Below are positions 1 to 58,063 of a stretch of DNA of 58,063 nt, piece after piece (the stretch's first letter is position 1; every line of letters begins with the position of its first letter). The position numbers and the translations under genes were made by a program. A model generated the notes under the pieces. It worked only from the letters and a program-made list of their open reading frames with translations. It had not been told where the DNA came from and made no database searches. Source of the stretch: Pseudomonadota bacterium. GTDB taxonomy: Bacteria > Pseudomonadota > Gammaproteobacteria > Burkholderiales > Burkholderiaceae_C. The stretch spans positions 1 to 58,063 of the forward strand of contig JAUNUR010000014.1 of NCBI GenBank assembly GCA_030538085.1. The letters are read 5' to 3'.

Positions 1-1
1 T

Positions 2-457
2 GTGCACGCCGATATCTCGCCGTCGAACCTCATCGACGCCGTGCGCGACAACCCGGGCGCGAACCTCTACGTGCACCCCGAATGCGGCTGCACCACCTCC
101 GCGCTGTGGCTGGCCGAATCCGGCGAGCTGCCTGCGGGCCGCACCCACATCCTGTCGACGGGCGGCATGCTCGACGCCGCCCGCGCCGAAACCCGTAGCC
201 AGGTGCTGGTGGCCACGGAGATCGGCATGCTGCACCAGCTGCGCAAGGCCAACCCGACGACGGAGTTCCGCGCCGTGAACCCCCAGGCGAAGTGCCCGTT
301 CATGAACATGATCACACCCATCAACCTCGAGGCCTGCCTGGGCGACCCTGCCACGACGGCGCACTTTGAGGTGGACGTGGAGGCTGGGGTCGCCGCCAAG
401 GCACGGCAGGCAGTCGAGAAGATGATCGCGATCGGCAACCCCGGCTCGGGTGAATGA
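2..457 (+). CDS. nadA: Quinolinate synthase, C-terminal part (cut by window edge)
   Basis: NadA condenses iminoaspartate with dihydroxyacetone phosphate to quinolinate, using an oxygen-sensitive [4Fe-4S] cluster in the cytoplasm. Only the last ~151 codons are present; the N-terminal domain and the first cluster cysteine lie outside the window. The visible part carries HPECGC, the STGGM turn, ATEIGMLHQL and CPFMNM, which are the conserved C-terminal motifs and supply two cluster cysteines. The stop overlaps the nadB start (ATGA-type), so the gene opens a nadA-nadB-nadC operon. The first in-frame GTG at base 2 is internal and is not the true start. Confidence 0.95.
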   Translation: MHADISPSNLIDAVRDNPGANLYVHPECGCTTSALWLAESGELPAGRTHILSTGGMLDAARAETRSQVLVATEIGMLHQLRKANPTTEFRAVNPQAKCPFMNMITPINLEACLGDPATTAHFEVDVEAGVAAKARQAVEKMIAIGNPGSGE

Positions 458-2199
458 TGACTCCCCGCGCGCAGGTCGTCGTGGTGGGAACAGGCGCGGC
501 GGGCCTATCTACCCTGCTCCACCTGGCCGCGGCCAACATCGACACCATCGCCATCACCCGCGCCGGCGTCACCGATTCCGCCACGGCCTGGGCCCAAGGC
601 GGTCTCGCCGCCGTCTGGGATTCCGCCGACACCGTCGAGGCGCACGTGCAGGACACCCTCACCGCGGGCGCCGGCCTCTGCGACGAGCAGGCCGTCCGTG
701 ATCTCGTCGCCTCGGCGCCCTCCTCCATCCGACGGCTGATCGCGCTCGGCGCGAAGTTCGACGAGGCCCTCGACGGAAGCCTCGACCTGCACCTCGAAGG
801 CGGCCATACCCACCGTCGGGTCATCCACGCCAACGGCGATGCCACCGGCGCCGAGATCGAGCGAGCGCTGTGGGCCGCACTCTCCCACGCCCTCGAAGGC
901 AGCTCCGTGCGCATCTTGGAGGGTGCCCGCTTGGTGGACGTCCTTACCCACGACGGCCGCGCCGTCGGCGTCACCGTGCTCTCCGACCTCCACCCGTCGC
1001 CAGCGGAGTACCCACACCACACACCCCACAACGCACAACTCCTGCGCGACGCGTTAGAGGGCCCGGCACCCCACCTGCCTGTCCTCACCGAGATCCGCGC
1101 CGACGCGGTCGTGCTTGCGACCGGCGGGATCGGCCAGCTCTGGCCCGTCACCTCCAACCCCTCCGTGGCAACGGGCGACGGTGTGGCCGCGGCCCTTCGC
1201 GCGGGCGCGGCCGTCCGCGACGTCGAGTTCGTCCAGTTCCACCCCACCGTCCTGGCTGACGACGACGCCTCGTCGCGCGGCGTTCTGATCAGCGAAGCGG
1301 TGCGCGGCGAGGGCGCATTCCTGACGGATGGCTCCGGCGAGCGCATCATGGCGGGCATCCACCCGCTGCAGGATCTTGCCCCGCGCGACGTCGTCTCCGC
1401 CTCCGTCATCGCCCACCTCGAGCGCACCGGAGAGCCGCATGCGTTCCTCGACGCCACCGACTTCGGCGCCGAGAAATGGGAGCGCCACTTCCCGGGGATC
1501 CTGGCGCTGTGCCGCGGCCGCGGCATCGATCCCGTCACCCAGCCCATCCCTGTGCATCCTGCGGCGCACTATTCCTGCGGTGGGGTCGCCGCCACGCTCG
1601 ACGGCGTGACCACCGTCCCCGGCCTCTTCGCCGTAGGCGAGGTGGCGGTCACCGGCGTGCACGGCGCCAACCGCTTGGCCTCGAACTCGCTCACCGAGGC
1701 CCTCGTCATGGGCGACCGCCTCGGCCAAGCCCTGGCATCGCACTTGGTTCCTGAGGAGCGTCCGGCGAGGAACGAGCCCGATGCTCACGAAGGCCCCCCA
1801 AGCATCCATACCTCGCCCTTCACCAAGCCCTGCGCACCCAGCTCATACGGCCCAGCAGCCCTGATTGATCCTCACTGCCTACCCTCCCTCAAGACCGCGA
1901 TGCAGCGCCACGCATTCGTCGCCCGCGACGCGGCGGGCCTCACCGCTCTCGCCCAGCACCTCAAGAACCCACCCACAACGGCCGTCCTCACGCACGACGC
2001 ACTCACCGCCTCCAACCTCCACCTCGTCGCGCGGGCCATCACTACGGCCGCTCTCGCGCGGCAGGAATCCCGCGGGTGCCACCGGCGTTCAGACTTCCCC
2101 GGCCGCGCTGAGCCTCACCACCTCCTGATCACGCTCACAGAGGGCAACCTCACCGCCACCGCCGTTCCGCTCCACCGTCCCGAAAGGACCGCAGCATGA
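454..2199 (+). CDS. nadB: L-aspartate oxidase
   Basis: FAD enzyme that oxidises L-aspartate to iminoaspartate, the first step of de novo NAD synthesis, handing the unstable product to NadA. The 581-residue protein begins with a dinucleotide-binding GTGAAGLST motif at about residue 11. It has the substrate-pocket signatures FVQFHPT and SRGVLISEAVRGEG near residues 265-290, and the HYSCGG and GANRLASNSLTEALV motifs of the succinate dehydrogenase/fumarate reductase flavoprotein family. It overlaps nadA by 4 bases and nadC by 4 bases, which suggests translational coupling. The last ~130 residues are a divergent helical C-terminal region. Length is slightly above the usual 530-550. Confidence 0.96.
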   Translation: MMTPRAQVVVVGTGAAGLSTLLHLAAANIDTIAITRAGVTDSATAWAQGGLAAVWDSADTVEAHVQDTLTAGAGLCDEQAVRDLVASAPSSIRRLIALGAKFDEALDGSLDLHLEGGHTHRRVIHANGDATGAEIERALWAALSHALEGSSVRILEGARLVDVLTHDGRAVGVTVLSDLHPSPAEYPHHTPHNAQLLRDALEGPAPHLPVLTEIRADAVVLATGGIGQLWPVTSNPSVATGDGVAAALRAGAAVRDVEFVQFHPTVLADDDASSRGVLISEAVRGEGAFLTDGSGERIMAGIHPLQDLAPRDVVSASVIAHLERTGEPHAFLDATDFGAEKWERHFPGILALCRGRGIDPVTQPIPVHPAAHYSCGGVAATLDGVTTVPGLFAVGEVAVTGVHGANRLASNSLTEALVMGDRLGQALASHLVPEERPARNEPDAHEGPPSIHTSPFTKPCAPSSYGPAALIDPHCLPSLKTAMQRHAFVARDAAGLTALAQHLKNPPTTAVLTHDALTASNLHLVARAITTAALARQESRGCHRRSDFPGRAEPHHLLITLTEGNLTATAVPLHRPERTAA

Positions 2200-3053
2200 C
2201 CTACGATCCCCAGGCCAACCTCCAGCGCCTCGTCGACATCGCCCTCGACGAGGACCTCCGTTTCGGCCCAGACGTCACGACGTTGACCACTGTCTCCGCT
2301 GACGCCCACGGGGTCGCCGAGGTGGTGGCTCGCGAACCGGGCGTGATCTCCGGGCTCGATGCAGCGCTGGTCACCTTGGAGACGCTGGCCGCCCGGCTGG
2401 GCACCACGACGACCGCCGAAGTGGTCTCTCCCAACGGCACCCACGTGGGCCCGGGAGACGTTGTCCTTCGCATCTCCGGCCCCATCCAGACGCTGCTCAC
2501 CGCAGAACGCACGCTGCTGAACTTCCTGGGGCAGCTGTCCGGCGTTGCCACCGCCACATCCCAGTGGGTGGCCGCCGTTGAGGGCACTGGGGCAAGGATC
2601 CGCGACACCCGCAAGACGGTCCCGGGCCTCCGCGCCCTGCAGAAAGCCGCGGTGGTGGACGGCGGCGGGATGAACCACCGCATGGCGCTGGGTGACGCCG
2701 CGCTCATCAAGGACAATCACGTTGCAGCCGCGGGCTCCGTGAGTGCCGCCTTCCGCGCGGTGAAGCAGGCGGCCCCGGAGATCTCGGTTGAGGTGGAGTG
2801 CGACACCCTGGATCAGGTTCGCGAGGCCGTGGCCGTGGGCGCCGAACTGGTCCTCCTCGACAACATGAGCCCAACCACCATGGCGGAGGCGGTGGCCATC
2901 TGCCGCCCCGCGGGCGTGAAGACCGAAGCCAGCGGCGGCCTGACCTTGGAAAACGCTCAGGCGGTGGCCGCCTCTGGGGTCGACTACATCTCCGTCGGCG
3001 CCCTGACCCACTCCTCGAAGGTCCTCGACCTCGGCCTCGACCTGCTTTCCTAG
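2196..3053 (+). CDS. nadC: Nicotinate-nucleotide pyrophosphorylase (carboxylating)
   Basis: Quinolinate phosphoribosyltransferase: converts quinolinate and PRPP to nicotinate mononucleotide, CO2 and PPi. The 285-residue length is normal. Family motifs are present: LNFLGQLSGVAT, the basic RDTRKTVPGLR loop, GGGMNHRMALGDAALIKDNH, and the C-terminal barrel segments EVECDTLDQ, LLDNMSP, EASGGL and YISVGALTHS. The ATG overlaps the end of nadB, making it the last gene of the NAD operon. About 80 bp without an obvious terminator follow before the next gene. Confidence 0.97.
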   Translation: MTYDPQANLQRLVDIALDEDLRFGPDVTTLTTVSADAHGVAEVVAREPGVISGLDAALVTLETLAARLGTTTTAEVVSPNGTHVGPGDVVLRISGPIQTLLTAERTLLNFLGQLSGVATATSQWVAAVEGTGARIRDTRKTVPGLRALQKAAVVDGGGMNHRMALGDAALIKDNHVAAAGSVSAAFRAVKQAAPEISVEVECDTLDQVREAVAVGAELVLLDNMSPTTMAEAVAICRPAGVKTEASGGLTLENAQAVAASGVDYISVGALTHSSKVLDLGLDLLS

Positions 3054-3139
3054 GCCTCTGAAATCTTGCTTCCACATCTGCACAGTGACCCCCTGTTTTC
3101 GCAGCAAGATTCCCGGCACCCGCGCAGTAACCTGTGGCC

Positions 3140-4060
3140 ATGGCCGTACTGATCGACCCGCCGCGCTGGCCCGCCCACGGCACCCTGTTCTCCCATCTCG
3201 TGTCCGACACCTCGCTGGAGGAACTCCACGCCTTCGCGCGCCTCGCGGAACTGCCACCCCGCGCCTTCGACCACGACCACTACGACGTGCCCACCTCCCG
3301 GTACGACGACCTCATCTCCCTCGGCGCCATCCCCGTCACGGAGATGGAACTCATCCGCGCGCTCACGGCCAGCGGCCTACGCGTCCGCAAACCCCAGAAG
3401 GCCCCCACCCGAGACCAAGCGCTGGCCATCGCGCATCGCTCGTGGAGCTACCTCGCCCTCCCGGAAGAGATCCGCGACAACATCCTCACCCGCTGGCAAG
3501 AGCCCACCCGCCACTACCACGATGTGCGCCACCTCGCCCAAGTACTGGCAGCCCTGGGCAGCCTCGCGTGCTCAGACCCCCTCGTCATCCTCGCCGCATG
3601 GTTCCACGATGCGATCTACGACGGCGTGCCCGGCCAAGACGAGGAGGCCTCCGCCCAACTCGCCGAAACCACCCTCCGCGCCACGCGCCTCCCCGCCGCC
3701 GACATCACCGAGATCGGCCAACTCATCCGCATGACCGCAACTCACACCCCCACCACGCACCGCGAGGCACTCCTCTCCGATGCAGATCTCAGCATCCTTG
3801 GCCAGATCCCCGGCCGCTACCACGTCTACGTCCGCGACGTCCGCCTCGACTATTCCCACGTGACAGACGACGACTGGAGCATCGGCCGCTCACAAGTGCT
3901 GCGTCACCTCCTGGCCAAGGACCCTCTTTTCCACACGGAGCTCGCCCGCGACCTCTGGGAAGCCCAAGCCCGCCACAATCTCACCGCGGAGCTGCAAGTG
4001 CTGAACCCGCCCACCCACCTCCCACCCTCCGCGCCGCAGGGCTCTACGCTGGAAGGGTGA
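3140..4060 (+). CDS. DUF4031 - HD-domain fusion protein
   Basis: A 306-residue protein of unknown substrate. The first ~85 residues, from MAVLIDPPRWPAHG onward, match the DUF4031 type. The rest looks like an HD-family metal-dependent phosphohydrolase domain: YHDVRHLAQVL, then WFHDAIYDG with the HD pair, then DEEASAQLAETTL, and a late SDADLSILG with an acidic metal-binding residue. The ATG at 3140 is preferred over the in-frame GTG at 3134 because DUF4031 proteins start with this MAVLID-like motif. No Shine-Dalgarno precedes either codon, so leaderless translation, common in actinobacteria, is possible. It may hydrolyse a nucleotide or similar phosphoester; that is inference from the HD motif only. 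Confidence 0.8.
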   Translation: MAVLIDPPRWPAHGTLFSHLVSDTSLEELHAFARLAELPPRAFDHDHYDVPTSRYDDLISLGAIPVTEMELIRALTASGLRVRKPQKAPTRDQALAIAHRSWSYLALPEEIRDNILTRWQEPTRHYHDVRHLAQVLAALGSLACSDPLVILAAWFHDAIYDGVPGQDEEASAQLAETTLRATRLPAADITEIGQLIRMTATHTPTTHREALLSDADLSILGQIPGRYHVYVRDVRLDYSHVTDDDWSIGRSQVLRHLLAKDPLFHTELARDLWEAQARHNLTAELQVLNPPTHLPPSAPQGSTLEG

Positions 4061-4076
4061 CGAGGGGAGAGCCATC

Positions 4077-4931
4077 GTGAGCGAATTCGACGGCGGGCCA
4101 GGCAGTCAGCAACCCCGCCCCAGGCGCGCGATAGTGGAGCCGGACGAAGGGGACAGCGCCTTCAGCCCCCAGCAACCGGAGCCGGATGGGGCGCACCACG
4201 CCCAGCGGAGCGTCGACGCCGACGACACCTCGGCCACCGAAGTGCTGCCCTCCCACCAGACGCCCGCCCCGGTCCCGCCTCCTCCTCCACCTCCGCCGCC
4301 GATCCCAGGCGACCCCGCCCGAGATCGAAGCCGCCTCCCGCTCGTCCTCGGCATCGTCATCCTGCTCGCCGTGGCCGCGGTGATCGCCTACCTGGCACTC
4401 CGCGACAACGACGCGAAGACGGCTGAGCCCGCCCCCACCTCCACCGCAACCGTCAGCACCCCCGCCGAGACGCCCACCACCACGGAGGCGGCCCCGCCCA
4501 CCGCAGAGGCGACCACCCCCGCAGCCGATCCCACCCAGCCCGAAACCGAGGCACCGACGGCGGAGCCCACCGAGACCGTGACCGAAGATCCCGTCGACGA
4601 GGCCCCCGCGGCAGAGCCTGAGCCCCTCACGGATGCGGATCTGCCCGAGACCCTCGCCGGCCACACGCGCGGCGAGCACCTCATCTACACGGCCGACGGG
4701 CACTCCGTCTTCCTGTCGGATCTCGGCATCCCGGAGATGGATCCGGCCTGGCAGGAGATGACCTTCCCGGGCGCCAAACCCGTCGCTGACAACGCCTTCT
4801 GCTCCACAGACGATGAGGGCAGCCAAGGCTGTTTCATCATCAGCACCAAGCACGGTGTGGTGACAGCATCGGGCGACCCCGGCGTCGACATCACCGCCTT
4901 CGTCGTCGCGCTTGCCAAGCACCTCGCCTAG
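4077..4931 (+). CDS. Proline-rich single-pass membrane protein, paralog 1
   Basis: Function unknown. The 284-residue protein has an acidic, Pro-rich cytoplasmic N-terminus ending in a run of ~12 prolines, and one transmembrane helix at about residues 85-105 (LVLGIVILLAVAAVIAYLAL). A Thr/Pro/Glu-rich linker follows, then an extracellular C-terminal domain of ~100 residues that starts LTDADLP and contains two cysteines nine residues apart (DNAFC...GC). The GTG start follows a GAGGGGAGA ribosome-binding site at 4062-4070 and lies 16 bp after the HD gene, so the two may be cotranscribed. The C-terminal domain is shared with the next gene, indicating tandem duplication. A cell-wall or sensing role is possible but unproven. 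Confidence 0.75.
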   Translation: MSEFDGGPGSQQPRPRRAIVEPDEGDSAFSPQQPEPDGAHHAQRSVDADDTSATEVLPSHQTPAPVPPPPPPPPPIPGDPARDRSRLPLVLGIVILLAVAAVIAYLALRDNDAKTAEPAPTSTATVSTPAETPTTTEAAPPTAEATTPAADPTQPETEAPTAEPTETVTEDPVDEAPAAEPEPLTDADLPETLAGHTRGEHLIYTADGHSVFLSDLGIPEMDPAWQEMTFPGAKPVADNAFCSTDDEGSQGCFIISTKHGVVTASGDPGVDITAFVVALAKHLA

Positions 4932-4960
4932 CCGGGGCCCGATTTGGCCCAGCTCACGGC

Positions 4961-4966
4961 TAGGCT
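4961..4966 (+). promoter_or_regulatory. Possible actinobacterial -10 box (TAGGCT)
   Basis: TAGGCT sits about 39 bp upstream of the GTG at 5005 in the 73 bp gap between the two paralogous proline-rich genes. TAGGCT-like -10 boxes are usual in high-GC actinobacteria. No convincing -35 at normal spacing is visible, so this is tentative. The same hexamer occurs at 8811-8816 upstream of tal. Confidence 0.3.
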
Positions 4967-5004
4967 GACGACGCGGCGCACGGTGCGCTGGGGAGGCATG
5001 AGCA

Positions 5005-5895
5005 GTGAGCAATCAGGGATACGACGGCGGCGCGGGCTGGCAGAACAACCCACCCGGGCAGGGGCCACAGCAGCCCCAGCCCCAGCCACCGCATCAGCAG
5101 TACCCGCCACCGGGCTACCCCCAGCAGCCCCGGCAGCCCCCGCAGCCGCAACAACCCCAAGGCCAGCCGGGTTACCCGCCGCCTCAGGGCCAGTACCCGG
5201 GCTACCCACCGTCGGGGCAACCGTCGCAGGCAGGGCCTCCGCCCTCCTATCCATCGCCCTACCCACCCAGCCACGGAGCGCCGGCGCCGCGCACAAGCAG
5301 GGCGCCGTTCATCGTGGCTGGCGCCATTGTGCTGGCTGGCCTCCTCGTCGCGTTGGGCATCCTGTTCATGCGCCAACCCGCTGCGCCAGGGGCAGAGGAT
5401 GTGCCTCCCGCGCCCGTCACCACGGAGAGCACACCCGCTGAACCAACCGCTCCGGGGAACGCTGCTGAGCCCACTCCTGAGGAGTCTGATCCTGCGGCGC
5501 CAGCTCCCGAGACGTCGGATCCGGCAGCACCCGCCGTCGAGCCCTCCACCCCAGCCGAGGAGCCCGGCGACCCACTGGGCGACGACCGCATGATCTCCGT
5601 TGCAGACCTGCCCGCAGAGGCCGCGGGCTACACGGTGAGCGACATGGCCGGTCTCCCCGTCTACACGAAGGGCTCGGAGCAGATCATGCTCCTCAACTTC
5701 GGCATCTCGATGCCCATGGAGGAATGGGCGATGGGTGCGGAGGTCACGAAGGTCGCCGACAACGCCGGCTGCTTCTTCGCCGAAGGCGTCCAGATGTGCG
5801 TGGTTGCCACGGAGGAGTTCGGCGACGTCCAGATGTCCAGCAGCGGGTCAGACATCACGCCGCTCGTGGAAGCGCTCGCTGAGCACTTCCGCTGA
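5005..5895 (+). CDS. Proline/glutamine-rich single-pass membrane protein, paralog 2
   Basis: Function unknown; 296 residues. The N-terminal ~90 residues are a Pro-Gln-Gly-Tyr-rich low-complexity tract with repeated PPPGYPQQP-like and GYPP units. One transmembrane helix follows (about residues 100-120, FIVAGAIVLAGLLVALGILF), then a Pro/Glu/Ala linker, then a ~95-residue C-terminal domain starting ISVADLP. This domain aligns with that of the preceding gene: DLP...Y...LNFGI.M...W...VADNA.C...C...SDITPLVEALAEHF, with a cysteine pair eight residues apart. The GTG start has a strong GGGGAGG site 8-14 bases upstream. The P/Q-rich cytoplasmic tail resembles those of many actinobacterial membrane proteins. 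Confidence 0.75.
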   Translation: MSNQGYDGGAGWQNNPPGQGPQQPQPQPPHQQYPPPGYPQQPRQPPQPQQPQGQPGYPPPQGQYPGYPPSGQPSQAGPPPSYPSPYPPSHGAPAPRTSRAPFIVAGAIVLAGLLVALGILFMRQPAAPGAEDVPPAPVTTESTPAEPTAPGNAAEPTPEESDPAAPAPETSDPAAPAVEPSTPAEEPGDPLGDDRMISVADLPAEAAGYTVSDMAGLPVYTKGSEQIMLLNFGISMPMEEWAMGAEVTKVADNAGCFFAEGVQMCVVATEEFGDVQMSSSGSDITPLVEALAEHFR

Positions 5896-5904
5896 CGTTT
5901 CCGT

Positions 5905-6861
5905 CTAGAGCCAGCCCACCGCGCGCAGCCCCATCATCCACGCCGTGAGCGTGAAGAACGAGATGACGGTGGAGAGCATCATCGACGCGGCCCCGAGGTC
6001 GCCTTCCCCGTGCTGTTCCGCGACAGCGGCCATGACCGTCATCGACGGCAGGGCGCAGGTGAGGACGGCGGCCACGCGGAGGTCGGTGCTCAGGGTGGGC
6101 AGGGCCAGCGTGGGCAGCAGATTGACCAGCCCGACGGCGAGCAGGGGCATGAGCAGCAGTTTGCCGCCGACGGCGGTGAGGATGTCGGCGATCTGACCCC
6201 GCACCTGCAAGCCGACGAGCATCCCACCGATGGAGAACAGGGCCACGGCTGAACTCGAGCTGGCCACCATCTGCACCGCGCGATCCAGCATTCCGGTGAG
6301 TTCCAGATTCAGCGCGCCGAGCAGCAGGGCGAGGATGATGGCGATCACCATGGGGTGCAGCAGCACGCGTCGCACCAGCACGCCCAGCTTGTGGGTGAGG
6401 GGCCCGCCGGCGCCGGTGATCGCTTCGTACATGGCCAGGGCGACGGGGATGATGAGGGTGTTGTCGACCAGCATGGCCATGCCGGCCGCGAGGCCCGCGA
6501 CATTGGGCAGCAGGATGAGGAACATCGGCAGCCCCACGAAGCCGTTGTTGGTGCCGCTCATCGCGAAACCGACGGTGGCCGCCCGCGCCGCAGACCTGCC
6601 GCGCGCCTTGGCGTACAGGTTGCCGAGGCCCATCATGATCATGGCGGACACGCCGTAGGTGAGCAGCCAGGTGGGGTTGAGGATTTCGCCGAGCGACCTG
6701 CCCGCGACGCTCACGAACACCAACGCTGGCAACGCCACCTTGACGACGAAGGTGGAGAGCACGGTCATGTCGGCGCGCTTCAACACGCCCAGCCGCGTCA
6801 CGACGTACCCCACTGCGACGATCAGGAAGATCGGCACGGTTGCGGAGAAGACGTCGATCAC
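5905..6861 (-). CDS. AEC-family transporter (auxin efflux carrier/malate permease-like)
   Basis: Predicted inner-membrane secondary transporter of the AEC family (PF03547), whose bacterial members move organic acids such as malate or malonate; the substrate here cannot be told. The 318-residue protein opens with a hydrophobic helix containing VPIFLIVAVGYV and has about ten hydrophobic segments in two halves. The half-site motif FAMSGTNNGFVGLPMFL is typical of the family, and the C-terminal half has LPSMTVMAAVAEQHG. It converges on the proline-rich gene, with only 9 bp between the two stop codons. Confidence 0.85.
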   Translation of the reverse strand: MIDVFSATVPIFLIVAVGYVVTRLGVLKRADMTVLSTFVVKVALPALVFVSVAGRSLGEILNPTWLLTYGVSAMIMMGLGNLYAKARGRSAARAATVGFAMSGTNNGFVGLPMFLILLPNVAGLAAGMAMLVDNTLIIPVALAMYEAITGAGGPLTHKLGVLVRRVLLHPMVIAIILALLLGALNLELTGMLDRAVQMVASSSSAVALFSIGGMLVGLQVRGQIADILTAVGGKLLLMPLLAVGLVNLLPTLALPTLSTDLRVAAVLTCALPSMTVMAAVAEQHGEGDLGAASMMLSTVISFFTLTAWMMGLRAVGWL

Positions 6862-6923
6862 CTTGGCACGCTACCCCTCTGGCTCGGGAGGGCGCTAGCT
6901 TGCCACTTGTTGCCGCGGGGTCG

Positions 6924-7059
6924 ACCGCTGAACGCCCTCGGGACTCAGCCGTTGGCCCCTGACGCGAGGCGCACACCGTTGGACCCTTACACGGGGCATA
7001 CCCGTTGACTCCGACCCGAGGCTCACCCCGTTGGGCCCTGACAAGGGACTTACCCGTTG
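6924..7059. repeat. 26-27 bp imperfect tandem repeat at the 3' end of a secreted-protein gene
   Basis: About four and a half units each begin CCGTTG, followed by a degenerate CCCTGAC..GGG..CAC core, with starts near 6949, 6976, 7002, 7028 and 7054. A more diverged unit lies at ~6924. On the minus strand the unit reads as GTCAACGGG(T/G)..., and its first copy supplies the last codons (Val-Asn-Gly) and the TAA stop of the gene ending at 7050. There are no spacers, so this is not a CRISPR array. The 62 bp up to the start of the AEC gene hold nothing else recognisable. Confidence 0.7.
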
Positions 7060-7994
7060 ACCGCCTGATACTCGCCCACGAGGTAACTGGCGCTGCGCGA
7101 CAGCGAGAACGGCAGCGAACCAGATTGCCCGGCGCCGCTCCACTGCACATTCCAGTGCGACGTCGCGGTCACCGTGTACGTGCCCATGCGTTCGAACACG
7201 TGGCCGCAACTGGGCGACGCAATATTCTTCCCACCCTGCGTCAGGGACGCAGACCACGGCGTGCCTTTTCCGCACACCACCACGCCGCCGTCGCCCATGT
7301 CCCACTCGACACGATCCACCTCCGCCCGCAGTGTGACGGTGATTCCGCTGCCCGAATCTGATGATGACAAGGGGCCCCATTGCTTCTCCGACGGCGACTC
7401 GGCCCAGAGCCACGAGTTCCAGCCCACGAATCCCAGCCTGACGTCGTTGTCGCCCAGGGGGAACATGCCGAGCGTGATTGCCTCAAGGTCGAGGCGCGCG
7501 AGGATGTCTCGGGCGACGGCCGCAGGGTCGACTTGGATCGCCTCCGGTGCGCCCGGGAGCCAGCGGGTGTAGGTCATGTTGGGGTCGGGGTCGAGGTTGA
7601 ACCCAGGTCGGCTGCAGTGGTAGATCGCGCCTTCTGTGCGGTTGCCCCAGGCCGGGTCGTCCTTGGGCGGTTGAACTGGCGCAATTCGGCACCATGCACC
7701 AGCCATGGAACTCCAAGCGCCGAGCCCTGTTTGGCACGCGACCGCATTTCCGTTGTGGATACAGACTGGCTTCGACGGGGTTGATGAGGGTGGAGGTTGA
7801 CCGTTGCCCCCACTATTTCCAGAGCTACCTCCGCTCGAGCCGCCCACTCCCACTGAGAAGAGGCACACGCCCGTGGTGGGATCTCGGAACCCACACGTTG
7901 GGCCATCTGCCTCAGCGCTCACCGTGGGCAGAAGTAGAAGCACCGCAAGCAGGAAGGCCAGCGATAGAACGGCGTTTGCTCGCTTGGTCAGCAT
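7050..7994 (-). CDS. Secreted PKD-like domain protein
   Basis: Function unknown; 314 residues, predicted to be exported. A signal peptide is visible (hydrophobic core about residues 9-26, cleavage likely after VSAEA), followed by a Gly/Ser/Pro linker (about 48-72). The C-terminal half has a PKD-like beta-sandwich signature: VEWDMGDGGVVVCG, then CGHVFERMGTYTVTAT, the classic (W/F).(F/L)GDG...H.Y...G.Y.V pattern. Six cysteines downstream of the signal suggest disulfides. The start codon overlaps the end of the upstream lipoprotein gene by 7 bp, indicating cotranscription. Its last three codons and stop lie in a tandem repeat. Confidence 0.7.
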   Translation of the reverse strand: MLTKRANAVLSLAFLLAVLLLLPTVSAEADGPTCGFRDPTTGVCLFSVGVGGSSGGSSGNSGGNGQPPPSSTPSKPVCIHNGNAVACQTGLGAWSSMAGAWCRIAPVQPPKDDPAWGNRTEGAIYHCSRPGFNLDPDPNMTYTRWLPGAPEAIQVDPAAVARDILARLDLEAITLGMFPLGDNDVRLGFVGWNSWLWAESPSEKQWGPLSSSDSGSGITVTLRAEVDRVEWDMGDGGVVVCGKGTPWSASLTQGGKNIASPSCGHVFERMGTYTVTATSHWNVQWSGAGQSGSLPFSLSRSASYLVGEYQAVNG

Positions 7995-8626
7995 GGCTCC
8001 TCACGGTTCCGGATCAAACCCACCCTCCAGATCCCGTCAAGCCCCTCAACCATCGTCGCCACTTCTGGAAACCTTGGGATCAGCTCCCCGGTCCCGAAGG
8101 GCTCGCCGTCATATGTCTCGGCCTTGGCCTGAGTCCTGTCAACGCAATAGGAAAGATCAGCTTCGCGCGTCCCCTCAGCTGACGGACGCACTTCGCCGAC
8201 AGCGAGGTCGTCGAAGGACAAACGTCCTACCGAACGGATGTTGTGCTCTCGGTAGACCTCGATATTCCGAATGATGGTGTTCATGTGTTCACCAGTCGTC
8301 ACAATCTGCGTTTCGCTGAAGTCCGAGAACCCATGAGGGTCTGCGAGGAACTTGTCCAGCACCCGTTGGTACTCCTGCCAGCCGTCAATGATCGCCGCCG
8401 ACACCGCGTCCTCCGTCGGCAAGTCAGCCGGATACGACTGGAACACCGAGGGTGTCGGGCTCGGCGACACCACCGCTGGCGAGGGGCTCGGCTCCACATG
8501 GACGGTGGGCGACAGACTGACGCTCGGCGACGGCGACACCTCCCCGCCGGGCGTGCATCCCACCACGAAGAGTCCAATTACAAGGACAAGAACCAGCCGC
8601 ACGGCAACTCCGATCAGACGACCCAC
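7988..8626 (-). CDS. Putative lipoprotein of unknown function
   Basis: A 212-residue protein with a lipoprotein signal: hydrophobic stretch LVLVLVIGLFVVGC with the lipobox cysteine at about residue 24. A Ser/Pro-Thr repeat linker (SPSPSVSLSPT...) follows, then a globular domain with conserved-looking AAIIDGWQEYQRVLDKFLADP and WRVGLIRNREEPC. This arrangement is common in actinobacterial surface lipoproteins encoded beside PKD-like secreted proteins. It is cotranscribed with the PKD-like gene (7 bp overlap). No enzymatic motif is recognised. Confidence 0.65.
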   Translation of the reverse strand: MGRLIGVAVRLVLVLVIGLFVVGCTPGGEVSPSPSVSLSPTVHVEPSPSPAVVSPSPTPSVFQSYPADLPTEDAVSAAIIDGWQEYQRVLDKFLADPHGFSDFSETQIVTTGEHMNTIIRNIEVYREHNIRSVGRLSFDDLAVGEVRPSAEGTREADLSYCVDRTQAKAETYDGEPFGTGELIPRFPEVATMVEGLDGIWRVGLIRNREEPC

Positions 8627-8847
8627 CTTGGAATCTAGACAACACCGGGGTCACAACACGCCGACGATCGACAACCTGTGGATAACTTTTCAGCAACCTG
8701 AGTCCCGCCGCCAGTCTGATCGCTCACCCTCCGCGAACTAACCCACCCCTACGCCAAGCTCGGACTGCGGCAACTTTCCGCAACCACACCGGCCCTGCGG
8801 GGCAGTTGCTTAGGCTCGAAGCAACCCCACCCAAGGAGGAATCCCCC

Positions 8848-9924
8848 ATGAACGACAGGCTCCAAGCTCTCAGCGACGCAGGCGTCTCCATCTGGCTCGA
8901 CGACCTCTCCCGCGAACGCCTCACCTCCGGCAACCTCGCCGAACTCATCGCCACCAAGTCCGTGGTGGGCGTCACCACCAACCCCACGATCTTCGCCTCC
9001 GCACTCTCCAACGGCGAGTCCTACGCCGAACAACTCGCCGGCCTCACCGACGTGGACGAGGCCATCCAGCTCGCCACCACCACTGACGTGCGCAACGCCG
9101 CTGATCTCTTCAAGGACATCTACGACGCCACCGGCGGCTTCGACGGCCGCGTGTCCATCGAGGTCTCCCCCGAGTTGGCCCACGACTACGAGGCCACCGT
9201 CGCCCAGGCGCAGGAGCTCTACGACATCGTGGGCCGCGAAAACCTCCTAGTGAAGATCCCGGCCACCGACGCCGGCATCCCCGCGATCGCCGAGGTCATC
9301 GGCCGCGGCATCTCCGTCAATGTGACGCTCATCTTCGACGAGGACCGCTACCGCCAGGTCATGGACGCCTACCTGACCGGCCTCGAGACCGCCGACGCGG
9401 CTGGGCGCGACCTCAGCAAGATCCACTCCGTCGCCTCGTACTTCATCTCGCGCGTGGATTCCGAGATCGACGCCCGCCTCACGGCGCTGGGCCGCGAGGA
9501 TCTGAAGGGCAAGGCCGCCGTCGCCAACGCGCAGGTGGCACTCGGCGCCTTCGAGGAGGTGTTCGGCTCCGAACGCTTCCAGGTGCTCAAGGCCAAGGGC
9601 GCCAACCCGCAGCGCCCCCTGTGGGCCTCCACGGGCACCAAGGATCCGGCCTACCCGGACACCCTCTACGTTGCGGATCTGGTGGCCACCAACATCGTCA
9701 ACACCATGCCCGAAAAGACGCTGAACGCCTTCGCGGATCACGGCAAGGTGGGCCGCCCGATGGAGGGCACCGAGGCTGAGGGTCGCGCGGTGATGCAGGA
9801 GATCGCCGACGCCGGCGTGGACCTGGCCGACGTGTTCAAGACCCTCGAGTCTGAGGGCGTGGACAAGTTCATCGTCAGCTGGAAGGAACTCCAGGAGACC
9901 GTCCGCACCGCCCTCGCTGGTTGA
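8848..9924 (+). CDS. tal: Transaldolase
   Basis: Transfers a dihydroxyacetone unit between sedoheptulose 7-phosphate and glyceraldehyde 3-phosphate in the non-oxidative pentose phosphate pathway. The 358-residue length fits the long actinobacterial class. Seen motifs: GVTTNPTIF near residue 40, [14 protein letters not shown] with the Schiff-base lysine at residue 136, INVTLIF-like [20 protein letters not shown], and [20 protein letters not shown]. The ATG at 8848 has an AAGGAGGA site 8 bp upstream and is preferred over an in-frame upstream codon at 8806. The last codons and TGA lie in a hairpin-forming repeat. It stands alone, without tkt or zwf neighbours. Confidence 0.97.
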
Positions 9925-10019
9925 GCCGGTCGCCTGCTCGTTCCCTGAGCCTGGTGCGTGCGAGGTACGAGCACCGCTCCAGGTCGAAGGGCGAGCAGCG
10001 CGACCGTGTCGAAACCGCC
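9917..10019. repeat. Long imperfect inverted repeat overlapping the tal stop codon
   Basis: The left arm begins CTGGTTGAGCCGGTCGCC and the right arm ends GCGACCGTGTCGAAACC. Roughly 32 bases on each side pair imperfectly around a GTGCGTGCGAGGTACGAGCAC centre. The GGTTGAGC...GTCGAAACC ends resemble a short repeat widespread in actinobacterial intergenic regions. The tal TGA (9922-9924) lies in the left arm. Confidence 0.55.
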
Positions 10020-10046
10020 AGGCGTTCCAGGCAATCTGCGCACAAA

Positions 10047-10105
10047 TGTCCTCTAGATACCTCGACCCCCCTGTTTTTCAGGGGGGTCGGGCCGTCTAGA
10101 GGACA
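10047..10105. terminator. Bidirectional terminator between tal and the MFS gene
   Basis: A two-part stem. The outer arms are TGTCCTCTAGA (10047-10057) and TCTAGAGGACA (10095-10105). The inner arms are CGACCCCCCTG (10063-10073) and CAGGGGGGTCG (10079-10089), with a T5 loop. It sits between two convergent genes and can serve both strands. Confidence 0.75.
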
Positions 10106-10115
10106 AATAGTCGCG

Positions 10116-11294
10116 TCAGCGCGCCAGGACCACCGGTTTCGCGGTGGTTCCCGCTACGCCGGCTAACGCGAGCAGCCCCACGGCGACCAGCGCGCTGGCG
10201 GGCCAACCACCCGCGTCCCAGGCCAGGCCCACCACGATGCCTCCTACGGACGAACCCAGGTAGTAGGCCAGCGAATAGACCGCCGACGACGTGCTCGGCG
10301 CCGGCGAATACCTCGCGGCAGCAGCATTGGCGACAGCGTGCATGGCGAAGAAGCCAGCGGAGAGCACCAAGAGCCCGCCCACGATGGCCCAAACGCTGTC
10401 GATCAACGTGATCGCGATCCCCAGCGCCGCGACCACCACCGCCGGCAGCATCACGCGCGCAATCGACCAACGCTGCACCCATCGCCCCACGACGGCGGAC
10501 GTCAGCGTGCCGCTCAGGTAGGTCAGGAAGATCAGGCCGGTGAACCCGGGCCCCAGGCCGAAAGGTTCACCGGCAACGCGGTACGTGGTCACGTTGTAGA
10601 CGCCCACGAACGCCGCCATGCCGAAGCCACCCACCAGGAACATGCGCAGCCGCAGCCAACGATTGGGGTCTGGCCCAGCCGTCTGGCCCGCGGCCGCGCG
10701 TCCAGTCGTCCGCGGGGTGGCAGGCAGCAACAGGTGGGCGAGCACCCCGGTGCCGGCGGCGAGCGCCGTCGTGATGAGGATGGCGCCGTGCCACTCGTGA
10801 AACTCGGCGAACATGCCCGAGGACAGCCGCCCGAGCACCCCGCCCATGGTGGTGCCGGAGATGTAGAGCCCGCCGATCGTGGCGAACGACCACGACGCCG
10901 CCTGATCCGCCACCCACGCCATGGCGGAGACGAGGATGAACCCCAGCCCCACTCCCATCAGGCCACGTGCACCGACGAGCAACTCCCAGCCGGGCGCGAC
11001 CCCAGACCCGAAGCCACCCACGGCGGCGATCAGCAGCCCCAACTGCATCGAGCGGGCCCAGCCCAGCCGTCGGGCCACGCGACTGAGCGGAATCACCGAG
11101 ACGGCGATACCCAAGGTGGTCGCAGACAAGAGCCATGCGGCCTCCGCCGCGTTTCGCCCGAACTGGTCACCGATCGTAGGCAGCAGCGGCTGCACCGTGT
11201 ACATCAGGCCGAAGGTGGAAACGCCGATCAGGAACAGACCCAGCAGGCTGCGTCGGTATTGGGGATGGCCGGGCTCCAACTCGAGTCCAGGCAT
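10116..11294 (-). CDS. MFS transporter (YnfM/AraJ-type drug or metabolite exporter)
   Basis: A 392-residue, 12-helix major facilitator. The family signature near the first helices reads FGLMYTVQPLLPTIGDQFG. The loop 2-3 region has SRVARRLGWARSM, and a second-half motif reads VGRWVQRWSIARVM. This resembles the YnfM/arabinose-efflux subgroup, whose substrates are mostly unknown. Three in-frame starts exist (11339, 11306, 11294). The last is preferred because GGAGAGG lies 4-10 bases upstream, while the others lack a ribosome-binding site. It is convergent with tal across a bidirectional terminator. Confidence 0.85.
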   Translation of the reverse strand: MPGLELEPGHPQYRRSLLGLFLIGVSTFGLMYTVQPLLPTIGDQFGRNAAEAAWLLSATTLGIAVSVIPLSRVARRLGWARSMQLGLLIAAVGGFGSGVAPGWELLVGARGLMGVGLGFILVSAMAWVADQAASWSFATIGGLYISGTTMGGVLGRLSSGMFAEFHEWHGAILITTALAAGTGVLAHLLLPATPRTTGRAAAGQTAGPDPNRWLRLRMFLVGGFGMAAFVGVYNVTTYRVAGEPFGLGPGFTGLIFLTYLSGTLTSAVVGRWVQRWSIARVMLPAVVVAALGIAITLIDSVWAIVGGLLVLSAGFFAMHAVANAAAARYSPAPSTSSAVYSLAYYLGSSVGGIVVGLAWDAGGWPASALVAVGLLALAGVAGTTAKPVVLAR

Positions 11295-11360
11295 ATCCCT
11301 CTCCATCCCGCAGGGTTCACCCGCGACAATACCCCTCAAGGACCACGCAGCAGACGGTGC

Positions 11361-12284
11361 CTAGCGCTCGAGGCGAATCCGGTGCCACAGTTCGTGACGA
11401 CCCTCCCCCAACCTCACGGCTGTCTCAAACCCCTCGTCGGCGACCTCATTCCTCCCAGCGCTCGCCTCCACTCCCCAATCGAAGGCTGACGTCACGGCCT
11501 CAACACCCAGGCAAAGATTGCGACCGTTCCACGGCTCGTAGTCCCTCCCCCGATTGCTGATCCACAGCAGGCAATGCTTCAGGTGCGCCGTGTCCCACTC
11601 CAGCACTGCCACATGCCCGTCCGTGACGACGCCCACGCGACCCTCAGCAACGTTGGCCAGCATCACCAAGTCTTCGGAGCGGCCCTCCCACGGCAGCCGC
11701 GTCAGGTTCGCCGTACCGTCAACCGACGGCGCCTCCCACACATCGGTGAACCGCTTGCCCGGCAGCAATCGCGACGCCGGCTCGGGCTTCTCCGGCGGCG
11801 TCAACACCGCCTCCGCCTCAGGCAACTCCAGGAACGCCGCTCCCACCAGCGGCTCACCCTCCGCAGTTGCCGGCAGCCGGAAGATGGGGTGCAGCCCCAG
11901 AGGCAGAGCGGCCTCGTGTCGCATGTCGATGGCGTCGACGAACTCCACCGCTCCATCCACGCAGCGCACCGTACGCGTGACGCGTTCGACGGCGTGTTCC
12001 CCCGGATACGCCACCTCGAGCACCACAGCGTCCGGCCGCCGCTCCACCAGCGCCCAGAGGTTGTTGGCTGCGTACCCGTGACCGGGCATCCCGAAGGGCA
12101 CGCAGACGAAATCTCCTTGGAGGTGAGCGAGCAGAGTGTCTCCGCTCCACTCACCCAGCCATGGAGCTTCGTACAGCGGCTGAACAACCTGTCCGTCAAC
12201 CAGGAAGGACGTTGTGACCATGCCTCCCTGCAACGCGACCCGAGCCGTCACCGAGCCGTCGGTGATCTCAATCATGTCTGCCAC
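11361..12284 (-). CDS. Aldose 1-epimerase-like (galactose mutarotase superfamily) protein
   Basis: A 307-residue beta-sandwich protein of the GalM/YihR superfamily, which interconverts anomers of hexoses before phosphorylation. Visible features: an ITDGSVTARVALQGGMV start, VCVPFGMPGHGYAANNLWALV, and LGLHPIFRLP with the central histidine of the family. Cytoplasmic; no signal peptide. The GTG start lies 26 bp after the aldolase stop, making it the third gene of a leftward kinase-aldolase-epimerase set. Substrate unknown; the C-terminal acidic base of true GalM enzymes is not obvious to me. Confidence 0.7.
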   Translation of the reverse strand: MADMIEITDGSVTARVALQGGMVTTSFLVDGQVVQPLYEAPWLGEWSGDTLLAHLQGDFVCVPFGMPGHGYAANNLWALVERRPDAVVLEVAYPGEHAVERVTRTVRCVDGAVEFVDAIDMRHEAALPLGLHPIFRLPATAEGEPLVGAAFLELPEAEAVLTPPEKPEPASRLLPGKRFTDVWEAPSVDGTANLTRLPWEGRSEDLVMLANVAEGRVGVVTDGHVAVLEWDTAHLKHCLLWISNRGRDYEPWNGRNLCLGVEAVTSAFDWGVEASAGRNEVADEGFETAVRLGEGRHELWHRIRLER

Positions 12285-12310
12285 CCGATCTGCGGCCAGC
12301 CGTCCGACCC

Positions 12311-13207
12311 TCAGCGCTGGCCGAGTGCCTCGTCGATCACCGCGGACAGCTCTGCTAGCCGTGGACGCGCACGCGTTGCCAAGAGGCTCTCCCGATCGGC
12401 GGGATCAACCGAGAGGCTGTCCTTCCACAGCGAACGCCCTGCCATGGCTCCACTGGCTCCGTTGGAAACGGCGATCCTCACCTGTTCGATGAAGGTCTCG
12501 TGATCGACACCCGCGGAGAGCACGGCCCACGGCGCCCCGCCCGCAGCCTCGGTGACGGCCTTGCAAGCTTCTTCGGAGCCGGGGTACTGCAGTTTCAGGA
12601 CCTTGGCGCCGCAATCAACCGAGAACTTGGCGGCTTCCTCGACGAGGCGGGGGAAGATGCGCGCGTAGTCTTCATCGGATTCGTCCGGCAGTTGGTAGAC
12701 GAGGATCTCGATGATGACGAGAACCCCTTCAGCCTCGCACTCTTGGATCAGCTTCCGGATCTCGTCACCCACCCGAGAGTCGAGGCTCTGCTGATCGGTC
12801 CGGAGGTAGTAGAGCATCTTGGCGGCATCGCCACCCACTTCTCGGATCTTGCGGGCGGTGACTCCGTCGACGAGGCGGGTGAAGCGCAATCCGTCGACGG
12901 TCTCGTACCCCGAGGCATCCATGCCCACGACCAACGCGGTATCGCGGTCCAGGACATCATCATCGATGACCTGCGGGACGGCGACTTCCGGATCCAGCAG
13001 GATCGCCGGCCCGTGATTGGCGAGGTGCGTGACGAGGTCAGCCTTGGCGGCGCGGAGACCCTCCACGGTGATGGAATCGGCCCCGTCTGGCGCATTCATG
13101 ACAGCCTTCATGCTGTTTCGCTGGTCTGCGGCGACGATGAGCATGCCACCCGCCGCGGTGCTGATACGCGCCAGGGCGCGCCTTTCAGTGGTGTTCAGTT
13201 CTCGCAT
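12311..13207 (-). CDS. LacD/YihT-family class I aldolase
   Basis: A 298-residue class I (Schiff-base) aldolase of the tagatose-1,6-bisphosphate / sulfofructose-phosphate aldolase family. Motifs: MLIVAADQRNSMK at the N-terminus, GPAILLDPEVAVPQV, VLVIIEILVYQLP, AKVLKLQYPG with the likely Schiff-base lysine, and a phosphate/sulfonate-binding end with VLSAGVDHETF and SGAMAGRSLW. The ATG at 13207 follows AAGGAAC and overlaps the kinase end by 23 bp; an upstream ATG at 13258 lies deep inside the kinase gene. The family splits between LacD and YihT functions, and the sequence alone does not decide. A sugar-phosphate cleavage step in this operon is well supported. Confidence 0.8.
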   Translation of the reverse strand: MRELNTTERRALARISTAAGGMLIVAADQRNSMKAVMNAPDGADSITVEGLRAAKADLVTHLANHGPAILLDPEVAVPQVIDDDVLDRDTALVVGMDASGYETVDGLRFTRLVDGVTARKIREVGGDAAKMLYYLRTDQQSLDSRVGDEIRKLIQECEAEGVLVIIEILVYQLPDESDEDYARIFPRLVEEAAKFSVDCGAKVLKLQYPGSEEACKAVTEAAGGAPWAVLSAGVDHETFIEQVRIAVSNGASGAMAGRSLWKDSLSVDPADRESLLATRARPRLAELSAVIDEALGQR

Positions 13208-14549
13208 CGGATTCTGTTCCTTCCAGTTCTTCCAGAGCTTCGATGAGTCGACGGGCAAACAGCACAGCGCCGCTGGCTGTTTCTTGGACCCGTGTTGATG
13301 TGTAGATGTTGGGGAGAACCTCGCTGCGCAGTTCCAGAACCGAGTCCATCTCTGCCCAGCCGCCCGTCACCAAAGTGGCTCGGGCTGGGGGGACTTCGCG
13401 GTCCATCGCGGCAATCAGAAGCTCAAGTTCGTCATTGCTGTGCTCAAGCACGGCGCGGAACAACTCAGCGGGCGATAGCCCGTCCGCACGGACGGTGAGG
13501 CGCAACACACCGTCGTCGTTGCGGGCGCCGCTCACCTCGAGTGCATCCGGAGGTAGCGCGCTGCTCTTCAGCGCAGTCACCTCACGGTCGAGCTTGTCCC
13601 TGCCAGCGCGGTCCGTGACGCCCACGAGTTGGAGTGTGCGGCGCATGATCAAGCCAGACTTCACCCCGGCGACGAGCACGAACTCTCCTGGGACGACGTG
13701 CCGGACGCAGTTGATGAGGGCATCAGCCAGCCGCCTTCTGGCATCAAAGGTCAGTGGGTTGTCCAGGGCCCGAAGCAGTACTTCGGCGGTGCCCATGGAC
13801 AGGTGATATGCATCTCGTTCGGCACCGCCAGAGACGGCAGCAACCAAGTGGTCATGGCCAGCCACGGTGAGTGCAGCTCCGCGGAAGGCTTCGGGAAGCC
13901 ACCCGGCGGTGGCGTATCCGAGGTGGGTGCCCGCTTCCACCAGCCGCGGAAGAAATGTCTCAGGAACCCCGAGGTAGTCCAGTAGTTCGGGCCAGGCGCG
14001 GCCGGTCTGCTGGTCGAGGAGACCGGTCCGGGAGGCGAGGGAATACTCGGAAACCAGTTCCCCTCCGAGAACCGAGATTGCCAACTCTGGGAGATTGACC
14101 CATTGCGCGTCCCGCGACCACGCCCCCGAGTCCTTGAGGAAGAGCATCTTGGCGGCGGATACCTGCACCCCCCACGGGAGCCCAGTTCGGCCCGCGAACT
14201 CTTCGCGAAGTTGCGGCGGGAATGCATCGACCTGATCTGACCCACGGGGGTCAAACCACGCGAATCCCGGTGCCACGGGGCCCTCGGCCGTGACGAGAAA
14301 CCCAGTTTCTCCCATTCCTGCTGCAGCCAGCGCGACAACGCGGGAGCCTTGAGGAAGTTGCTCGGAGGCCTGCTCGACGAGCCCTCGTACCGCGGCTTGC
14401 ACGGCGGTCAGTTCGATGGAGGTGGTGCCGCCTGCACCGCTCACCCATGGGGTGGGGATGTGATGCACCAACTCGTCACCCGTGTCGCTGACGAGGAGCA
14501 GTTTCATTGACGTACTGCCAAGGTCCAAGCCTGCGAAGTAGCGAGTCAC
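13185..14549 (-). CDS. FGGY-family carbohydrate kinase
   Basis: A 454-residue sugar kinase with the ASKHA fold. The first phosphate loop is AGLDLGSTSMKLLLV near residue 5. AAAGMGETGF follows, then a FAWFDPRGSDQ substrate loop, and the FGGY signature region TVAGHDHLVAAVSGG with LSMGTAEVLL. The C-terminal adenosine loop is LVTGGWAEMDSVLELR. The GTG at 14549 is chosen because GGAGGAC lies 6 bp upstream. Longer readings to 14690 only add low-complexity residues and run past a probable assembly join. It is the first gene of the kinase-aldolase-epimerase set; any regulator or transporter that normally precedes it is missing because the sequence changes genome here. Confidence 0.85.
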   Translation of the reverse strand: MTRYFAGLDLGSTSMKLLLVSDTGDELVHHIPTPWVSGAGGTTSIELTAVQAAVRGLVEQASEQLPQGSRVVALAAAGMGETGFLVTAEGPVAPGFAWFDPRGSDQVDAFPPQLREEFAGRTGLPWGVQVSAAKMLFLKDSGAWSRDAQWVNLPELAISVLGGELVSEYSLASRTGLLDQQTGRAWPELLDYLGVPETFLPRLVEAGTHLGYATAGWLPEAFRGAALTVAGHDHLVAAVSGGAERDAYHLSMGTAEVLLRALDNPLTFDARRRLADALINCVRHVVPGEFVLVAGVKSGLIMRRTLQLVGVTDRAGRDKLDREVTALKSSALPPDALEVSGARNDDGVLRLTVRADGLSPAELFRAVLEHSNDELELLIAAMDREVPPARATLVTGGWAEMDSVLELRSEVLPNIYTSTRVQETASGAVLFARRLIEALEELEGTESDARTEHH

Positions 14550-14659
14550 GCGAGGTCCTCCAGAGTTGGTGGTTTGAGGGGGCGGTGGCGCCACCCGGAA
14601 GACCCGGCCCCCCCCCGGGGGGTCGCCCCCGGCGCTTTTCCGCCCTACGATCCTTTCGA

Positions 14660-14717
14660 AATGACAAATGGCGCGTTCGTCATTTGTCATGCGGCGTCAG
14701 CCGCGGTCATTCGTCAT
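14660..14717. repeat. TGACAAATG palindromic repeat, copy 1
   Basis: AATGACAAATGGCG is followed by its complement CGTCATTTGTCAT, then GCGGCGTCAGCCGCGGTCATTCGTCAT. The same motif set recurs at 17188-17280 and 47804-47912 but nowhere before 14.6 kb, so it belongs to the betaproteobacterial genome. Confidence 0.7.
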
Positions 14718-14894
14718 CGCGTCTTGAATGAGAACAGCCATCACTTTTGCCACGGGCACACTCGCTGGCTCCACGCCATCACCACGCCGCGTTCACCGTG
14801 CCTCCCAGCGGCGGCGGAATCATGAACCGGATCACAGGCACCAACGGGCCTGTTCCTGTTCCTGTTCCTGTTTCCCATCCAAACAGCAACCACC

Positions 14895-14968
14895 CGTCAT
14901 TCCGGCGAAAGCCGGAATCCAGACGGCATCCACGACCAACGCGGATCCCGGCTGTCGATGAAACGACG
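14895..14968. repeat. CGTCATTCCGGCGAAAGCCGG dispersed repeat
   Basis: A free-standing copy of the hairpin repeat CGTCATT(C/G)CGGCGAAAGCC(G)GAATCC, whose far arm reads CGGCTGTCGATGAAACGACG. Other free copies are at 26779-26846 and 55126-55153. The same core forms the interior of the larger inverted-repeat element at 17602, 34659 and 52752. Such repeats are common in Burkholderiales intergenic DNA. Confidence 0.65.
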
Positions 14969-15019
14969 GAAGTTGATGTTCTGAAGTGGAACGGAATTTT
15001 TTACCCCTTCAATCCGCCC

Positions 15020-16348
15020 ATGACCCTGTCCGATATCTTGCAACACCCGGCTTTCCAGACCGCGCTGCTGGGCGCGTTTGGCGTGCTCGCTTATTGGGCG
15101 CGCGAGGTGCCCGTGCTGGTGCTGGGCTGGCTGCGGCAGTTCTTCGTCTCCAGCATGACGGTGGACTCGCGCGACCATTTCCTGTTCGCCGCCGTGGTGG
15201 AGCACTTGCAGCGCTACTCGTCGCTGGGCCGCAGCAACCAGTTCACGGTGCACAGCCGCCGCCAGGGTGGCGAGGAGAGGGCGCTGGACGACGATTTGCG
15301 CATGGGCTTCGTGCCGCGCCTGTTCATTTCGCCAGCCCAGGGGCTGCACATTTTTCGCGCCGATGGCCGGCTGATGTGGCTGCGCCGCGAGGTGACCGCC
15401 GCGCAGACCGTGTTCGAGCGGCTCACGCTGTCGCACTTCGGGCGCCAGCCCGACCACCTGGCCGGGTTCGTGCGCGAGGCGGTGGCCGCGCGCGCCGAGC
15501 GCGACCACCAGGCGCTGTCGATCTACGTGCCACACCCGTATGACGGCGGTGAATGGATGCGCGCGCGCTTCGGCACGCGGCGCCCGCTGTCGTCGGTGGT
15601 GCTGCGCGCCGGGCTGGCCGAGGCGCTGCTGCAAGACCTGCGGCGCTTTCAGGCCGGGCGCGACCGCTATGTGCAACTGGGGATTCCCTGGCGGCGCGGC
15701 TACCTGCTGCACGGGCCGCCGGGCACGGGCAAGACATCGCTGGTCACGGCGCTGGCGTCGGAGCTGGGACTGAACATCTGCACCTTCAGCCTGGCATCGC
15801 CGCTGGTCACCGACGAGAAGGTGCACGCGCTGCTGGCTGGCGTGCCGCCGGGCTCGTTGCTGCTGATCGAGGACGTGGACGCCTTCTTCCACCAGCGCGA
15901 GGCCGCGCATGACGAGGTGCGCCTGTCGTTCAGCGGCTTTCTCAACGCGCTGGATGGCGTGGCCACGCAAGAGGGCACGGTGCTGGTGATGACCACCAAC
16001 CACCCCGAGCGGCTGGACCCGGCGCTGATCCGCGCCGGCCGCATCGACCAGCAGGTGCGGTTGGATCTGGCCGATGCCGACCAACTGCGGCGGTTGTTCC
16101 TGAAGTTTCACGATGATCCGGCGGCGGCCGATGCCTTCGTGCGTGAACACGAAGGCCAACGCCTGAGCCCGGCGCGCGCACAGGAGCTGCTGCTGCGCCG
16201 CTATGTCAACCCGTCCGATGTGGATGTGGCGGGTTGGGGTGGCGCCGAGGCGCTGGGGGCGGTGACGGGGCAGGGTGCTGCTGGCGCACCGGCTCGCTCA
16301 CGGCGCCGGCGTGGCCGGCGACCGGCCAGGCGCGGGCAAGAAGCTTAG
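15020..16348 (+). CDS. BCS1-like AAA-family ATPase
   Basis: A 442-residue AAA protein with a short hydrophobic N-terminal segment (about residues 13-38) that may anchor it in the membrane. A BCS1-type middle domain follows, then one AAA module: Walker A GPPGTGKT at 232-239, Walker B LLLIEDVDAFF around 280-290, sensor-1 VLVMTTNHPERLDP, and arginine finger region RAGRIDQQVRL. Mitochondrial BCS1 moves the folded Rieske protein across the membrane; bacterial relatives have no established role. The ATG at 15020 (MTLSDILQHPAF) is preferred because the longer reading from 14747 runs through an intergenic repeat. No partner gene is adjacent. Confidence 0.8.
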   Translation: MTLSDILQHPAFQTALLGAFGVLAYWAREVPVLVLGWLRQFFVSSMTVDSRDHFLFAAVVEHLQRYSSLGRSNQFTVHSRRQGGEERALDDDLRMGFVPRLFISPAQGLHIFRADGRLMWLRREVTAAQTVFERLTLSHFGRQPDHLAGFVREAVAARAERDHQALSIYVPHPYDGGEWMRARFGTRRPLSSVVLRAGLAEALLQDLRRFQAGRDRYVQLGIPWRRGYLLHGPPGTGKTSLVTALASELGLNICTFSLASPLVTDEKVHALLAGVPPGSLLLIEDVDAFFHQREAAHDEVRLSFSGFLNALDGVATQEGTVLVMTTNHPERLDPALIRAGRIDQQVRLDLADADQLRRLFLKFHDDPAAADAFVREHEGQRLSPARAQELLLRRYVNPSDVDVAGWGGAEALGAVTGQGAAGAPARSRRRRGRRPARRGQEA

Positions 16349-16375
16349 GGTGGTGCGAAGGGTGTAGGCGAATCG

Positions 16376-16430
16376 TTATTGATGGGAAACGCGCTCTTGG
16401 CGGATGACGCTGCGCTTTTCCGCCCTACGG
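16376..16430. repeat. GGCGGATGACGC hairpin repeat (full copy)
   Basis: TGGCGGATGACGCTGCGCTTTTCCGCCCTACG forms a hairpin with GGCGGA/TCCGCC arms and lies just downstream of the AAA ATPase gene. Its right half (GCGCTTTTCCGCCCTACG) reappears truncated at 14632, marking how far left the betaproteobacterial sequence extends. Confidence 0.55.
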
Positions 16431-16499
16431 CCCTGGAGATGACCTCCTGCTTGCACGCCGCGGCAGCCACGCGGGCGTGCGGCGGGGTGGTGGCTGGTG

Positions 16500-17015
16500 T
16501 CAGGCTTGACGGTCCCACGCCGCGCGGCTGGCGGCGCGGGCCTGGTCCCAGCTCAGGCGCGAATCGCCTTTGATCTCGACCCAGTCCTTGGCCAGGGCGG
16601 CTTCCATGTCGTCCCAGGTGCGGCCGGCATAGCGCGAGCGGCCCTGGTAGCCCAGGCGGTAGGCGGGGGCGTAGTCGGTGTCGTAGCTGTAGCCGCTCAC
16701 GTAATCGGGTTGGTTGACGTGGGCTTCCTTCCAGTAGGTGTAGTCGGGGTCGGTGGCGTCCACCGCGGCGTAGCCGCCCAGTGCGCCCAGGATGGCGCCC
16801 ACGGTGCCACCCACCAACACGCCCACGGGGCCGCCCAGCACGGCGCCGGTGGCGGCACCCGCGGCAGCGCCAGCGGCCATGCCACCGCCCATGGCGATGC
16901 TGTTGGTCTCGCGCTCGGCGGTTTCGGCGTCGATGGGTTGCTGCGCGGCCAAGCGTGGGTCTTGCGACGGGGTTTGCAGCGGGGCGGGGGTTTCCTTCAG
17001 CGGTTTGTCGGTCAT
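16500..17015 (-). CDS. Glycine-zipper domain protein
   Basis: A 171-residue protein of unknown function. After a Pro/Thr-rich N-terminus, residues ~40-75 form a glycine zipper (MGGGMAAGAAAGAATGAVLGGPVGVLVGGTVGAI...), a Gly/Ala helix pair typical of membrane-inserting or outer-membrane-associated proteins. No signal peptide precedes it. The C-terminal ~95 residues contain a YWKEAHVNQPDYVSGYSYDTDYAPAYRLG segment rich in Tyr and Asp, and a WDDMEAALAKDW helix. The ATG at 17015 has AAGGAGA 8-9 bp upstream; a longer in-frame reading to 17168 has no such support. Similar proteins often appear as stress-related hypotheticals in Burkholderiales. Confidence 0.7.
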   Translation of the reverse strand: MTDKPLKETPAPLQTPSQDPRLAAQQPIDAETAERETNSIAMGGGMAAGAAAGAATGAVLGGPVGVLVGGTVGAILGALGGYAAVDATDPDYTYWKEAHVNQPDYVSGYSYDTDYAPAYRLGYQGRSRYAGRTWDDMEAALAKDWVEIKGDSRLSWDQARAASRAAWDRQA

Positions 17016-17187
17016 GGGGGTCTCCTTCAGTGGGGTCAGGCAAGCGCTGCGGGGCAGCGCCATGTGCTCCACTGTGCCGGTGTGTGCGGCCCGCGGCTGT
17101 GGCCCATGGCCCGCAGCGCCTGTAGGCCGGCTGCCTGCGCGGGGGTCAGCCTGAGCGGTTGCCCTCATGCCGGTTCACGCTTGAAAC

Positions 17188-17280
17188 GATGACGAATGAC
17201 CGCGGCTGGCGCCGCATGACAAATGGTGAATACCTTCTTTGGCATGAAAGCGCAGCGAAGCTATTTTTCATTTGTCATGA
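17188..17280. repeat. TGACAAATG palindromic repeat, copy 2
   Basis: GATGACGAATGACCGCGGCTGGCGCCGCATGACAAATGG at the left and TTTTTCATTTGTCATGATG at the right enclose a short spacer. Same family as 14660-14717 and 47804-47912. Confidence 0.65.
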
Positions 17281-17390
17281 TGAAAAAAAGCGCCCGAGAT
17301 CAGCGATGGGTAGGGGTATATGCTTTTTTCGCTTATTCATTGAGCGCAGGAGAGAGGCATGCTGTGGAGTATCCGTGACCGAGTCGAGGA

Positions 17391-17549
17391 TTGCCCAGCG
17401 AGGTCATCTCCGTGGTCCGGCACGATGGGTGGGAGCGGGTGCAGATCAGTTTTGTGGGGGTATGTGGTTTTATCGCTCTTCAGTCGGGCGGTAGAGCTTA
17501 TATGTATGAGGAGTATTGGATGGCCTACTGTCTGCCAGGCGCCAACTAA
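17391..17549 (+). pseudogene. Possible gene remnant or 52-codon small ORF
   Basis: In this frame the sequence translates as a balanced, protein-like peptide containing EVISVVRHDGWERVQISFVG, CGFIALQSGGRAYMYEEYWM and a final CLPGAN stop. A stop codon interrupts the frame at 17376, and the only usable start is TTG at 17391. Base composition is AT-richer than the neighbours. I do not recognise the family. It may be the C-terminal remnant of a decayed gene; a functional micro-protein is less likely. Confidence 0.25.
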
Positions 17550-17601
17550 CGCACCGCCTTAGCGAGCGGCAATACGAAGTCTCGACGCCCATTCGGCCGA
17601 G

Positions 17602-17811
17602 CCTATTGAGAGTTTCGTCATTCAGGACAAGCCTATGTCATGCCGTCACCTCATCCCGTCATTGCGGTGAAGGCCGCAATCCACGCGGTGTCCGCAGGTC
17701 AATACCGTGTCAAGGTGACGCCCCATTGCGGCCTTCGCCGCAATGACGAGGGGATGTGAGGAGGCTTTTCTGATGGCCCGCGCTGTCGTGATTTTTGAAG
17801 ATCTCAATAGG
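17602..17811. mobile_element. Inverted-repeat element B, copy 1 (~210 bp)
   Basis: Starts CCTATTGAGA and ends TCTCAATAGG, a perfect 10 bp terminal inverted repeat. Inside lies a nested hairpin built from CGTCATTGCGGTGAAGGCCGCAATCC and its complement GGCCTTCGCCGCAATGACG. Homologous copies are at 34659-34869 and, inverted and diverged at the ends, about 52752-52921. It has no coding capacity and ends 8 bp beyond the glnD stop. MITE-like in form; no target duplication is evident. Confidence 0.6.
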
Positions 17812-17818
17812 ACGGGCT

Positions 17819-20479
17819 TCAGGCCGAGTCGGTCGCCAGCACGCTCAGCAACTCCTGCTCGATGGCCAGTTGCGTCTTGGGGTTCTGCAGCTGCGCGCCC
17901 TGCAGCAGGAACATGTCTTCCACCCGCTCGCCCAGGGTGGTGATCTTGGCCAGTTCCAGGTTGATGCCGTGCGCGGCCAGCACGCGGGCGATGCTGTAGA
18001 GCAGACCGACGCGGTCGCTGGCGATGACGTTGAGCAGCCAGTGCTGCGCCTTCTCGTCGGGCCGCAGGTCGATGCGCGGCGCGATCGGAAAGCTCTTGAC
18101 CCGGCGCGACACGCGGCCCAGGCGCGGCGGCGGCAGGGGCGTCTGGGTGTCGATGGCGGTGGGCAACTCGGCCTCGACCATGGCCTGGTATTCGTCGTAG
18201 TCGTCGGGCGCCAGCGGGTTGACGATCTGGAAGGTGTCTAGCGCGTAGCCGTCGCGCGTGGTGTGGATCTTGGCGTCGAGGATGGAGAAGCTGGCGCGCT
18301 CGAAATAGCCGCAGATGCGGGCGAACAGGTCGGCCCGGTCGCGCGCGTACACCATCACCTGCAGGCCTTCGCCCACGGGCGAGGGGCGCACGCGCACCAG
18401 CGGGCTCGGGCTGGTGTTGGCATCAGCGCCAGCAGCAACTACGCGCTGGGCCAGCTCTTGCGTGTGCCAGGCGATCTCGCCCGCGTCGTGGCGCATGAAG
18501 TAGCTGACGTTGAGCGTGTCCCACAGCCGCTGGTGCGCCCCGGGCGGCAGGGCAACTTGCGCCAGCTGGGCCAGCGCTTCGCGCTTGCGTGATTCGATGA
18601 CGGCGTTGGCATCGGGCGCACGCCCGCCCAGCGCGCGCACGGTGAGCCGGTACAAGTCTTCCAGCAGCTTGCCTTTCCAGGCGTTCCACACCTTGGGGCT
18701 GGTGCCGCGCACGTCGGCCACGGTGAGCAGGTACAGCGCCGTCAGGTTGCGCTCGTTGCCCACGCGCTGGGCGAAGGCCTGGATCACCTCGGGGTCGCTC
18801 AGGTCTTCCTTCTGCGCGATGCGGGTCATCACCAGGTGCTCGCGCACCAGAAACTCGATCAGCCGCGCATCCGCTGGCTCGATGCCGTGTTGCTGGCAGA
18901 AGCGGCGCGCTTCCATGGCGCCCAGCTCGGAGTGGTCGCCGCCGCGGCCCTTGGCAATGTCGTGAAACAGCGCCGCGATGTAGAGCAGCCAGGGCCTCTC
19001 CCAGCCCGCGGCCAGTTGCGAGCAGAAGGGGTATTCGTGCGCGTGCTCGGCGATGAAGAAGCGCCGCATGTTGCGCAGCACCATCAGGATGTGCTGATCC
19101 ACCGTGTAGACGTGGAACAGGTCGTGCTGCATCTGGCCCACGATGCGGCGGAACGCCCACAGGTAGCGCCCCAGCACGCTGGTCTGGTTCAGCAGCCGGA
19201 AGGCGTGCGTGATGCCCTGCGGCTGCTGCAGGATGGCCATGAAGGTCTGGCGGTTGACCGGGTCGTTGCGGAAGTCGCGGTCCATCACCGCGCGGGCGTT
19301 GTACAGCGCGCGCAGCGTGCGGGCCGACAGGCCTTTCAGCCCCGGCGTCTGCGCGTAGAGCAGAAACGCCTCCAGAATCGCGCGCGGCTGCTGCTCGAAC
19401 AGCTCGTCATGGGCCACCTCCAGCAGGCCATCGCGGTCGACGAAGCGCTCGTTGATGGGGCGCCGCTCGGGCGCTGGCTCGCCCTGCGCGGCGCGCAGGT
19501 GTTCCTCGATGTTCTGCAGCAGGATCTGGTTGAGCTGCATCACGGCCTTGGCCGCCCAGTAGTAGCGGCGCATCAGCACTTCACTGGCGCGCAGCATCAC
19601 GCGGCCATCGTCGGCGCGCTGATGCTGAAAGCCAAAGGATTCGGCCACGGCGTTCTGCAGGTCGAACACCAGCCGGTCCTCGCGCCGGCCCGCGATCAGG
19701 TGCAGGCGGGCGCGCACCACCGACAGCAGGGCCTCGTTGTGGCGCAATTGGCGCAGCTCGCGCGCCGTCACCAGGCCGGTGCGGTGCAGGTCCTTCCAGT
19801 GCCGGCCAATGCCGGCGGCGCGTGCTGTCCACAGAATGACCTGCAGGTCACGCAGGCCGCCGGGTGATTCCTTGCAGTTGGGCTCCAGCGCGTAGGGCGT
19901 GTCCTCGTACTTCAGGTGGCGCTGGCGTTGCTCCAGCCGCTTGGCAACGAAGAAGTCCAGCGGGTTCAGCGCGGCCATGAAGCGCTGCTGAAATTCCTTG
20001 AACAGCTTGCGGCTGCCGACCACCAGGCGCGCTTCCAGCAGCGCGGTCTGCACCGTCAGGTCAGCCGCGGCCATGGCCAGGCATTCGTCCACGGTGCGCA
20101 CGGCCGAGCCGATCTCCAGCCCCGTGTCCCAGCACTGGCTGATGAAGGTCTCGATGCGTGGACGCAGCGCCGCGTCGTGCGCCGCCTGGCTGTCGGCGGG
20201 CAGCAGCAGCAGCACGTCGATGTCGGAATGCGGAAACAGCTCGCCGCGGCCGTAGCCGCCCACGGCCACCAGGGCAGCGCGCGGGTCGAAGCCGTTGTCC
20301 CTCCACAGGGCGCGCAGGGTCTCGTCGGTCAGGTCAGCCAGCCGTGCCAGGGCACGGCGGATGCCGCGCGTGCCGGCGCTGCTGCCGCGCAACTCGTCCA
20401 ACAGGGCTTGCTTGGCCTGGCGGTGCACCACGCACGCGGCGGGCAGGTGCGGAGCGATGGGGGCCGCGTCGGTGCCCAT
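17819..20479 (-). CDS. glnD: Bifunctional PII uridylyltransferase / uridylyl-removing enzyme
   Basis: Sensor of glutamine status: uridylylates PII proteins when glutamine is low and removes UMP when it is high, controlling glutamine synthetase and nitrogen regulation. The 886-residue protein has all expected parts: nucleotidyltransferase domain with [19 protein letters not shown] (about residues 72-90), the GlnD linker domain, an HD domain with [20 protein letters not shown] (uridylyl-removing site), and two C-terminal ACT domains ([18 protein letters not shown] and [17 protein letters not shown]). The start is 14 bp after the map stop, so map-glnD form an operon, as is usual in betaproteobacteria. 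A repeat element closes the operon. Confidence 0.97.
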
Positions 20480-20492
20480 GGTGGTGATGGCG

Positions 20493-21314
20493 TCAGGCAG
20501 CGGCGGGCGCCATGCCCTTGACGAACTCCGGGATCGCCGGGCTGCCGGCCGACAGCGTCAGCACCTCGTAGCCGGTGGGTGTGACCAGCACCGTGTGCTC
20601 CCACTGCGCCGACAGGCTGCGGTCCTTGGTCACGATGGTCCAGCCGTCGTTCATCTCCTTGATGTCGCGCCGGCCGATGTTGACCATGGGCTCGATGGTG
20701 AAGGTCATGCCCGGCACCAGCTCTTCGCCCGTGCCTGGCTTGCCGTAGTGCAGCACCTGCGGGTCTTCGTGGAATTTCTGGCCGATGCCGTGGCCGCAGA
20801 ACTCGCGCACCACCGACAGGCCATGGCCCTCCACGAACCTCTGGATCGCGTGGCCGATGTCGCCCAGCCGTGCACCGGGCTTGACCTGCTCAATGCCCAG
20901 CCACATCGATTCATACGTCAGCGCGCACAGGCGCTTGGCAGCGATCGAGCATTCGCCGATCTCGAACATGCGGCTGTTGTCGCCGTACCAGCCGTCGGCG
21001 GTGATCACCGTCACGTCGACGTTGACGATGTCGCCTTTCTTCAGCGGCTTGTCGGCCGGAATGCCGTGGCACACCACCTGGTTGACCGAGGTGCACACGT
21101 GGCCGGGGTAGGGCGGGTAGCCGGGCGGCTGGTAGCCCACGGTGGCCGAGCGCGTGCCGTACTTGGCCATTGATTCGGCGCTCAGGCGGTCGATTTCAAG
21201 CGTGGTGATGCCCGGCTGGATGTGCGGCGTGATGTCGTCCAGCACTTGCGAGGCGATGCGGCAGGCCTCGCGCATGCCCGCGATGCCGGCTTCGTCCTTG
21301 ATGGTGATTGTCAT
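20493..21314 (-). CDS. map: Methionine aminopeptidase, type I
   Basis: Removes the initiator methionine from nascent proteins; di-metal pita-bread enzyme in the cytoplasm. The 273-residue type I form has the [26 protein letters not shown] region, [21 protein letters not shown] with the first metal-binding aspartates, [18 protein letters not shown] with the histidine, [10 protein letters not shown] with a glutamate, and a final glutamate in [11 protein letters not shown]. It starts leftward from the intergenic region shared with purL and is followed closely by glnD. Confidence 0.97.
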
Positions 21315-21493
21315 GGGCGCAAATTATCCCATCGGGTCTTTGGACGTGCGGCCGGCAGGCCTTCAGGGCGCCGCAGCAGGCCGGTTGGCACCGGTGCGCC
21401 GGATAGAATTGAGGGCTTCGCGGCCTGCCCCAGTCAGCGGCAGGCTGCACGACCCCGAACCGCCTTTTGCCGCGCCTCATCCGGCCCTTCGAC

Positions 21494-24400
21494 GTGACCC
21501 AGCACATCCACTTCTTCGACGGCGGCAACGCCCTCAGCGACTTCCGCATCCGCCAGCTTCTGCCGCGCCTGCAGGCCGTGAATCCGGCGGTGGACAGCCT
21601 CGGCGCGCGCTACGTGCACCTGGTCAATTTCAGTGCCGCGCCGCCAGCAGCCGACCTGGAGCGGCTGACCGCGCTGCTGACCTATGGCGACCCGGCCGCC
21701 GAAGGTGCGGAAGGCGAGGTTGTCATCGTCGCGCCGCGTCTGGGCACGGTGTCGCCCTGGGCGTCGAAGGCCACCGACATCGCACGCAACTGTGGCATCG
21801 CGCTGCACCGTGTCGAGCGCATCGTTGAATACAAAATAGGTCTCAAGCGCAAGCTGGTCGGGCGCAACCAGCTATCAAAAGATGATTTGATCGCCATGGC
21901 CGCACTGCTGCACGACCGCATGACGGAAAGCGTGCTGGCCAACCGTGAGGAGGCGAGGGCGCTGTTCACCGAACTCACGCCCGAGCCGCTGGCGCACGTC
22001 GACGTGCTGAAAGGCGGCCGTGCGGCGCTGGAGCAGGCCAACGGCGAATGGGGCCTGGCGCTGGCGGCGGACGAGATCGACTACCTGCTGGATGCCTTCA
22101 CCAAACTGGGCCGCAACCCCACCGATGTCGAGCTGATGATGTTCGCGCAGGCCAACAGCGAGCACTGCCGGCACAAGATCTTCAACGCCGACTTCACCAT
22201 CGACGGCGTGCCGCAGGACAAGAGCCTGTTCGGCATGATCCGCCACACGCACGCCACCAGCCCGCAGCACACCGTGATCGCCTACAGCGACAACGCGGCG
22301 GTGATGGAAGGCCATGCGGTCGATTACTTTGAAGTCAAATCGGCCTTTGGCGCAGACAAAGCAAGCGCACGAAGCTATCAAACCGAGAGCGCCACGCGCC
22401 ACGTGCTGATGAAGGTGGAGACGCACAACCACCCCACGGCCATCAGCCCCTTCCCCGGCGCCAGCACCGGCGCGGGCGGCGAAATCCGCGACGAGGGCGC
22501 CACCGGACGCGGCGCCCGGCCCAAGGCGGGGCTGACGGGCTTCACCGTGAGCAAGCTGTGGGATTCGACGCTCGGCAAGCCCGAGCACATGGCGAGCGCC
22601 CTGCAGATCATGACCGAGGGGCCGCTGGGCGGCGCCGCGTTCAACAACGAATTTGGTCGGCCCAACCTGCTCGGCTATTTCCGCGAATACGAACTCGAAG
22701 CCGGCGGCGTGCAGCGCGGCTACCACAAGCCGATCATGATCGCCGGCGGTGTCGGCAGCATCGACGCGCGGCTGACGAGCAAGATCGAATTTCCCGCCGG
22801 CAGCCTGCTGATCCAGCTGGGCGGGCCGGGCATGCGCATCGGCATGGGCGGCGGCGCGGCCTCGTCGCTCGCCAGCGGCACCAATGCCGCGCACCTGGAT
22901 TTCGACTCGGTGCAGCGCGGCAACCCCGAGATCCAGCGCCGCGCGCAGGAAGTGATCACGCAGTGCCAGGCGATGGGCGAGGCCAACCCCATCCTGGCGA
23001 TCCACGACGTGGGTGCGGGCGGTTTGTCGAACGCCTTCCCGGAACTGACCCACGACGCCGGGCGCGGCGCGAGGTTCGATTTGCGCGCCGTGCCGCTGGA
23101 AGAAAGCGGCTTGGCGCCCAAGGAAATCTGGAGCAACGAGAGCCAGGAACGCTACGTGATGGCGATTGCGCCAGAATCGCTGCCGCTGTTCGAGGCGCTG
23201 TGCGCGCGCGAGCGGTGTCCGTTTGCGGTGGTGGGTGTCGCCACAGAGGAGCGGCAACTGGTGGTCGATGATGCGCCGCTGCCCCTCACCCCAGCCCTCT
23301 CCCCAGAGGGGCGAGGGAGTAACAACCGGGGATCGAACTCGGCGCTGGAATCACCCCCTCTCCCGCTGGCGGGAGAGGGCCGGGGTGAGGGTGGCACCGC
23401 CGTCGACATGCCCATGGACGTGCTGCTCGGCAAACCCCCGAAGATGCACCGCGACGTTAAGACCGTGCAGCGCCAGTTCACGCCGCTGAATCTGGACGGC
23501 GTGACGCTGCAGGACGCCGTGATCAACGTGCTGAGCCACCCCACCGTCGCCAGCAAGCGCTTCCTCGTCACCATCGGCGACCGCGCGGTGGGCGGCCTGA
23601 CGCACCGCGACCAGATGGTCGGCCCCTGGCAGGTGCCGGTGGCCGATTGCGCCGTCACGCTGGCCGATTTCAAGGGCTTTGCCGGCGAGGCCATGAGCAT
23701 GGGCGAGCGCACGCCGCTGGCCGCGCTGGATGCGCCCGCGTCGGGCCGCATGGCGGTGGCTGAGGCCATCACCAACCTGCTGGCGGCACCCATCGAGCTA
23801 CCGCGCGTCAAGCTGTCGGCCAACTGGATGGCCGCCTGCGGCGAACCCGGCGAGGACGCCGACCTGTACGCCACCGTCAAGGCCGTGGGCATGGAGCTGT
23901 GCCCGGCGCTGGATGTGTCGATCCCGGTCGGCAAGGACAGCCTGTCGATGCGGACGCAATGGCAGGACGGGCAGGGTGCGACGAAGAAGGTGACCTCGCC
24001 CGTCAGCCTGATCGTGAGTGCCTTCGCCTCGCTGGCCGACGTGCGCGGCACGCTGACGCCGCAACTCGACGCGCAGACGGAAGACACCACGCTGGTGCTG
24101 GTCGACCTGGGCAAGGGCCGCCATCGCCTGGCCGGCAGCGTGCTGGCGCAGACGCTGGATCAGTCCGGCTGCCCGGTGAAGGATGGCGTGCCCGATCTGG
24201 ACAGCCCTCAGGATCTGAAGGCCCTGGTGACTGCCATCAACCAGTTGCGCGCCGAAGGCAAGCTGCTCGCCTACCACGACCGCAGCGATGGCGGCCTGCT
24301 GGCGGCCGTGGCCGAAATGGCCTTCGCCGGCCAGGTGGGCATGGCGCTGAACATCGACATGCTGGTGACCGAGGGGGACGGCATCAGCGACAGCCGCGCC

Positions 24401-25705
24401 GAATACGGCGATGCCAAGAACTGGGCCAGCCAGGTCAGCGCCCGGCGCGAAGAGCTGACGCTGAAGTCGCTGTTCTGCGAGGAGCTGGGCGTGGTGCTGC
24501 AAGTGCGCACGTCTGAGCGCGATGCCGTGATGCAGGTGCTGCGCGCCCACGGCCTGAGCAAGTGGAGCCACTACATCGGCAAGACGCGCCCCGCCAGCTC
24601 GTCCATCGATATGGGCAAGGGCGCCCTGAGCATCTGGCGCGACACCAAGGAAGTGTTCAGCGCCAGCCTGCGCGACCTGCAGCAGGTGTGGGACAGCGTG
24701 AGCTGGAAGATCGCCCGCGAGCGCGACAACCCCGCCTGCGCCGATGCCGAGCACGAGGCGGCCGGGCAGCCAAACGACCCCGGCTTGCACGTGCATTTGA
24801 CCTTCGATGCGGCGCAGCCCCTCACCCCCACCCTCTCCCCAGAGGGGCGAGGGGGCAATACCAGCGCGGACTCACTCCCTCTCCCGCCTGCGGGAGAGGG
24901 CAGGGGTGAGGGCGCGCCGCAAGGCGCAGGCATCCTTTTGGCCCGCCCCAAGGTCGCCATCCTGCGCGAGCAGGGCGTCAACTCGCACGTCGAGATGGCC
25001 TATGCCTTCCACGCCGCGGGCTTCGAGCCCTTCGACGTGCACATGACCGATCTGCAGGCGGGCCGCGCCAACCTGGCGGAGTTCAAGGGCATCGTGGCCT
25101 GCGGCGGCTTCAGCTACGGCGACACGCTGGGCGCGGGCATCGGCTGGGCGCGCTCGATCATGTTCAACGATCAGATCGCTGACCAGTTCAAGGCCTTCTT
25201 CGCGCGGGGCGACACCTTCGCGCTGGGCACCTGCAACGGCTGCCAGATGTTCGCCGAGCTGGCCGACATCATCCCGGGCGCCGAAGACTGGCCGCGCTTC
25301 ACCACCAACGTCAGCGAGCGCTTCGAGGCACGCTTCTCGCTGGTCGAGGTGCTGGATTCACCCAGCATCTTCTTCCAGGGCATGGCCGGCAGCCGCCTGC
25401 CGATTGCCGTGGCGCACGGCGAGGGTTATGCCAACTTCAAGTACCGCGGTGATGCCGACAAGGTGATCGCGGCCATGCGCTTCGTCGACCACCACGGCGC
25501 CGCCACTGAACAGTACCCTTTCAACCCCAACGGCAGCCCCGGCGGCCTGACGGCGGTGACCACGGCCGACGGCCGCTTCACCGCGCTGATGCCGCACCCC
25601 GAGCGCGTGTTCCGCAACATCCAGGCCAGCTGGACGCCGCTGGACAAGAACGCGCAAAGCCCGTGGATGCAGATCTGGCGCAACGCGCGCAAGTGGGTGG
25701 GTTGA
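21494..25705 (+). CDS. purL: Phosphoribosylformylglycinamidine synthase (single-chain PurL)
   Basis: Fourth step of purine synthesis: FGAR + glutamine + ATP to FGAM. Domain order: N-terminal PurS-like part; helical linker with [18 protein letters not shown]; two AIRS/ATP domains ([57 protein letters not shown]); and a C-terminal glutaminase ([15 protein letters not shown], catalytic Cys1247 in [16 protein letters not shown]). The GTG at 21494 ([18 protein letters not shown]) is chosen because homologs begin near this motif; TTG 21467 is the longer option. The 1403 residues exceed the usual ~1300-1340, partly because palindromic repeats are read through in frame at 23282-23391 and 24818-24912, adding LTP.LSPEGRG...[11 protein letters not shown] peptides at linkers. 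No frameshift is seen. Confidence 0.96.
21829..21885. repeat. Possible AGCTATCAAA-type repeat inside purL (1)
   Basis: GAATACAAAATAGGTCTCAAGCGCAAGC...GCGCAACCAGCTATCAAAAG resembles the Comamonadaceae-style AGCGC/AGCTATCAA repeats in this window (22330-22382, 29575-29630, 42582-42602, 49281-49360). It is translated in frame as [18 protein letters not shown] between conserved PurL motifs. Confidence 0.4.
22330..22382. repeat. Possible AGCTATCAAA-type repeat inside purL (2)
   Basis: GAAGTCAAATCGGCCTTTGG...AAAGCAAGCGCACGAAGCTATCAAA closely follows the reverse complement of the intergenic copy at 29575-29630 (GGGCCTCC...CAGCAAGCGCGAGCAGCTATCAA). It encodes [20 protein letters not shown] in frame, just before the [12 protein letters not shown] motif. 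Confidence 0.45.
23282..23391. repeat. GC-rich palindromic repeat in frame within purL, copy 1
   Basis: Outer arms CCCCTCACCCC and GGGGTGAGGG, second arms CCCTCTCCCCAGAGGGGCGAGGG and CCCTCTCCCGC..GCGGGAGAGGG, with a variable centre. Translated within PurL at about residues 597-633 as [11 protein letters not shown]...[12 protein letters not shown]. The 95 bp sister copy is at 24818-24912; the two differ by 15 bp, a multiple of three. Confidence 0.9.
24818..24912. repeat. GC-rich palindromic repeat in frame within purL, copy 2
   Basis: Same family and same reading frame as 23282-23391. Encodes [11 protein letters not shown]...[12 protein letters not shown] at about residues 1109-1140, immediately before the glutaminase domain that begins near [14 protein letters not shown]. 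Confidence 0.9.
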
Positions 25706-25718
25706 CACGGCGGCGCGC

Positions 25719-26429
25719 ATGTTCCCGTTGAAGGCAGCCACGCGCCCGGTCGCGCGCCAGGGCCTGTGGGTGGGTTTCGCCACCGGCCTTTATGGTCTGA
25801 GCTTCGGCGCGCTGTCGGTGGCGGCGGGCCTGAACGTGTGGCAGACGTTGCTGCTGTCGGCGTTGCTGTTTTCGGGCGGATCGCAGTTCGCACTGGTCGG
25901 CGTGGTCGCGGCCGGTGGCGCGGGCGCGGCAGCCGTGGCGGCCAGCAGCCTGCTGGGCCTGCGCAACGGCTTTTACGGCTTGCAGGTGGCGCGCCTGCTT
26001 CAGCCGCGTGGCTGGCGGCGTGCCGTGGCGGCGCAGCTGACGATCGACGAATCCACCGCAGTGGCGCTGGCGCAGCCCGACGACGAGCGGGCACGCGTGG
26101 GCTTCTGGGCCACGGGCCTGTCGGTCTACCTGTTCTGGAACGCCATGACGCTGGCCGGCGCGCTGCTAGGTAATGCACTGGGCGACCCGAAGGCGTGGGG
26201 GCTGGACGCCGCCGCCTCGGGCGCCTTCATCGCGTTGCTGTGGCCGCGCCTGGGCACGCGCGCGGCACGCGGGGTGGCGCTGGCCGCCGCCGTCGTGGCG
26301 CTGCTGGCCACGCCACTGGTGCCGCCGGGCATTCCCATCCTGCTGGCGGCGCTGGTCGCCGTGCTGGCCGGTGCGCGCCCTGGCCTGGCGGGGCGCAGCG
26401 ACGTGCTGGACGAGACGCCCGCGCCATGA
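25719..26429 (+). CDS. azlC: AzlC-family transporter subunit (branched-chain amino acid exporter-like)
   Basis: A 236-residue integral membrane protein of the AzlC family, which with the small partner AzlD exports branched-chain amino acids and analogues. Family features: an N-terminal GLWVGFATGLYGLSFGALSVAAG segment, LLSALLFSGGSQFALVGVVAAGG, LLGLRNGFYGL, and TIDESTAVALAQ, then about five hydrophobic helices. It begins 14 bp after purL, so it may be read from the same transcript. The azlD start overlaps its end by 4 bases. Confidence 0.88.
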   Translation: MFPLKAATRPVARQGLWVGFATGLYGLSFGALSVAAGLNVWQTLLLSALLFSGGSQFALVGVVAAGGAGAAAVAASSLLGLRNGFYGLQVARLLQPRGWRRAVAAQLTIDESTAVALAQPDDERARVGFWATGLSVYLFWNAMTLAGALLGNALGDPKAWGLDAAASGAFIALLWPRLGTRAARGVALAAAVVALLATPLVPPGIPILLAALVAVLAGARPGLAGRSDVLDETPAP

Positions 26430-26737
26430 GCCTGTGGACCGCCGTCATCGCCGCCGGCCTGTTGTCGTGGCTGACCAAGTTCGCCGGCTACCTGGTGCCG
26501 CAGCGCTGGTTGAGCGGCCCGCTGGTGGCGCGCATCGTGGCCTATCTGCCGGTGGCGCTGCTGGCCGCGCTGGTGGCGGTGCAGACCTTCGACGTGGGTG
26601 GCCGCGTGGCCCTCGACCCACGCGCCGCCGGGCTGCTGGCGGCCGTGCTGGCGCTGGCGCTGCGGGCGCCGTTCCTGCTGGTCATCGTGGTCGCGGCGGC
26701 CACGGCGGCGGGACTGCGGGCGCTGGGGTTTAGCTGA
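26426..26737 (+). CDS. azlD: AzlD-family small membrane subunit
   Basis: A 103-residue protein with three to four hydrophobic helices (start MSLWTAVIAAGLLSWLTKFAGY, then VARIVAYLPVALLAALVAVQTF). This matches the AzlD partner of AzlC. The ATGA overlap with azlC predicts translational coupling of the two subunits. The gene is followed by a repeat region and a convergent polysaccharide gene. Confidence 0.88.
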   Translation: MSLWTAVIAAGLLSWLTKFAGYLVPQRWLSGPLVARIVAYLPVALLAALVAVQTFDVGGRVALDPRAAGLLAAVLALALRAPFLLVIVVAAATAAGLRALGFS

Positions 26738-26778
26738 TACCGTCGTATTCCAACTCCCAATCAAAACAGCAAAAAATT

Positions 26779-26846
26779 CGTCATTGCGGCGAAAGCCAGA
26801 ATCTGAGCGGCGTGTGCCAGGACACATGGATCCTGGCTTTCGCCCA
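26779..26846. repeat. CGTCATTGCGGCGAAAGCC dispersed repeat
   Basis: Left arm CGTCATTGCGGCGAAAGCCAGAATC, right arm GGATCCTGGCTTTCGCCCATAAGCG. Lies in the 275 bp gap between azlD and the dehydratase gene; the rest of that gap (26847-27012) shows nothing I can name. Confidence 0.6.
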
Positions 26847-27012
26847 TAAGCGCTAGCCCAGCATAAGTATTGCGATGCCGGCCAAGGCGGCGCGAGCGGC
26901 GGTTTTGCGCAAGGAGCAGCCTTCGGCCAGGTGGATCACGGGCACCCCACCCGCCTGCAATGGATTTTCAAAAATCCGTTCGGATCAGCTATTCAGGAAA
27001 ACCTGTCCCAAT

Positions 27013-28854
27013 TCAAAACCGCACTGGCTGTGCCTGATACTCCGGCACGCGCTCGCGCAGCCAGCCGCGAATAGCAGCCGCGTCTGGCGCCGCACCCGCG
27101 GCGGCCAGCCAAGTCTCTGTCGCTCGCACCACGTCGCCATCGGCCGACGCCACCTTGGCCACGCGCAGCTTGGGGTGCGGCGTGGGTTCGGTGGTTTCGT
27201 CGTCGGCCAGCAGTTCCTCGTACAGCTTCTCGCCCGGGCGCAGGCCGGTGAAGGCGATGGGCACCTCGGCCTCGTTCTTGCCCGACAGGCGGATCAGCAG
27301 GCGCGCCAGGTCGACGATCTTCACCGGCTCGCCCATGTCGAGCACGAAGATCTGGCCGCTCTTTCCCATCAACCCCGCCTGCAGCACCAGCTGCGCCGCT
27401 TCGGGAATCGTCATGAAGTAGCGCACTATGTCGGGGTGCGTCACCGTGACCGGGCCGCCCAGCTCGATCTGCGCCGTGAACAGCGGCACCACAGAGCCGC
27501 TGGAGCCCAGCACGTTGCCGAAGCGCACCGACACGAACCGCGTGCTTGCGAATTCGGCCGCCACCGCCTGCACCATCTGCTCGGCCAGGCGCTTGGTGGC
27601 GCCCATCACGTTGGTGGGGTTCACGGCCTTGTCGGTGGAGACGAGCACGAAGCGCGCCGCCCCCACTTCGCCCGCCACGCGCGCGGCGTGCAGCGTGCCC
27701 AGCACGTTGGTGCGCAGCGCCTCGATCTCGTTGTGCGTTTCCATCAGCGGCACATGCTTGTAGGCGGCGGCGTGCAGCACCACGCTGGGGCGGTGCGTGC
27801 CCGCGATGGCGCGCAGGCGATCCAGTTCGCGCACGTTGGCGGTGTAGTACACGCCTTCCATTGCCGGAAAAGCCTGGCGCAGTTCCTGCTCCAGCCGGTA
27901 CGTGGCGTACTCCGACACATCGACGCACACCAACCGCGCCACGCCCAGCCGCGCCACCTGGCGGCACAGCTCGGCGCCGATGGAGCCGCCCGCGCCCGTG
28001 ACCAGTACCGTGGCGCCGCTGAACAGGCCCGCCAGGCCAGCGGCGTCCAGTTGCACTGGCGTGCGGCCCAGCAGGTCTTCCAGCCGCACCTGCCGCAGCT
28101 TGCCCGTGGAGCCGGGGCGCAGCAGTTCATCGGCGGTGGGCAAGGTTAGCAGGTTCAGCCCGCTGCCCGACCAGCGCATCAGGACCTCGCGCCGCGTGGC
28201 CTCGCCCGGCGCGCTGGCCAGCAGCACGGTGGCGGCCTGGTGCGCGCGCGCCAGATCATGCAGTGCGTTCACGCCGCCCAGCACGCGCACGCCTTGCAGC
28301 GTGCGGCCTGCGTCCTGCGCGCGCGGCGATGCGATACCCACCACGTGCCAATCCGCCACGCCTTTGAGCGTGCGCAGCGCCTGATCAGCCTCATCGATGG
28401 TGCCGACGATCAGCAAGGGCTGCTGCGTCACACCGGGCCGTGTGTGGGTCTGGTTGTATTCCGCCTGTGTACGCCGGGTGGCACGTGCACTGGCCAGCAG
28501 CAGCAGCGTGAGCAATCCGCTGATCAGGAATACAGAGCGTGGAAAGCCGTCGATACGCCAGCCCAGCACCACCGCCGTTGTCAGCAGCGTGCCCAGCGCC
28601 ACGCCAACAGCCAGATGGCGCAGATCGGCCAGGCTGACGTAACGCCATGACTGCAGCGGCACGCGCAGCAGCAGCAGGCCGGCGGCCATGCATGCCAGCG
28701 CGATGGGCGTGGTGCGCAGCGCCTGTTCCAGGTAAGGCCGGGGCACGGTCAGGTTGAAGCGCAACCAGAACGCCACCCACCAGGCCAGCACGATCAGCGG
28801 CCCATCAACCAGCCAGCTCTTGCTGCGCAGGCTGCGCCAGAGGCCGCTCAACAT
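27013..28854 (-). CDS. Membrane-bound nucleotide-sugar 4,6-dehydratase (WbpM/PglF/CapD family)
   Basis: A 613-residue enzyme expected to convert UDP-GlcNAc (or similar) to the 4-keto-6-deoxy sugar. Four N-terminal transmembrane helices (about residues 16-125) anchor it. A CoA-binding-like Rossmann domain follows (LLIVGTIDEAD near 148), then the catalytic SDR domain with GAGGSIG at 287-293 and the STDKAVNPTNVMGATKR motif at 406-422. There the usual tyrosine of YxxxK is Met417, as in the large membrane dehydratases, with Lys421. It is the third gene after an aminotransferase and a sugar-1-phosphate transferase, giving a PglF-PglE-PglC-like set for a 4-amino-4,6-dideoxy sugar on a lipid carrier. 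Confidence 0.88.
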   Translation of the reverse strand: MLSGLWRSLRSKSWLVDGPLIVLAWWVAFWLRFNLTVPRPYLEQALRTTPIALACMAAGLLLLRVPLQSWRYVSLADLRHLAVGVALGTLLTTAVVLGWRIDGFPRSVFLISGLLTLLLLASARATRRTQAEYNQTHTRPGVTQQPLLIVGTIDEADQALRTLKGVADWHVVGIASPRAQDAGRTLQGVRVLGGVNALHDLARAHQAATVLLASAPGEATRREVLMRWSGSGLNLLTLPTADELLRPGSTGKLRQVRLEDLLGRTPVQLDAAGLAGLFSGATVLVTGAGGSIGAELCRQVARLGVARLVCVDVSEYATYRLEQELRQAFPAMEGVYYTANVRELDRLRAIAGTHRPSVVLHAAAYKHVPLMETHNEIEALRTNVLGTLHAARVAGEVGAARFVLVSTDKAVNPTNVMGATKRLAEQMVQAVAAEFASTRFVSVRFGNVLGSSGSVVPLFTAQIELGGPVTVTHPDIVRYFMTIPEAAQLVLQAGLMGKSGQIFVLDMGEPVKIVDLARLLIRLSGKNEAEVPIAFTGLRPGEKLYEELLADDETTEPTPHPKLRVAKVASADGDVVRATETWLAAAGAAPDAAAIRGWLRERVPEYQAQPVRF

Positions 28855-28955
28855 GGCGGTTCCACGTGGTGACCGGTGGTGATGAGCACTCTTTTATTCA
28901 TAGCTGTCAATGTTGCCCAATCGTGGGCAAAGGCTGATTCGACTGAATTATCGGT

Positions 28956-29573
28956 TCATCGCAGCAACGCCCGCAGGGTGTCGAACAGGATGCGCAAGTC
29001 ACCGGCCAGCGTGCGGTGCGCCACGTAGTCCAGGTAGTAGCGCTGCTTGACCGGCATGATGCGCTGTACATAAACCTGCTCGGGGTCGGTGGCCTCTGCC
29101 AGCAGCGCGGCTTCATCGCGGAATTCAATGGCCGCGCGGTCGGTGATGCCGGGCCGCACGCTCAGAATCTGCCGCCGCACGTCTTCGGCGTACAGCGCCA
29201 TGTAGCGCGGCACTTCGGGGCGCGGGCCAACCAGGCTCATGTCGCCCTTCAGCACGTCGATGAGTTGTGGCAGCTCGTCCAGCTTGGTGGCGCGCAGCCA
29301 GCGGCCAGCGCGGGTAATTCGCGTGTCACCCCGGGCCGTGATCAGCGGCCCGCTGCCATCGTGCACGTGCATGGTGCGGAATTTGTGGATGCGAAACGGT
29401 ACGCCGCCGCGCCCCACGCGCTCTTGCCGGAACAGCGCCGGGCCGGGCGAATCCAGCCGCACCCACAGCGCCACCGCCGCCAGCACGGGCAGCACAAGCG
29501 GCAGCGCGGCCAGCGTCAGCGCCAGATCCATCGCGCGCTTGGCGCCGCCGCCGCGGGTGCTCACGCGATCCAT
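28956..29573 (-). CDS. Undecaprenyl-phosphate sugar-1-phosphate transferase (PglC/WcaJ-type)
   Basis: Phosphoglycosyl transferase that moves a sugar-1-phosphate from a nucleotide sugar to undecaprenyl phosphate, starting glycan assembly. The ~205-residue small monotopic form has a hydrophobic reentrant segment (LALTLAALPLVLPVLAAVAL), then RLDSPGPALFRQERVGRGG, FRIHKFRTMH, TKLDELPQL and GDMSLVGPRPEVP with the catalytic Asp/Glu region. ATG 29573 is chosen; an in-frame codon at 29627 would translate a dispersed AGCTGCT repeat, and GTG 29564 is also possible with GAGAGG upstream. It lacks a fused acetyltransferase domain. 76 bp separate it from the aminotransferase. Confidence 0.88.
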   Translation of the reverse strand: MDRVSTRGGGAKRAMDLALTLAALPLVLPVLAAVALWVRLDSPGPALFRQERVGRGGVPFRIHKFRTMHVHDGSGPLITARGDTRITRAGRWLRATKLDELPQLIDVLKGDMSLVGPRPEVPRYMALYAEDVRRQILSVRPGITDRAAIEFRDEAALLAEATDPEQVYVQRIMPVKQRYYLDYVAHRTLAGDLRILFDTLRALLR

Positions 29574-29574
29574 C

Positions 29575-29630
29575 CTCTCATGGATTGATAGCTGCTCGCG
29601 CTTGCTGGACGAGGATTGGAGGCCCAAATG
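29575..29630. repeat. AGCTGCT/GCGC dispersed repeat
   Basis: TTGATAGCTGCTCGCGCTTGCTGGACGAGGATTGGAGGCCCAAATGG lies between the aminotransferase and transferase genes. Related sequence occurs inside purL, after yejF (42582-42602) and at the truB end (49281-49360). It makes the sugar-transferase frame look artificially longer. Confidence 0.55.
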
Positions 29631-29649
29631 GTTTGAAATCTCCGTGCAC

Positions 29650-30807
29650 TCATCGCACGCAGGCTTTCAGCGCGGTGATCACGCGCGTCTGTTCGTCGTC
29701 GCTCATCGCGGTGAACAGCGGAAGACTCAGCATGCGCTGATAGGCCAGCTCGGCCTCCGGAAACTGCTCGGGTGTCAGGCCGTAGCGGCCCTGCCAATAC
29801 GGCTGGCGGTGCAGCGGCACGTAATGCACGCTGGTGCCGATGCCAGCATCGCTCAGGTGCTGAATCACTTCGTCGCGCGTTACCTTGGCGTCGCCCCTCA
29901 GGCGGATCACGAACAGGTGCCAGGCGTGTGTGTCGCCCTGGGGGGCATCGGCGGGCAGCAGCAACGGCAGGTCTTTCAGCTCGTGCAGATAGCGCGCCGC
30001 CAGTTGCTGCCGGCGCCGCAGGAAAGCCGGCAGCCTTGCCAACTGCACGCGGCCCAGCGCGCCGGCCATATCGGTCATGTTGTACTTGAAGCCGGGCGCG
30101 ACGATCTCGTAATACCAGGCGGGCGTGCGGCTGCTGAAGCGGTCGAACGCATCGCGGCTGATGCCGTGCAGGCGCATCACGCGCATGCGCGCGGCCAGCG
30201 CCTCGTTTTTGGTGACGACCATGCCACCCTCGCCGGTGGTCATCGTCTTGTTGGCGTAGAAGCTGAACACGGCGGCGGCGCTGGGCAGCTGGCCGACCAG
30301 CGTGCCGCCAGCGGAGGAGGGCAGGGCGTGCGCGGCGTCTTCCAGCACCTGCACGCCATGGCGGCGCGCGATGGTGAAGATGGCGTCCATGCCGCAGGCC
30401 AGACCGCCGTAATGCACGGGCAGGATGGCCTTGGTTCGCGGCGTGATGGCGGACTCGATCCGCGCCGGGTCGATGTTCAGGGTGATGGGATCGACATCGA
30501 CCAGCCGCGCATCCGCGCCCAGGTAGCGCGCCACCTCCACCGTGGCGGTGAAGGTCAGCGTGGGCGCGATCACCTCATCGCCCGGGCCGATGCCCATGGC
30601 CTCCAGCGCCAGGTGCAACCCGGCGGTGGCGGAGTTGACGGCAATCGCCTGCAACCCGCCGCCCAGATACGCGGCGAACTCCTGCTCGAACGCCTTGGTC
30701 TCGGGTCCCGTGGTCACCCAGCCAGAGCGCATGGCGCGTGCCACGGCGTCGATCTCGGCCTCGGTGATGTCGGGGCGTGCAAAGGGCAGGAATTCGGCGT
30801 GACTCAT
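29650..30807 (-). CDS. DegT/DnrJ/EryC1/StrS-family sugar aminotransferase
   Basis: A 385-residue PLP enzyme that aminates 4-keto (or 3-keto) nucleotide sugars. Landmarks: FARPDITEAEIDAVARAM start, NSATAGLHLALEAMGIGPGDEVI, the HYGGLACGMD segment, EDAAHALPS, and SFYANKTMTTGEGGMV with the PLP lysine at 187. Gene order (this gene, then the phosphoglycosyl transferase, then the 4,6-dehydratase) points to a 4-amino-4,6-dideoxyhexose made from the dehydratase product. The gene is first in the operon and has a 425 bp upstream gap. Confidence 0.92.
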   Translation of the reverse strand: MSHAEFLPFARPDITEAEIDAVARAMRSGWVTTGPETKAFEQEFAAYLGGGLQAIAVNSATAGLHLALEAMGIGPGDEVIAPTLTFTATVEVARYLGADARLVDVDPITLNIDPARIESAITPRTKAILPVHYGGLACGMDAIFTIARRHGVQVLEDAAHALPSSAGGTLVGQLPSAAAVFSFYANKTMTTGEGGMVVTKNEALAARMRVMRLHGISRDAFDRFSSRTPAWYYEIVAPGFKYNMTDMAGALGRVQLARLPAFLRRRQQLAARYLHELKDLPLLLPADAPQGDTHAWHLFVIRLRGDAKVTRDEVIQHLSDAGIGTSVHYVPLHRQPYWQGRYGLTPEQFPEAELAYQRMLSLPLFTAMSDDEQTRVITALKACVR

Positions 30808-31232
30808 ATGGGCTCGGCATCAAGCTGCTTGTGACCGCATCATGATGGCTGTGTCGGAATGACGAGGATAAGAGCAGTTTTTTATCAACAGGATCATGCT
30901 GCTTTGGCTGGCTTCTGGCTTTTGTCAGCCTTTGATCCGCTTGAGCAGCGCCGCGTGGGTGAGCAGCTCGAACGGCGTTTCCAGTATGCATGTACATCAT
31001 CGCATGGCACCAAGGATTCACTCCACCAACGAGATCAACGCCACGTGGAGGCAGTTATCAAGGCCGGTTCATCCATCGCGGATTGCTATTGTTTTTGAAG
31101 TTTGCATGCGTCCTCAATGTGCTTGGCCCTTGATACAGCGCAAGCCATCACCCAGATCACGCCAACACAATGCGACTGCACTATCTGGACTTTGTCCAAC
31201 CATGCAGTTTTTAACCTGAAGGAGTCCACTCA
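30808..31232. other. 425 bp gap between divergent genes
   Basis: Lies between the leftward glycan operon and the rightward cytochrome c peroxidase gene, so it should hold both promoters. I see only the AAGGAG ribosome-binding site at about 31219-31224. No convincing -35/-10 pair, Fur-type palindrome or gene is visible. The sequence is AT-richer than its surroundings. Confidence 0.5.
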
Positions 31233-32264
31233 ATGAAGCGAAAACCTCTTTCCATTGCTGCCGCACTGGCCGTTGCTACTTCCGCCCTGCTGGCAGGAGC
31301 CCCATCTTTTGCCGCCGACGAGCCAATCCAGGCCATCGAACCGGCCAAGATTTCCGACCCGGCCAAGGTACAGCTGGGCAAGAAGCTGTGGTTCGATCCG
31401 CGCTTGTCACGCTCCGGCTTCATCTCATGCAACTCGTGCCACAACCTCAGCATGGGCGGCAGCGACAACGTGGCCGCATCGGTGGGCGACCGCTGGCAGA
31501 AGGGCGGCATCAACTCGCCCACCGTGCTCAACGCCGTCTTCAACATTGCCCAATTCTGGGATGGTCGCGCGAAGGATCTGGCCGACCAAGCCGGCGGCCC
31601 GATCGAAAATCCGATCGAGATGAACTCCACGCACGAACTTGCCGTGTCCACGCTGCAAAGCATCCCGGGCTATGTGCAGGAGTTCAAGAGCGTCTACAAG
31701 GTCGACAAGATCGAGATCAAGCAAGTCACCGACGCCATCGCCGCTTTCGAGGCTACGCTGGTGACGCCCAATGCACGCTTCGACAAGTGGCTCAAGGGCG
31801 ACAAGAAGGCCATCACCGACGTCGAGTTGAAAGGCTACGAGCTGTTCAAGTCATCGGGTTGCGTGGCCTGCCACAACGGACCTAACGTTGGCGGCAACAT
31901 GTTCATGAAGATGGGCGTGGTCGAGGCTTACAAGACCGACCACCCGGCTGAAGGGCGCTCGGCCGTCACCGGCAACGAAATCGATCGTTTTACCTTCAAG
32001 GTGCCCACGCTGCGCAACGTGGAACTCACTTACCCGTACTTCCACGATGGTGCGGCGCAGACATTGACCGAGGCAGTGGACATCATGGGCAGGCTGCAAC
32101 TGGGCAAGAAATTCACCCAGGAAGAAAACGCCCAGATCGTGGCTTTCCTCAAAACGTTGACGGGCGATCAACCCCAGTTGACGATGCCCATCCTGCCGGT
32201 GTCGAGCGACAAGACGCCGCGCCCCGATCCGTTCGCGCCCATCGTGGCACCCGGCAAGAAGTAA
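31233..32264 (+). CDS. Di-haem cytochrome c peroxidase
   Basis: Periplasmic peroxidase reducing hydrogen peroxide with electrons from c-type cytochromes. The 343-residue precursor has a clear Sec signal peptide (KRKPLSIAAALAVATSALLAGAPSFA, cleavage after ~27). There are two haem c sites, CNSCH (66-70) in the N-terminal domain and CVACH (210-214) in the C-terminal domain. Family motifs LGKKLWFDPRLSRSG, FWDGRAKDL, and FKVPTLRNVELTYPYFHDG are present. ATG follows AAGGAG. A Fur-family regulator starts 11 bp downstream and probably controls this gene. Confidence 0.94.
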   Translation: MKRKPLSIAAALAVATSALLAGAPSFAADEPIQAIEPAKISDPAKVQLGKKLWFDPRLSRSGFISCNSCHNLSMGGSDNVAASVGDRWQKGGINSPTVLNAVFNIAQFWDGRAKDLADQAGGPIENPIEMNSTHELAVSTLQSIPGYVQEFKSVYKVDKIEIKQVTDAIAAFEATLVTPNARFDKWLKGDKKAITDVELKGYELFKSSGCVACHNGPNVGGNMFMKMGVVEAYKTDHPAEGRSAVTGNEIDRFTFKVPTLRNVELTYPYFHDGAAQTLTEAVDIMGRLQLGKKFTQEENAQIVAFLKTLTGDQPQLTMPILPVSSDKTPRPDPFAPIVAPGKK

Positions 32265-32274
32265 GCCGAGGGGA

Positions 32275-32763
32275 ATGAACCGCCGTCCGTCGCCCAACCT
32301 GGCCGTGGTGCAACGCCTGCGATCCGTGGGCCTGCAACCCACGCGCCAGCGCTTGGCGGTGGCGGCGGTCATGCTCACGCGGCCCTGCCACCTGAGCGCC
32401 GATCAAGTGATCGACCGGCTGCACGCCCTGCAAGAGGGCGCAGCCGATTCGGCGTTTCCACCCCCCATCTCACGCGCCACGGTGTACGCCACGCTGGCAC
32501 AGTTTGCCCGCGCGGGGCTGCTGCGCGAGCTGCACGTAGGGCCCGGGCCGGTGATCTATGACAGCAACACCTCGCGCCACGCGCATTGGGTAGACGTGGA
32601 CACCGGCGATGTGCACGATCTGCCGGACAACGTGCACTGGCGTATCGAAGGGCTTGATCAACTGCCACATGGCCTGCAGATTCAGGATGTGCAATTGGTG
32701 GTGCGAGTAAAAGCCGTCACGCGACCTGAGAACCTGTCGTCAAAGATCTCACCCCACGCTTGA
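32275..32763 (+). CDS. Fur-family transcriptional regulator lacking CxxC zinc motifs
   Basis: A 162-residue Fur/PerR/Irr-type repressor. The winged-helix half shows LRSVGLQPTRQRLAVAAVM and ISRATVYATLAQFARAGLLREL, the standard recognition helix region. The dimerisation half has YDSNTSRHAHWVDVDTGDVHDLP, which keeps histidine ligands, but the paired cysteines that hold structural zinc in Fur and PerR are absent; the only Cys is in RPCHLSAD. This resembles Irr-like or peroxide-sensing members. It follows the peroxidase gene by 11 bp, so a role in peroxide or haem response is a reasonable inference. Confidence 0.85.
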   Translation: MNRRPSPNLAVVQRLRSVGLQPTRQRLAVAAVMLTRPCHLSADQVIDRLHALQEGAADSAFPPPISRATVYATLAQFARAGLLRELHVGPGPVIYDSNTSRHAHWVDVDTGDVHDLPDNVHWRIEGLDQLPHGLQIQDVQLVVRVKAVTRPENLSSKISPHA

Positions 32764-32893
32764 TAAGCAGGCCTCGGATGCCCTGCGGCATTTACCCGTG
32801 CGTCACGGTCCGCCTGGCGCGGTTTGAAAGCGTGTACGCTTGGCTCATCCGGGCGAAGCCTCCGCCCATCTTCACCACACGGCGATCATTGCA

Positions 32894-33334
32894 ATGAAAA
32901 TCCTGCTCCCCGTAGACGGCACAGAACTGTCCCTGCACGAAACACGCTTTGCACTGCAACTGGTGCGTGACGGCCTGAAGGCCAGCTTCGTGCTGGTGAA
33001 TGTGCAGGAGCAGGCCACGTTCTACGAGATCGTTACTGCGCAGGATCCGGCCTTGATCGAGGATGCCGCCTACGAAGCCGGTGAGGAGTTGATCGCGCCC
33101 TCGGCACGCCTGCTGCAAGAGGCCGGCGTAGATTTCGAAACCGCCGTGGTCAGCGGCGAACCCGTGAATGCGCTGCTGGATCTGATTGAGCTGCACCGCT
33201 GCGACATGGTGCTGATGGGCTCGCGTGCCCTGGGTCCCTGGCGCCGGCTGATCGAGGGCGCATCGACCTCGCGCAAGCTGATCGACGAATCGCCCGTGCC
33301 GGTGCTGCTGGTCAAGCCGCCGCAGGAAAATTGA
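32894..33334 (+). CDS. Universal stress protein (UspA family)
   Basis: A 146-residue single-domain Usp protein with the MKILLPVDGTELS start, a conserved SGEPVNALLDLIE helix, and the ATP-binding type loop MGSRALGPWRRLIEGASTSRKLIDESPVPVLLV (G-x2-G-x9-G(S/A)-like, slightly degenerate). The role is stress survival; the exact function is unknown. ATG 32894 is chosen over an in-frame codon at 32840 because the family starts with this beta strand. Monocistronic by spacing. Confidence 0.9.
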   Translation: MKILLPVDGTELSLHETRFALQLVRDGLKASFVLVNVQEQATFYEIVTAQDPALIEDAAYEAGEELIAPSARLLQEAGVDFETAVVSGEPVNALLDLIELHRCDMVLMGSRALGPWRRLIEGASTSRKLIDESPVPVLLVKPPQEN

Positions 33335-33377
33335 CGAGCGACGGACTGCCTCGCCCATGAGGTAGACAAGGAGTGGC

Positions 33378-34394
33378 TTGTTGAAAAATCAGGAGAACCC
33401 AGAAAAATCAAGCCCCTGGCGCCTGTCCGTGGCCCCGATGCTCGATTGGACGGACAAGCACTGTCGCTACTTGCATCGGCTGTTGACCAGGCGCACGCGT
33501 CTGTACACCGAGATGGTGACCACAGGCGGCCTGTTGCATGGCGGCGAGCGACGGCATCTGCGGTACGACGCCGTGGAGCATCCGCTGGCGCTGCAACTGG
33601 GTGGCAGCGAACCTGCCGACCTGGCCCGCTGCGCGCGGATTGGCGCGCGCTGGGGTTATGACGAGATCAACCTGAACTGCGGCTGCCCCAGCGAGCGTGT
33701 TCGGCGCGGCGCCTTTGGTGCCTGCCTGATGGCCGAGCCTGCCTTGGTGGCCGACTGCGTGAAGGCCATGGTGGATGTGGTGGACGTGCCGGTGACGGTG
33801 AAGCACCGCATCGGCATCGACAAGATCGAAAGCTACGACTTCGTGCGCGACTTCGTGGGCACCGTGGCCGACGCGGGTTGCGGGGTATTCGTCGTCCACG
33901 CCCGCAATGCCTGGCTTCAAGGGTTGAGTCCGAAGGAAAACCGGGAGATTCCACCGCTGCGCTACGAACTGGTCTACCAGCTCAAGCGCGATTTTCCGCA
34001 CCTGACCATCGTGCTCAACGGCGGCGTGACGACCGATAAGCAGATCGCCGAGCATCTGGCGCATGTGGATGGCGTGATGCTGGGTCGCGAGGCCTACCGC
34101 CATCCGTGGATGATGACGGTTTGGGACGCACGCTTTCTGGGCGGCGCACCCAATGCCATCACGCCCGACGAGGTGGAGGCCGCCATGGTGGATTACATGG
34201 CGCGCGAGGCGGTGGAGGACGGCACGCCCTGGTCGGCCATTGCCCGCCACATGCTGGGCTTGCACCACGGCCGGCGCGGCGCGCGCCTGTGGCGCCAGGT
34301 GTGGAGCGACCATAGGCTCAAGCCCCTGCCCGCGACTGAAGTGGCTGCCCGCGCGCAGGCGCACCTGGCGGGCGAGGGGGCCACGGCGGGCTGA
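33378..34394 (+). CDS. dusA: tRNA-dihydrouridine synthase A
   Basis: FMN enzyme that reduces uridines 20/20a in the tRNA D-loop. The 338-residue protein has LSVAPMLDWTDKHCRYLHR, TEMVTTGG, the catalytic-Cys motif INLNCGCPSERV, VTVKHRIGID, FVVHARNAWLQGLSPKENREIPPL and the FMN-phosphate loops LNGGVTT and DGVMLGREAY, all diagnostic of DusA. The start is TTG at 33378 (or the adjacent TTG 33381) with AAGGAG at 33368-33373; no ATG or GTG fits. Inverted-repeat element A begins 35 bp after the stop. Confidence 0.95.
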   Translation: MLKNQENPEKSSPWRLSVAPMLDWTDKHCRYLHRLLTRRTRLYTEMVTTGGLLHGGERRHLRYDAVEHPLALQLGGSEPADLARCARIGARWGYDEINLNCGCPSERVRRGAFGACLMAEPALVADCVKAMVDVVDVPVTVKHRIGIDKIESYDFVRDFVGTVADAGCGVFVVHARNAWLQGLSPKENREIPPLRYELVYQLKRDFPHLTIVLNGGVTTDKQIAEHLAHVDGVMLGREAYRHPWMMTVWDARFLGGAPNAITPDEVEAAMVDYMAREAVEDGTPWSAIARHMLGLHHGRRGARLWRQVWSDHRLKPLPATEVAARAQAHLAGEGATAG

Positions 34395-34429
34395 TGGCCG
34401 CCTGCCGTTTTCGGAGCCACTCCTTTCAA

Positions 34430-34661
34430 CCTAGAAACGGCAGTTGACCGCTCGCCATCCTTGAGCAACTGGCATGAGCACTGACTTCCACAGCTTCGAT
34501 CACATTCACCTGTTGGGTGAGCGCGCTATGCACCCGATCGCACCGCGCTGGCCGCGCCATGCCGCGTTGCTCGTCCTTGCAGGCACGAGCCTGCCGCGTC
34601 CTCACGCCTCGCCTGACACGCCCATCACGGCACGCTCGGGCGTATCCAACTGCCGCTTCTA
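34430..34661. mobile_element. Inverted-repeat element A, copy 1 (~232 bp)
   Basis: Left end CCTAGAAACGGCAGTTG; right end CAACTGCCGCTTCTA, where the final bases are replaced by the start of element B. By eye about nine in ten positions match copy 2 at 38603-38836. The interior holds a small hairpin around CTCGTCCTTGCAGGCACGAG. No long coding frame. Positioned 35 bp after dusA. Confidence 0.7.
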
Positions 34662-34869
34662 TTGAAAGTTTCGTAATTCAGGACAAGTCTATGTCATGCC
34701 TTCACCTCATCCCGTCATTGCGGCGAAGGCCGCAATCCACACGGTGTCCGCGGGTCAACACCGTGTCAAGGGACGCTCCATGGATTGCGGCCTTCGCCGC
34801 AATGACGAGGGGATGTGAGGGGATTTTCTGATGGCCCGCGTTGTCGTGATTTTTGAAAATATCAATAGG
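34659..34869. mobile_element. Inverted-repeat element B, copy 2 (~211 bp)
   Basis: Begins CTATTGAAAGTTTCGT and ends ATATCAATAGG; the interior matches copy 1 at 17602-17811 almost throughout, including the CGTCATTGCGGCGAAGGCC hairpin (34713-34810) and TTTTCTGATGGCCCGCG. The left end overlaps the right end of element A copy 1, so one element probably inserted at or recombined with the other. Confidence 0.65.
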
Positions 34870-35089
34870 TTCAAGGTCTTGGTGAACACGGGAATTTGAG
34901 CGGCTCTTGGCAAGCCACTGCCCGCAGGCAAGGCCTTGCAGGCTGGCCGGTAAGCGATTGCCCCGGATTGGGTGTGCTGCAAGGCGCATTTCGCAGCCAA
35001 TAGCTTGTGCTATTGGCAAGGGATGCAACGCCGCAGGGCGCCCGAGACCGGCGACAAGCGCGGCGCGAGGAGTTTGGGGACAGCCTCTT

Positions 35090-36010
35090 TTAGCCGCGCT
35101 GCCGCAGCCAGCCGCGCACACGTGGCCACAGCAGGTTCAGCGTCAGCCCGCCCAGCACCAGCAGCGCGGCGCCTATCTTCCAGCCCGGCATCGACTCGCC
35201 CAGCCACAGGGCCGACGCGCCCATGCCGAACACCGGCACCAGCAGCGCCAGCGGTGTCACGCTGGCGGCGGGGTAGCGCGCCAGCAACCACGCCCAGGCG
35301 CCGTAGCCGAACAGCGTGTTGCCCACGGATTGCCACAGCACCGCTGACCACGTAACCCAGCTTGCTTCCATCACCCCGGCGCGCACAGCGGGCCAGCCTT
35401 CCAGCAGCAGCGACAGCGCCGCCAGTGGCGGTACGGCGAACAGGCTGCTCCACACCATGTAGCCCAGCGCGTCCACGCGGCCCGCCGCGCGGCTAACGAT
35501 GTTGCCGCTGGCCCAGGCCAGCGCGGCCAGCAATATCAGCACCAGCCCCAGCGGCGTGATGGCGGCGCCCTCCATGGCCGCGTGCCAGCCAATCATCCCG
35601 ATGCCCGACAGCGACAAGACCATCGCCAGCAGCTGAAACATCCGCACCCGCTCGCCCGCCAGCAGCATGGCCATGCCGATTGTGAAGAACACTTGAATCT
35701 GGATCACCAGCGATGCCAGGCCGGGTGAGATGTGCCGCGTCATGGCGATGAACAACAGCCCGAACTGCCCGGCGCCGATCAACACGCCATACGCCGCCAG
35801 ATTGCCCCAGCCCGCGGCTGGCCGGCGGATGAACAGCAGCGCCGGAAATGCCGCCAGCGTGAAGCGCAGCGCGGCCAGCGCCAGCGGCGGCAAGTGCGCC
35901 AGCGCGTACTTGATGACGACGAAGTTGGTGCCCCACACCGCCACCACGGCCAGTCCCAGCAACAGATGGCGCAAGGGCAGCGTGCCGGACGCGGGCAAGG
36001 GCGTGGTCAT
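35090..36010 (-). CDS. EamA/DMT-family transporter (EamA-like exporter)
   Basis: A 306-residue ten-helix drug/metabolite transporter made of two EamA repeats: helix 1 LLLGLAVVAVWGTNFVVIKYAL, LRFTLAAFPALLF, then second-half SWVTWSAVLWQSVGNTLFGYGAW and SVTPLALLVPVFGMGASALWLGES. Members export amino acids or other metabolites; EamA of E. coli exports O-acetylserine/cysteine. The substrate cannot be set here. ATG 36010 (MTTPLPASGTLP) is chosen; the longer frame to 36427 would invade the divergent neighbour. It shares a 125 bp promoter region with the HELGH protein gene. Confidence 0.88.
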   Translation of the reverse strand: MTTPLPASGTLPLRHLLLGLAVVAVWGTNFVVIKYALAHLPPLALAALRFTLAAFPALLFIRRPAAGWGNLAAYGVLIGAGQFGLLFIAMTRHISPGLASLVIQIQVFFTIGMAMLLAGERVRMFQLLAMVLSLSGIGMIGWHAAMEGAAITPLGLVLILLAALAWASGNIVSRAAGRVDALGYMVWSSLFAVPPLAALSLLLEGWPAVRAGVMEASWVTWSAVLWQSVGNTLFGYGAWAWLLARYPAASVTPLALLVPVFGMGASALWLGESMPGWKIGAALLVLGGLTLNLLWPRVRGWLRQRG

Positions 36011-36135
36011 GGATGCGATAGGTGAATAGAGCAGGGCGCGGCCCTGGTGGAGATGGCGAAAAGCCACGCTCTTGGCAAGCCCGACGGCTCCGGGGCAGGC
36101 CACGCATTGTGAGGCCACGCGAAAATCGGGGCACC

Positions 36136-37077
36136 ATGTGGTTACTTGCCCGCCGTATCCTGCGCGACTTGCGCCACGCCGGCTTTGCCGCCGAAGAGGT
36201 GCGCGCCGTGCGCCGCACGCCGCCCATGTGGGCGCAGCTGGTTGATTTTTATCAGCGCGGCGGTCGCGTCGAGCGGGTCGAGGCCACTTTTTCGGCCGCC
36301 ACGGGTCAACCGGGGTTGATCCGCTTCTTCTGCCCACCCGCGCCCACTGCTTGTGCCCATGCCAACTTCGGCGCGCTGGCGCACGAGCTGGGACACGCGC
36401 TGCAGTACCCGCCACAGTGGCGGCCACCCGGCGACTTTGCCGATGCGCAGGCCTACGCCCGCTCGCGCGAGCTGGGCGAAGCGCACGCTTGGCTCAATCA
36501 GGCGCGCCTGTGCCGCGCCAAGGTGGGCGGCACGCCCGAGATGGCACAGGTGCAGCAGATCGAGAACGACGAGGACTTTGGCACGCGGCAGGTCGATCTG
36601 TTTGCCCACATCGCCGAGCGCGAAGCCGCCGGCTGGAGCGACGCGCGCATTCTGGACGAGCTGGCGGTGCTGAACGCCAACATGTTTCCCAGCGGCATGG
36701 GCGAGGGCAATTTGAAGACCTACGGCCAGTGCAACCGCTGGGATTGGCTGCAGGCCACGCAGGCGGACGGCTCGCCATTTCGCCGCTTCATCGCCCAACT
36801 GCCACGCGCGCCCCACGCCGACGATCAGAAGCTGCTGATGAAATTCAACCTGTTCACCCAGCCGGACAGCAACGCTGACACCACGCTGGCATCCCTGGCC
36901 AGCGCGCTGGGTGGCGTGTGCACGCGGGGTGATTTGCCAGCACTGCACGCGCTGGCATGCCAGGCCATGCCCTATGCCCGCCCCGGTGTGGCCTGGGCCT
37001 GCCGCCCGCACCAGAGCCACGGCGCCGATGACGCGGCGGTTGCGCAGGGCGGCACCATGCCACGGCCTTGGGCCTGA
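36136..37077 (+). CDS. Putative HELGH-motif zinc metalloprotease-like protein
   Basis: I do not recognise the family; 313 residues, no signal peptide. FGALAHELGHALQYPP at residues 78-93 is a textbook zincin HExxH site, and RELGEAHAWLNQARL at 111-125 could supply the third, glutamate, ligand, as in gluzincins. The flanking FPSGMGEGNLKTYGQCNRWDWLQ region is hydrophilic and looks structured. The C-terminal ~60 residues are less conserved-looking. ATG 36136 (MWLLARRILRDL) is preferred to upstream in-frame codons because these would cover the divergent promoter region. It stands between a DMT exporter and a CoA-transferase, which gives no functional hint. Confidence 0.65.
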   Translation: MWLLARRILRDLRHAGFAAEEVRAVRRTPPMWAQLVDFYQRGGRVERVEATFSAATGQPGLIRFFCPPAPTACAHANFGALAHELGHALQYPPQWRPPGDFADAQAYARSRELGEAHAWLNQARLCRAKVGGTPEMAQVQQIENDEDFGTRQVDLFAHIAEREAAGWSDARILDELAVLNANMFPSGMGEGNLKTYGQCNRWDWLQATQADGSPFRRFIAQLPRAPHADDQKLLMKFNLFTQPDSNADTTLASLASALGGVCTRGDLPALHALACQAMPYARPGVAWACRPHQSHGADDAAVAQGGTMPRPWA

Positions 37078-37238
37078 TACTGTTTTTTGTGTTCAGGGCA
37101 GGCAGGGGTGATGAGACGCCATGCATTGGTCGCATCGCGTCAGCTACCAATGTGATAGCTGTTTCCATGTCGCGACACTGTCACCGGCAGCGTGCAGGAA
37201 TCCCGATCCAGGTCAGTTTGGGGCAAGTGGGGCGCTCC

Positions 37239-37244
37239 TACACT
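37239..37244 (+). promoter_or_regulatory. Possible -10 box for the CoA-transferase gene
   Basis: TACACT about 62 bp upstream of the ATG at 37307, with TTTGGGG some 15-17 bp further upstream as a weak -35. A ribosome-binding site AAAGGGAG lies at 37296-37303. Tentative. Confidence 0.3.
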
Positions 37245-37306
37245 GGGCCGCTATCGGCGGCGCATTGGCGCGCCGGGTTCAACGGCCATTGCAGAAAGGG
37301 AGATTC

Positions 37307-38602
37307 ATGGCGTTCCAGGCCCAATATCAGGCACGGCGTTGCGGTGCGGCAGACGCGTTGCAGCATATCAAGGACGGCGACACCATCGTGGTGCCCACGG
37401 GCGTGGCCGAGCCGCCCGCGCTGCTGAATGCGCTGTCGGAGCAGCGCACACGGTTCAAGGGCGTGCACGTATCGCAGATTCTGCCGGTGCGCAAGTTCGG
37501 CTATTTCGACGCGGCGACGGCCGGCAACGTGCAGCACACGTCGTACTTTCTGGGCGGTGCCTCGCGCGCGGGCGCGCAGGAGGGCTGGGTGGATTACCGC
37601 GCGTCGTACTTCTCGGAGATGCCGCAGCTCATCGACCGCGGCCTGATGCCCGCCGACGTGGTGTTCGCGCTGGCCTCACCGATGGATGCGCACGGCTATT
37701 TCTCGATCAGCCTGGGGCCGGACTACACCATGGCCGCCATCCGCAAGGCACGCGCCGTGGTGCTGGAGGTGAACCCCAACGTGCCCTTCGCCTACGGCCA
37801 TTGCCACATCCACGTGCAGGACGTGACGGCGCTGGTGGAAGACGAAACACCGATCACCGAGGTGGGCCTGCCCAAGATCGGTCCGGTACAGCAGGCCATC
37901 GCTAAGTACGTGGCCGAGATGATCGACGACGGCGCCACGCTGCAGATCGGCTACGGCGCGATTCCCGACGCAGTGGTGATGCAGCTGACCGACAAGAAAG
38001 ACCTGGGCGTGCACACCGAGATGATCGGCGACGGCATCATGACGCTGGTGGAGGCGGGCGTGGTGAACAACCGGCGCAAGAACTATCTGCCGGGCAAGAT
38101 CGTCGCCACTTTCGGCCTGGGTTCGCGCAAGCTGTACGATTTCATGAACCGCAACCCGGGCCTGGAAATGCACCCGGTGGATTTCACCAACGACCCGTAT
38201 CTGGCGGGCCAGAACGACAACCTGATCTCGATCAACGGCAGCATGCAGGTTGACTTGTTCGGGCAGTGCGGGTCGGAGTCGCAGGGCTTCAAGCCGTATT
38301 CGGGCACGGGCGGGCAGAGCGACTTCGTGCGCGCGGCCAACCGCAGCCGAGGCGGCAAGTCGTTCATCGTGCTGCCGTCCACCGCCAAGGATGACACCAT
38401 TTCGCGCATCGCCCCGGTGCTCAGCCCCGGCACGCATGTATCGACCAGCAAGAACGACGTCAACTACGTGGTCACCGAATATGGCGTGGCGCAGCTGCGT
38501 GGCCGTACCGCCAAGGAGCGCGCCCGCGCGCTGATCGGCATCGCGCACCCCAACTTCCGTGACGAGCTGACGGAAGCCGCGAAGAAAATGAAGCTGCTTT
38601 AA
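37307..38602 (+). CDS. Acetyl-CoA hydrolase/CoA-transferase family protein
   Basis: A 431-residue class I CoA-transferase of the acetyl-CoA hydrolase / 4-hydroxybutyrate CoA-transferase group. It moves CoA between acetyl-CoA and another carboxylic acid. Motifs: DGDTIVVPTGVAEPPALL at the N-terminus, MDAHGYFSISLGPDY, LQIGYGAIPDAV, HTEMIGDGIM with the likely catalytic Glu238, GQCGSESQGFKPYSGTGGQSDF and NYVVTEYGVAQLRGRT near the end. ATG follows AAAGGGAG. The TAA stop lies in the 5 bp duplicated target (TTTAA) of element A copy 2, which begins at the next base. Confidence 0.92.
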   Translation: MAFQAQYQARRCGAADALQHIKDGDTIVVPTGVAEPPALLNALSEQRTRFKGVHVSQILPVRKFGYFDAATAGNVQHTSYFLGGASRAGAQEGWVDYRASYFSEMPQLIDRGLMPADVVFALASPMDAHGYFSISLGPDYTMAAIRKARAVVLEVNPNVPFAYGHCHIHVQDVTALVEDETPITEVGLPKIGPVQQAIAKYVAEMIDDGATLQIGYGAIPDAVVMQLTDKKDLGVHTEMIGDGIMTLVEAGVVNNRRKNYLPGKIVATFGLGSRKLYDFMNRNPGLEMHPVDFTNDPYLAGQNDNLISINGSMQVDLFGQCGSESQGFKPYSGTGGQSDFVRAANRSRGGKSFIVLPSTAKDDTISRIAPVLSPGTHVSTSKNDVNYVVTEYGVAQLRGRTAKERARALIGIAHPNFRDELTEAAKKMKLL

Positions 38603-38836
38603 CCTAGAAACGGCGGTTGACCGCTCGCCATCCTTGGGCAACCCGCATGAACGCTGACTTTCACGGCTTCGATCACGTTCACCTGTTGGGTGAGCGCGCT
38701 ATGCATCCGATCGCACCGCGCTGGCCGCGCCATGCGGCGTTGCTCGTCCTTGCAGGCACGAGCCTGCCGCGTCCTCGCGTCTTGCCTGGCACGCCCATCA
38801 CGGCACGCTCGGGCGCATCCAACTGCCGTTTCTAGG
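38603..38836. mobile_element. Inverted-repeat element A, copy 2 (234 bp, with target duplication)
   Basis: Left end CCTAGAAACGGCGGTTG, right end CAACTGCCGTTTCTAGG: 17 bp terminal inverted repeats with one mismatch. Flanked by TTTAA at 38598-38602 and TTTAA at 38837-38841, a 5 bp target duplication. No transposase is encoded, so the element would need one in trans (MITE-like). The left duplication contains the stop codon of the CoA-transferase gene. Copies at 34430-34661 and 58015 onward. Confidence 0.8.
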
Positions 38837-38885
38837 TTTAATCGCAGCGGGACACCCCACGGGCTGCGCGTTTGACGCAACTCGC

Positions 38886-38964
38886 CTCCTTGTCATGTGG
38901 AGCATGACAAGGAGCTTGATGCGACGATTGAACTTGTCTAAGATGAGTGCATATTTGGACAAGT
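38886..38964 (+). promoter_or_regulatory. Promoter and paired operators of the Phd-PIN module
   Basis: A -35 TTGATG (38916-38921) and -10 TAAGAT (38939-38944) with 17 bp spacing. Two inverted repeats share the half-site CTTGTC/GACAAG. The first is a perfect 11 bp stem CTCCTTGTCAT (38886-38896)/ATGACAAGGAG (38904-38914) just upstream of the -35. The second is ACTTGTC (38932-38938)/GACAAGT (38958-38964) spanning the -10. Toxin-antitoxin operons are usually autorepressed through such sites; binding here is inferred. Confidence 0.6.
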
Positions 38965-38974
38965 GAGGTGCGTC

Positions 38975-39274
38975 ATGGAATGGACCATTGGCAACGCCAA
39001 GCAGCAATTCTCTGAAGTGGTGCGCCTGACCGCGCAAGAGCCCCAGGCTATCTACAAGCGTGACAAACCCGTGGCGGTGGTCGTGTCGGTCGAGGAGTTC
39101 GAGGAATTCAAGCGCTGGAAGGCGCAGCGGAAGCAGCCGACTTTCAGTGAAGTCTTCGCGGAAATACGGCAAATCCTGAAGGAAGAGGGGGCAGACGGCA
39201 TCGAGATTCCGCCGCGCACTGATCGTTACAACCCCCTTGTGGATGATCCCCGGTATTGGGACGATGAGACGTGA
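38975..39274 (+). CDS. Phd/YefM-family antitoxin
   Basis: A 99-residue antitoxin. The N-terminal Phd/YefM fold shows MEWTIGNAKQQFSEVVRLTAQEPQAI and KRDKPVAVVVSVEEFEEFKRWK, the DNA-binding dimer part. The C-terminal half (QPTFSEVFAEIRQILKEEGADG...NPLVDDPRYWDDET) is likely the flexible toxin-neutralising tail. ATG 38975 follows GAGGTG. The paired PIN toxin starts 16 bp downstream, or overlaps if its upstream ATG is used. Located 138 bp after element A copy 2. Confidence 0.88.
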   Translation: MEWTIGNAKQQFSEVVRLTAQEPQAIYKRDKPVAVVVSVEEFEEFKRWKAQRKQPTFSEVFAEIRQILKEEGADGIEIPPRTDRYNPLVDDPRYWDDET

Positions 39275-39290
39275 GCGGTGGGAGCGCGAG

Positions 39291-39689
39291 GTGCTGTTGA
39301 TCGACACCAACATCGTCAGCGAACTGATGCGTCAGGCACCTCACACGGGCGTCGTTGCTTGGGCAGATGGTTTGGACTCCGGCACGCGCCTCATGTTTTC
39401 GGTCGTGACGGTGCATGAAATCATCTACGGGCTGGCGCGTGTACCCAAGCCGCGTGTGCTTGAGCGCTTTAATGCGATGGCTGCCCGCAACATCATCGAA
39501 GTCGATGAGCAGATTGCGCGCCGGGCGGGAGAGTTGCGTGGAAGGCTGGCGCAGCGTGGTCAGGTGCGTTCGCTGGCCGACATGCTCATCGCCGCCACCG
39601 CGCAGGCGCACGCGCTAACGCTGGTCACGCGCAACGTGCGCGATTTCGACGGCTGCGGCATCCCGGTGTTCAATCCGTTTGAATCCTGA
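39291..39689 (+). CDS. PIN-domain toxin (VapC-like)
   Basis: A 132-residue PIN-domain ribonuclease, expected to cut RNA when not held by its antitoxin. The first metal-binding aspartate is in [13 protein letters not shown]; the second acidic set is [12 protein letters not shown]; the third is [26 protein letters not shown], which closes the typical D-E-D-D site. GTG 39291 with GGGAG upstream gives the usual family start; ATG 39264, overlapping the antitoxin end, is an alternative. The antitoxin is Phd-type rather than VapB, a common mix. yejE begins 10 bp downstream. Confidence 0.88.
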
Positions 39690-39699
39690 TTCCACGCCG

Positions 39700-40743
39700 A
39701 TGGCCACACCCGACACCCCTTCCGCATCGCCCGGGCGCCGCGCTTGGCTGCGTTTCAAGCGCAACCGACTCGGCTTCTGGAGCCTGGTGATCTTCGTCGC
39801 GCTCGTGACGCTGAGCTTGCTGGCCGAGGTGATCTCCAACGACAAGCCCCTGCTGGCGCGCTACGAGGGGCAGTTGTACTTTCCGCTGCTCAAGGCCTAC
39901 CCTGAAAAAACCTTTGGTGGTGATTTCGAGACTGAAACCGATTATCTCGACCCCTTCATACGCGAACAGTTCGCAAAGCCCGGCAACTTCGCGGTTTATC
40001 CGCCCAACCCTTACGGCTCGAAAACGCTGAACTACTTCGCCAAGGCGCCCAACCCGGCGCCGCCCAGCGCCGCCAACTGGCTGGGCACCGACGACCGCGG
40101 GCGCGACCTGCTGGCGCAACTCATCTATGGCTTTCGCGTCAGCGTGCTGTTCGCGCTGGCGCTGACCACCGTCGGCGTGATCCTGGGCGTGGCGGCAGGG
40201 GCGGTGCAGGGCTTCTTCGGCGGCAAGATGGACCTGGCCTTCCAGCGCTTCATCGAGGTATGGGGCTCGATGCCCGAGCTGTACCTGCTCATCATCTTCA
40301 GCGCCATCCTGGCGCCCAGCATTGGCCTGCTGCTTATCCTGCTCAGTCTGTTCGGCTGGATGGGGCTGTCGGACTATGTGCGCGCTGAGTTCCTGCGCAA
40401 CCGCCAGCTTGATTACGTGAAGGCCGCGCGCGCGCTGGGCGTGCCCAACGGCCAAATCATCTGGCGCCACATCCTGCCCAACAGCATGACGCCGGTGGTC
40501 ACCTTTCTGCCGTTTCGCATGAGCGCGGCCGTGCTGGCGCTGACCTCGCTCGACTTCCTGGGCCTGGGCGTACCGCCGGGCACGCCGTCGCTGGGCGAGT
40601 TGCTGAGCCAGGGCAAGAACAACATCGATGCGTGGTGGATCTCGCTGTCCACCTTCGGCGTGCTGGTATTGACGCTGCTGCTGCTCACCTTCATGGGCGA
40701 TGCGTTGCGCGACGCGCTGGATCCGCGAAAGGCCGATGCATGA
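39700..40743 (+). CDS. yejE: Oligopeptide/microcin C-type ABC transporter permease (YejE)
   Basis: One of two permeases of the YejABEF peptide importer. The 347-residue protein has a first helix ([20 protein letters not shown]), then a periplasmic insert with [28 protein letters not shown] typical of Yej[20 protein letters not shown], five more helices, and the EAA loop [28 protein letters not shown] 39700 is used; TTG 39679 is an in-frame alternative inside the toxin gene. The usual partners YejA and YejB are not upstream; a toxin-antitoxin module sits there instead. A 4-base overlap links it to a small membrane protein gene. Confidence 0.92.
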
Positions 40744-40961
40744 AACGGGATCACTCCATCCCCGTCCGGGCCATCAGGCAAGCGGCAATCTACGCGAGTT
40801 GGGCTGTCTGGATGTTGGGAGGCGCCTTCATCGTGTTGGGAAAGGGCACGGGGTTTTGGGGATTCATCTGGTTTCCGCTGGGCTTCGCCCCCTATCTGCT
40901 GACCTTGAGCGTGCTGGAGCCATGGCTGGTCAAGCGCGGCCTTGTGGAGGGTGATGAGTGA
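40740..40961 (+). CDS. Small two-helix membrane protein between yejE and yejF
   Basis: A 73-residue protein of unknown function: a basic N-terminus ([14 protein letters not shown]) and two hydrophobic segments (AAIYASWAVWMLGGAFIVLG and GFIWFPLGFAPYLLTLSVLE), then a charged tail. It overlaps yejE by 4 bases (ATGA) and yejF by 1 base, so it is translated as part of the operon. It could be an accessory of the Yej transporter, but nothing in the sequence proves this. Confidence 0.7.
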   Translation: MKRDHSIPVRAIRQAAIYASWAVWMLGGAFIVLGKGTGFWGFIWFPLGFAPYLLTLSVLEPWLVKRGLVEGDE

Positions 40962-42571
40962 TGAGCACGCCGCTGCTTCAGGTTGAAAACCTGCATGTCG
41001 CCTTCGGCCCCAAGACCGTGGTCGAGGGCGTGAGCCTGTTGATCGCCCCGGGCGAAAAACTGGCACTGGTGGGCGAGTCCGGCTCGGGCAAGACGGTGAC
41101 GGCGCTGGCGCTGCTGCGCCTGCTGCACGGCGCGCGCGTTGAAGGGCAAGCGCTGTTCAACGACGGCCAGCAGACGCGCGATTTGCTGGCCCTGCCGGAG
41201 CGCGAGTTGCGCGGTCTGCGCGGCGACGACATCGCCATGATCTTCCAGGAGCCCATGACAGCGCTCAACCCGCTGATGACGGTGGGCGAGCAGATTGCCG
41301 AGGTGATCCGGCTCAAACGGGCCGTCAGCCCCGCTGAATCGACGCAGGCAGCCATTGAACTGCTGGCAAGAACCGGCATTCCCGAACCGGAGCGCCGCGC
41401 CGGTGCCTATCCACACCAGCTTTCGGGCGGCCAGCGCCAGCGCGCCATGATCGCCATGGCGCTGGCCTGCCAGCCGAAGCTGCTGCTGGCCGACGAGCCA
41501 ACCACCGCGCTCGACGTGAGCCTGCGCGGGCAAATTCTCGATTTATTGGGAGATCTGCAACGCGCCAACGGCATGGCCGTGCTGCTGATCACGCACGACC
41601 TGAACCTGGTGCGCCGCTTTGCCGACCGCGTGGCGGTGATGCAGCACGGCAAGCTGGTGGAGCAGGGCACCACGGCCAGTATCTTCGGGGCGCCACGGCA
41701 CCCCTATACGCAAAAGCTCATGGCCAGCAAACCAGAGCGCGATGTGGACGAACGCCCGCCCGTGCCTAGTGCCATGCCCGCGCTGGCGGCACAGAACCTG
41801 CGCGTGGTCTACCCCACGCCGCTGCCCGGCATTCGTGGCTGGTTCAAGAAGGGGGAGTTCGTGGCGCTGCATGGCGCCGAGTTCGCCATTGCGCCCGGCC
41901 GCACGCTGGGCGTGATTGGCGAATCGGGTTCGGGCAAATCCACCTTGGCGCAAGCCGCGCTAGGACTGCTTCCGCGCAAGCAAGTGGGCGGCGAAGTACA
42001 GGTGGCCGGCCAGCGCTGGCAACTGAAGGCGGCAGCCGACAAGCCGCTGCGTCGCGTGGTGCAGGTGGTGTTTCAGGATCCGTTCTCCTCGCTCTCGCCA
42101 CGCCTGACGGTGGAAGAAATCGTGGGCGAGGGCTTGCTGGTGCACGCGCCCGAGGGGCCCGCGCCCGAGCGCGCCACCCGCGTGCGCGCCGCGCTGGCCG
42201 AGGTGGGACTGAGCGAGGCGCAGTTCCCCAACCTGCTGGCGCGCTATCCGCACGAATTCTCCGGCGGGCAGCGCCAGCGCATCGCCCTGGCGCGGGCACT
42301 GATCGTCGAGCCGCAACTGCTGGTGCTGGACGAGCCCACCAGCGCGCTGGACGTGACGATTCAGAAACAGGTGCTGGCATTGCTGCAGAAGTTCCAGAAG
42401 GAGCGGGCCTTGAGCTACCTGCTGATCACGCACGACGTGGACGTGGTGCGCGCCATGGCGCACGAGGTCATCGTCCTCAAGGACGGCGCCGTGGTAGAGG
42501 CAGGCTCCGCCGCGCGGGTGCTGAATGCCGCGCAGCACCCTTATACGCGGAAGCTGTTGGCGGCGGCGTGA
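40961..42571 (+). CDS. yejF: Duplicated ABC transporter ATPase (YejF)
   Basis: A 536-residue fusion of two ABC ATPase domains powering the Yej peptide importer. The first has Walker A GESGSGKT, signature LSGGQRQR and Walker B LLLADEPTTAL; the second has GESGSGKS, FSGGQRQR and LLVLDEPTSAL. Both carry the oligopeptide-transporter tail (HPYTQKLMA and HPYTRKLLAA). ATG 40961 follows GGAGGGTG. A partial AGCTGCTAGCGC repeat follows 11 bp after the stop. Confidence 0.95.
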   Translation: MSTPLLQVENLHVAFGPKTVVEGVSLLIAPGEKLALVGESGSGKTVTALALLRLLHGARVEGQALFNDGQQTRDLLALPERELRGLRGDDIAMIFQEPMTALNPLMTVGEQIAEVIRLKRAVSPAESTQAAIELLARTGIPEPERRAGAYPHQLSGGQRQRAMIAMALACQPKLLLADEPTTALDVSLRGQILDLLGDLQRANGMAVLLITHDLNLVRRFADRVAVMQHGKLVEQGTTASIFGAPRHPYTQKLMASKPERDVDERPPVPSAMPALAAQNLRVVYPTPLPGIRGWFKKGEFVALHGAEFAIAPGRTLGVIGESGSGKSTLAQAALGLLPRKQVGGEVQVAGQRWQLKAAADKPLRRVVQVVFQDPFSSLSPRLTVEEIVGEGLLVHAPEGPAPERATRVRAALAEVGLSEAQFPNLLARYPHEFSGGQRQRIALARALIVEPQLLVLDEPTSALDVTIQKQVLALLQKFQKERALSYLLITHDVDVVRAMAHEVIVLKDGAVVEAGSAARVLNAAQHPYTRKLLAAA

Positions 42572-42581
42572 TATTCGCTAT

Positions 42582-42602
42582 AAAATAAATAGCTGCTAGC
42601 GC
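42582..42602. repeat. AGCTGCTAGCGC repeat fragment
   Basis: ATAAATAGCTGCTAGCGCAA just downstream of yejF is a partial copy of the repeat found at 29575 and 49281. It marks the boundary between the yej genes and the rimP operon leader. Confidence 0.45.
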
Positions 42603-42691
42603 AATGTGGATGGGGGCCAAGGCCCGGAAACACCCTTAAAGCCGGCAGTCGAATCGACAGCGGCTTTCAGCGCCGTGGCGCGCGTAGGTCC

Positions 42692-42721
42692 TTGTCAGCA
42701 CGGCATTTTTCATGCTAGAAT
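42692..42721 (+). promoter_or_regulatory. Promoter of the rimP-nusA-infB operon
   Basis: TTGTCA (42692-42697), 18 bp, TAGAAT (42716-42721): a near-consensus sigma-70 promoter about 105 bp upstream of the rimP start. Transcription would begin near 42728. Confidence 0.6.
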
Positions 42722-42741
42722 CCGTGGATTAGACGACGACC

Positions 42742-42774
42742 AAATGGGCGGCTTCCAACCCGCCCATTTTTTTT
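42742..42774 (+). terminator. Intrinsic terminator/attenuator in the rimP leader
   Basis: AAATGGGCGG (42742-42751) pairs perfectly with CCGCCCATTT (42760-42769) across an 8-base loop, followed by T's to 42774. It lies between the predicted promoter and rimP, only ~15 bases after the expected transcript start, so it would attenuate the nusA-infB operon rather than end yejF transcription alone. Confidence 0.7.
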
Positions 42775-42825
42775 GTCCATCGGTTCGTGGTGGACCGCGA
42801 GCAATCAGGGCAACATCAGGATAAC

Positions 42826-43407
42826 GTGACGCTGCAGCAGACGACAGAAGACACCGTGCGAGGCCTCGGCTTCGAGTTGGTGGAACTTGAACGTTCCGCC
42901 GGTGGCTTGTTGCGCGTCACCATTGATTTCCCTTGGGCGCCCGGTGATCCGGCGGACCGCATGATCACGGTGGAAGACTGCGAGCGCGTCACGCGCCAGC
43001 TTCAGTACGTGCTGGAGGTGGAAGGCGTCGATTATCGGCGGCTGGAGGTTTCCTCGCCCGGCATCGACCGCCTATTGCGCCTCGCACAGGACTTCGAGCG
43101 ATTCGAGGGTGAACTGGTGGACGTGGTGCTGAAGGTACCCATCGGCGCGGCGGCGGCCGGCCAGGTGCACGCCAACCGCAAGAAATTTCGTGGCGCCCTG
43201 CACAAGGCCGAGGGCGAGCAATGGCGAGTCGTCTGGCGCGACGAGCCCGCGCCCGCCAAGCCGGGCCAGCGTGTCAGCGCCAAGCGCCCCCCCGCGCCCG
43301 AGCAGGCGCTGACGTTCTTGCTGGATGAATTGCAGTCGGCGCGGTTGGCGCCGGTGGTGGACTTCAAGGGACGCAAACCGCCCTCATCCGGAGCAAAAGA
43401 AGATTGA
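42826..43407 (+). CDS. rimP: Ribosome maturation factor RimP
   Basis: Assists 30S subunit maturation. The 193-residue protein shows the RimP N-terminal domain (VRGLGFELVELERSAGGLLRVTID, TVEDCERVTRQLQYVLEVEGVDYRRLEVSSPGIDR) and a C-terminal SH3-like part ending APVVDFKGRK. A GTG start at 42826 after CAGGA gives the normal N-terminus (VTLQQTTEDTV); an upstream in-frame GTG at 42787 would add 13 residues. Gene order rimP-nusA-infB is conserved across bacteria. Confidence 0.95.
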   Translation: MTLQQTTEDTVRGLGFELVELERSAGGLLRVTIDFPWAPGDPADRMITVEDCERVTRQLQYVLEVEGVDYRRLEVSSPGIDRLLRLAQDFERFEGELVDVVLKVPIGAAAAGQVHANRKKFRGALHKAEGEQWRVVWRDEPAPAKPGQRVSAKRPPAPEQALTFLLDELQSARLAPVVDFKGRKPPSSGAKED

Positions 43408-43473
43408 CAAACAGATGGAGAGCGCGGCAGGCGCTTTCGTTTTTAAGAGCATTTGGAACAGGTAGAAGAAATC

Positions 43474-44958
43474 ATGAATCGCGAACTGTTGATGCTGGTC
43501 GAAGCGATTTCTCGCGAGAAAAACGTCGAGCGTGACGTGGTGTTCGGCGCCGTCGAGGCGGCGCTGGCGCAGGCCGCCAAGAAGCTGTACGAGGGCGAGG
43601 TCGACCTGCGCGTGGCCATCGACCGCGACTCGGGCGAATACGAAACCTTCCGCCGCTGGCACGTGGTGCCCGACGAGGCTGGCCTGCAACTGCCCGACCA
43701 GGAAATCCTGCTGTTCGAGGCCAAGGAGCAGATTCCCGACATCGAGGTCGATGAATACATCGAGGAGCCGGTCGAGTCCGTGCCCATTGGCCGCATCGGC
43801 GCCATGGCCGCCAAGCAGGTGATCCTGCAGAAGATCCGCGATGCCGAGCGCGAGATGCTGCTCAACGACTTCATGAGCCGGGGCGAGAAAATTTTCACCG
43901 GCACCGTCAAGCGCATGGACAAGGGCGACATCCTGGTCGAATCCGGCCGGGTGGAAGGCCGCCTGCGCCGCAGCGAGATGATCCCGAAGGAAAACCTGCG
44001 CAACGGCGACCGCGTGCGCGCCATGATCATGGAGGTCGACCTGACGCTGCGCGGCGCGCCGATCCTGCTGTCGCGCTCCGCCCCTGAGTTCATGATCGAG
44101 CTGTTCCGCAACGAGGTGCCCGAGATCGAGCAGGGCCTGCTGGAAATCAAGAGCTGCGCGCGCGACCCCGGCAGCCGCGCCAAGATCGCCGTGCTGAGTC
44201 ATGACAAGCGGGTTGACCCCATCGGCACCTGCGTCGGCGTGCGCGGCACGCGCGTGAACGCCGTCACCAACGAGCTGGCTGGCGAGCGCGTGGACATCGT
44301 GCTGTGGTCCGAGGACCCGGCGCAGTTCGTCATCGGCGCGCTGGCGCCGGCCAACGTGTCGTCCATCGTCGTCGACGAGGAAAAGCACGCCATGGACGTG
44401 GTGGTCGACGAGGAGAACCTTGCCATCGCCATCGGTCGCGGCGGTCAGAACGTGCGCCTGGCGTCCGAGCTGACCGGCTGGAAGATCAACATCATGGACG
44501 CCAACGAATCGGCCCAGAAGGAGGCCGAGGAAACCGGCGCCATTCGCGAGTTGTTCATGGAACGGCTCGACGTCGACCAGGAGATCGCCGACATCCTGAT
44601 CGAGGAAGGCTTCACCAACCTGGAGGAAGTGGCCTACGTGCCGATCCAGGAAATGCTGGACATCGAGGCGTTCGACGAAGACACCGTGAACGAGTTGCGC
44701 GCGCGCGCCAAGGATGCGCTGCTGACGCTGGCGATTGAGCGCGAGGAAAAGGTCGAGGCGGTATCGCAGGATCTGCGCGACCTGGAAGGGTTGACGCACG
44801 AGCTGATCGCCAAGCTGGCCGAGGCCGGCGTGCAGACGCGCGACGACTTGGCCGATCTGGCCATTGATGAATTGACCGAGATCACCGGGCAATCCGAGGA
44901 GGACGCCCGCGCCCTGATCCTGAAGGCGCGCGAGCACTGGTTCGCCGATCAAGAGTAA
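43474..44958 (+). CDS. nusA: Transcription termination/antitermination protein NusA
   Basis: RNA polymerase elongation factor affecting pausing, termination and antitermination. The 494-residue protein has the N-terminal RNAP-binding domain ([31 protein letters not shown]), S1 domain (about 135-200), two KH domains ([29 protein letters not shown] and [18 protein letters not shown]), and two C-terminal acidic repeats, as in E. coli and other proteobacteria. Second gene of the operon; infB follows after 24 bp. Confidence 0.98.
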
Positions 44959-44982
44959 TGGGCATGGAGACCAGCACACAAT

Positions 44983-47803
<2,821 letters not shown>

Positions 47804-47808
<5 letters not shown>

Positions 47809-47912
47809 CAAATGACTTCGCCGCTGGCGCGGCATCAATGACAAATGACAAACGCACGTGCAAGCCGTTTTGTCATTTGTCATAGGCCGGCGCAGCCGCC
47901 GTCATTTGTCAT
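47804..47912. repeat. TGACAAATG palindromic repeat, copy 3 (infB-rbfA junction)
   Basis: TATGACAAATGAC, ATGACAAATGACAAACG, TTTTGTCATTTGTCAT and GTCATTTGTCATC alternate around GC-rich CGCCGCTGGCGCGGC and GGCGCAGCCGCC cores. The first base triplet of the repeat is the infB stop codon, and the block fills most of the gap before rbfA. Confidence 0.75.
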
Positions 47913-47932
47913 CAGTGGACCCGATTGCCAGC

Positions 47933-48310
47933 ATGACCAGAAAGAGCTCCGCCCCCAACCGCGGCTACCGCATCGCCGACCAGATCCAGCGTGATCTGGC
48001 CGAACTGATCGCGCGCGAGTTGAAAGACCCGCGCGTGGGCATGGTCACGCTGAACGCGGTCGAGGTCACACCAGACTACGCGCACGCCAAGGTGTATTTC
48101 AGCCTGCTTACGGGCGATCCTTCGGAGACCGAGGAGGCGTTGAACCACGCCGCCGGCCACCTGCGCAATGGCCTGTTCAAGCGCCTGCACATCCACACCG
48201 TGCCCACGCTGCACTTCATCTTCGACCGCACCACCGAGCGCGCGGCCGACATGAACGCGCTGATCGCCAAGGCGGTGGCTTCGCGCTCCAAGGACGACGA
48301 GACGCCATGA
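47933..48310 (+). CDS. rbfA: Ribosome-binding factor A
   Basis: Cold-shock 30S maturation factor with a KH-like fold. The 125-residue protein shows [48 protein letters not shown] and [19 protein letters not shown], matching the family. ATG 47933 is used; an in-frame GTG at 47915 would add six residues next to the repeat. The end overlaps the truB start by 4 bases. Confidence 0.95.
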
Positions 48311-49284
48311 CCGCCACCCCACGTGCACGGGTGCAGCGGCGCCCGGTGCATGGGGTGTTGCTGCTCGACAAGCCGCTGGGCCTGTCCAGCAACCAGGCGC
48401 TGCAAAAAGCCAAGTGGTTGCTGCGCGCCGAAAAGGCCGGCCACACCGGCACGCTCGACCCGCTGGCCACCGGCGTGCTGCCGCTGTGCTTCGGCGCCGC
48501 CACCAAGTTCAGCGGCCTGCACCTGGATGCCGACAAGACCTACGAAACCACGGTGCGTCTGGGCGTGACCACCGCCACCGCCGACGCTGAAGGTGAGGTG
48601 GTGCGCACCGCGCCCGTCACCTGCAGCGCGGGCGAAGTGGTGGAGGTGCTGGACCGATTCACCGGCCCGATCAGCCAGGTGCCGCCCATGCACAGCGCGC
48701 TCAAGAAGGACGGCAAGGCGCTGTACGAATACGCGCGTGCCGGCGAAACGGTGGAGCGGGCGCCGCGCGAAGTCGTGATCCATGAGCTCGAACTGCTCGA
48801 CATGGATCTGACGGGCGAGGCGCCGTTCCTGAACCTGCGCGTGCAGTGCAGCAAGGGCACCTACATCCGCACGCTGGGCGAGGACATTGGCGCCGCGCTC
48901 GGCTGCGGCGGCCACCTGACACGCCTGCGCCGCGTGGCCACCGGCCCGTTCAGCGAGGGCCAGTGCATCACGCTCGATGCGCTGGACGCCCTGTCCGAAG
49001 CCGAGCGCCTGGCCGCGCTGCTGCCACCCGAGGCACTGCTGCCCGATCACACGCGCGTCACGCTGGCCGGCGAGGATGCGGGGCGCTTCCTGTCCGGCAT
49101 GCGCCGCCGCGGACCCTGGCCCGATGCCGAGCACGTGGCCGTGTTCGGTGAACAGCCGCGTGCGCTGCTGGGCACGGCGCACGTCAAGGCCGGCGAACTG
49201 ATCCCCAACCGACTCCTGAGTCCTGTCGAAATCCAGCAATTTCTGGTGATGCGCACCGAGCCTCCCGATATACAAAAAGCATAG
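48307..49284 (+). CDS. truB: tRNA pseudouridine(55) synthase
   Basis: Makes pseudouridine 55 in the T-loop of tRNAs. The 325-residue protein has [19 protein letters not shown], the catalytic Asp51 in [66 protein letters not shown] and [17 protein letters not shown], all TruB signatures. Overlaps rbfA by 4 bases. The TAG stop is formed by an ATAGCTGCT repeat. Confidence 0.97.
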
Positions 49285-49360
49285 CTGCTTACGCTCGTCA
49301 CGCCTGATTTTCAGATGTAAAACGATCTGAAATCCTTGTCTATCAGGCGCAAGCAGCTAT
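49281..49360 (+). terminator. Nested repeat hairpin at the truB end
   Basis: ATAGCTGCTT (49281-49290) pairs with AAGCAGCTAT (49351-49360); inside, GCCTGAT (49302-49308) pairs with ATCAGGC (49342-49348), and TTTCAGAT (49309-49316) with ATCTGAAA (49325-49332). A TTTTATT tract follows. It looks like a dispersed repeat that could work as the operon terminator; truB's stop is in the left arm. Confidence 0.6.
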
Positions 49361-49421
49361 TTTTATTGAAGTTATCCAGTTTTCCTCCCGAACTTCCAGC
49401 GATTCCCATCCGAGCCCATCC

Positions 49422-51251
49422 ATGAGCAAGCCCATTCGCAACATCGCCATCATTGCCCACGTCGACCACGGCAAGACCACCATGGTCGACCAATTGCTGC
49501 GCCAGTCCGGCACCTTCGCCGACCACGAAAAAGTGGTCGACACCGTGATGGACAACAACGCCATCGAGCGCGAGCGCGGCATCACCATCCTGGCCAAGAA
49601 CTGCGCCGTGTCCTGGCAGGGCACGCACATCAACGTCGTCGACACCCCCGGCCACGCGGACTTCGGCGGTGAAGTCGAGCGCGCCCTCTCGATGGTCGAT
49701 GGCGTGGTGCTGCTGATCGACTCGCAGGAAGGCCCGATGCCGCAGACGCGCTTCGTTACCAAGAAGGCGCTGGCGCTGGGCCTCAAGCCCATCGTCGTCG
49801 TCAACAAGGTCGACAAGCCCGGCGCGCGGCCCGACTACGTGATCAACGCCGCGTTCGACCTGTTCGACAAGCTGGGCGCCAACGACGAGCAGCTCGACTT
49901 TCCGGTCGTCTACGCCTCGGGCATCAACGGCTGGAGTTCGATGGAAGAAGGCTTGCCCGGCGAGCAGTGGGGGCCGGACATGTCGGCACTGTTCAACACC
50001 ATCCTCAAACACGTGCCGCCGCACGAGGGTGACGCCGCCGCGCCGCTGCAATTGCAGATTTCCGCGCTGGATTACTCCACCTTCGTCGGCCGCATCGGCG
50101 TCGGCCGCATCAACAGCGGCACGCTGAAGCCCGCGCAGGACGTGCTGGTGATGGAAGGCCCCGACGGCAAGCAGTACAAGGGCCGCGTCAACCAGGTGCT
50201 GGCCTTCGAAGGGCTGGACCGCGTGCAGGTCAAGGAGGCTTTCCCCGGCGACATCGTGCTGATCAACGGCATCGAGGACCTGAACATCGGCGTGACCCTG
50301 ACCGATGCCACCAACCCCCAGCCCCTGCCGATGCTGAAGATCGACGAGCCCACGCTGACGATGAACTTCTGCGTCAACACCAGCCCGCTGGCCGGGCGCG
50401 AGGGCAAGTTCGTCACCAGCCGCCAGATCTGGGACCGGCTGAAGAAAGAGCTGCAAAGCAACGTGGCCCTGCGCGTGAGCGAAACCGCCGAAGAGGGCGT
50501 GTACGAAGTGGCTGGCCGGGGCGAACTGCACCTGACCATCCTGCTGGAAGAAATGCGCCGCGAGGGCTATGAGCTGGCCGTGAGCAAGCCGCGCGTGGTG
50601 TTCCGCGATATCGACGGTGAGCGCTGCGAGCCCATCGAGCTGGTCACTGCCGACATTGAGGAGAACCACCAGGGCGGCGTGATGCAGGCGCTGGGCGAGC
50701 GCAAGGGCGAGCTGATCAACATGGAGCCCGATGGCCGCGGCCGCGTGCGGCTCGAATACCGCATTCCGGCGCGCGGGCTGATCGGCTTCACCAACGAATT
50801 CCTCAACCTGACGCGCGGCACGGGCCTGATCAGCAACATCTTCGACGGCTACGAGCCGCACAAGGGCGAGATCGGTGGCCGCAAGAACGGCGTGCTGATC
50901 AGCATGGACGACGGCGAGATCTTCACCTACGCGCTGGGCAAGCTGGACGACCGCGGCCGCATGTTCGTGCGCCCGGGCGACCCGGTGTACGAGGGCATGA
51001 TCGTCGGCATCCACAGCCGCGACAACGACCTGGTGGTGAACGCCACGCGCACCAAGCAGCTCACCAACTTCCGCGTCAGCGGCAAGGAAGACGCCATCAA
51101 GATCACGCCACCGATCCTGCTGACGCTGGAATACGCGGTCGAGTTCATCGAGGACGACGAGCTGGTCGAGATTACGCCCAAGAGCATCCGCCTGCGCAAG
51201 CGCTTCCTGAAGGAGCACGAGCGCAAGCGCGCGAGCCGCGAAGCGGCGTGA
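49422..51251 (+). CDS. typA: Translational GTPase TypA/BipA
   Basis: Ribosome-binding GTPase involved in 50S assembly and stress or cold adaptation. The 609-residue protein has G1 AHVDHGKTTMVDQLL near residue 12, RGITILAKN switch region, G3 VDTPGHADFGGEVER, G4 NKVDKPGARP, EF-G-like domains III and V, and the C-terminal BipA domain with RGLIGFTNEFLNLTRGTG and FTYALGKLDDRGRMFV. It is separated from truB by 137 bp containing the hairpin, so it is likely a separate transcript. Confidence 0.98.
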   Translation: MSKPIRNIAIIAHVDHGKTTMVDQLLRQSGTFADHEKVVDTVMDNNAIERERGITILAKNCAVSWQGTHINVVDTPGHADFGGEVERALSMVDGVVLLIDSQEGPMPQTRFVTKKALALGLKPIVVVNKVDKPGARPDYVINAAFDLFDKLGANDEQLDFPVVYASGINGWSSMEEGLPGEQWGPDMSALFNTILKHVPPHEGDAAAPLQLQISALDYSTFVGRIGVGRINSGTLKPAQDVLVMEGPDGKQYKGRVNQVLAFEGLDRVQVKEAFPGDIVLINGIEDLNIGVTLTDATNPQPLPMLKIDEPTLTMNFCVNTSPLAGREGKFVTSRQIWDRLKKELQSNVALRVSETAEEGVYEVAGRGELHLTILLEEMRREGYELAVSKPRVVFRDIDGERCEPIELVTADIEENHQGGVMQALGERKGELINMEPDGRGRVRLEYRIPARGLIGFTNEFLNLTRGTGLISNIFDGYEPHKGEIGGRKNGVLISMDDGEIFTYALGKLDDRGRMFVRPGDPVYEGMIVGIHSRDNDLVVNATRTKQLTNFRVSGKEDAIKITPPILLTLEYAVEFIEDDELVEITPKSIRLRKRFLKEHERKRASREAA

Positions 51252-51390
51252 TGCTGGCTTTTTCCGCGTCGGCCGTCACCTGCAGGTGGCGCTGGCCAGC
51301 GGGGCACGGCTGGAACTGGGCGACGTGATCGATTCGCTGGGCATGGGTTTCGTGCGGGCGCTGCTGGCAAGCGAGGAGGGATTGGTTTGA
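51252..51390 (+). other. Unexplained coding-like segment after typA
   Basis: In one frame (to the TGA at 51388-51390) the sequence reads as a continuous protein-like tail: GFFRVGRHLQVALASGARLE, LGDVIDSLGMGFVRALLASE, EGLV. No good start codon precedes it within the gap, and the frame runs back into the typA end. Its TGA overlaps the TTG start of the next gene. It may be the C-terminus of a decayed gene or a short coupled ORF. Confidence 0.25.
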
Positions 51391-52663
51391 CCTTCGGCAC
51401 TGAAGAATGGAGCGCACCACCGCTTGAGCCTGAACTGGTTTTCCACCACCGCGATCCGCGCGTGGCGGGCCGCCCACGCCAGCAAGTACTGATGCGCGCC
51501 TTGCCATGGTTGACGTTGGCACTGGTGTTGGTGGTGCCCATGGGCGTCGCGCTCATTCTGCTGCAGCATGCGCCGGGTGGTTGGCCTCAGGTGTGGGTCG
51601 AGCTGTTGAAGCTGGCGCAAAAAGACCCCGTCAAAAATATCGGCTGGTTGGCGCAAATGCTGACCGTTCCGGTCGTGATGTGGCTGGTCGTGCATGTGCC
51701 CAGCCGCTCGCGCCTCGTGCTCACGCACGACGCCTTGCAACACCTATCAGGCGTGCCGCTGCTGGCGCGCTGGCTGGATTGGCGGCTGGATCTGAACGCC
51801 GTGCGCGCTGGCACGCTCAAGCTGCAATTGGCTGGCGCGCCGTTTGGCGCCAACCCATTGGCGCTGTACCGGGTGAGCTGGGGCCGGGGCGGTCTGCACA
51901 GCTTTCATCCCGCCGCCTGGCATGTACCGGGCCAGGCCGACACCGAGCCGTTGAAGCCGCGCGGCACGTTCGGCCTGGTGCGCTGGGAATCGCCCGACAA
52001 CCAGCCCGTGCTGCACGCCAATCTGCTGGCGTTGCCACTGGTGCAGGCACTCGCCGCGCGTGGCGTGGCGCTCCCGCCCATTACCGGCAAGCGGCAGATG
52101 CACGGGCTGGACTTGATGGCGCACCCGCGCCTGAAACCCTTGGTGATCGGCTTCTTCGCGCTCATCGTGCTGGCGGTGGTGCTGTTTGTCGTGCTGCAAG
52201 ACCAGCATTTCTTCGCTGCGCCAACGTGGATTCCGCTGGCTGCCTGGGGCGGTGCTTGGGCACTGGCGGCGCTGGCCTGGTCGTGGCCCGAGGGTGATCG
52301 CCCGCAAGAGGAGGGCGTTTCGAAGTACGAGCTGGGTATGCCAAGTTCGTGGTTGCCGTGCTGTTCGGTATGGCGTGCACGCTGGCTGGCCCCCTGCTGG
52401 CTCTGGGATGGACGTGGCTGACCCAGCCCGCGCAGCAAATCGTGTTCAGCGTGCAAGGAACCCAGCCACCCCGCTTGCGTGCCGTGGCGCCTGAATCGCC
52501 AGTGCCTGATCTGCAGCCGGGCCAGGTGCCCGAGTTCTGGGCCAGCCTGCCCGCTGGCGAGCGCATCACCTTGCCCGTGCGCCGGGGCATGGCGGGCCTG
52601 TGGTGGCAGTACGACGGCAGCGTGCTGACGGAGCGCGTGCAGGCGTTTTATTCGGCGCATTGA
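51387..52663 (+). pseudogene. Frameshifted membrane protein gene of unknown function
   Basis: The first frame (TTG 51387 to a stop at 52421) encodes a protein with membrane helices at about residues 36-55 (WLTLALVLVVPMGVALIL), 85-100 and 253-275 (LKPLVIGFFALIVLAVVLFVVL). The natural continuation, another helix (FVVAVLFGMACTLAGPLLALGW) and a folded tail ending RVQAFYSAH, lies in the -1 frame and stops at 52663. That second frame is blocked by TGA at 52295, so the shift must fall between about 52298 and 52400, probably near AAGAGGAGGGCG (52304-52316). It could be a true mutation or a sequencing error. Family not recognised. Confidence 0.6.
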
Positions 52664-52751
52664 CCATCGATGCCGTTATTGAGCAACCCAACCCCGCCAG
52701 CAGGGCCGTTGTACCTGAAGAAAATCAATGACTTACAAAACGTGTTCTTGA

Positions 52752-52921
52752 GAGGTTTTCAATCATCACGACAGCGCGTGCCATCAGAAAAACCCCTCAC
52801 ATTCCCTCGTCATTGCGGCGAAAGCCGCCATCCATGGAGCGTCACCTTGACACGGCGTTGACCCACGGACACCGTGCGGATGGCGGCTTTCACCGCAATG
52901 ACGGGATGAAGAGAAGGCATT
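52752..52921. mobile_element. Inverted-repeat element B, copy 3 (diverged, inverted)
   Basis: Reverse orientation relative to copies 1 and 2. TTTTCAATCATCACGACAGC, then GCCATCAGAAAAACCCCTCAC, then the CGTCATTGCGGCGAAAGCCGCCATCC hairpin core with its far arm at ~52883-52905. The CCTATTGA ends are missing or degraded. Confidence 0.5.
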
Positions 52922-52974
52922 GCGTACCTTGTTGGCGTGCGCCAACCTGCCGGCGTTTTTTTTGCACCCTCTGC

Positions 52975-53026
52975 GCCTATTGAGCAACTCAACCCTGCTG
53001 GCGGGGTTGGGTTGCTCAATAGAAGA
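52975..53026. repeat. TTGAGCAAC hairpin repeat
   Basis: CTATTGAGCAACTCAACCC and GGGTTGGGTTGCTCAATAG form a ~17 bp stem around TGCTGGCG. The right arm is repeated in inverse complement at 52675-52702. Short CTATTGA ends resemble those of element B, so they may share an origin. Confidence 0.5.
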
Positions 53027-53031
53027 AACAA

Positions 53032-53058
53032 GAAAGCCGTGGCTGGGCCACGGCTTTC
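53032..53058 (-). terminator. Intrinsic terminator for the secreted lipoprotein gene
   Basis: GAAAGCCGTGGC and GCCACGGCTTTC form a perfect 12 bp stem with a 3-base loop, ~42 bp past the stop of the leftward gene at 53100. Flanking T's on the minus strand are few, so strength is uncertain. Confidence 0.55.
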
Positions 53059-53099
53059 GTTGCGGGCCGCCTCAGCGGCGGGTCAAAATCAGCTTTGCA

Positions 53100-53516
53100 T
53101 CACGGACGCGCCAGGCGCCAGTTGCCACCCACGCCATCGCCCAGGCGGTCGCCGGCCTTGGCATCCTTGGCGTAGTAGTACAGCGGCATGCCCTTGAAGG
53201 CCCACTGCTTGCTGCCGTCGGCGCGGGTGATGATGGTGTAGTCGCCCAGCGGCACGGCCGTGGCGGCCACGCCCAGCGGCGGCCAGTTGGCGGCGCAGGC
53301 ATCCACGCAGGCGGATTTTCCACTGCCGGCCACGTCCTTGGTGAACACGTACAGCGTGCGGCCATCCGGGCCGATCAGCGTGCCGTCGGTGGCTTGCGTC
53401 AGCGTGCTGGGCTTGGCGTCCGCGGTGGCCGGGGTGCTGGTCTTGGTGCTGGTGCCGCAGGCGGCCAGCAGGGCCGCGGCGGCCACGGCGGCCACGGCGG
53501 TGATCAGTGCTTTCAT
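53100..53516 (-). CDS. Secreted-repeat lipoprotein (Lipoprotein_15/COG4315 type)
   Basis: A 138-residue lipoprotein: signal MKALITAVAAVAAAALLAAC with lipobox cysteine at about residue 20, a Thr/Ser/Ala linker, then two beta-type repeats of the PF03640 kind (GPDGRTLYVFTKDVAGSGKSAC...CAANWPPL, and ADGSKQWAFKGMPLYYYAKDAKAGD). Such proteins are widespread and of unknown function; some are linked to redox or copper proteins. ATG 53516 has AAGGAG 8 bp upstream, while the longer reading to 53549 lacks one. Confidence 0.85.
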   Translation of the reverse strand: MKALITAVAAVAAAALLAACGTSTKTSTPATADAKPSTLTQATDGTLIGPDGRTLYVFTKDVAGSGKSACVDACAANWPPLGVAATAVPLGDYTIITRADGSKQWAFKGMPLYYYAKDAKAGDRLGDGVGGNWRLARP

Positions 53517-53675
53517 GGGTGAGGCTCCTTGTGCGTGTGTCAAAACCATGACAGTTTAGCCCGACACCCCACCACCCAATGTCGGACGGGAAGCTGAGGG
53601 CAGGCGACGCCCCAGCGTGGCAAGCGGCCACCGATACCGGGCGCCGCAGTGAGCCCCGCGCACGACCGCAGCACG

Positions 53676-54158
53676 CTACTTCAGCCGCATCTTCATCGCG
53701 CGCTCCACCTCGCGCTTGCCCTCGCGCTCCTTGATGGTGTCGCGCTTGTCGTGCGTGGCCTTGCCCTTGGCCAGGGCAATCTCGCACTTCACCCGGCCGT
53801 TTTTCCAGTACAGCTTCAGCGGCACCAGCGTGTAGCCCTTCTGCTCCACCTTGCCGATCAGGCGCTTGATCTCCTCGCCGTGCAACAGCAGCTTCTTGGT
53901 GCGCACGGCATCGGGCCGCACATGGGTGCTGGCGGTGCCCAGCGGGTTGATCTGGCAGCCGATGACGAACAGCTCGCTATCGCGGATCACCACGTAACCG
54001 TCTGTCAGCTGCGCCTTGCCAGCGCGCAGCGCCTTCACTTCCCAGCCTTCCAGTACCATGCCGGCCTCGTAACGCTCCTCGAAGAAGTAGTTGAACGCGG
54101 CTTTCTTGTTCTCGGCGATGACCGGACTGGGTGACTTGGGTTTTTTCTTCGTGGCCAT
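53676..54158 (-). CDS. smpB: SsrA-binding protein SmpB
   Basis: Brings tmRNA to stalled ribosomes for trans-translation. The 160-residue protein shows [52 protein letters not shown], a [59 protein letters not shown] core, and a basic C-tail. ATG 54158 (MATKKKPKS) is chosen. No tmRNA gene is in the window. It is divergent from ratA, the usual proteobacterial order. Confidence 0.97.
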
Positions 54159-54251
54159 CTGAGGCATATGAAGCGCCAAGGGCGCTTTTGCAAGCTGCGC
54201 GCGGCAGGCGCCGGGGCAGGGCGCCTAGAATTGCGGGTAAACGCGCATTCT

Positions 54252-54701
54252 ATGAAATCCGTCCACAAGTCCGTTCTGATCTGGTATACCGCCCAGGAAA
54301 TGTTCGACCTGGTGATCGATGTCGAGCGCTATCCCGAATTTCTGCCCTGGTGCAGCCACGGCAAGGTGCTGGAGCGCACCGAGCACGGCATGACGGCCGA
54401 GGTCGGCATCGCCTTCAAGGCCGTGCGTCAAACGTTCACCACCCGCAACGAGCACATTCCGGGGCGCGAGGTGAAACTGCATTTGGTCAAAGGCCCGTTC
54501 TCCAGGCTGGAAGGCGTGTGGACCTTCACCCCCGTGGGTGAGGACCAGCGCGCCTGCCGGATCGACCTGAAGATGAACTACGGCTTCTCGAACAAACTGC
54601 TGGCCACGCTGGTGGGCCCGGTGTTCGACAAGATCGCCAGCAGCTTCGTCGATGCATTCGTGCAGCGCGCCGAACAGGTGTACGGCGGCGCGGCGGCGTG
54701 A
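54252..54701 (+). CDS. ratA: RatA/Coq10-family START-domain protein
   Basis: A 149-residue SRPBCC/START protein (VHKSVLIWYTAQEMFDLVIDVERYPEFLPWCSHGKVL, VKGPFSRLEGVWTFTPV, FDKIASSFVDAFVQRAEQVYG). E. coli RatA was described as binding 50S subunits and blocking subunit joining; eukaryotic homologs (Coq10) bind ubiquinone, so the true role is debated. Gene order smpB (divergent)-ratA-rnfH is conserved. Its stop overlaps the rnfH GTG. Confidence 0.92.
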   Translation: MKSVHKSVLIWYTAQEMFDLVIDVERYPEFLPWCSHGKVLERTEHGMTAEVGIAFKAVRQTFTTRNEHIPGREVKLHLVKGPFSRLEGVWTFTPVGEDQRACRIDLKMNYGFSNKLLATLVGPVFDKIASSFVDAFVQRAEQVYGGAAA

Positions 54702-55039
54702 GCAATTTGCTGCATATCACCGTCGCGTATTCGCCCGCGCCGCGCCAGATGCATGAGGTGGAGGTCGCGCTGCCCATGGGCGGCACGGTGCAGGATGCGC
54801 TGACCGCCAGCGGGTTGCTGGCGCGGTTTCCCGACATGAAAGTCGAGTCAGGTTACGTGGGCGTGTGGGGCCGCAAGGTGCCGTTGGGCCAGTTGCTGCG
54901 CGAGCGTGATCGGGTCGAGGTCTGGCGCCCGCTGCGCGTTGATCCCAAGCTGGCGAGGCGCGAACGCTTTGTGCAACAGGGTGCGCGGGCGGCAGGGTTG
55001 TTTGCCCAGCGCCGGCCAGGGGCCAAGCCGGGGTACTGA
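54698..55039 (+). CDS. rnfH: RnfH-family ubiquitin-like protein
   Basis: A 113-residue beta-grasp protein (UPF0125/RnfH): ITVAYSPAPRQMHEVEVALPMGGTVQDALTASGLLARFP, VGVWGRKVPLGQLLRERDRVEVWRPLRVDPKLARRER. Function unclear. The GTG start overlaps the ratA stop by 4 bases, giving a two-gene operon ended by a strong terminator. Confidence 0.93.
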   Translation: MSNLLHITVAYSPAPRQMHEVEVALPMGGTVQDALTASGLLARFPDMKVESGYVGVWGRKVPLGQLLRERDRVEVWRPLRVDPKLARRERFVQQGARAAGLFAQRRPGAKPGY

Positions 55040-55055
55040 CGATTTTTCAGGCCCT

Positions 55056-55085
55056 AAAAAAACGCGCCATGTGGCGCGTTTTTTT
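55056..55085. terminator. Bidirectional intrinsic terminator after rnfH
   Basis: AAAAAAACGCGCC and GGCGCGTTTTTTT form a perfect stem with a 4-base loop, with T's and A's on both sides. It can end rnfH (rightward) and the DUF4124 gene (leftward). Confidence 0.9.
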
Positions 55086-55125
55086 GTTTGGCCCTATTCC
55101 TGCCCCACATCAAAGCCGCAATTTT

Positions 55126-55153
55126 CGTCATTCCGATGAAAGCCAGGATGACG
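55126..55153. repeat. CGTCATTCCGATGAAAGCC repeat fragment
   Basis: Partial copy of the dispersed CGTCATT..GAAAGCC repeat between the terminator and the DUF4124 gene. Confidence 0.45.
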
Positions 55154-55182
55154 GTTATTGGCGTCTTGAAGTGGTAATGGAA

Positions 55183-55719
55183 TTACCTGCAATCCTGATC
55201 AATGATCTGCTGCGTGCGCTTCATCTCGGCTGCGCGCTGGTTGTCGTCCAGCACCTCGCGTTCGCCCTTGTCGTTCAGGCGGGCCATGCGCATGCCCGAC
55301 TCCAGCGAGGCCTTGGCATTCATGGCGCGCTTGCAGCTTTCCGCACGGGCGGCGGCGATTTTTTCTTCCTCGGCCTTTCTCTTGGCGGCTTCAGCCGCTT
55401 CGGCCTGCTTTTTCTTTTCTTCCAGTGTCTTGTCCACGGCCGGTGGCGCGCTGGCCGCGGCGGCAGGGCTGGCGGCGGCGCTGGGCGCTTCGCTGGCGGC
55501 GGCAGTAGGGGCTGCGGCGGGCGCAGGGGCCGCGCGCGCCACTGGCGCGCCGGTCGACATGCGCGGCTGCTGCAGCACATTCTTTTGCGGCACGTCGGCG
55601 GGTGGCGGACGGTCGCTGAACACGCGGCGGCCATCCTTGTCCACCCACTGGTACTGGGCATGTGCGGCCATGGTGGCGGCCAGGGTCAATCCGAAGAGCA
55701 GGGCGCGGGCTGTATTCAT
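55183..55719 (-). CDS. DUF4124-domain secreted protein
   Basis: A 178-residue exported protein: signal peptide ([22 protein letters not shown]), a DUF4124 domain with [18 protein letters not shown], an Ala/Pro-rich linker, and a charged coiled-coil stretch ([21 protein letters not shown]), then a conserved-looking C-terminus with two cysteines (ESCKRAM...DQDC). DUF4124 proteins are common in beta- and gammaproteobacteria with no set function. It is divergent from guaB. Confidence 0.85.
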
Positions 55720-55791
55720 AGGGCAGGCAGTGTAGTCGCGCGCGCGCAAAATCCGTTCATGTAACGCCCTGCGGTGGTATTCAGCCGATGA

Positions 55792-57348
<1,557 letters not shown>

Positions 57349-57377
57349 CATCCGCAGGCAACGGCGTTGGGCTGTCG

Positions 57378-57428
57378 TTGTCGGCCGCTCCATTCATGCA
57401 TAGACTATGCGCATGAAATCATGCGCAT
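57378..57428 (+). promoter_or_regulatory. Promoter and 22 bp palindromic operator of ccdAB
   Basis: TTGTCG (57378-57383), 17 bp, TAGACT (57401-57406), immediately followed by ATGCGCATGA-AA-TCATGCGCAT (57407-57428), a perfect 22 bp palindrome covering the expected transcription start. This is the layout expected for an autorepressed toxin-antitoxin operon. Confidence 0.65.
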
Positions 57429-57447
57429 GGTTTTTTGCGCACCCACC

Positions 57448-57696
57448 ATGTCCACAGCACCTGTTGTTCCATCCTCACCCAAGCGCTCTGCCAACCTGAG
57501 CCTGAGCGCCGACGTGCTCGACGCCGCCAAGGCCCTGCGCATCAATGTCTCGCAGGTGTGCGACCGTCACCTGCGCGAGGTGGTGCGACAGGAGCAGCAG
57601 CGCCGCTGGCAGCAGGAGCACGCCGAATTCGTAGCCGCCTACAACGCCACGCTGGAAGCCGAAGGCCTGCCTCTGGCGGAGTTTCGAAGCTTCTGA
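57448..57696 (+). CDS. ccdA: CcdA-type antitoxin
   Basis: An 82-residue antitoxin of the CcdA family: a ribbon-helix-helix-like N-terminus (KRSANLSLSADVLDAAKALRINVSQVCDRHLREVV) and an acidic, likely disordered tail (QEHAEFVAAYNATLEAEGLPLAEFRSF) that binds CcdB. ATG 57448 is chosen; in-frame ATGs at 57421 and 57427 fall inside the operator palindrome. Stop and ccdB start overlap (TGATG). Confidence 0.88.
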   Translation: MSTAPVVPSSPKRSANLSLSADVLDAAKALRINVSQVCDRHLREVVRQEQQRRWQQEHAEFVAAYNATLEAEGLPLAEFRSF

Positions 57697-58013
57697 TGGC
57701 GCGCTTCGACGTCTATCCAAACCCTGGGCTGCACGTCGATACGACGCCTTATTTGCTCGACGTGCAGACCGATTTGCTGAGTGGCCTGGACAGCCGCGTG
57801 GTGGTGCCGTTGCGCAGCGCAGAGCGGTTTGCCCAGGTCAAGATTCCCGAACGATTGATGCCTCTGCTCGATGTCAACGGCACCGCCTGCCTGATGGAGA
57901 CGCCCAAACTCGCCGCCGTGCCCGAGCGTGTGCTGCAAAAACCGGTGGCGTCGCTGGCACATGATCAGGATCGCGTGCTGGCGGCGCTCGATTTTCTTTT
58001 CCAAGGCTACTGA
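57696..58013 (+). CDS. ccdB: CcdB-type toxin
   Basis: A 105-residue CcdB-family protein (MARFDVYPNPG, DVQTDLLSGLDSRVVVPLRSAE, KIPERLMPLLDVNGTACLMETPKLAAVPERVLQKPVASLAHDQDRVLAALDFLFQGY). F-plasmid CcdB poisons DNA gyrase and depends on its last three residues Trp-Gly-Ile; here the end is Gln-Gly-Tyr, so activity on gyrase is uncertain. Translationally coupled to ccdA. Element A begins 1 bp after the stop. Confidence 0.88.
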   Translation: MARFDVYPNPGLHVDTTPYLLDVQTDLLSGLDSRVVVPLRSAERFAQVKIPERLMPLLDVNGTACLMETPKLAAVPERVLQKPVASLAHDQDRVLAALDFLFQGY

Positions 58014-58014
58014 T

Positions 58015-58063
58015 CCTAGAAACGGCAGTTGACCGCTCGCTATCCTTGGACAACTGGCATGAG
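58015..58063. mobile_element. Inverted-repeat element A, copy 3 (cut by window edge)
   Basis: CCTAGAAACGGCAGTTG followed by GACCGCTCGCTATCCTTG and AACTGGCATGAG, matching the first 49 bases of copies 1 and 2. It starts one base after the ccdB stop codon; the right end lies outside the window. Confidence 0.75.

Follow-up and report, generated by a model that had tools for sequence, protein, structure and literature searches.

The purL gene analysed here carries two in-frame copies of F1, a multi-copy palindromic repeat, at two linkers that are empty or differently filled in related species. Taken together, the data make it very probable that F1 is an interspersed REP/BIME-like element spreading as DNA, that its copies in purL are selfish-type DNA which landed in frame and is tolerated in PurL linkers with selection acting as a filter, and that the same linkers were filled independently by unrelated families across related species.

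The purL ORF of the window (the whole 58,063-nt stretch of DNA that was analysed) encodes 1412 aa in 21467–25702 on the + strand, matches NCBIfam phosphoribosylformylglycinamidine synthase over residues 15–1412 and is the sole match to full-length PurL in its genome. PurL is essential for growth without purines. A sequence-only reading of this DNA had reported two palindromic repeat copies of 110 and 95 bp in the gene, located at linkers, sharing orientation and reading frame, and differing in length by a multiple of three. These points were borne out: both copies occupy one strand and one frame of the ORF, the first is 15 nt longer than the second, and they fall between blocks matched to the Salmonella PurL chain 1t3t (598|605 and 1037|1046), the linker C copy preceding the glutaminase domain. 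The fixed unit of 95–110 bp implied by that reading was replaced by a pair of inverted half-units of ~38 nt flanking a variable spacer, the half-unit consisting of CCCTCACCCCNN followed by a stem, CCCTCTCCC...GGGAGAGGG. The features are as follows.

21467..25705, + strand: purL ORF, FGAM synthase (ORF calling; the start is the tool's first TTG)
23282..23391, + strand: F1 repeat pair at linker B, 110 bp, aa ~606–642 (palindrome, half-sites, hairpin)
23282..23319, + strand: left half-unit of the linker B copy, CCCTCACCCC plus stem (half-site; 0 substitutions versus genome G001)
23320..23353, + strand: variable spacer of the linker B copy (comparison with G001)
23354..23391, - strand: right inverted half-unit of the linker B copy (half-site; 0 substitutions versus G001)
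24818..24912, + strand: F1 repeat pair at linker C, 95 bp, before the glutaminase domain, aa ~1118–1149 (palindrome, half-sites, hairpin)
24818..24852, + strand: left half-unit of the linker C copy (half-site; comparison with G001)
24853..24874, + strand: variable spacer of the linker C copy (9-nt indel versus G001)
24875..24912, - strand: right inverted half-unit of the linker C copy (half-site; comparison with G001)

Within the window, the F1 stem pattern matched twice compared with 0 in 100 shuffles, and the half-site pattern (≤3 mismatches) matched four times compared with a shuffle mean of 0.04. Counts so far above those of shuffles exclude chance for the F1 copies in purL. In the whole genome we found 119 exact half-sites (100 of them among the matches listed), all but 4 outside the window, and none with a reversed-pattern control; an earlier search had scored 40 of 95 candidates. 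The 82 F1 places that were read contained 107 of the 119 exact half-sites, and 24 of these places held two or three, in alternating orientation. Half-sites inside a MITE accounted for 36 places, which were dropped before genes were counted. Among the 46 left, 19 places, spread over 15 genes and several reading frames, were gene-borne, with homologous sequence to either side. The other 27 stayed outside the gene count and were weighed against our preferred explanation; of these, C33 and C83 were split and lacked support on both sides, and the rest lay close to an N-terminus, had no family support or fell in short frames. The occurrence of F1 in many genes and several frames argues that it entered them as DNA and that only insertions leaving the frame open were retained. 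The inserts noted by the sequence-only reading are present in purL and are not special to it.

F1-bearing genes included those for UvrA (three times), UvrD, RsgA, Tex, HrpA and an AddA/RecB-like helicase. Three inserts each interrupt a single domain model that is otherwise complete or nearly so: RsgA_GTPase (2–92|96–173), Phos_pyr_kin (1–135|144–245) and Tex_central (1–111|117–178). We also considered whether repeats had built a giant UvrA. The 2135-aa ORF proved to be a tandem UvrA, and frames of 1935–2174 aa are common in the genus, so repeats add only part of its length.

F1 combines traits of several classes. It is a high-copy, short, GC-rich palindrome often found in inverted pairs, as are REPs and BIMEs; like RPEs, it is palindromic, ~100–150 bp long and in frame inside protein genes; and it has the terminal inverted repeats of MITEs, its 21-nt outer arms being 95% and 90% complementary. 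The GTAG or CGTC tetranucleotide that marks one end of units in the REP superfamily was absent from F1. Two Y1_Tnp genes were detected in the genome, with no F1 half-site in the ~3.3 kb surrounding each, and one of them was flanked by GTGGGAGCGGGCTTGCCCGCGA rather than F1. The idea that F1 is a GTAG/CGTC REP mobilised by these transposases was rejected for lack of both the tag and such a neighbour.

Of 27 congeners readable at linker B, 14 had repeat DNA there: five with F1, two with F2, three with F3, three with a decayed F2-like state, and one with a sequence truncated at that point (decayed states, and F4-like and F5-like assignments, were made by eye). Congeners without repeat DNA, which the sequence-only reading had proposed to examine for the same peptides, mostly had short linkers and different peptides, an outcome in favour of that reading. 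Elsewhere among relatives, linkers B and C held other families (F2, F3, F5, F6, F7) or no repeat, and other genera had other repeat families at PurL linkers. In one relative F2 was nested inside F1, and in one case F4, F1 and an F5-like piece stood in series. Linker B could be read by pattern in only 46 of 80 loci, and lengths were repeated on an alignment of 75. Eight of nine inserts tested (seven of eight genomes) had further copies in their own genome among the matches listed; for F4 of L080, the purL copy alone was visible among them. Genomes G002 and L062, whose PurL lacks F1–F3 and F5–F7, gave 31 and 16 matches to a joined repeat query that leaves the family unspecified. Abundance of F1 was not a sufficient cause of its presence in PurL, as G010 (53 half-sites) and G028 (72) had none there. 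A linker-free PurL tree required no fewer than 15 changes of state at linker B and no fewer than 9 at linker C, on a quick tree of 37 author-chosen rows rich in inserts, where gain and loss look alike; the 15 changes compare with a shuffle mean of 17.1, and values as low occurred in 12 of 200 shuffles.

These observations are best explained by the following scenario. F1 would spread as DNA, by transposition or copying, and two copies would have landed in frame in two inter-domain linkers of purL, bringing in no stop codon. Presumably translated as flexible Pro/Gly/Glu-rich loops harmless to the enzyme, they would be kept because linkers B and C tolerate length and sequence, with selection acting on a kept frame, the lack of stops and an intact fold, and not on the peptide. 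The linkers would be permissive landing zones where other families arrive independently, in one case one within another, and where the decay of older inserts apparently preserves the frame. A further step, that linkers B and C are genuine hot spots reached by unrelated palindromic families above chance, is at present doubtful; its cause might be repeats landing on or recombining with resident repeats, as in the nested and serial cases, or a useful hairpin at a domain border. If true, it would mean a succession of selfish repeats recycled as replaceable linkers in a single essential enzyme throughout a bacterial family.

At site A, purL has a third repeat, F4, in frame and unrelated to F1, which was missing from the sequence-only list of purL repeats.

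About 22330..22395, + strand: F4 repeat at site A (genome copies)

It had five further partial matches in its own genome (34–56 bases, 80–88%), site A was of similar length in most congeners aligned, folding was ordinary (z -0.21), and a search for this repeat on plasmids gave no match.

Comparison of purL with that of G001, a different species, points to something beyond tolerance. None of 148 sites differed in the F1 arms, whereas 382 of 4022 (9.5%) differed in purL outside the repeats, including 257 of 1342 third positions; the arm borders were drawn after alignment inspection, and the test treats sites as independent. The two spacers together differed at 11 of 47 sites, and the linker C spacer had a 9-nt indel. 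Unchanged arms are unexpected under neutral tolerance alone, and therefore gene conversion or DNA-level constraint has to be added. Co-option, in which the inserts are kept because translation slows at their strong mRNA hairpins near domain borders or because their peptides are selected as spacers, would account for such arms, and both linkers indeed encode very stable hairpins (-75.4 kcal/mol, z -5.95 for linker B; -68.9 kcal/mol, z -6.21 for linker C; 0 of 200 shuffles as stable in either case). However, 13 of the 27 congeners have no recognisable repeat at linker B, unrelated families with different sequences replace each other, and F1 also lies within domains of several other proteins, which makes co-option improbable. 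No known RNA family matched at the gathering threshold in the whole window; seven sub-threshold matches in 22200–25000, five of them to microRNA models, look like chance.

In a predicted model of aa 501–1412, which resembles solved PurL, both inserts were of low confidence and without secondary structure (pLDDT 30–34 in the middle of the linker B insert and 34–37 in the linker C insert). Conserved stretches such as model residues 201–245 also had pLDDT <50, and the model lends weak support to flexible inserts. The stable hairpin within the reading frame, together with varying insert lengths, might also suit an insert that is absent from the protein, being removed from RNA or protein or bypassed in translation. 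This is very unlikely, since frames stay open through F1 or F2 inserts in seven unbroken congeneric ORFs (G000, G005, G014, G017 and G025; G013 and G019), and the 15-nt difference between copies and the 9-nt spacer indel would be unneeded in skipped DNA. Convergent low-complexity linkers could draw on the frequency of G-, P- and E-rich peptides in linkers and on long linkers without recognised repeat (G011, G023, L126 and L133), but with short linkers in congeners and half-sites spread through the genome, which rules out the origin from purL that the earlier reading had raised, we consider this extremely unlikely. A draft genome of 134 contigs, a G001 purL that reads in several frames and half a purL in G027 could suggest an assembly or binning artefact, a negligible prospect given F1 at the same linkers in separate genomes (G001, G017, G025 and G014).

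On the preferred reading, tolerated in-frame insertion, PurL linkers form a natural record of proteins absorbing junk DNA, and a replicated natural experiment on selfish DNA entering proteins, with one structurally solved enzyme and two linkers. The PurL set combines several unrelated families, repeat-free sites in relatives and apparently decaying copies. It opens to test whether inserts are merely tolerated or useful, and whether gene conversion maintains intragenic arms. In the literature searched, in-gene palindromic repeats are already published, and no report was found of PurL linkers occupied repeatedly by unrelated repeat families; when the insert peptide strings were looked for there, the DNA string CCCTCACCCC alone occurred among the matches listed.

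The original papers on Rickettsia palindromic elements (RPEs) are said to be those of Ogata from 2000 and 2002. Passages of a later review describe RPEs as palindromic repeats of ~150 bp that sit in frame within numerous unrelated protein-coding genes, with 44 integrations in R. conorii (PMC10969869). The analogy with Rickettsia drawn by the sequence-only reading, supported by insertion of F1 as DNA with an open-frame filter, holds for how the elements behave, as palindromic inserts that keep the frame and bring no stop into many unrelated genes, and is limited to that. The bacteria differ, and F1 is built from two short inverted half-units around a variable spacer. BIMEs, linked to RAYT transposases, are described in part of Nunvar 2010 (PMC2817692) as short palindromes of high copy number and alternating orientation; F1 resembles them in both respects, although no F1-flanked RAYT was found. 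Enterobacterial RU/ERIC elements, as far as passages of Delihas 2007 (PMC2759123) describe them, are MITE-like, 103–168 bp long and maintain frames in annotated genes; F1 is likewise a small, presumably mobile repeat with reading frames kept. GTAG/CGTC-tagged REPs, in passages of Di Nocera 2013 (PMC3733652), are high-copy monomers or inverted dimers inside ORFs, sometimes twice per gene, in uvrA, UvrD/Rep helicase, recBCD and RNA helicase genes; purL is unnamed in those passages. F1 differs from tagged REPs as described there in that it lacks a tag and no neighbouring RAYT was seen, but like them it occurs in UvrA (three times), UvrD, an AddA/RecB-like helicase and HrpA. For recB of two Xanthomonas species, the same passages report distinct REPs at nearly one position, whereas site reuse at PurL extends over several genera and involves six or more repeat families.

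The purL reading frame of the window runs from 21467 (first TTG) to 25702 plus the stop codon (1412 aa), and residues 15-1412 of the product are covered by the NCBIfam PurL model. Three repeats lie in frame within it:

23282-23391, same strand and frame as purL: copy of the palindromic repeat F1, at linker B
24818-24912, same strand and frame as purL: F1 copy, at linker C, before the glutaminase domain
~22330-22395, in frame in purL: F4, a third repeat unrelated to F1, with 5 more partial matches in the genome

F1 is a pair of inverted half-units, composed of CCCTCACCCCNN, the stem CCCTCTCCC/GGGAGAGGG, a spacer and then the reverse. This architecture was not reproduced by shuffled sequence, and the RNA folding energies of the two purL copies (-75.4 and -68.9 kcal/mol) were each lower than those of 200 out of 200 shuffles. 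On alignment with Salmonella PurL (1t3t), the inserts fell after residues 598 and 1037, between matched blocks. In a PurL search of the genome that carries the window (3.50 Mb, 134 contigs), a single match was full; the four others were short and fell on regions bearing the insert peptides. An AlphaFold model of aa 501-1412, built with an alignment of 41 rows (mean pLDDT 73.8), had FGAM synthetases as its best PDB matches. Both inserts (model residues 107-143 and 620-656) scored below 50 and lacked secondary structure, which supports disorder weakly, since conserved stretches, e.g. model residues 201-245, likewise scored below 50. Downstream, at 26788-26844, an intergenic inverted repeat GGCGAAAGCCAG...CTGGCTTTCGCC resembles in style F7, a repeat family of Polaromonas PurL.

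Exact F1 half-sites occurred 119 times in the genome (66 forward, 53 reverse) and the backward-pattern control not at all; the 110-bp unit, used as a BLAST query, matched 77 times, in 40 places after merging, among the candidates scored. We read 82 F1 places, covering 107 of the 119 exact half-sites. Of these, 36 were half-sites within a MITE with ends CTATTGA/TCAATAG (120-121 bp in 17 complete copies measured), and the longest open frame spanning any of them was 264 aa. This MITE (e.g. loci L170, L173 and L175) carries one F1 half-unit mid-element, as if it had captured the half-unit and then spread. Among the 46 other places, 19 were within genes with homology on both sides, 15 genes in all, named here from their best-matching families:

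Several F1 places: PurL (2), tandem UvrA (3), formate dehydrogenase alpha subunit (2)
One F1 place: HrpA, MacB, UvrD, YgiQ, CopA-type ATPase, CobQ, AddA/RecB-like helicase, ThiD/ThiE, Tex, RsgA, lipoyl-domain dihydrolipoamide dehydrogenase, acyl-CoA dehydrogenase

In 8 of 10 proteins divided at the insert, families matched both sides; such support was absent for two places, C33 and C83. F1 cut the models RsgA_GTPase (2-92 and 96-173), Phos_pyr_kin (1-135 and 144-245) and Tex_central (1-111 and 117-178) with little or no loss, and left a gap in UvrD_C (1-212 and 263-349). Copies near the N-termini of an RND permease, LytB, PaaD, EamA and a DUF3482 GTPase may lie upstream of the true start codon. 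The copies inside genes use several reading frames, so what was inserted is the DNA and not one peptide. The 2135-aa tandem UvrA (L053:895-7299) also contains, besides its three F1 places, peptides that by eye resemble the repeats F2 and F3.

Linker B was readable in 27 of 29 congeneric genomes (unreadable in G008 and G009). It held F1 in five (G000, the genome studied here, G001, G014, G017 and G025), F2, a different GC-rich repeat, in two (G013 and G019), seemingly decayed F2 in three (G012, G018 and G024), F3 in three (G004, G005 and G015), and no recognisable repeat in 13; in G014, F2 was nested within F1. Linker C was occupied by F1 in G000, G001, G005, G014 and G017, where by eye F4, F1 and an F5-like piece stand in series, and by F2 in G019. 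An Ottowia MAG (L059; 82% identity in best segment) shared PurL frame length and linkers with G013. In the single-contig G027 (L239; G027:C1:2045600-2052000), the purL frame ends in an F2-like remnant at linker B and a search for the second half of the gene did not find it, which is explained by misassembly or by a break that the repeat mediated.

A wider comparison included 80 named PurL loci. The linker B stretch, 49 aa in our PurL, was 20 aa or shorter in 56 of 75 aligned loci and at least 35 aa in eight (L060, L061, L068, L084, L117, L120, L126 and L133), with no repeat recognised in L126 and L133; linker C reached at least 30 aa in eight of 75. Further copies of the inserts were sought with one joined query of nine inserts in eight genomes.

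PurL repeats and their further copies in the same genome (purL copies excluded)
F5, linkers, Limnohabitans (L060, L068): at least 1 (G176/L060)
F6, both linkers, Hydrogenophaga MAG (L061): at least 9 (linker B insert) and at least 2 (linker C insert) (G177)
F7, linkers, Polaromonas (L077): at least 9 (G178)
F3, linkers, Polaromonas (L084): at least 33 (G179)
F1, linkers, Comamonadaceae MAG (L117): at least 1 (G180)
F2, congener G019: at least 31
F3, congener G005: at least 3 clear
F4, L080 (G181): none among the matches listed

Genomic repeats alone do not fill purL, since the joined query matched 31 and 16 times in G002 and L062, whose PurLs lack F1-F3 and F5-F7.

A quick tree built from 37 PurLs after removal of the linkers required at least 15 state changes at linker B and at least 9 at linker C; F1 at linker B needed four even when well-supported branches alone were counted. 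The states at linker B were barely more clustered than in shuffles, which averaged 17.1 changes and went as low in 12 of 200 cases, and sister rows carried unlike families (F3 in G005 vs F1 and F2 in G014; F3 in L084 vs F1 in L117). Between our genome and G001, purL outside the repeats differed at 382 of 4022 sites (~9.5%; third positions, 257 of 1342) and the F1 spacers at 11 of 47, with a 9-nt indel in the linker C spacer, whereas the arms (23282-23319, 23354-23391, 24818-24852 and 24875-24912) had substitutions at 0 of 148 sites and a single gap (arms vs the rest, Fisher p 7.5e-7, with arm borders set after the alignment was viewed). Thus, both insertions are older than the split from G001, and the arms appear to have been maintained or homogenised at the DNA level, either by conversion or by DNA-level constraint. 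Copies in other congeners looked decayed.

F1 half-sites were patchily distributed, being present in 21 of 29 congeners, 36 of 150 genomes sampled from the family and 67 of 398 sampled from the phylum, and our genome had the highest count in all three. The best supported scenario is that a REP-like element would insert as DNA, that a filter would pass open, in-frame insertions at tolerant linkers, and that inserts would then be retained, later to be replaced or to decay in frame. The two Y1 transposase genes of this genome had no F1 half-site in the surrounding sequence examined. One of them, a RAYT-like gene in locus L038, has inverted GTGGGAGCGGGCTTGCCCGCGA REP-like repeats on either side (~1251-1440 and 1896-2030 of that locus), much like the REPs given for Pseudomonas putida in PMC2817692.

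The sequence-only reading had likened the purL inserts to Rickettsia palindromic elements, which PMC10969869 describes. Intragenic REPs, including dimers and double inserts, many in repair genes, appear in PMC3733652. Among the papers listed in the literature searches, none describes PurL linker inserts in its title or the start of its abstract. The F1-hit genes include UvrA, UvrD, an AddA/RecB-like helicase and HrpA, and repair and helicase genes are likewise hit by the REP families of PMC3733652, which are unrelated to F1. UvrA, UvrD, RecB-like and RNA helicase proteins are common to the F1-hit genes and that paper's REP list, and these shared targets may stem from large multidomain proteins rather than from repair.
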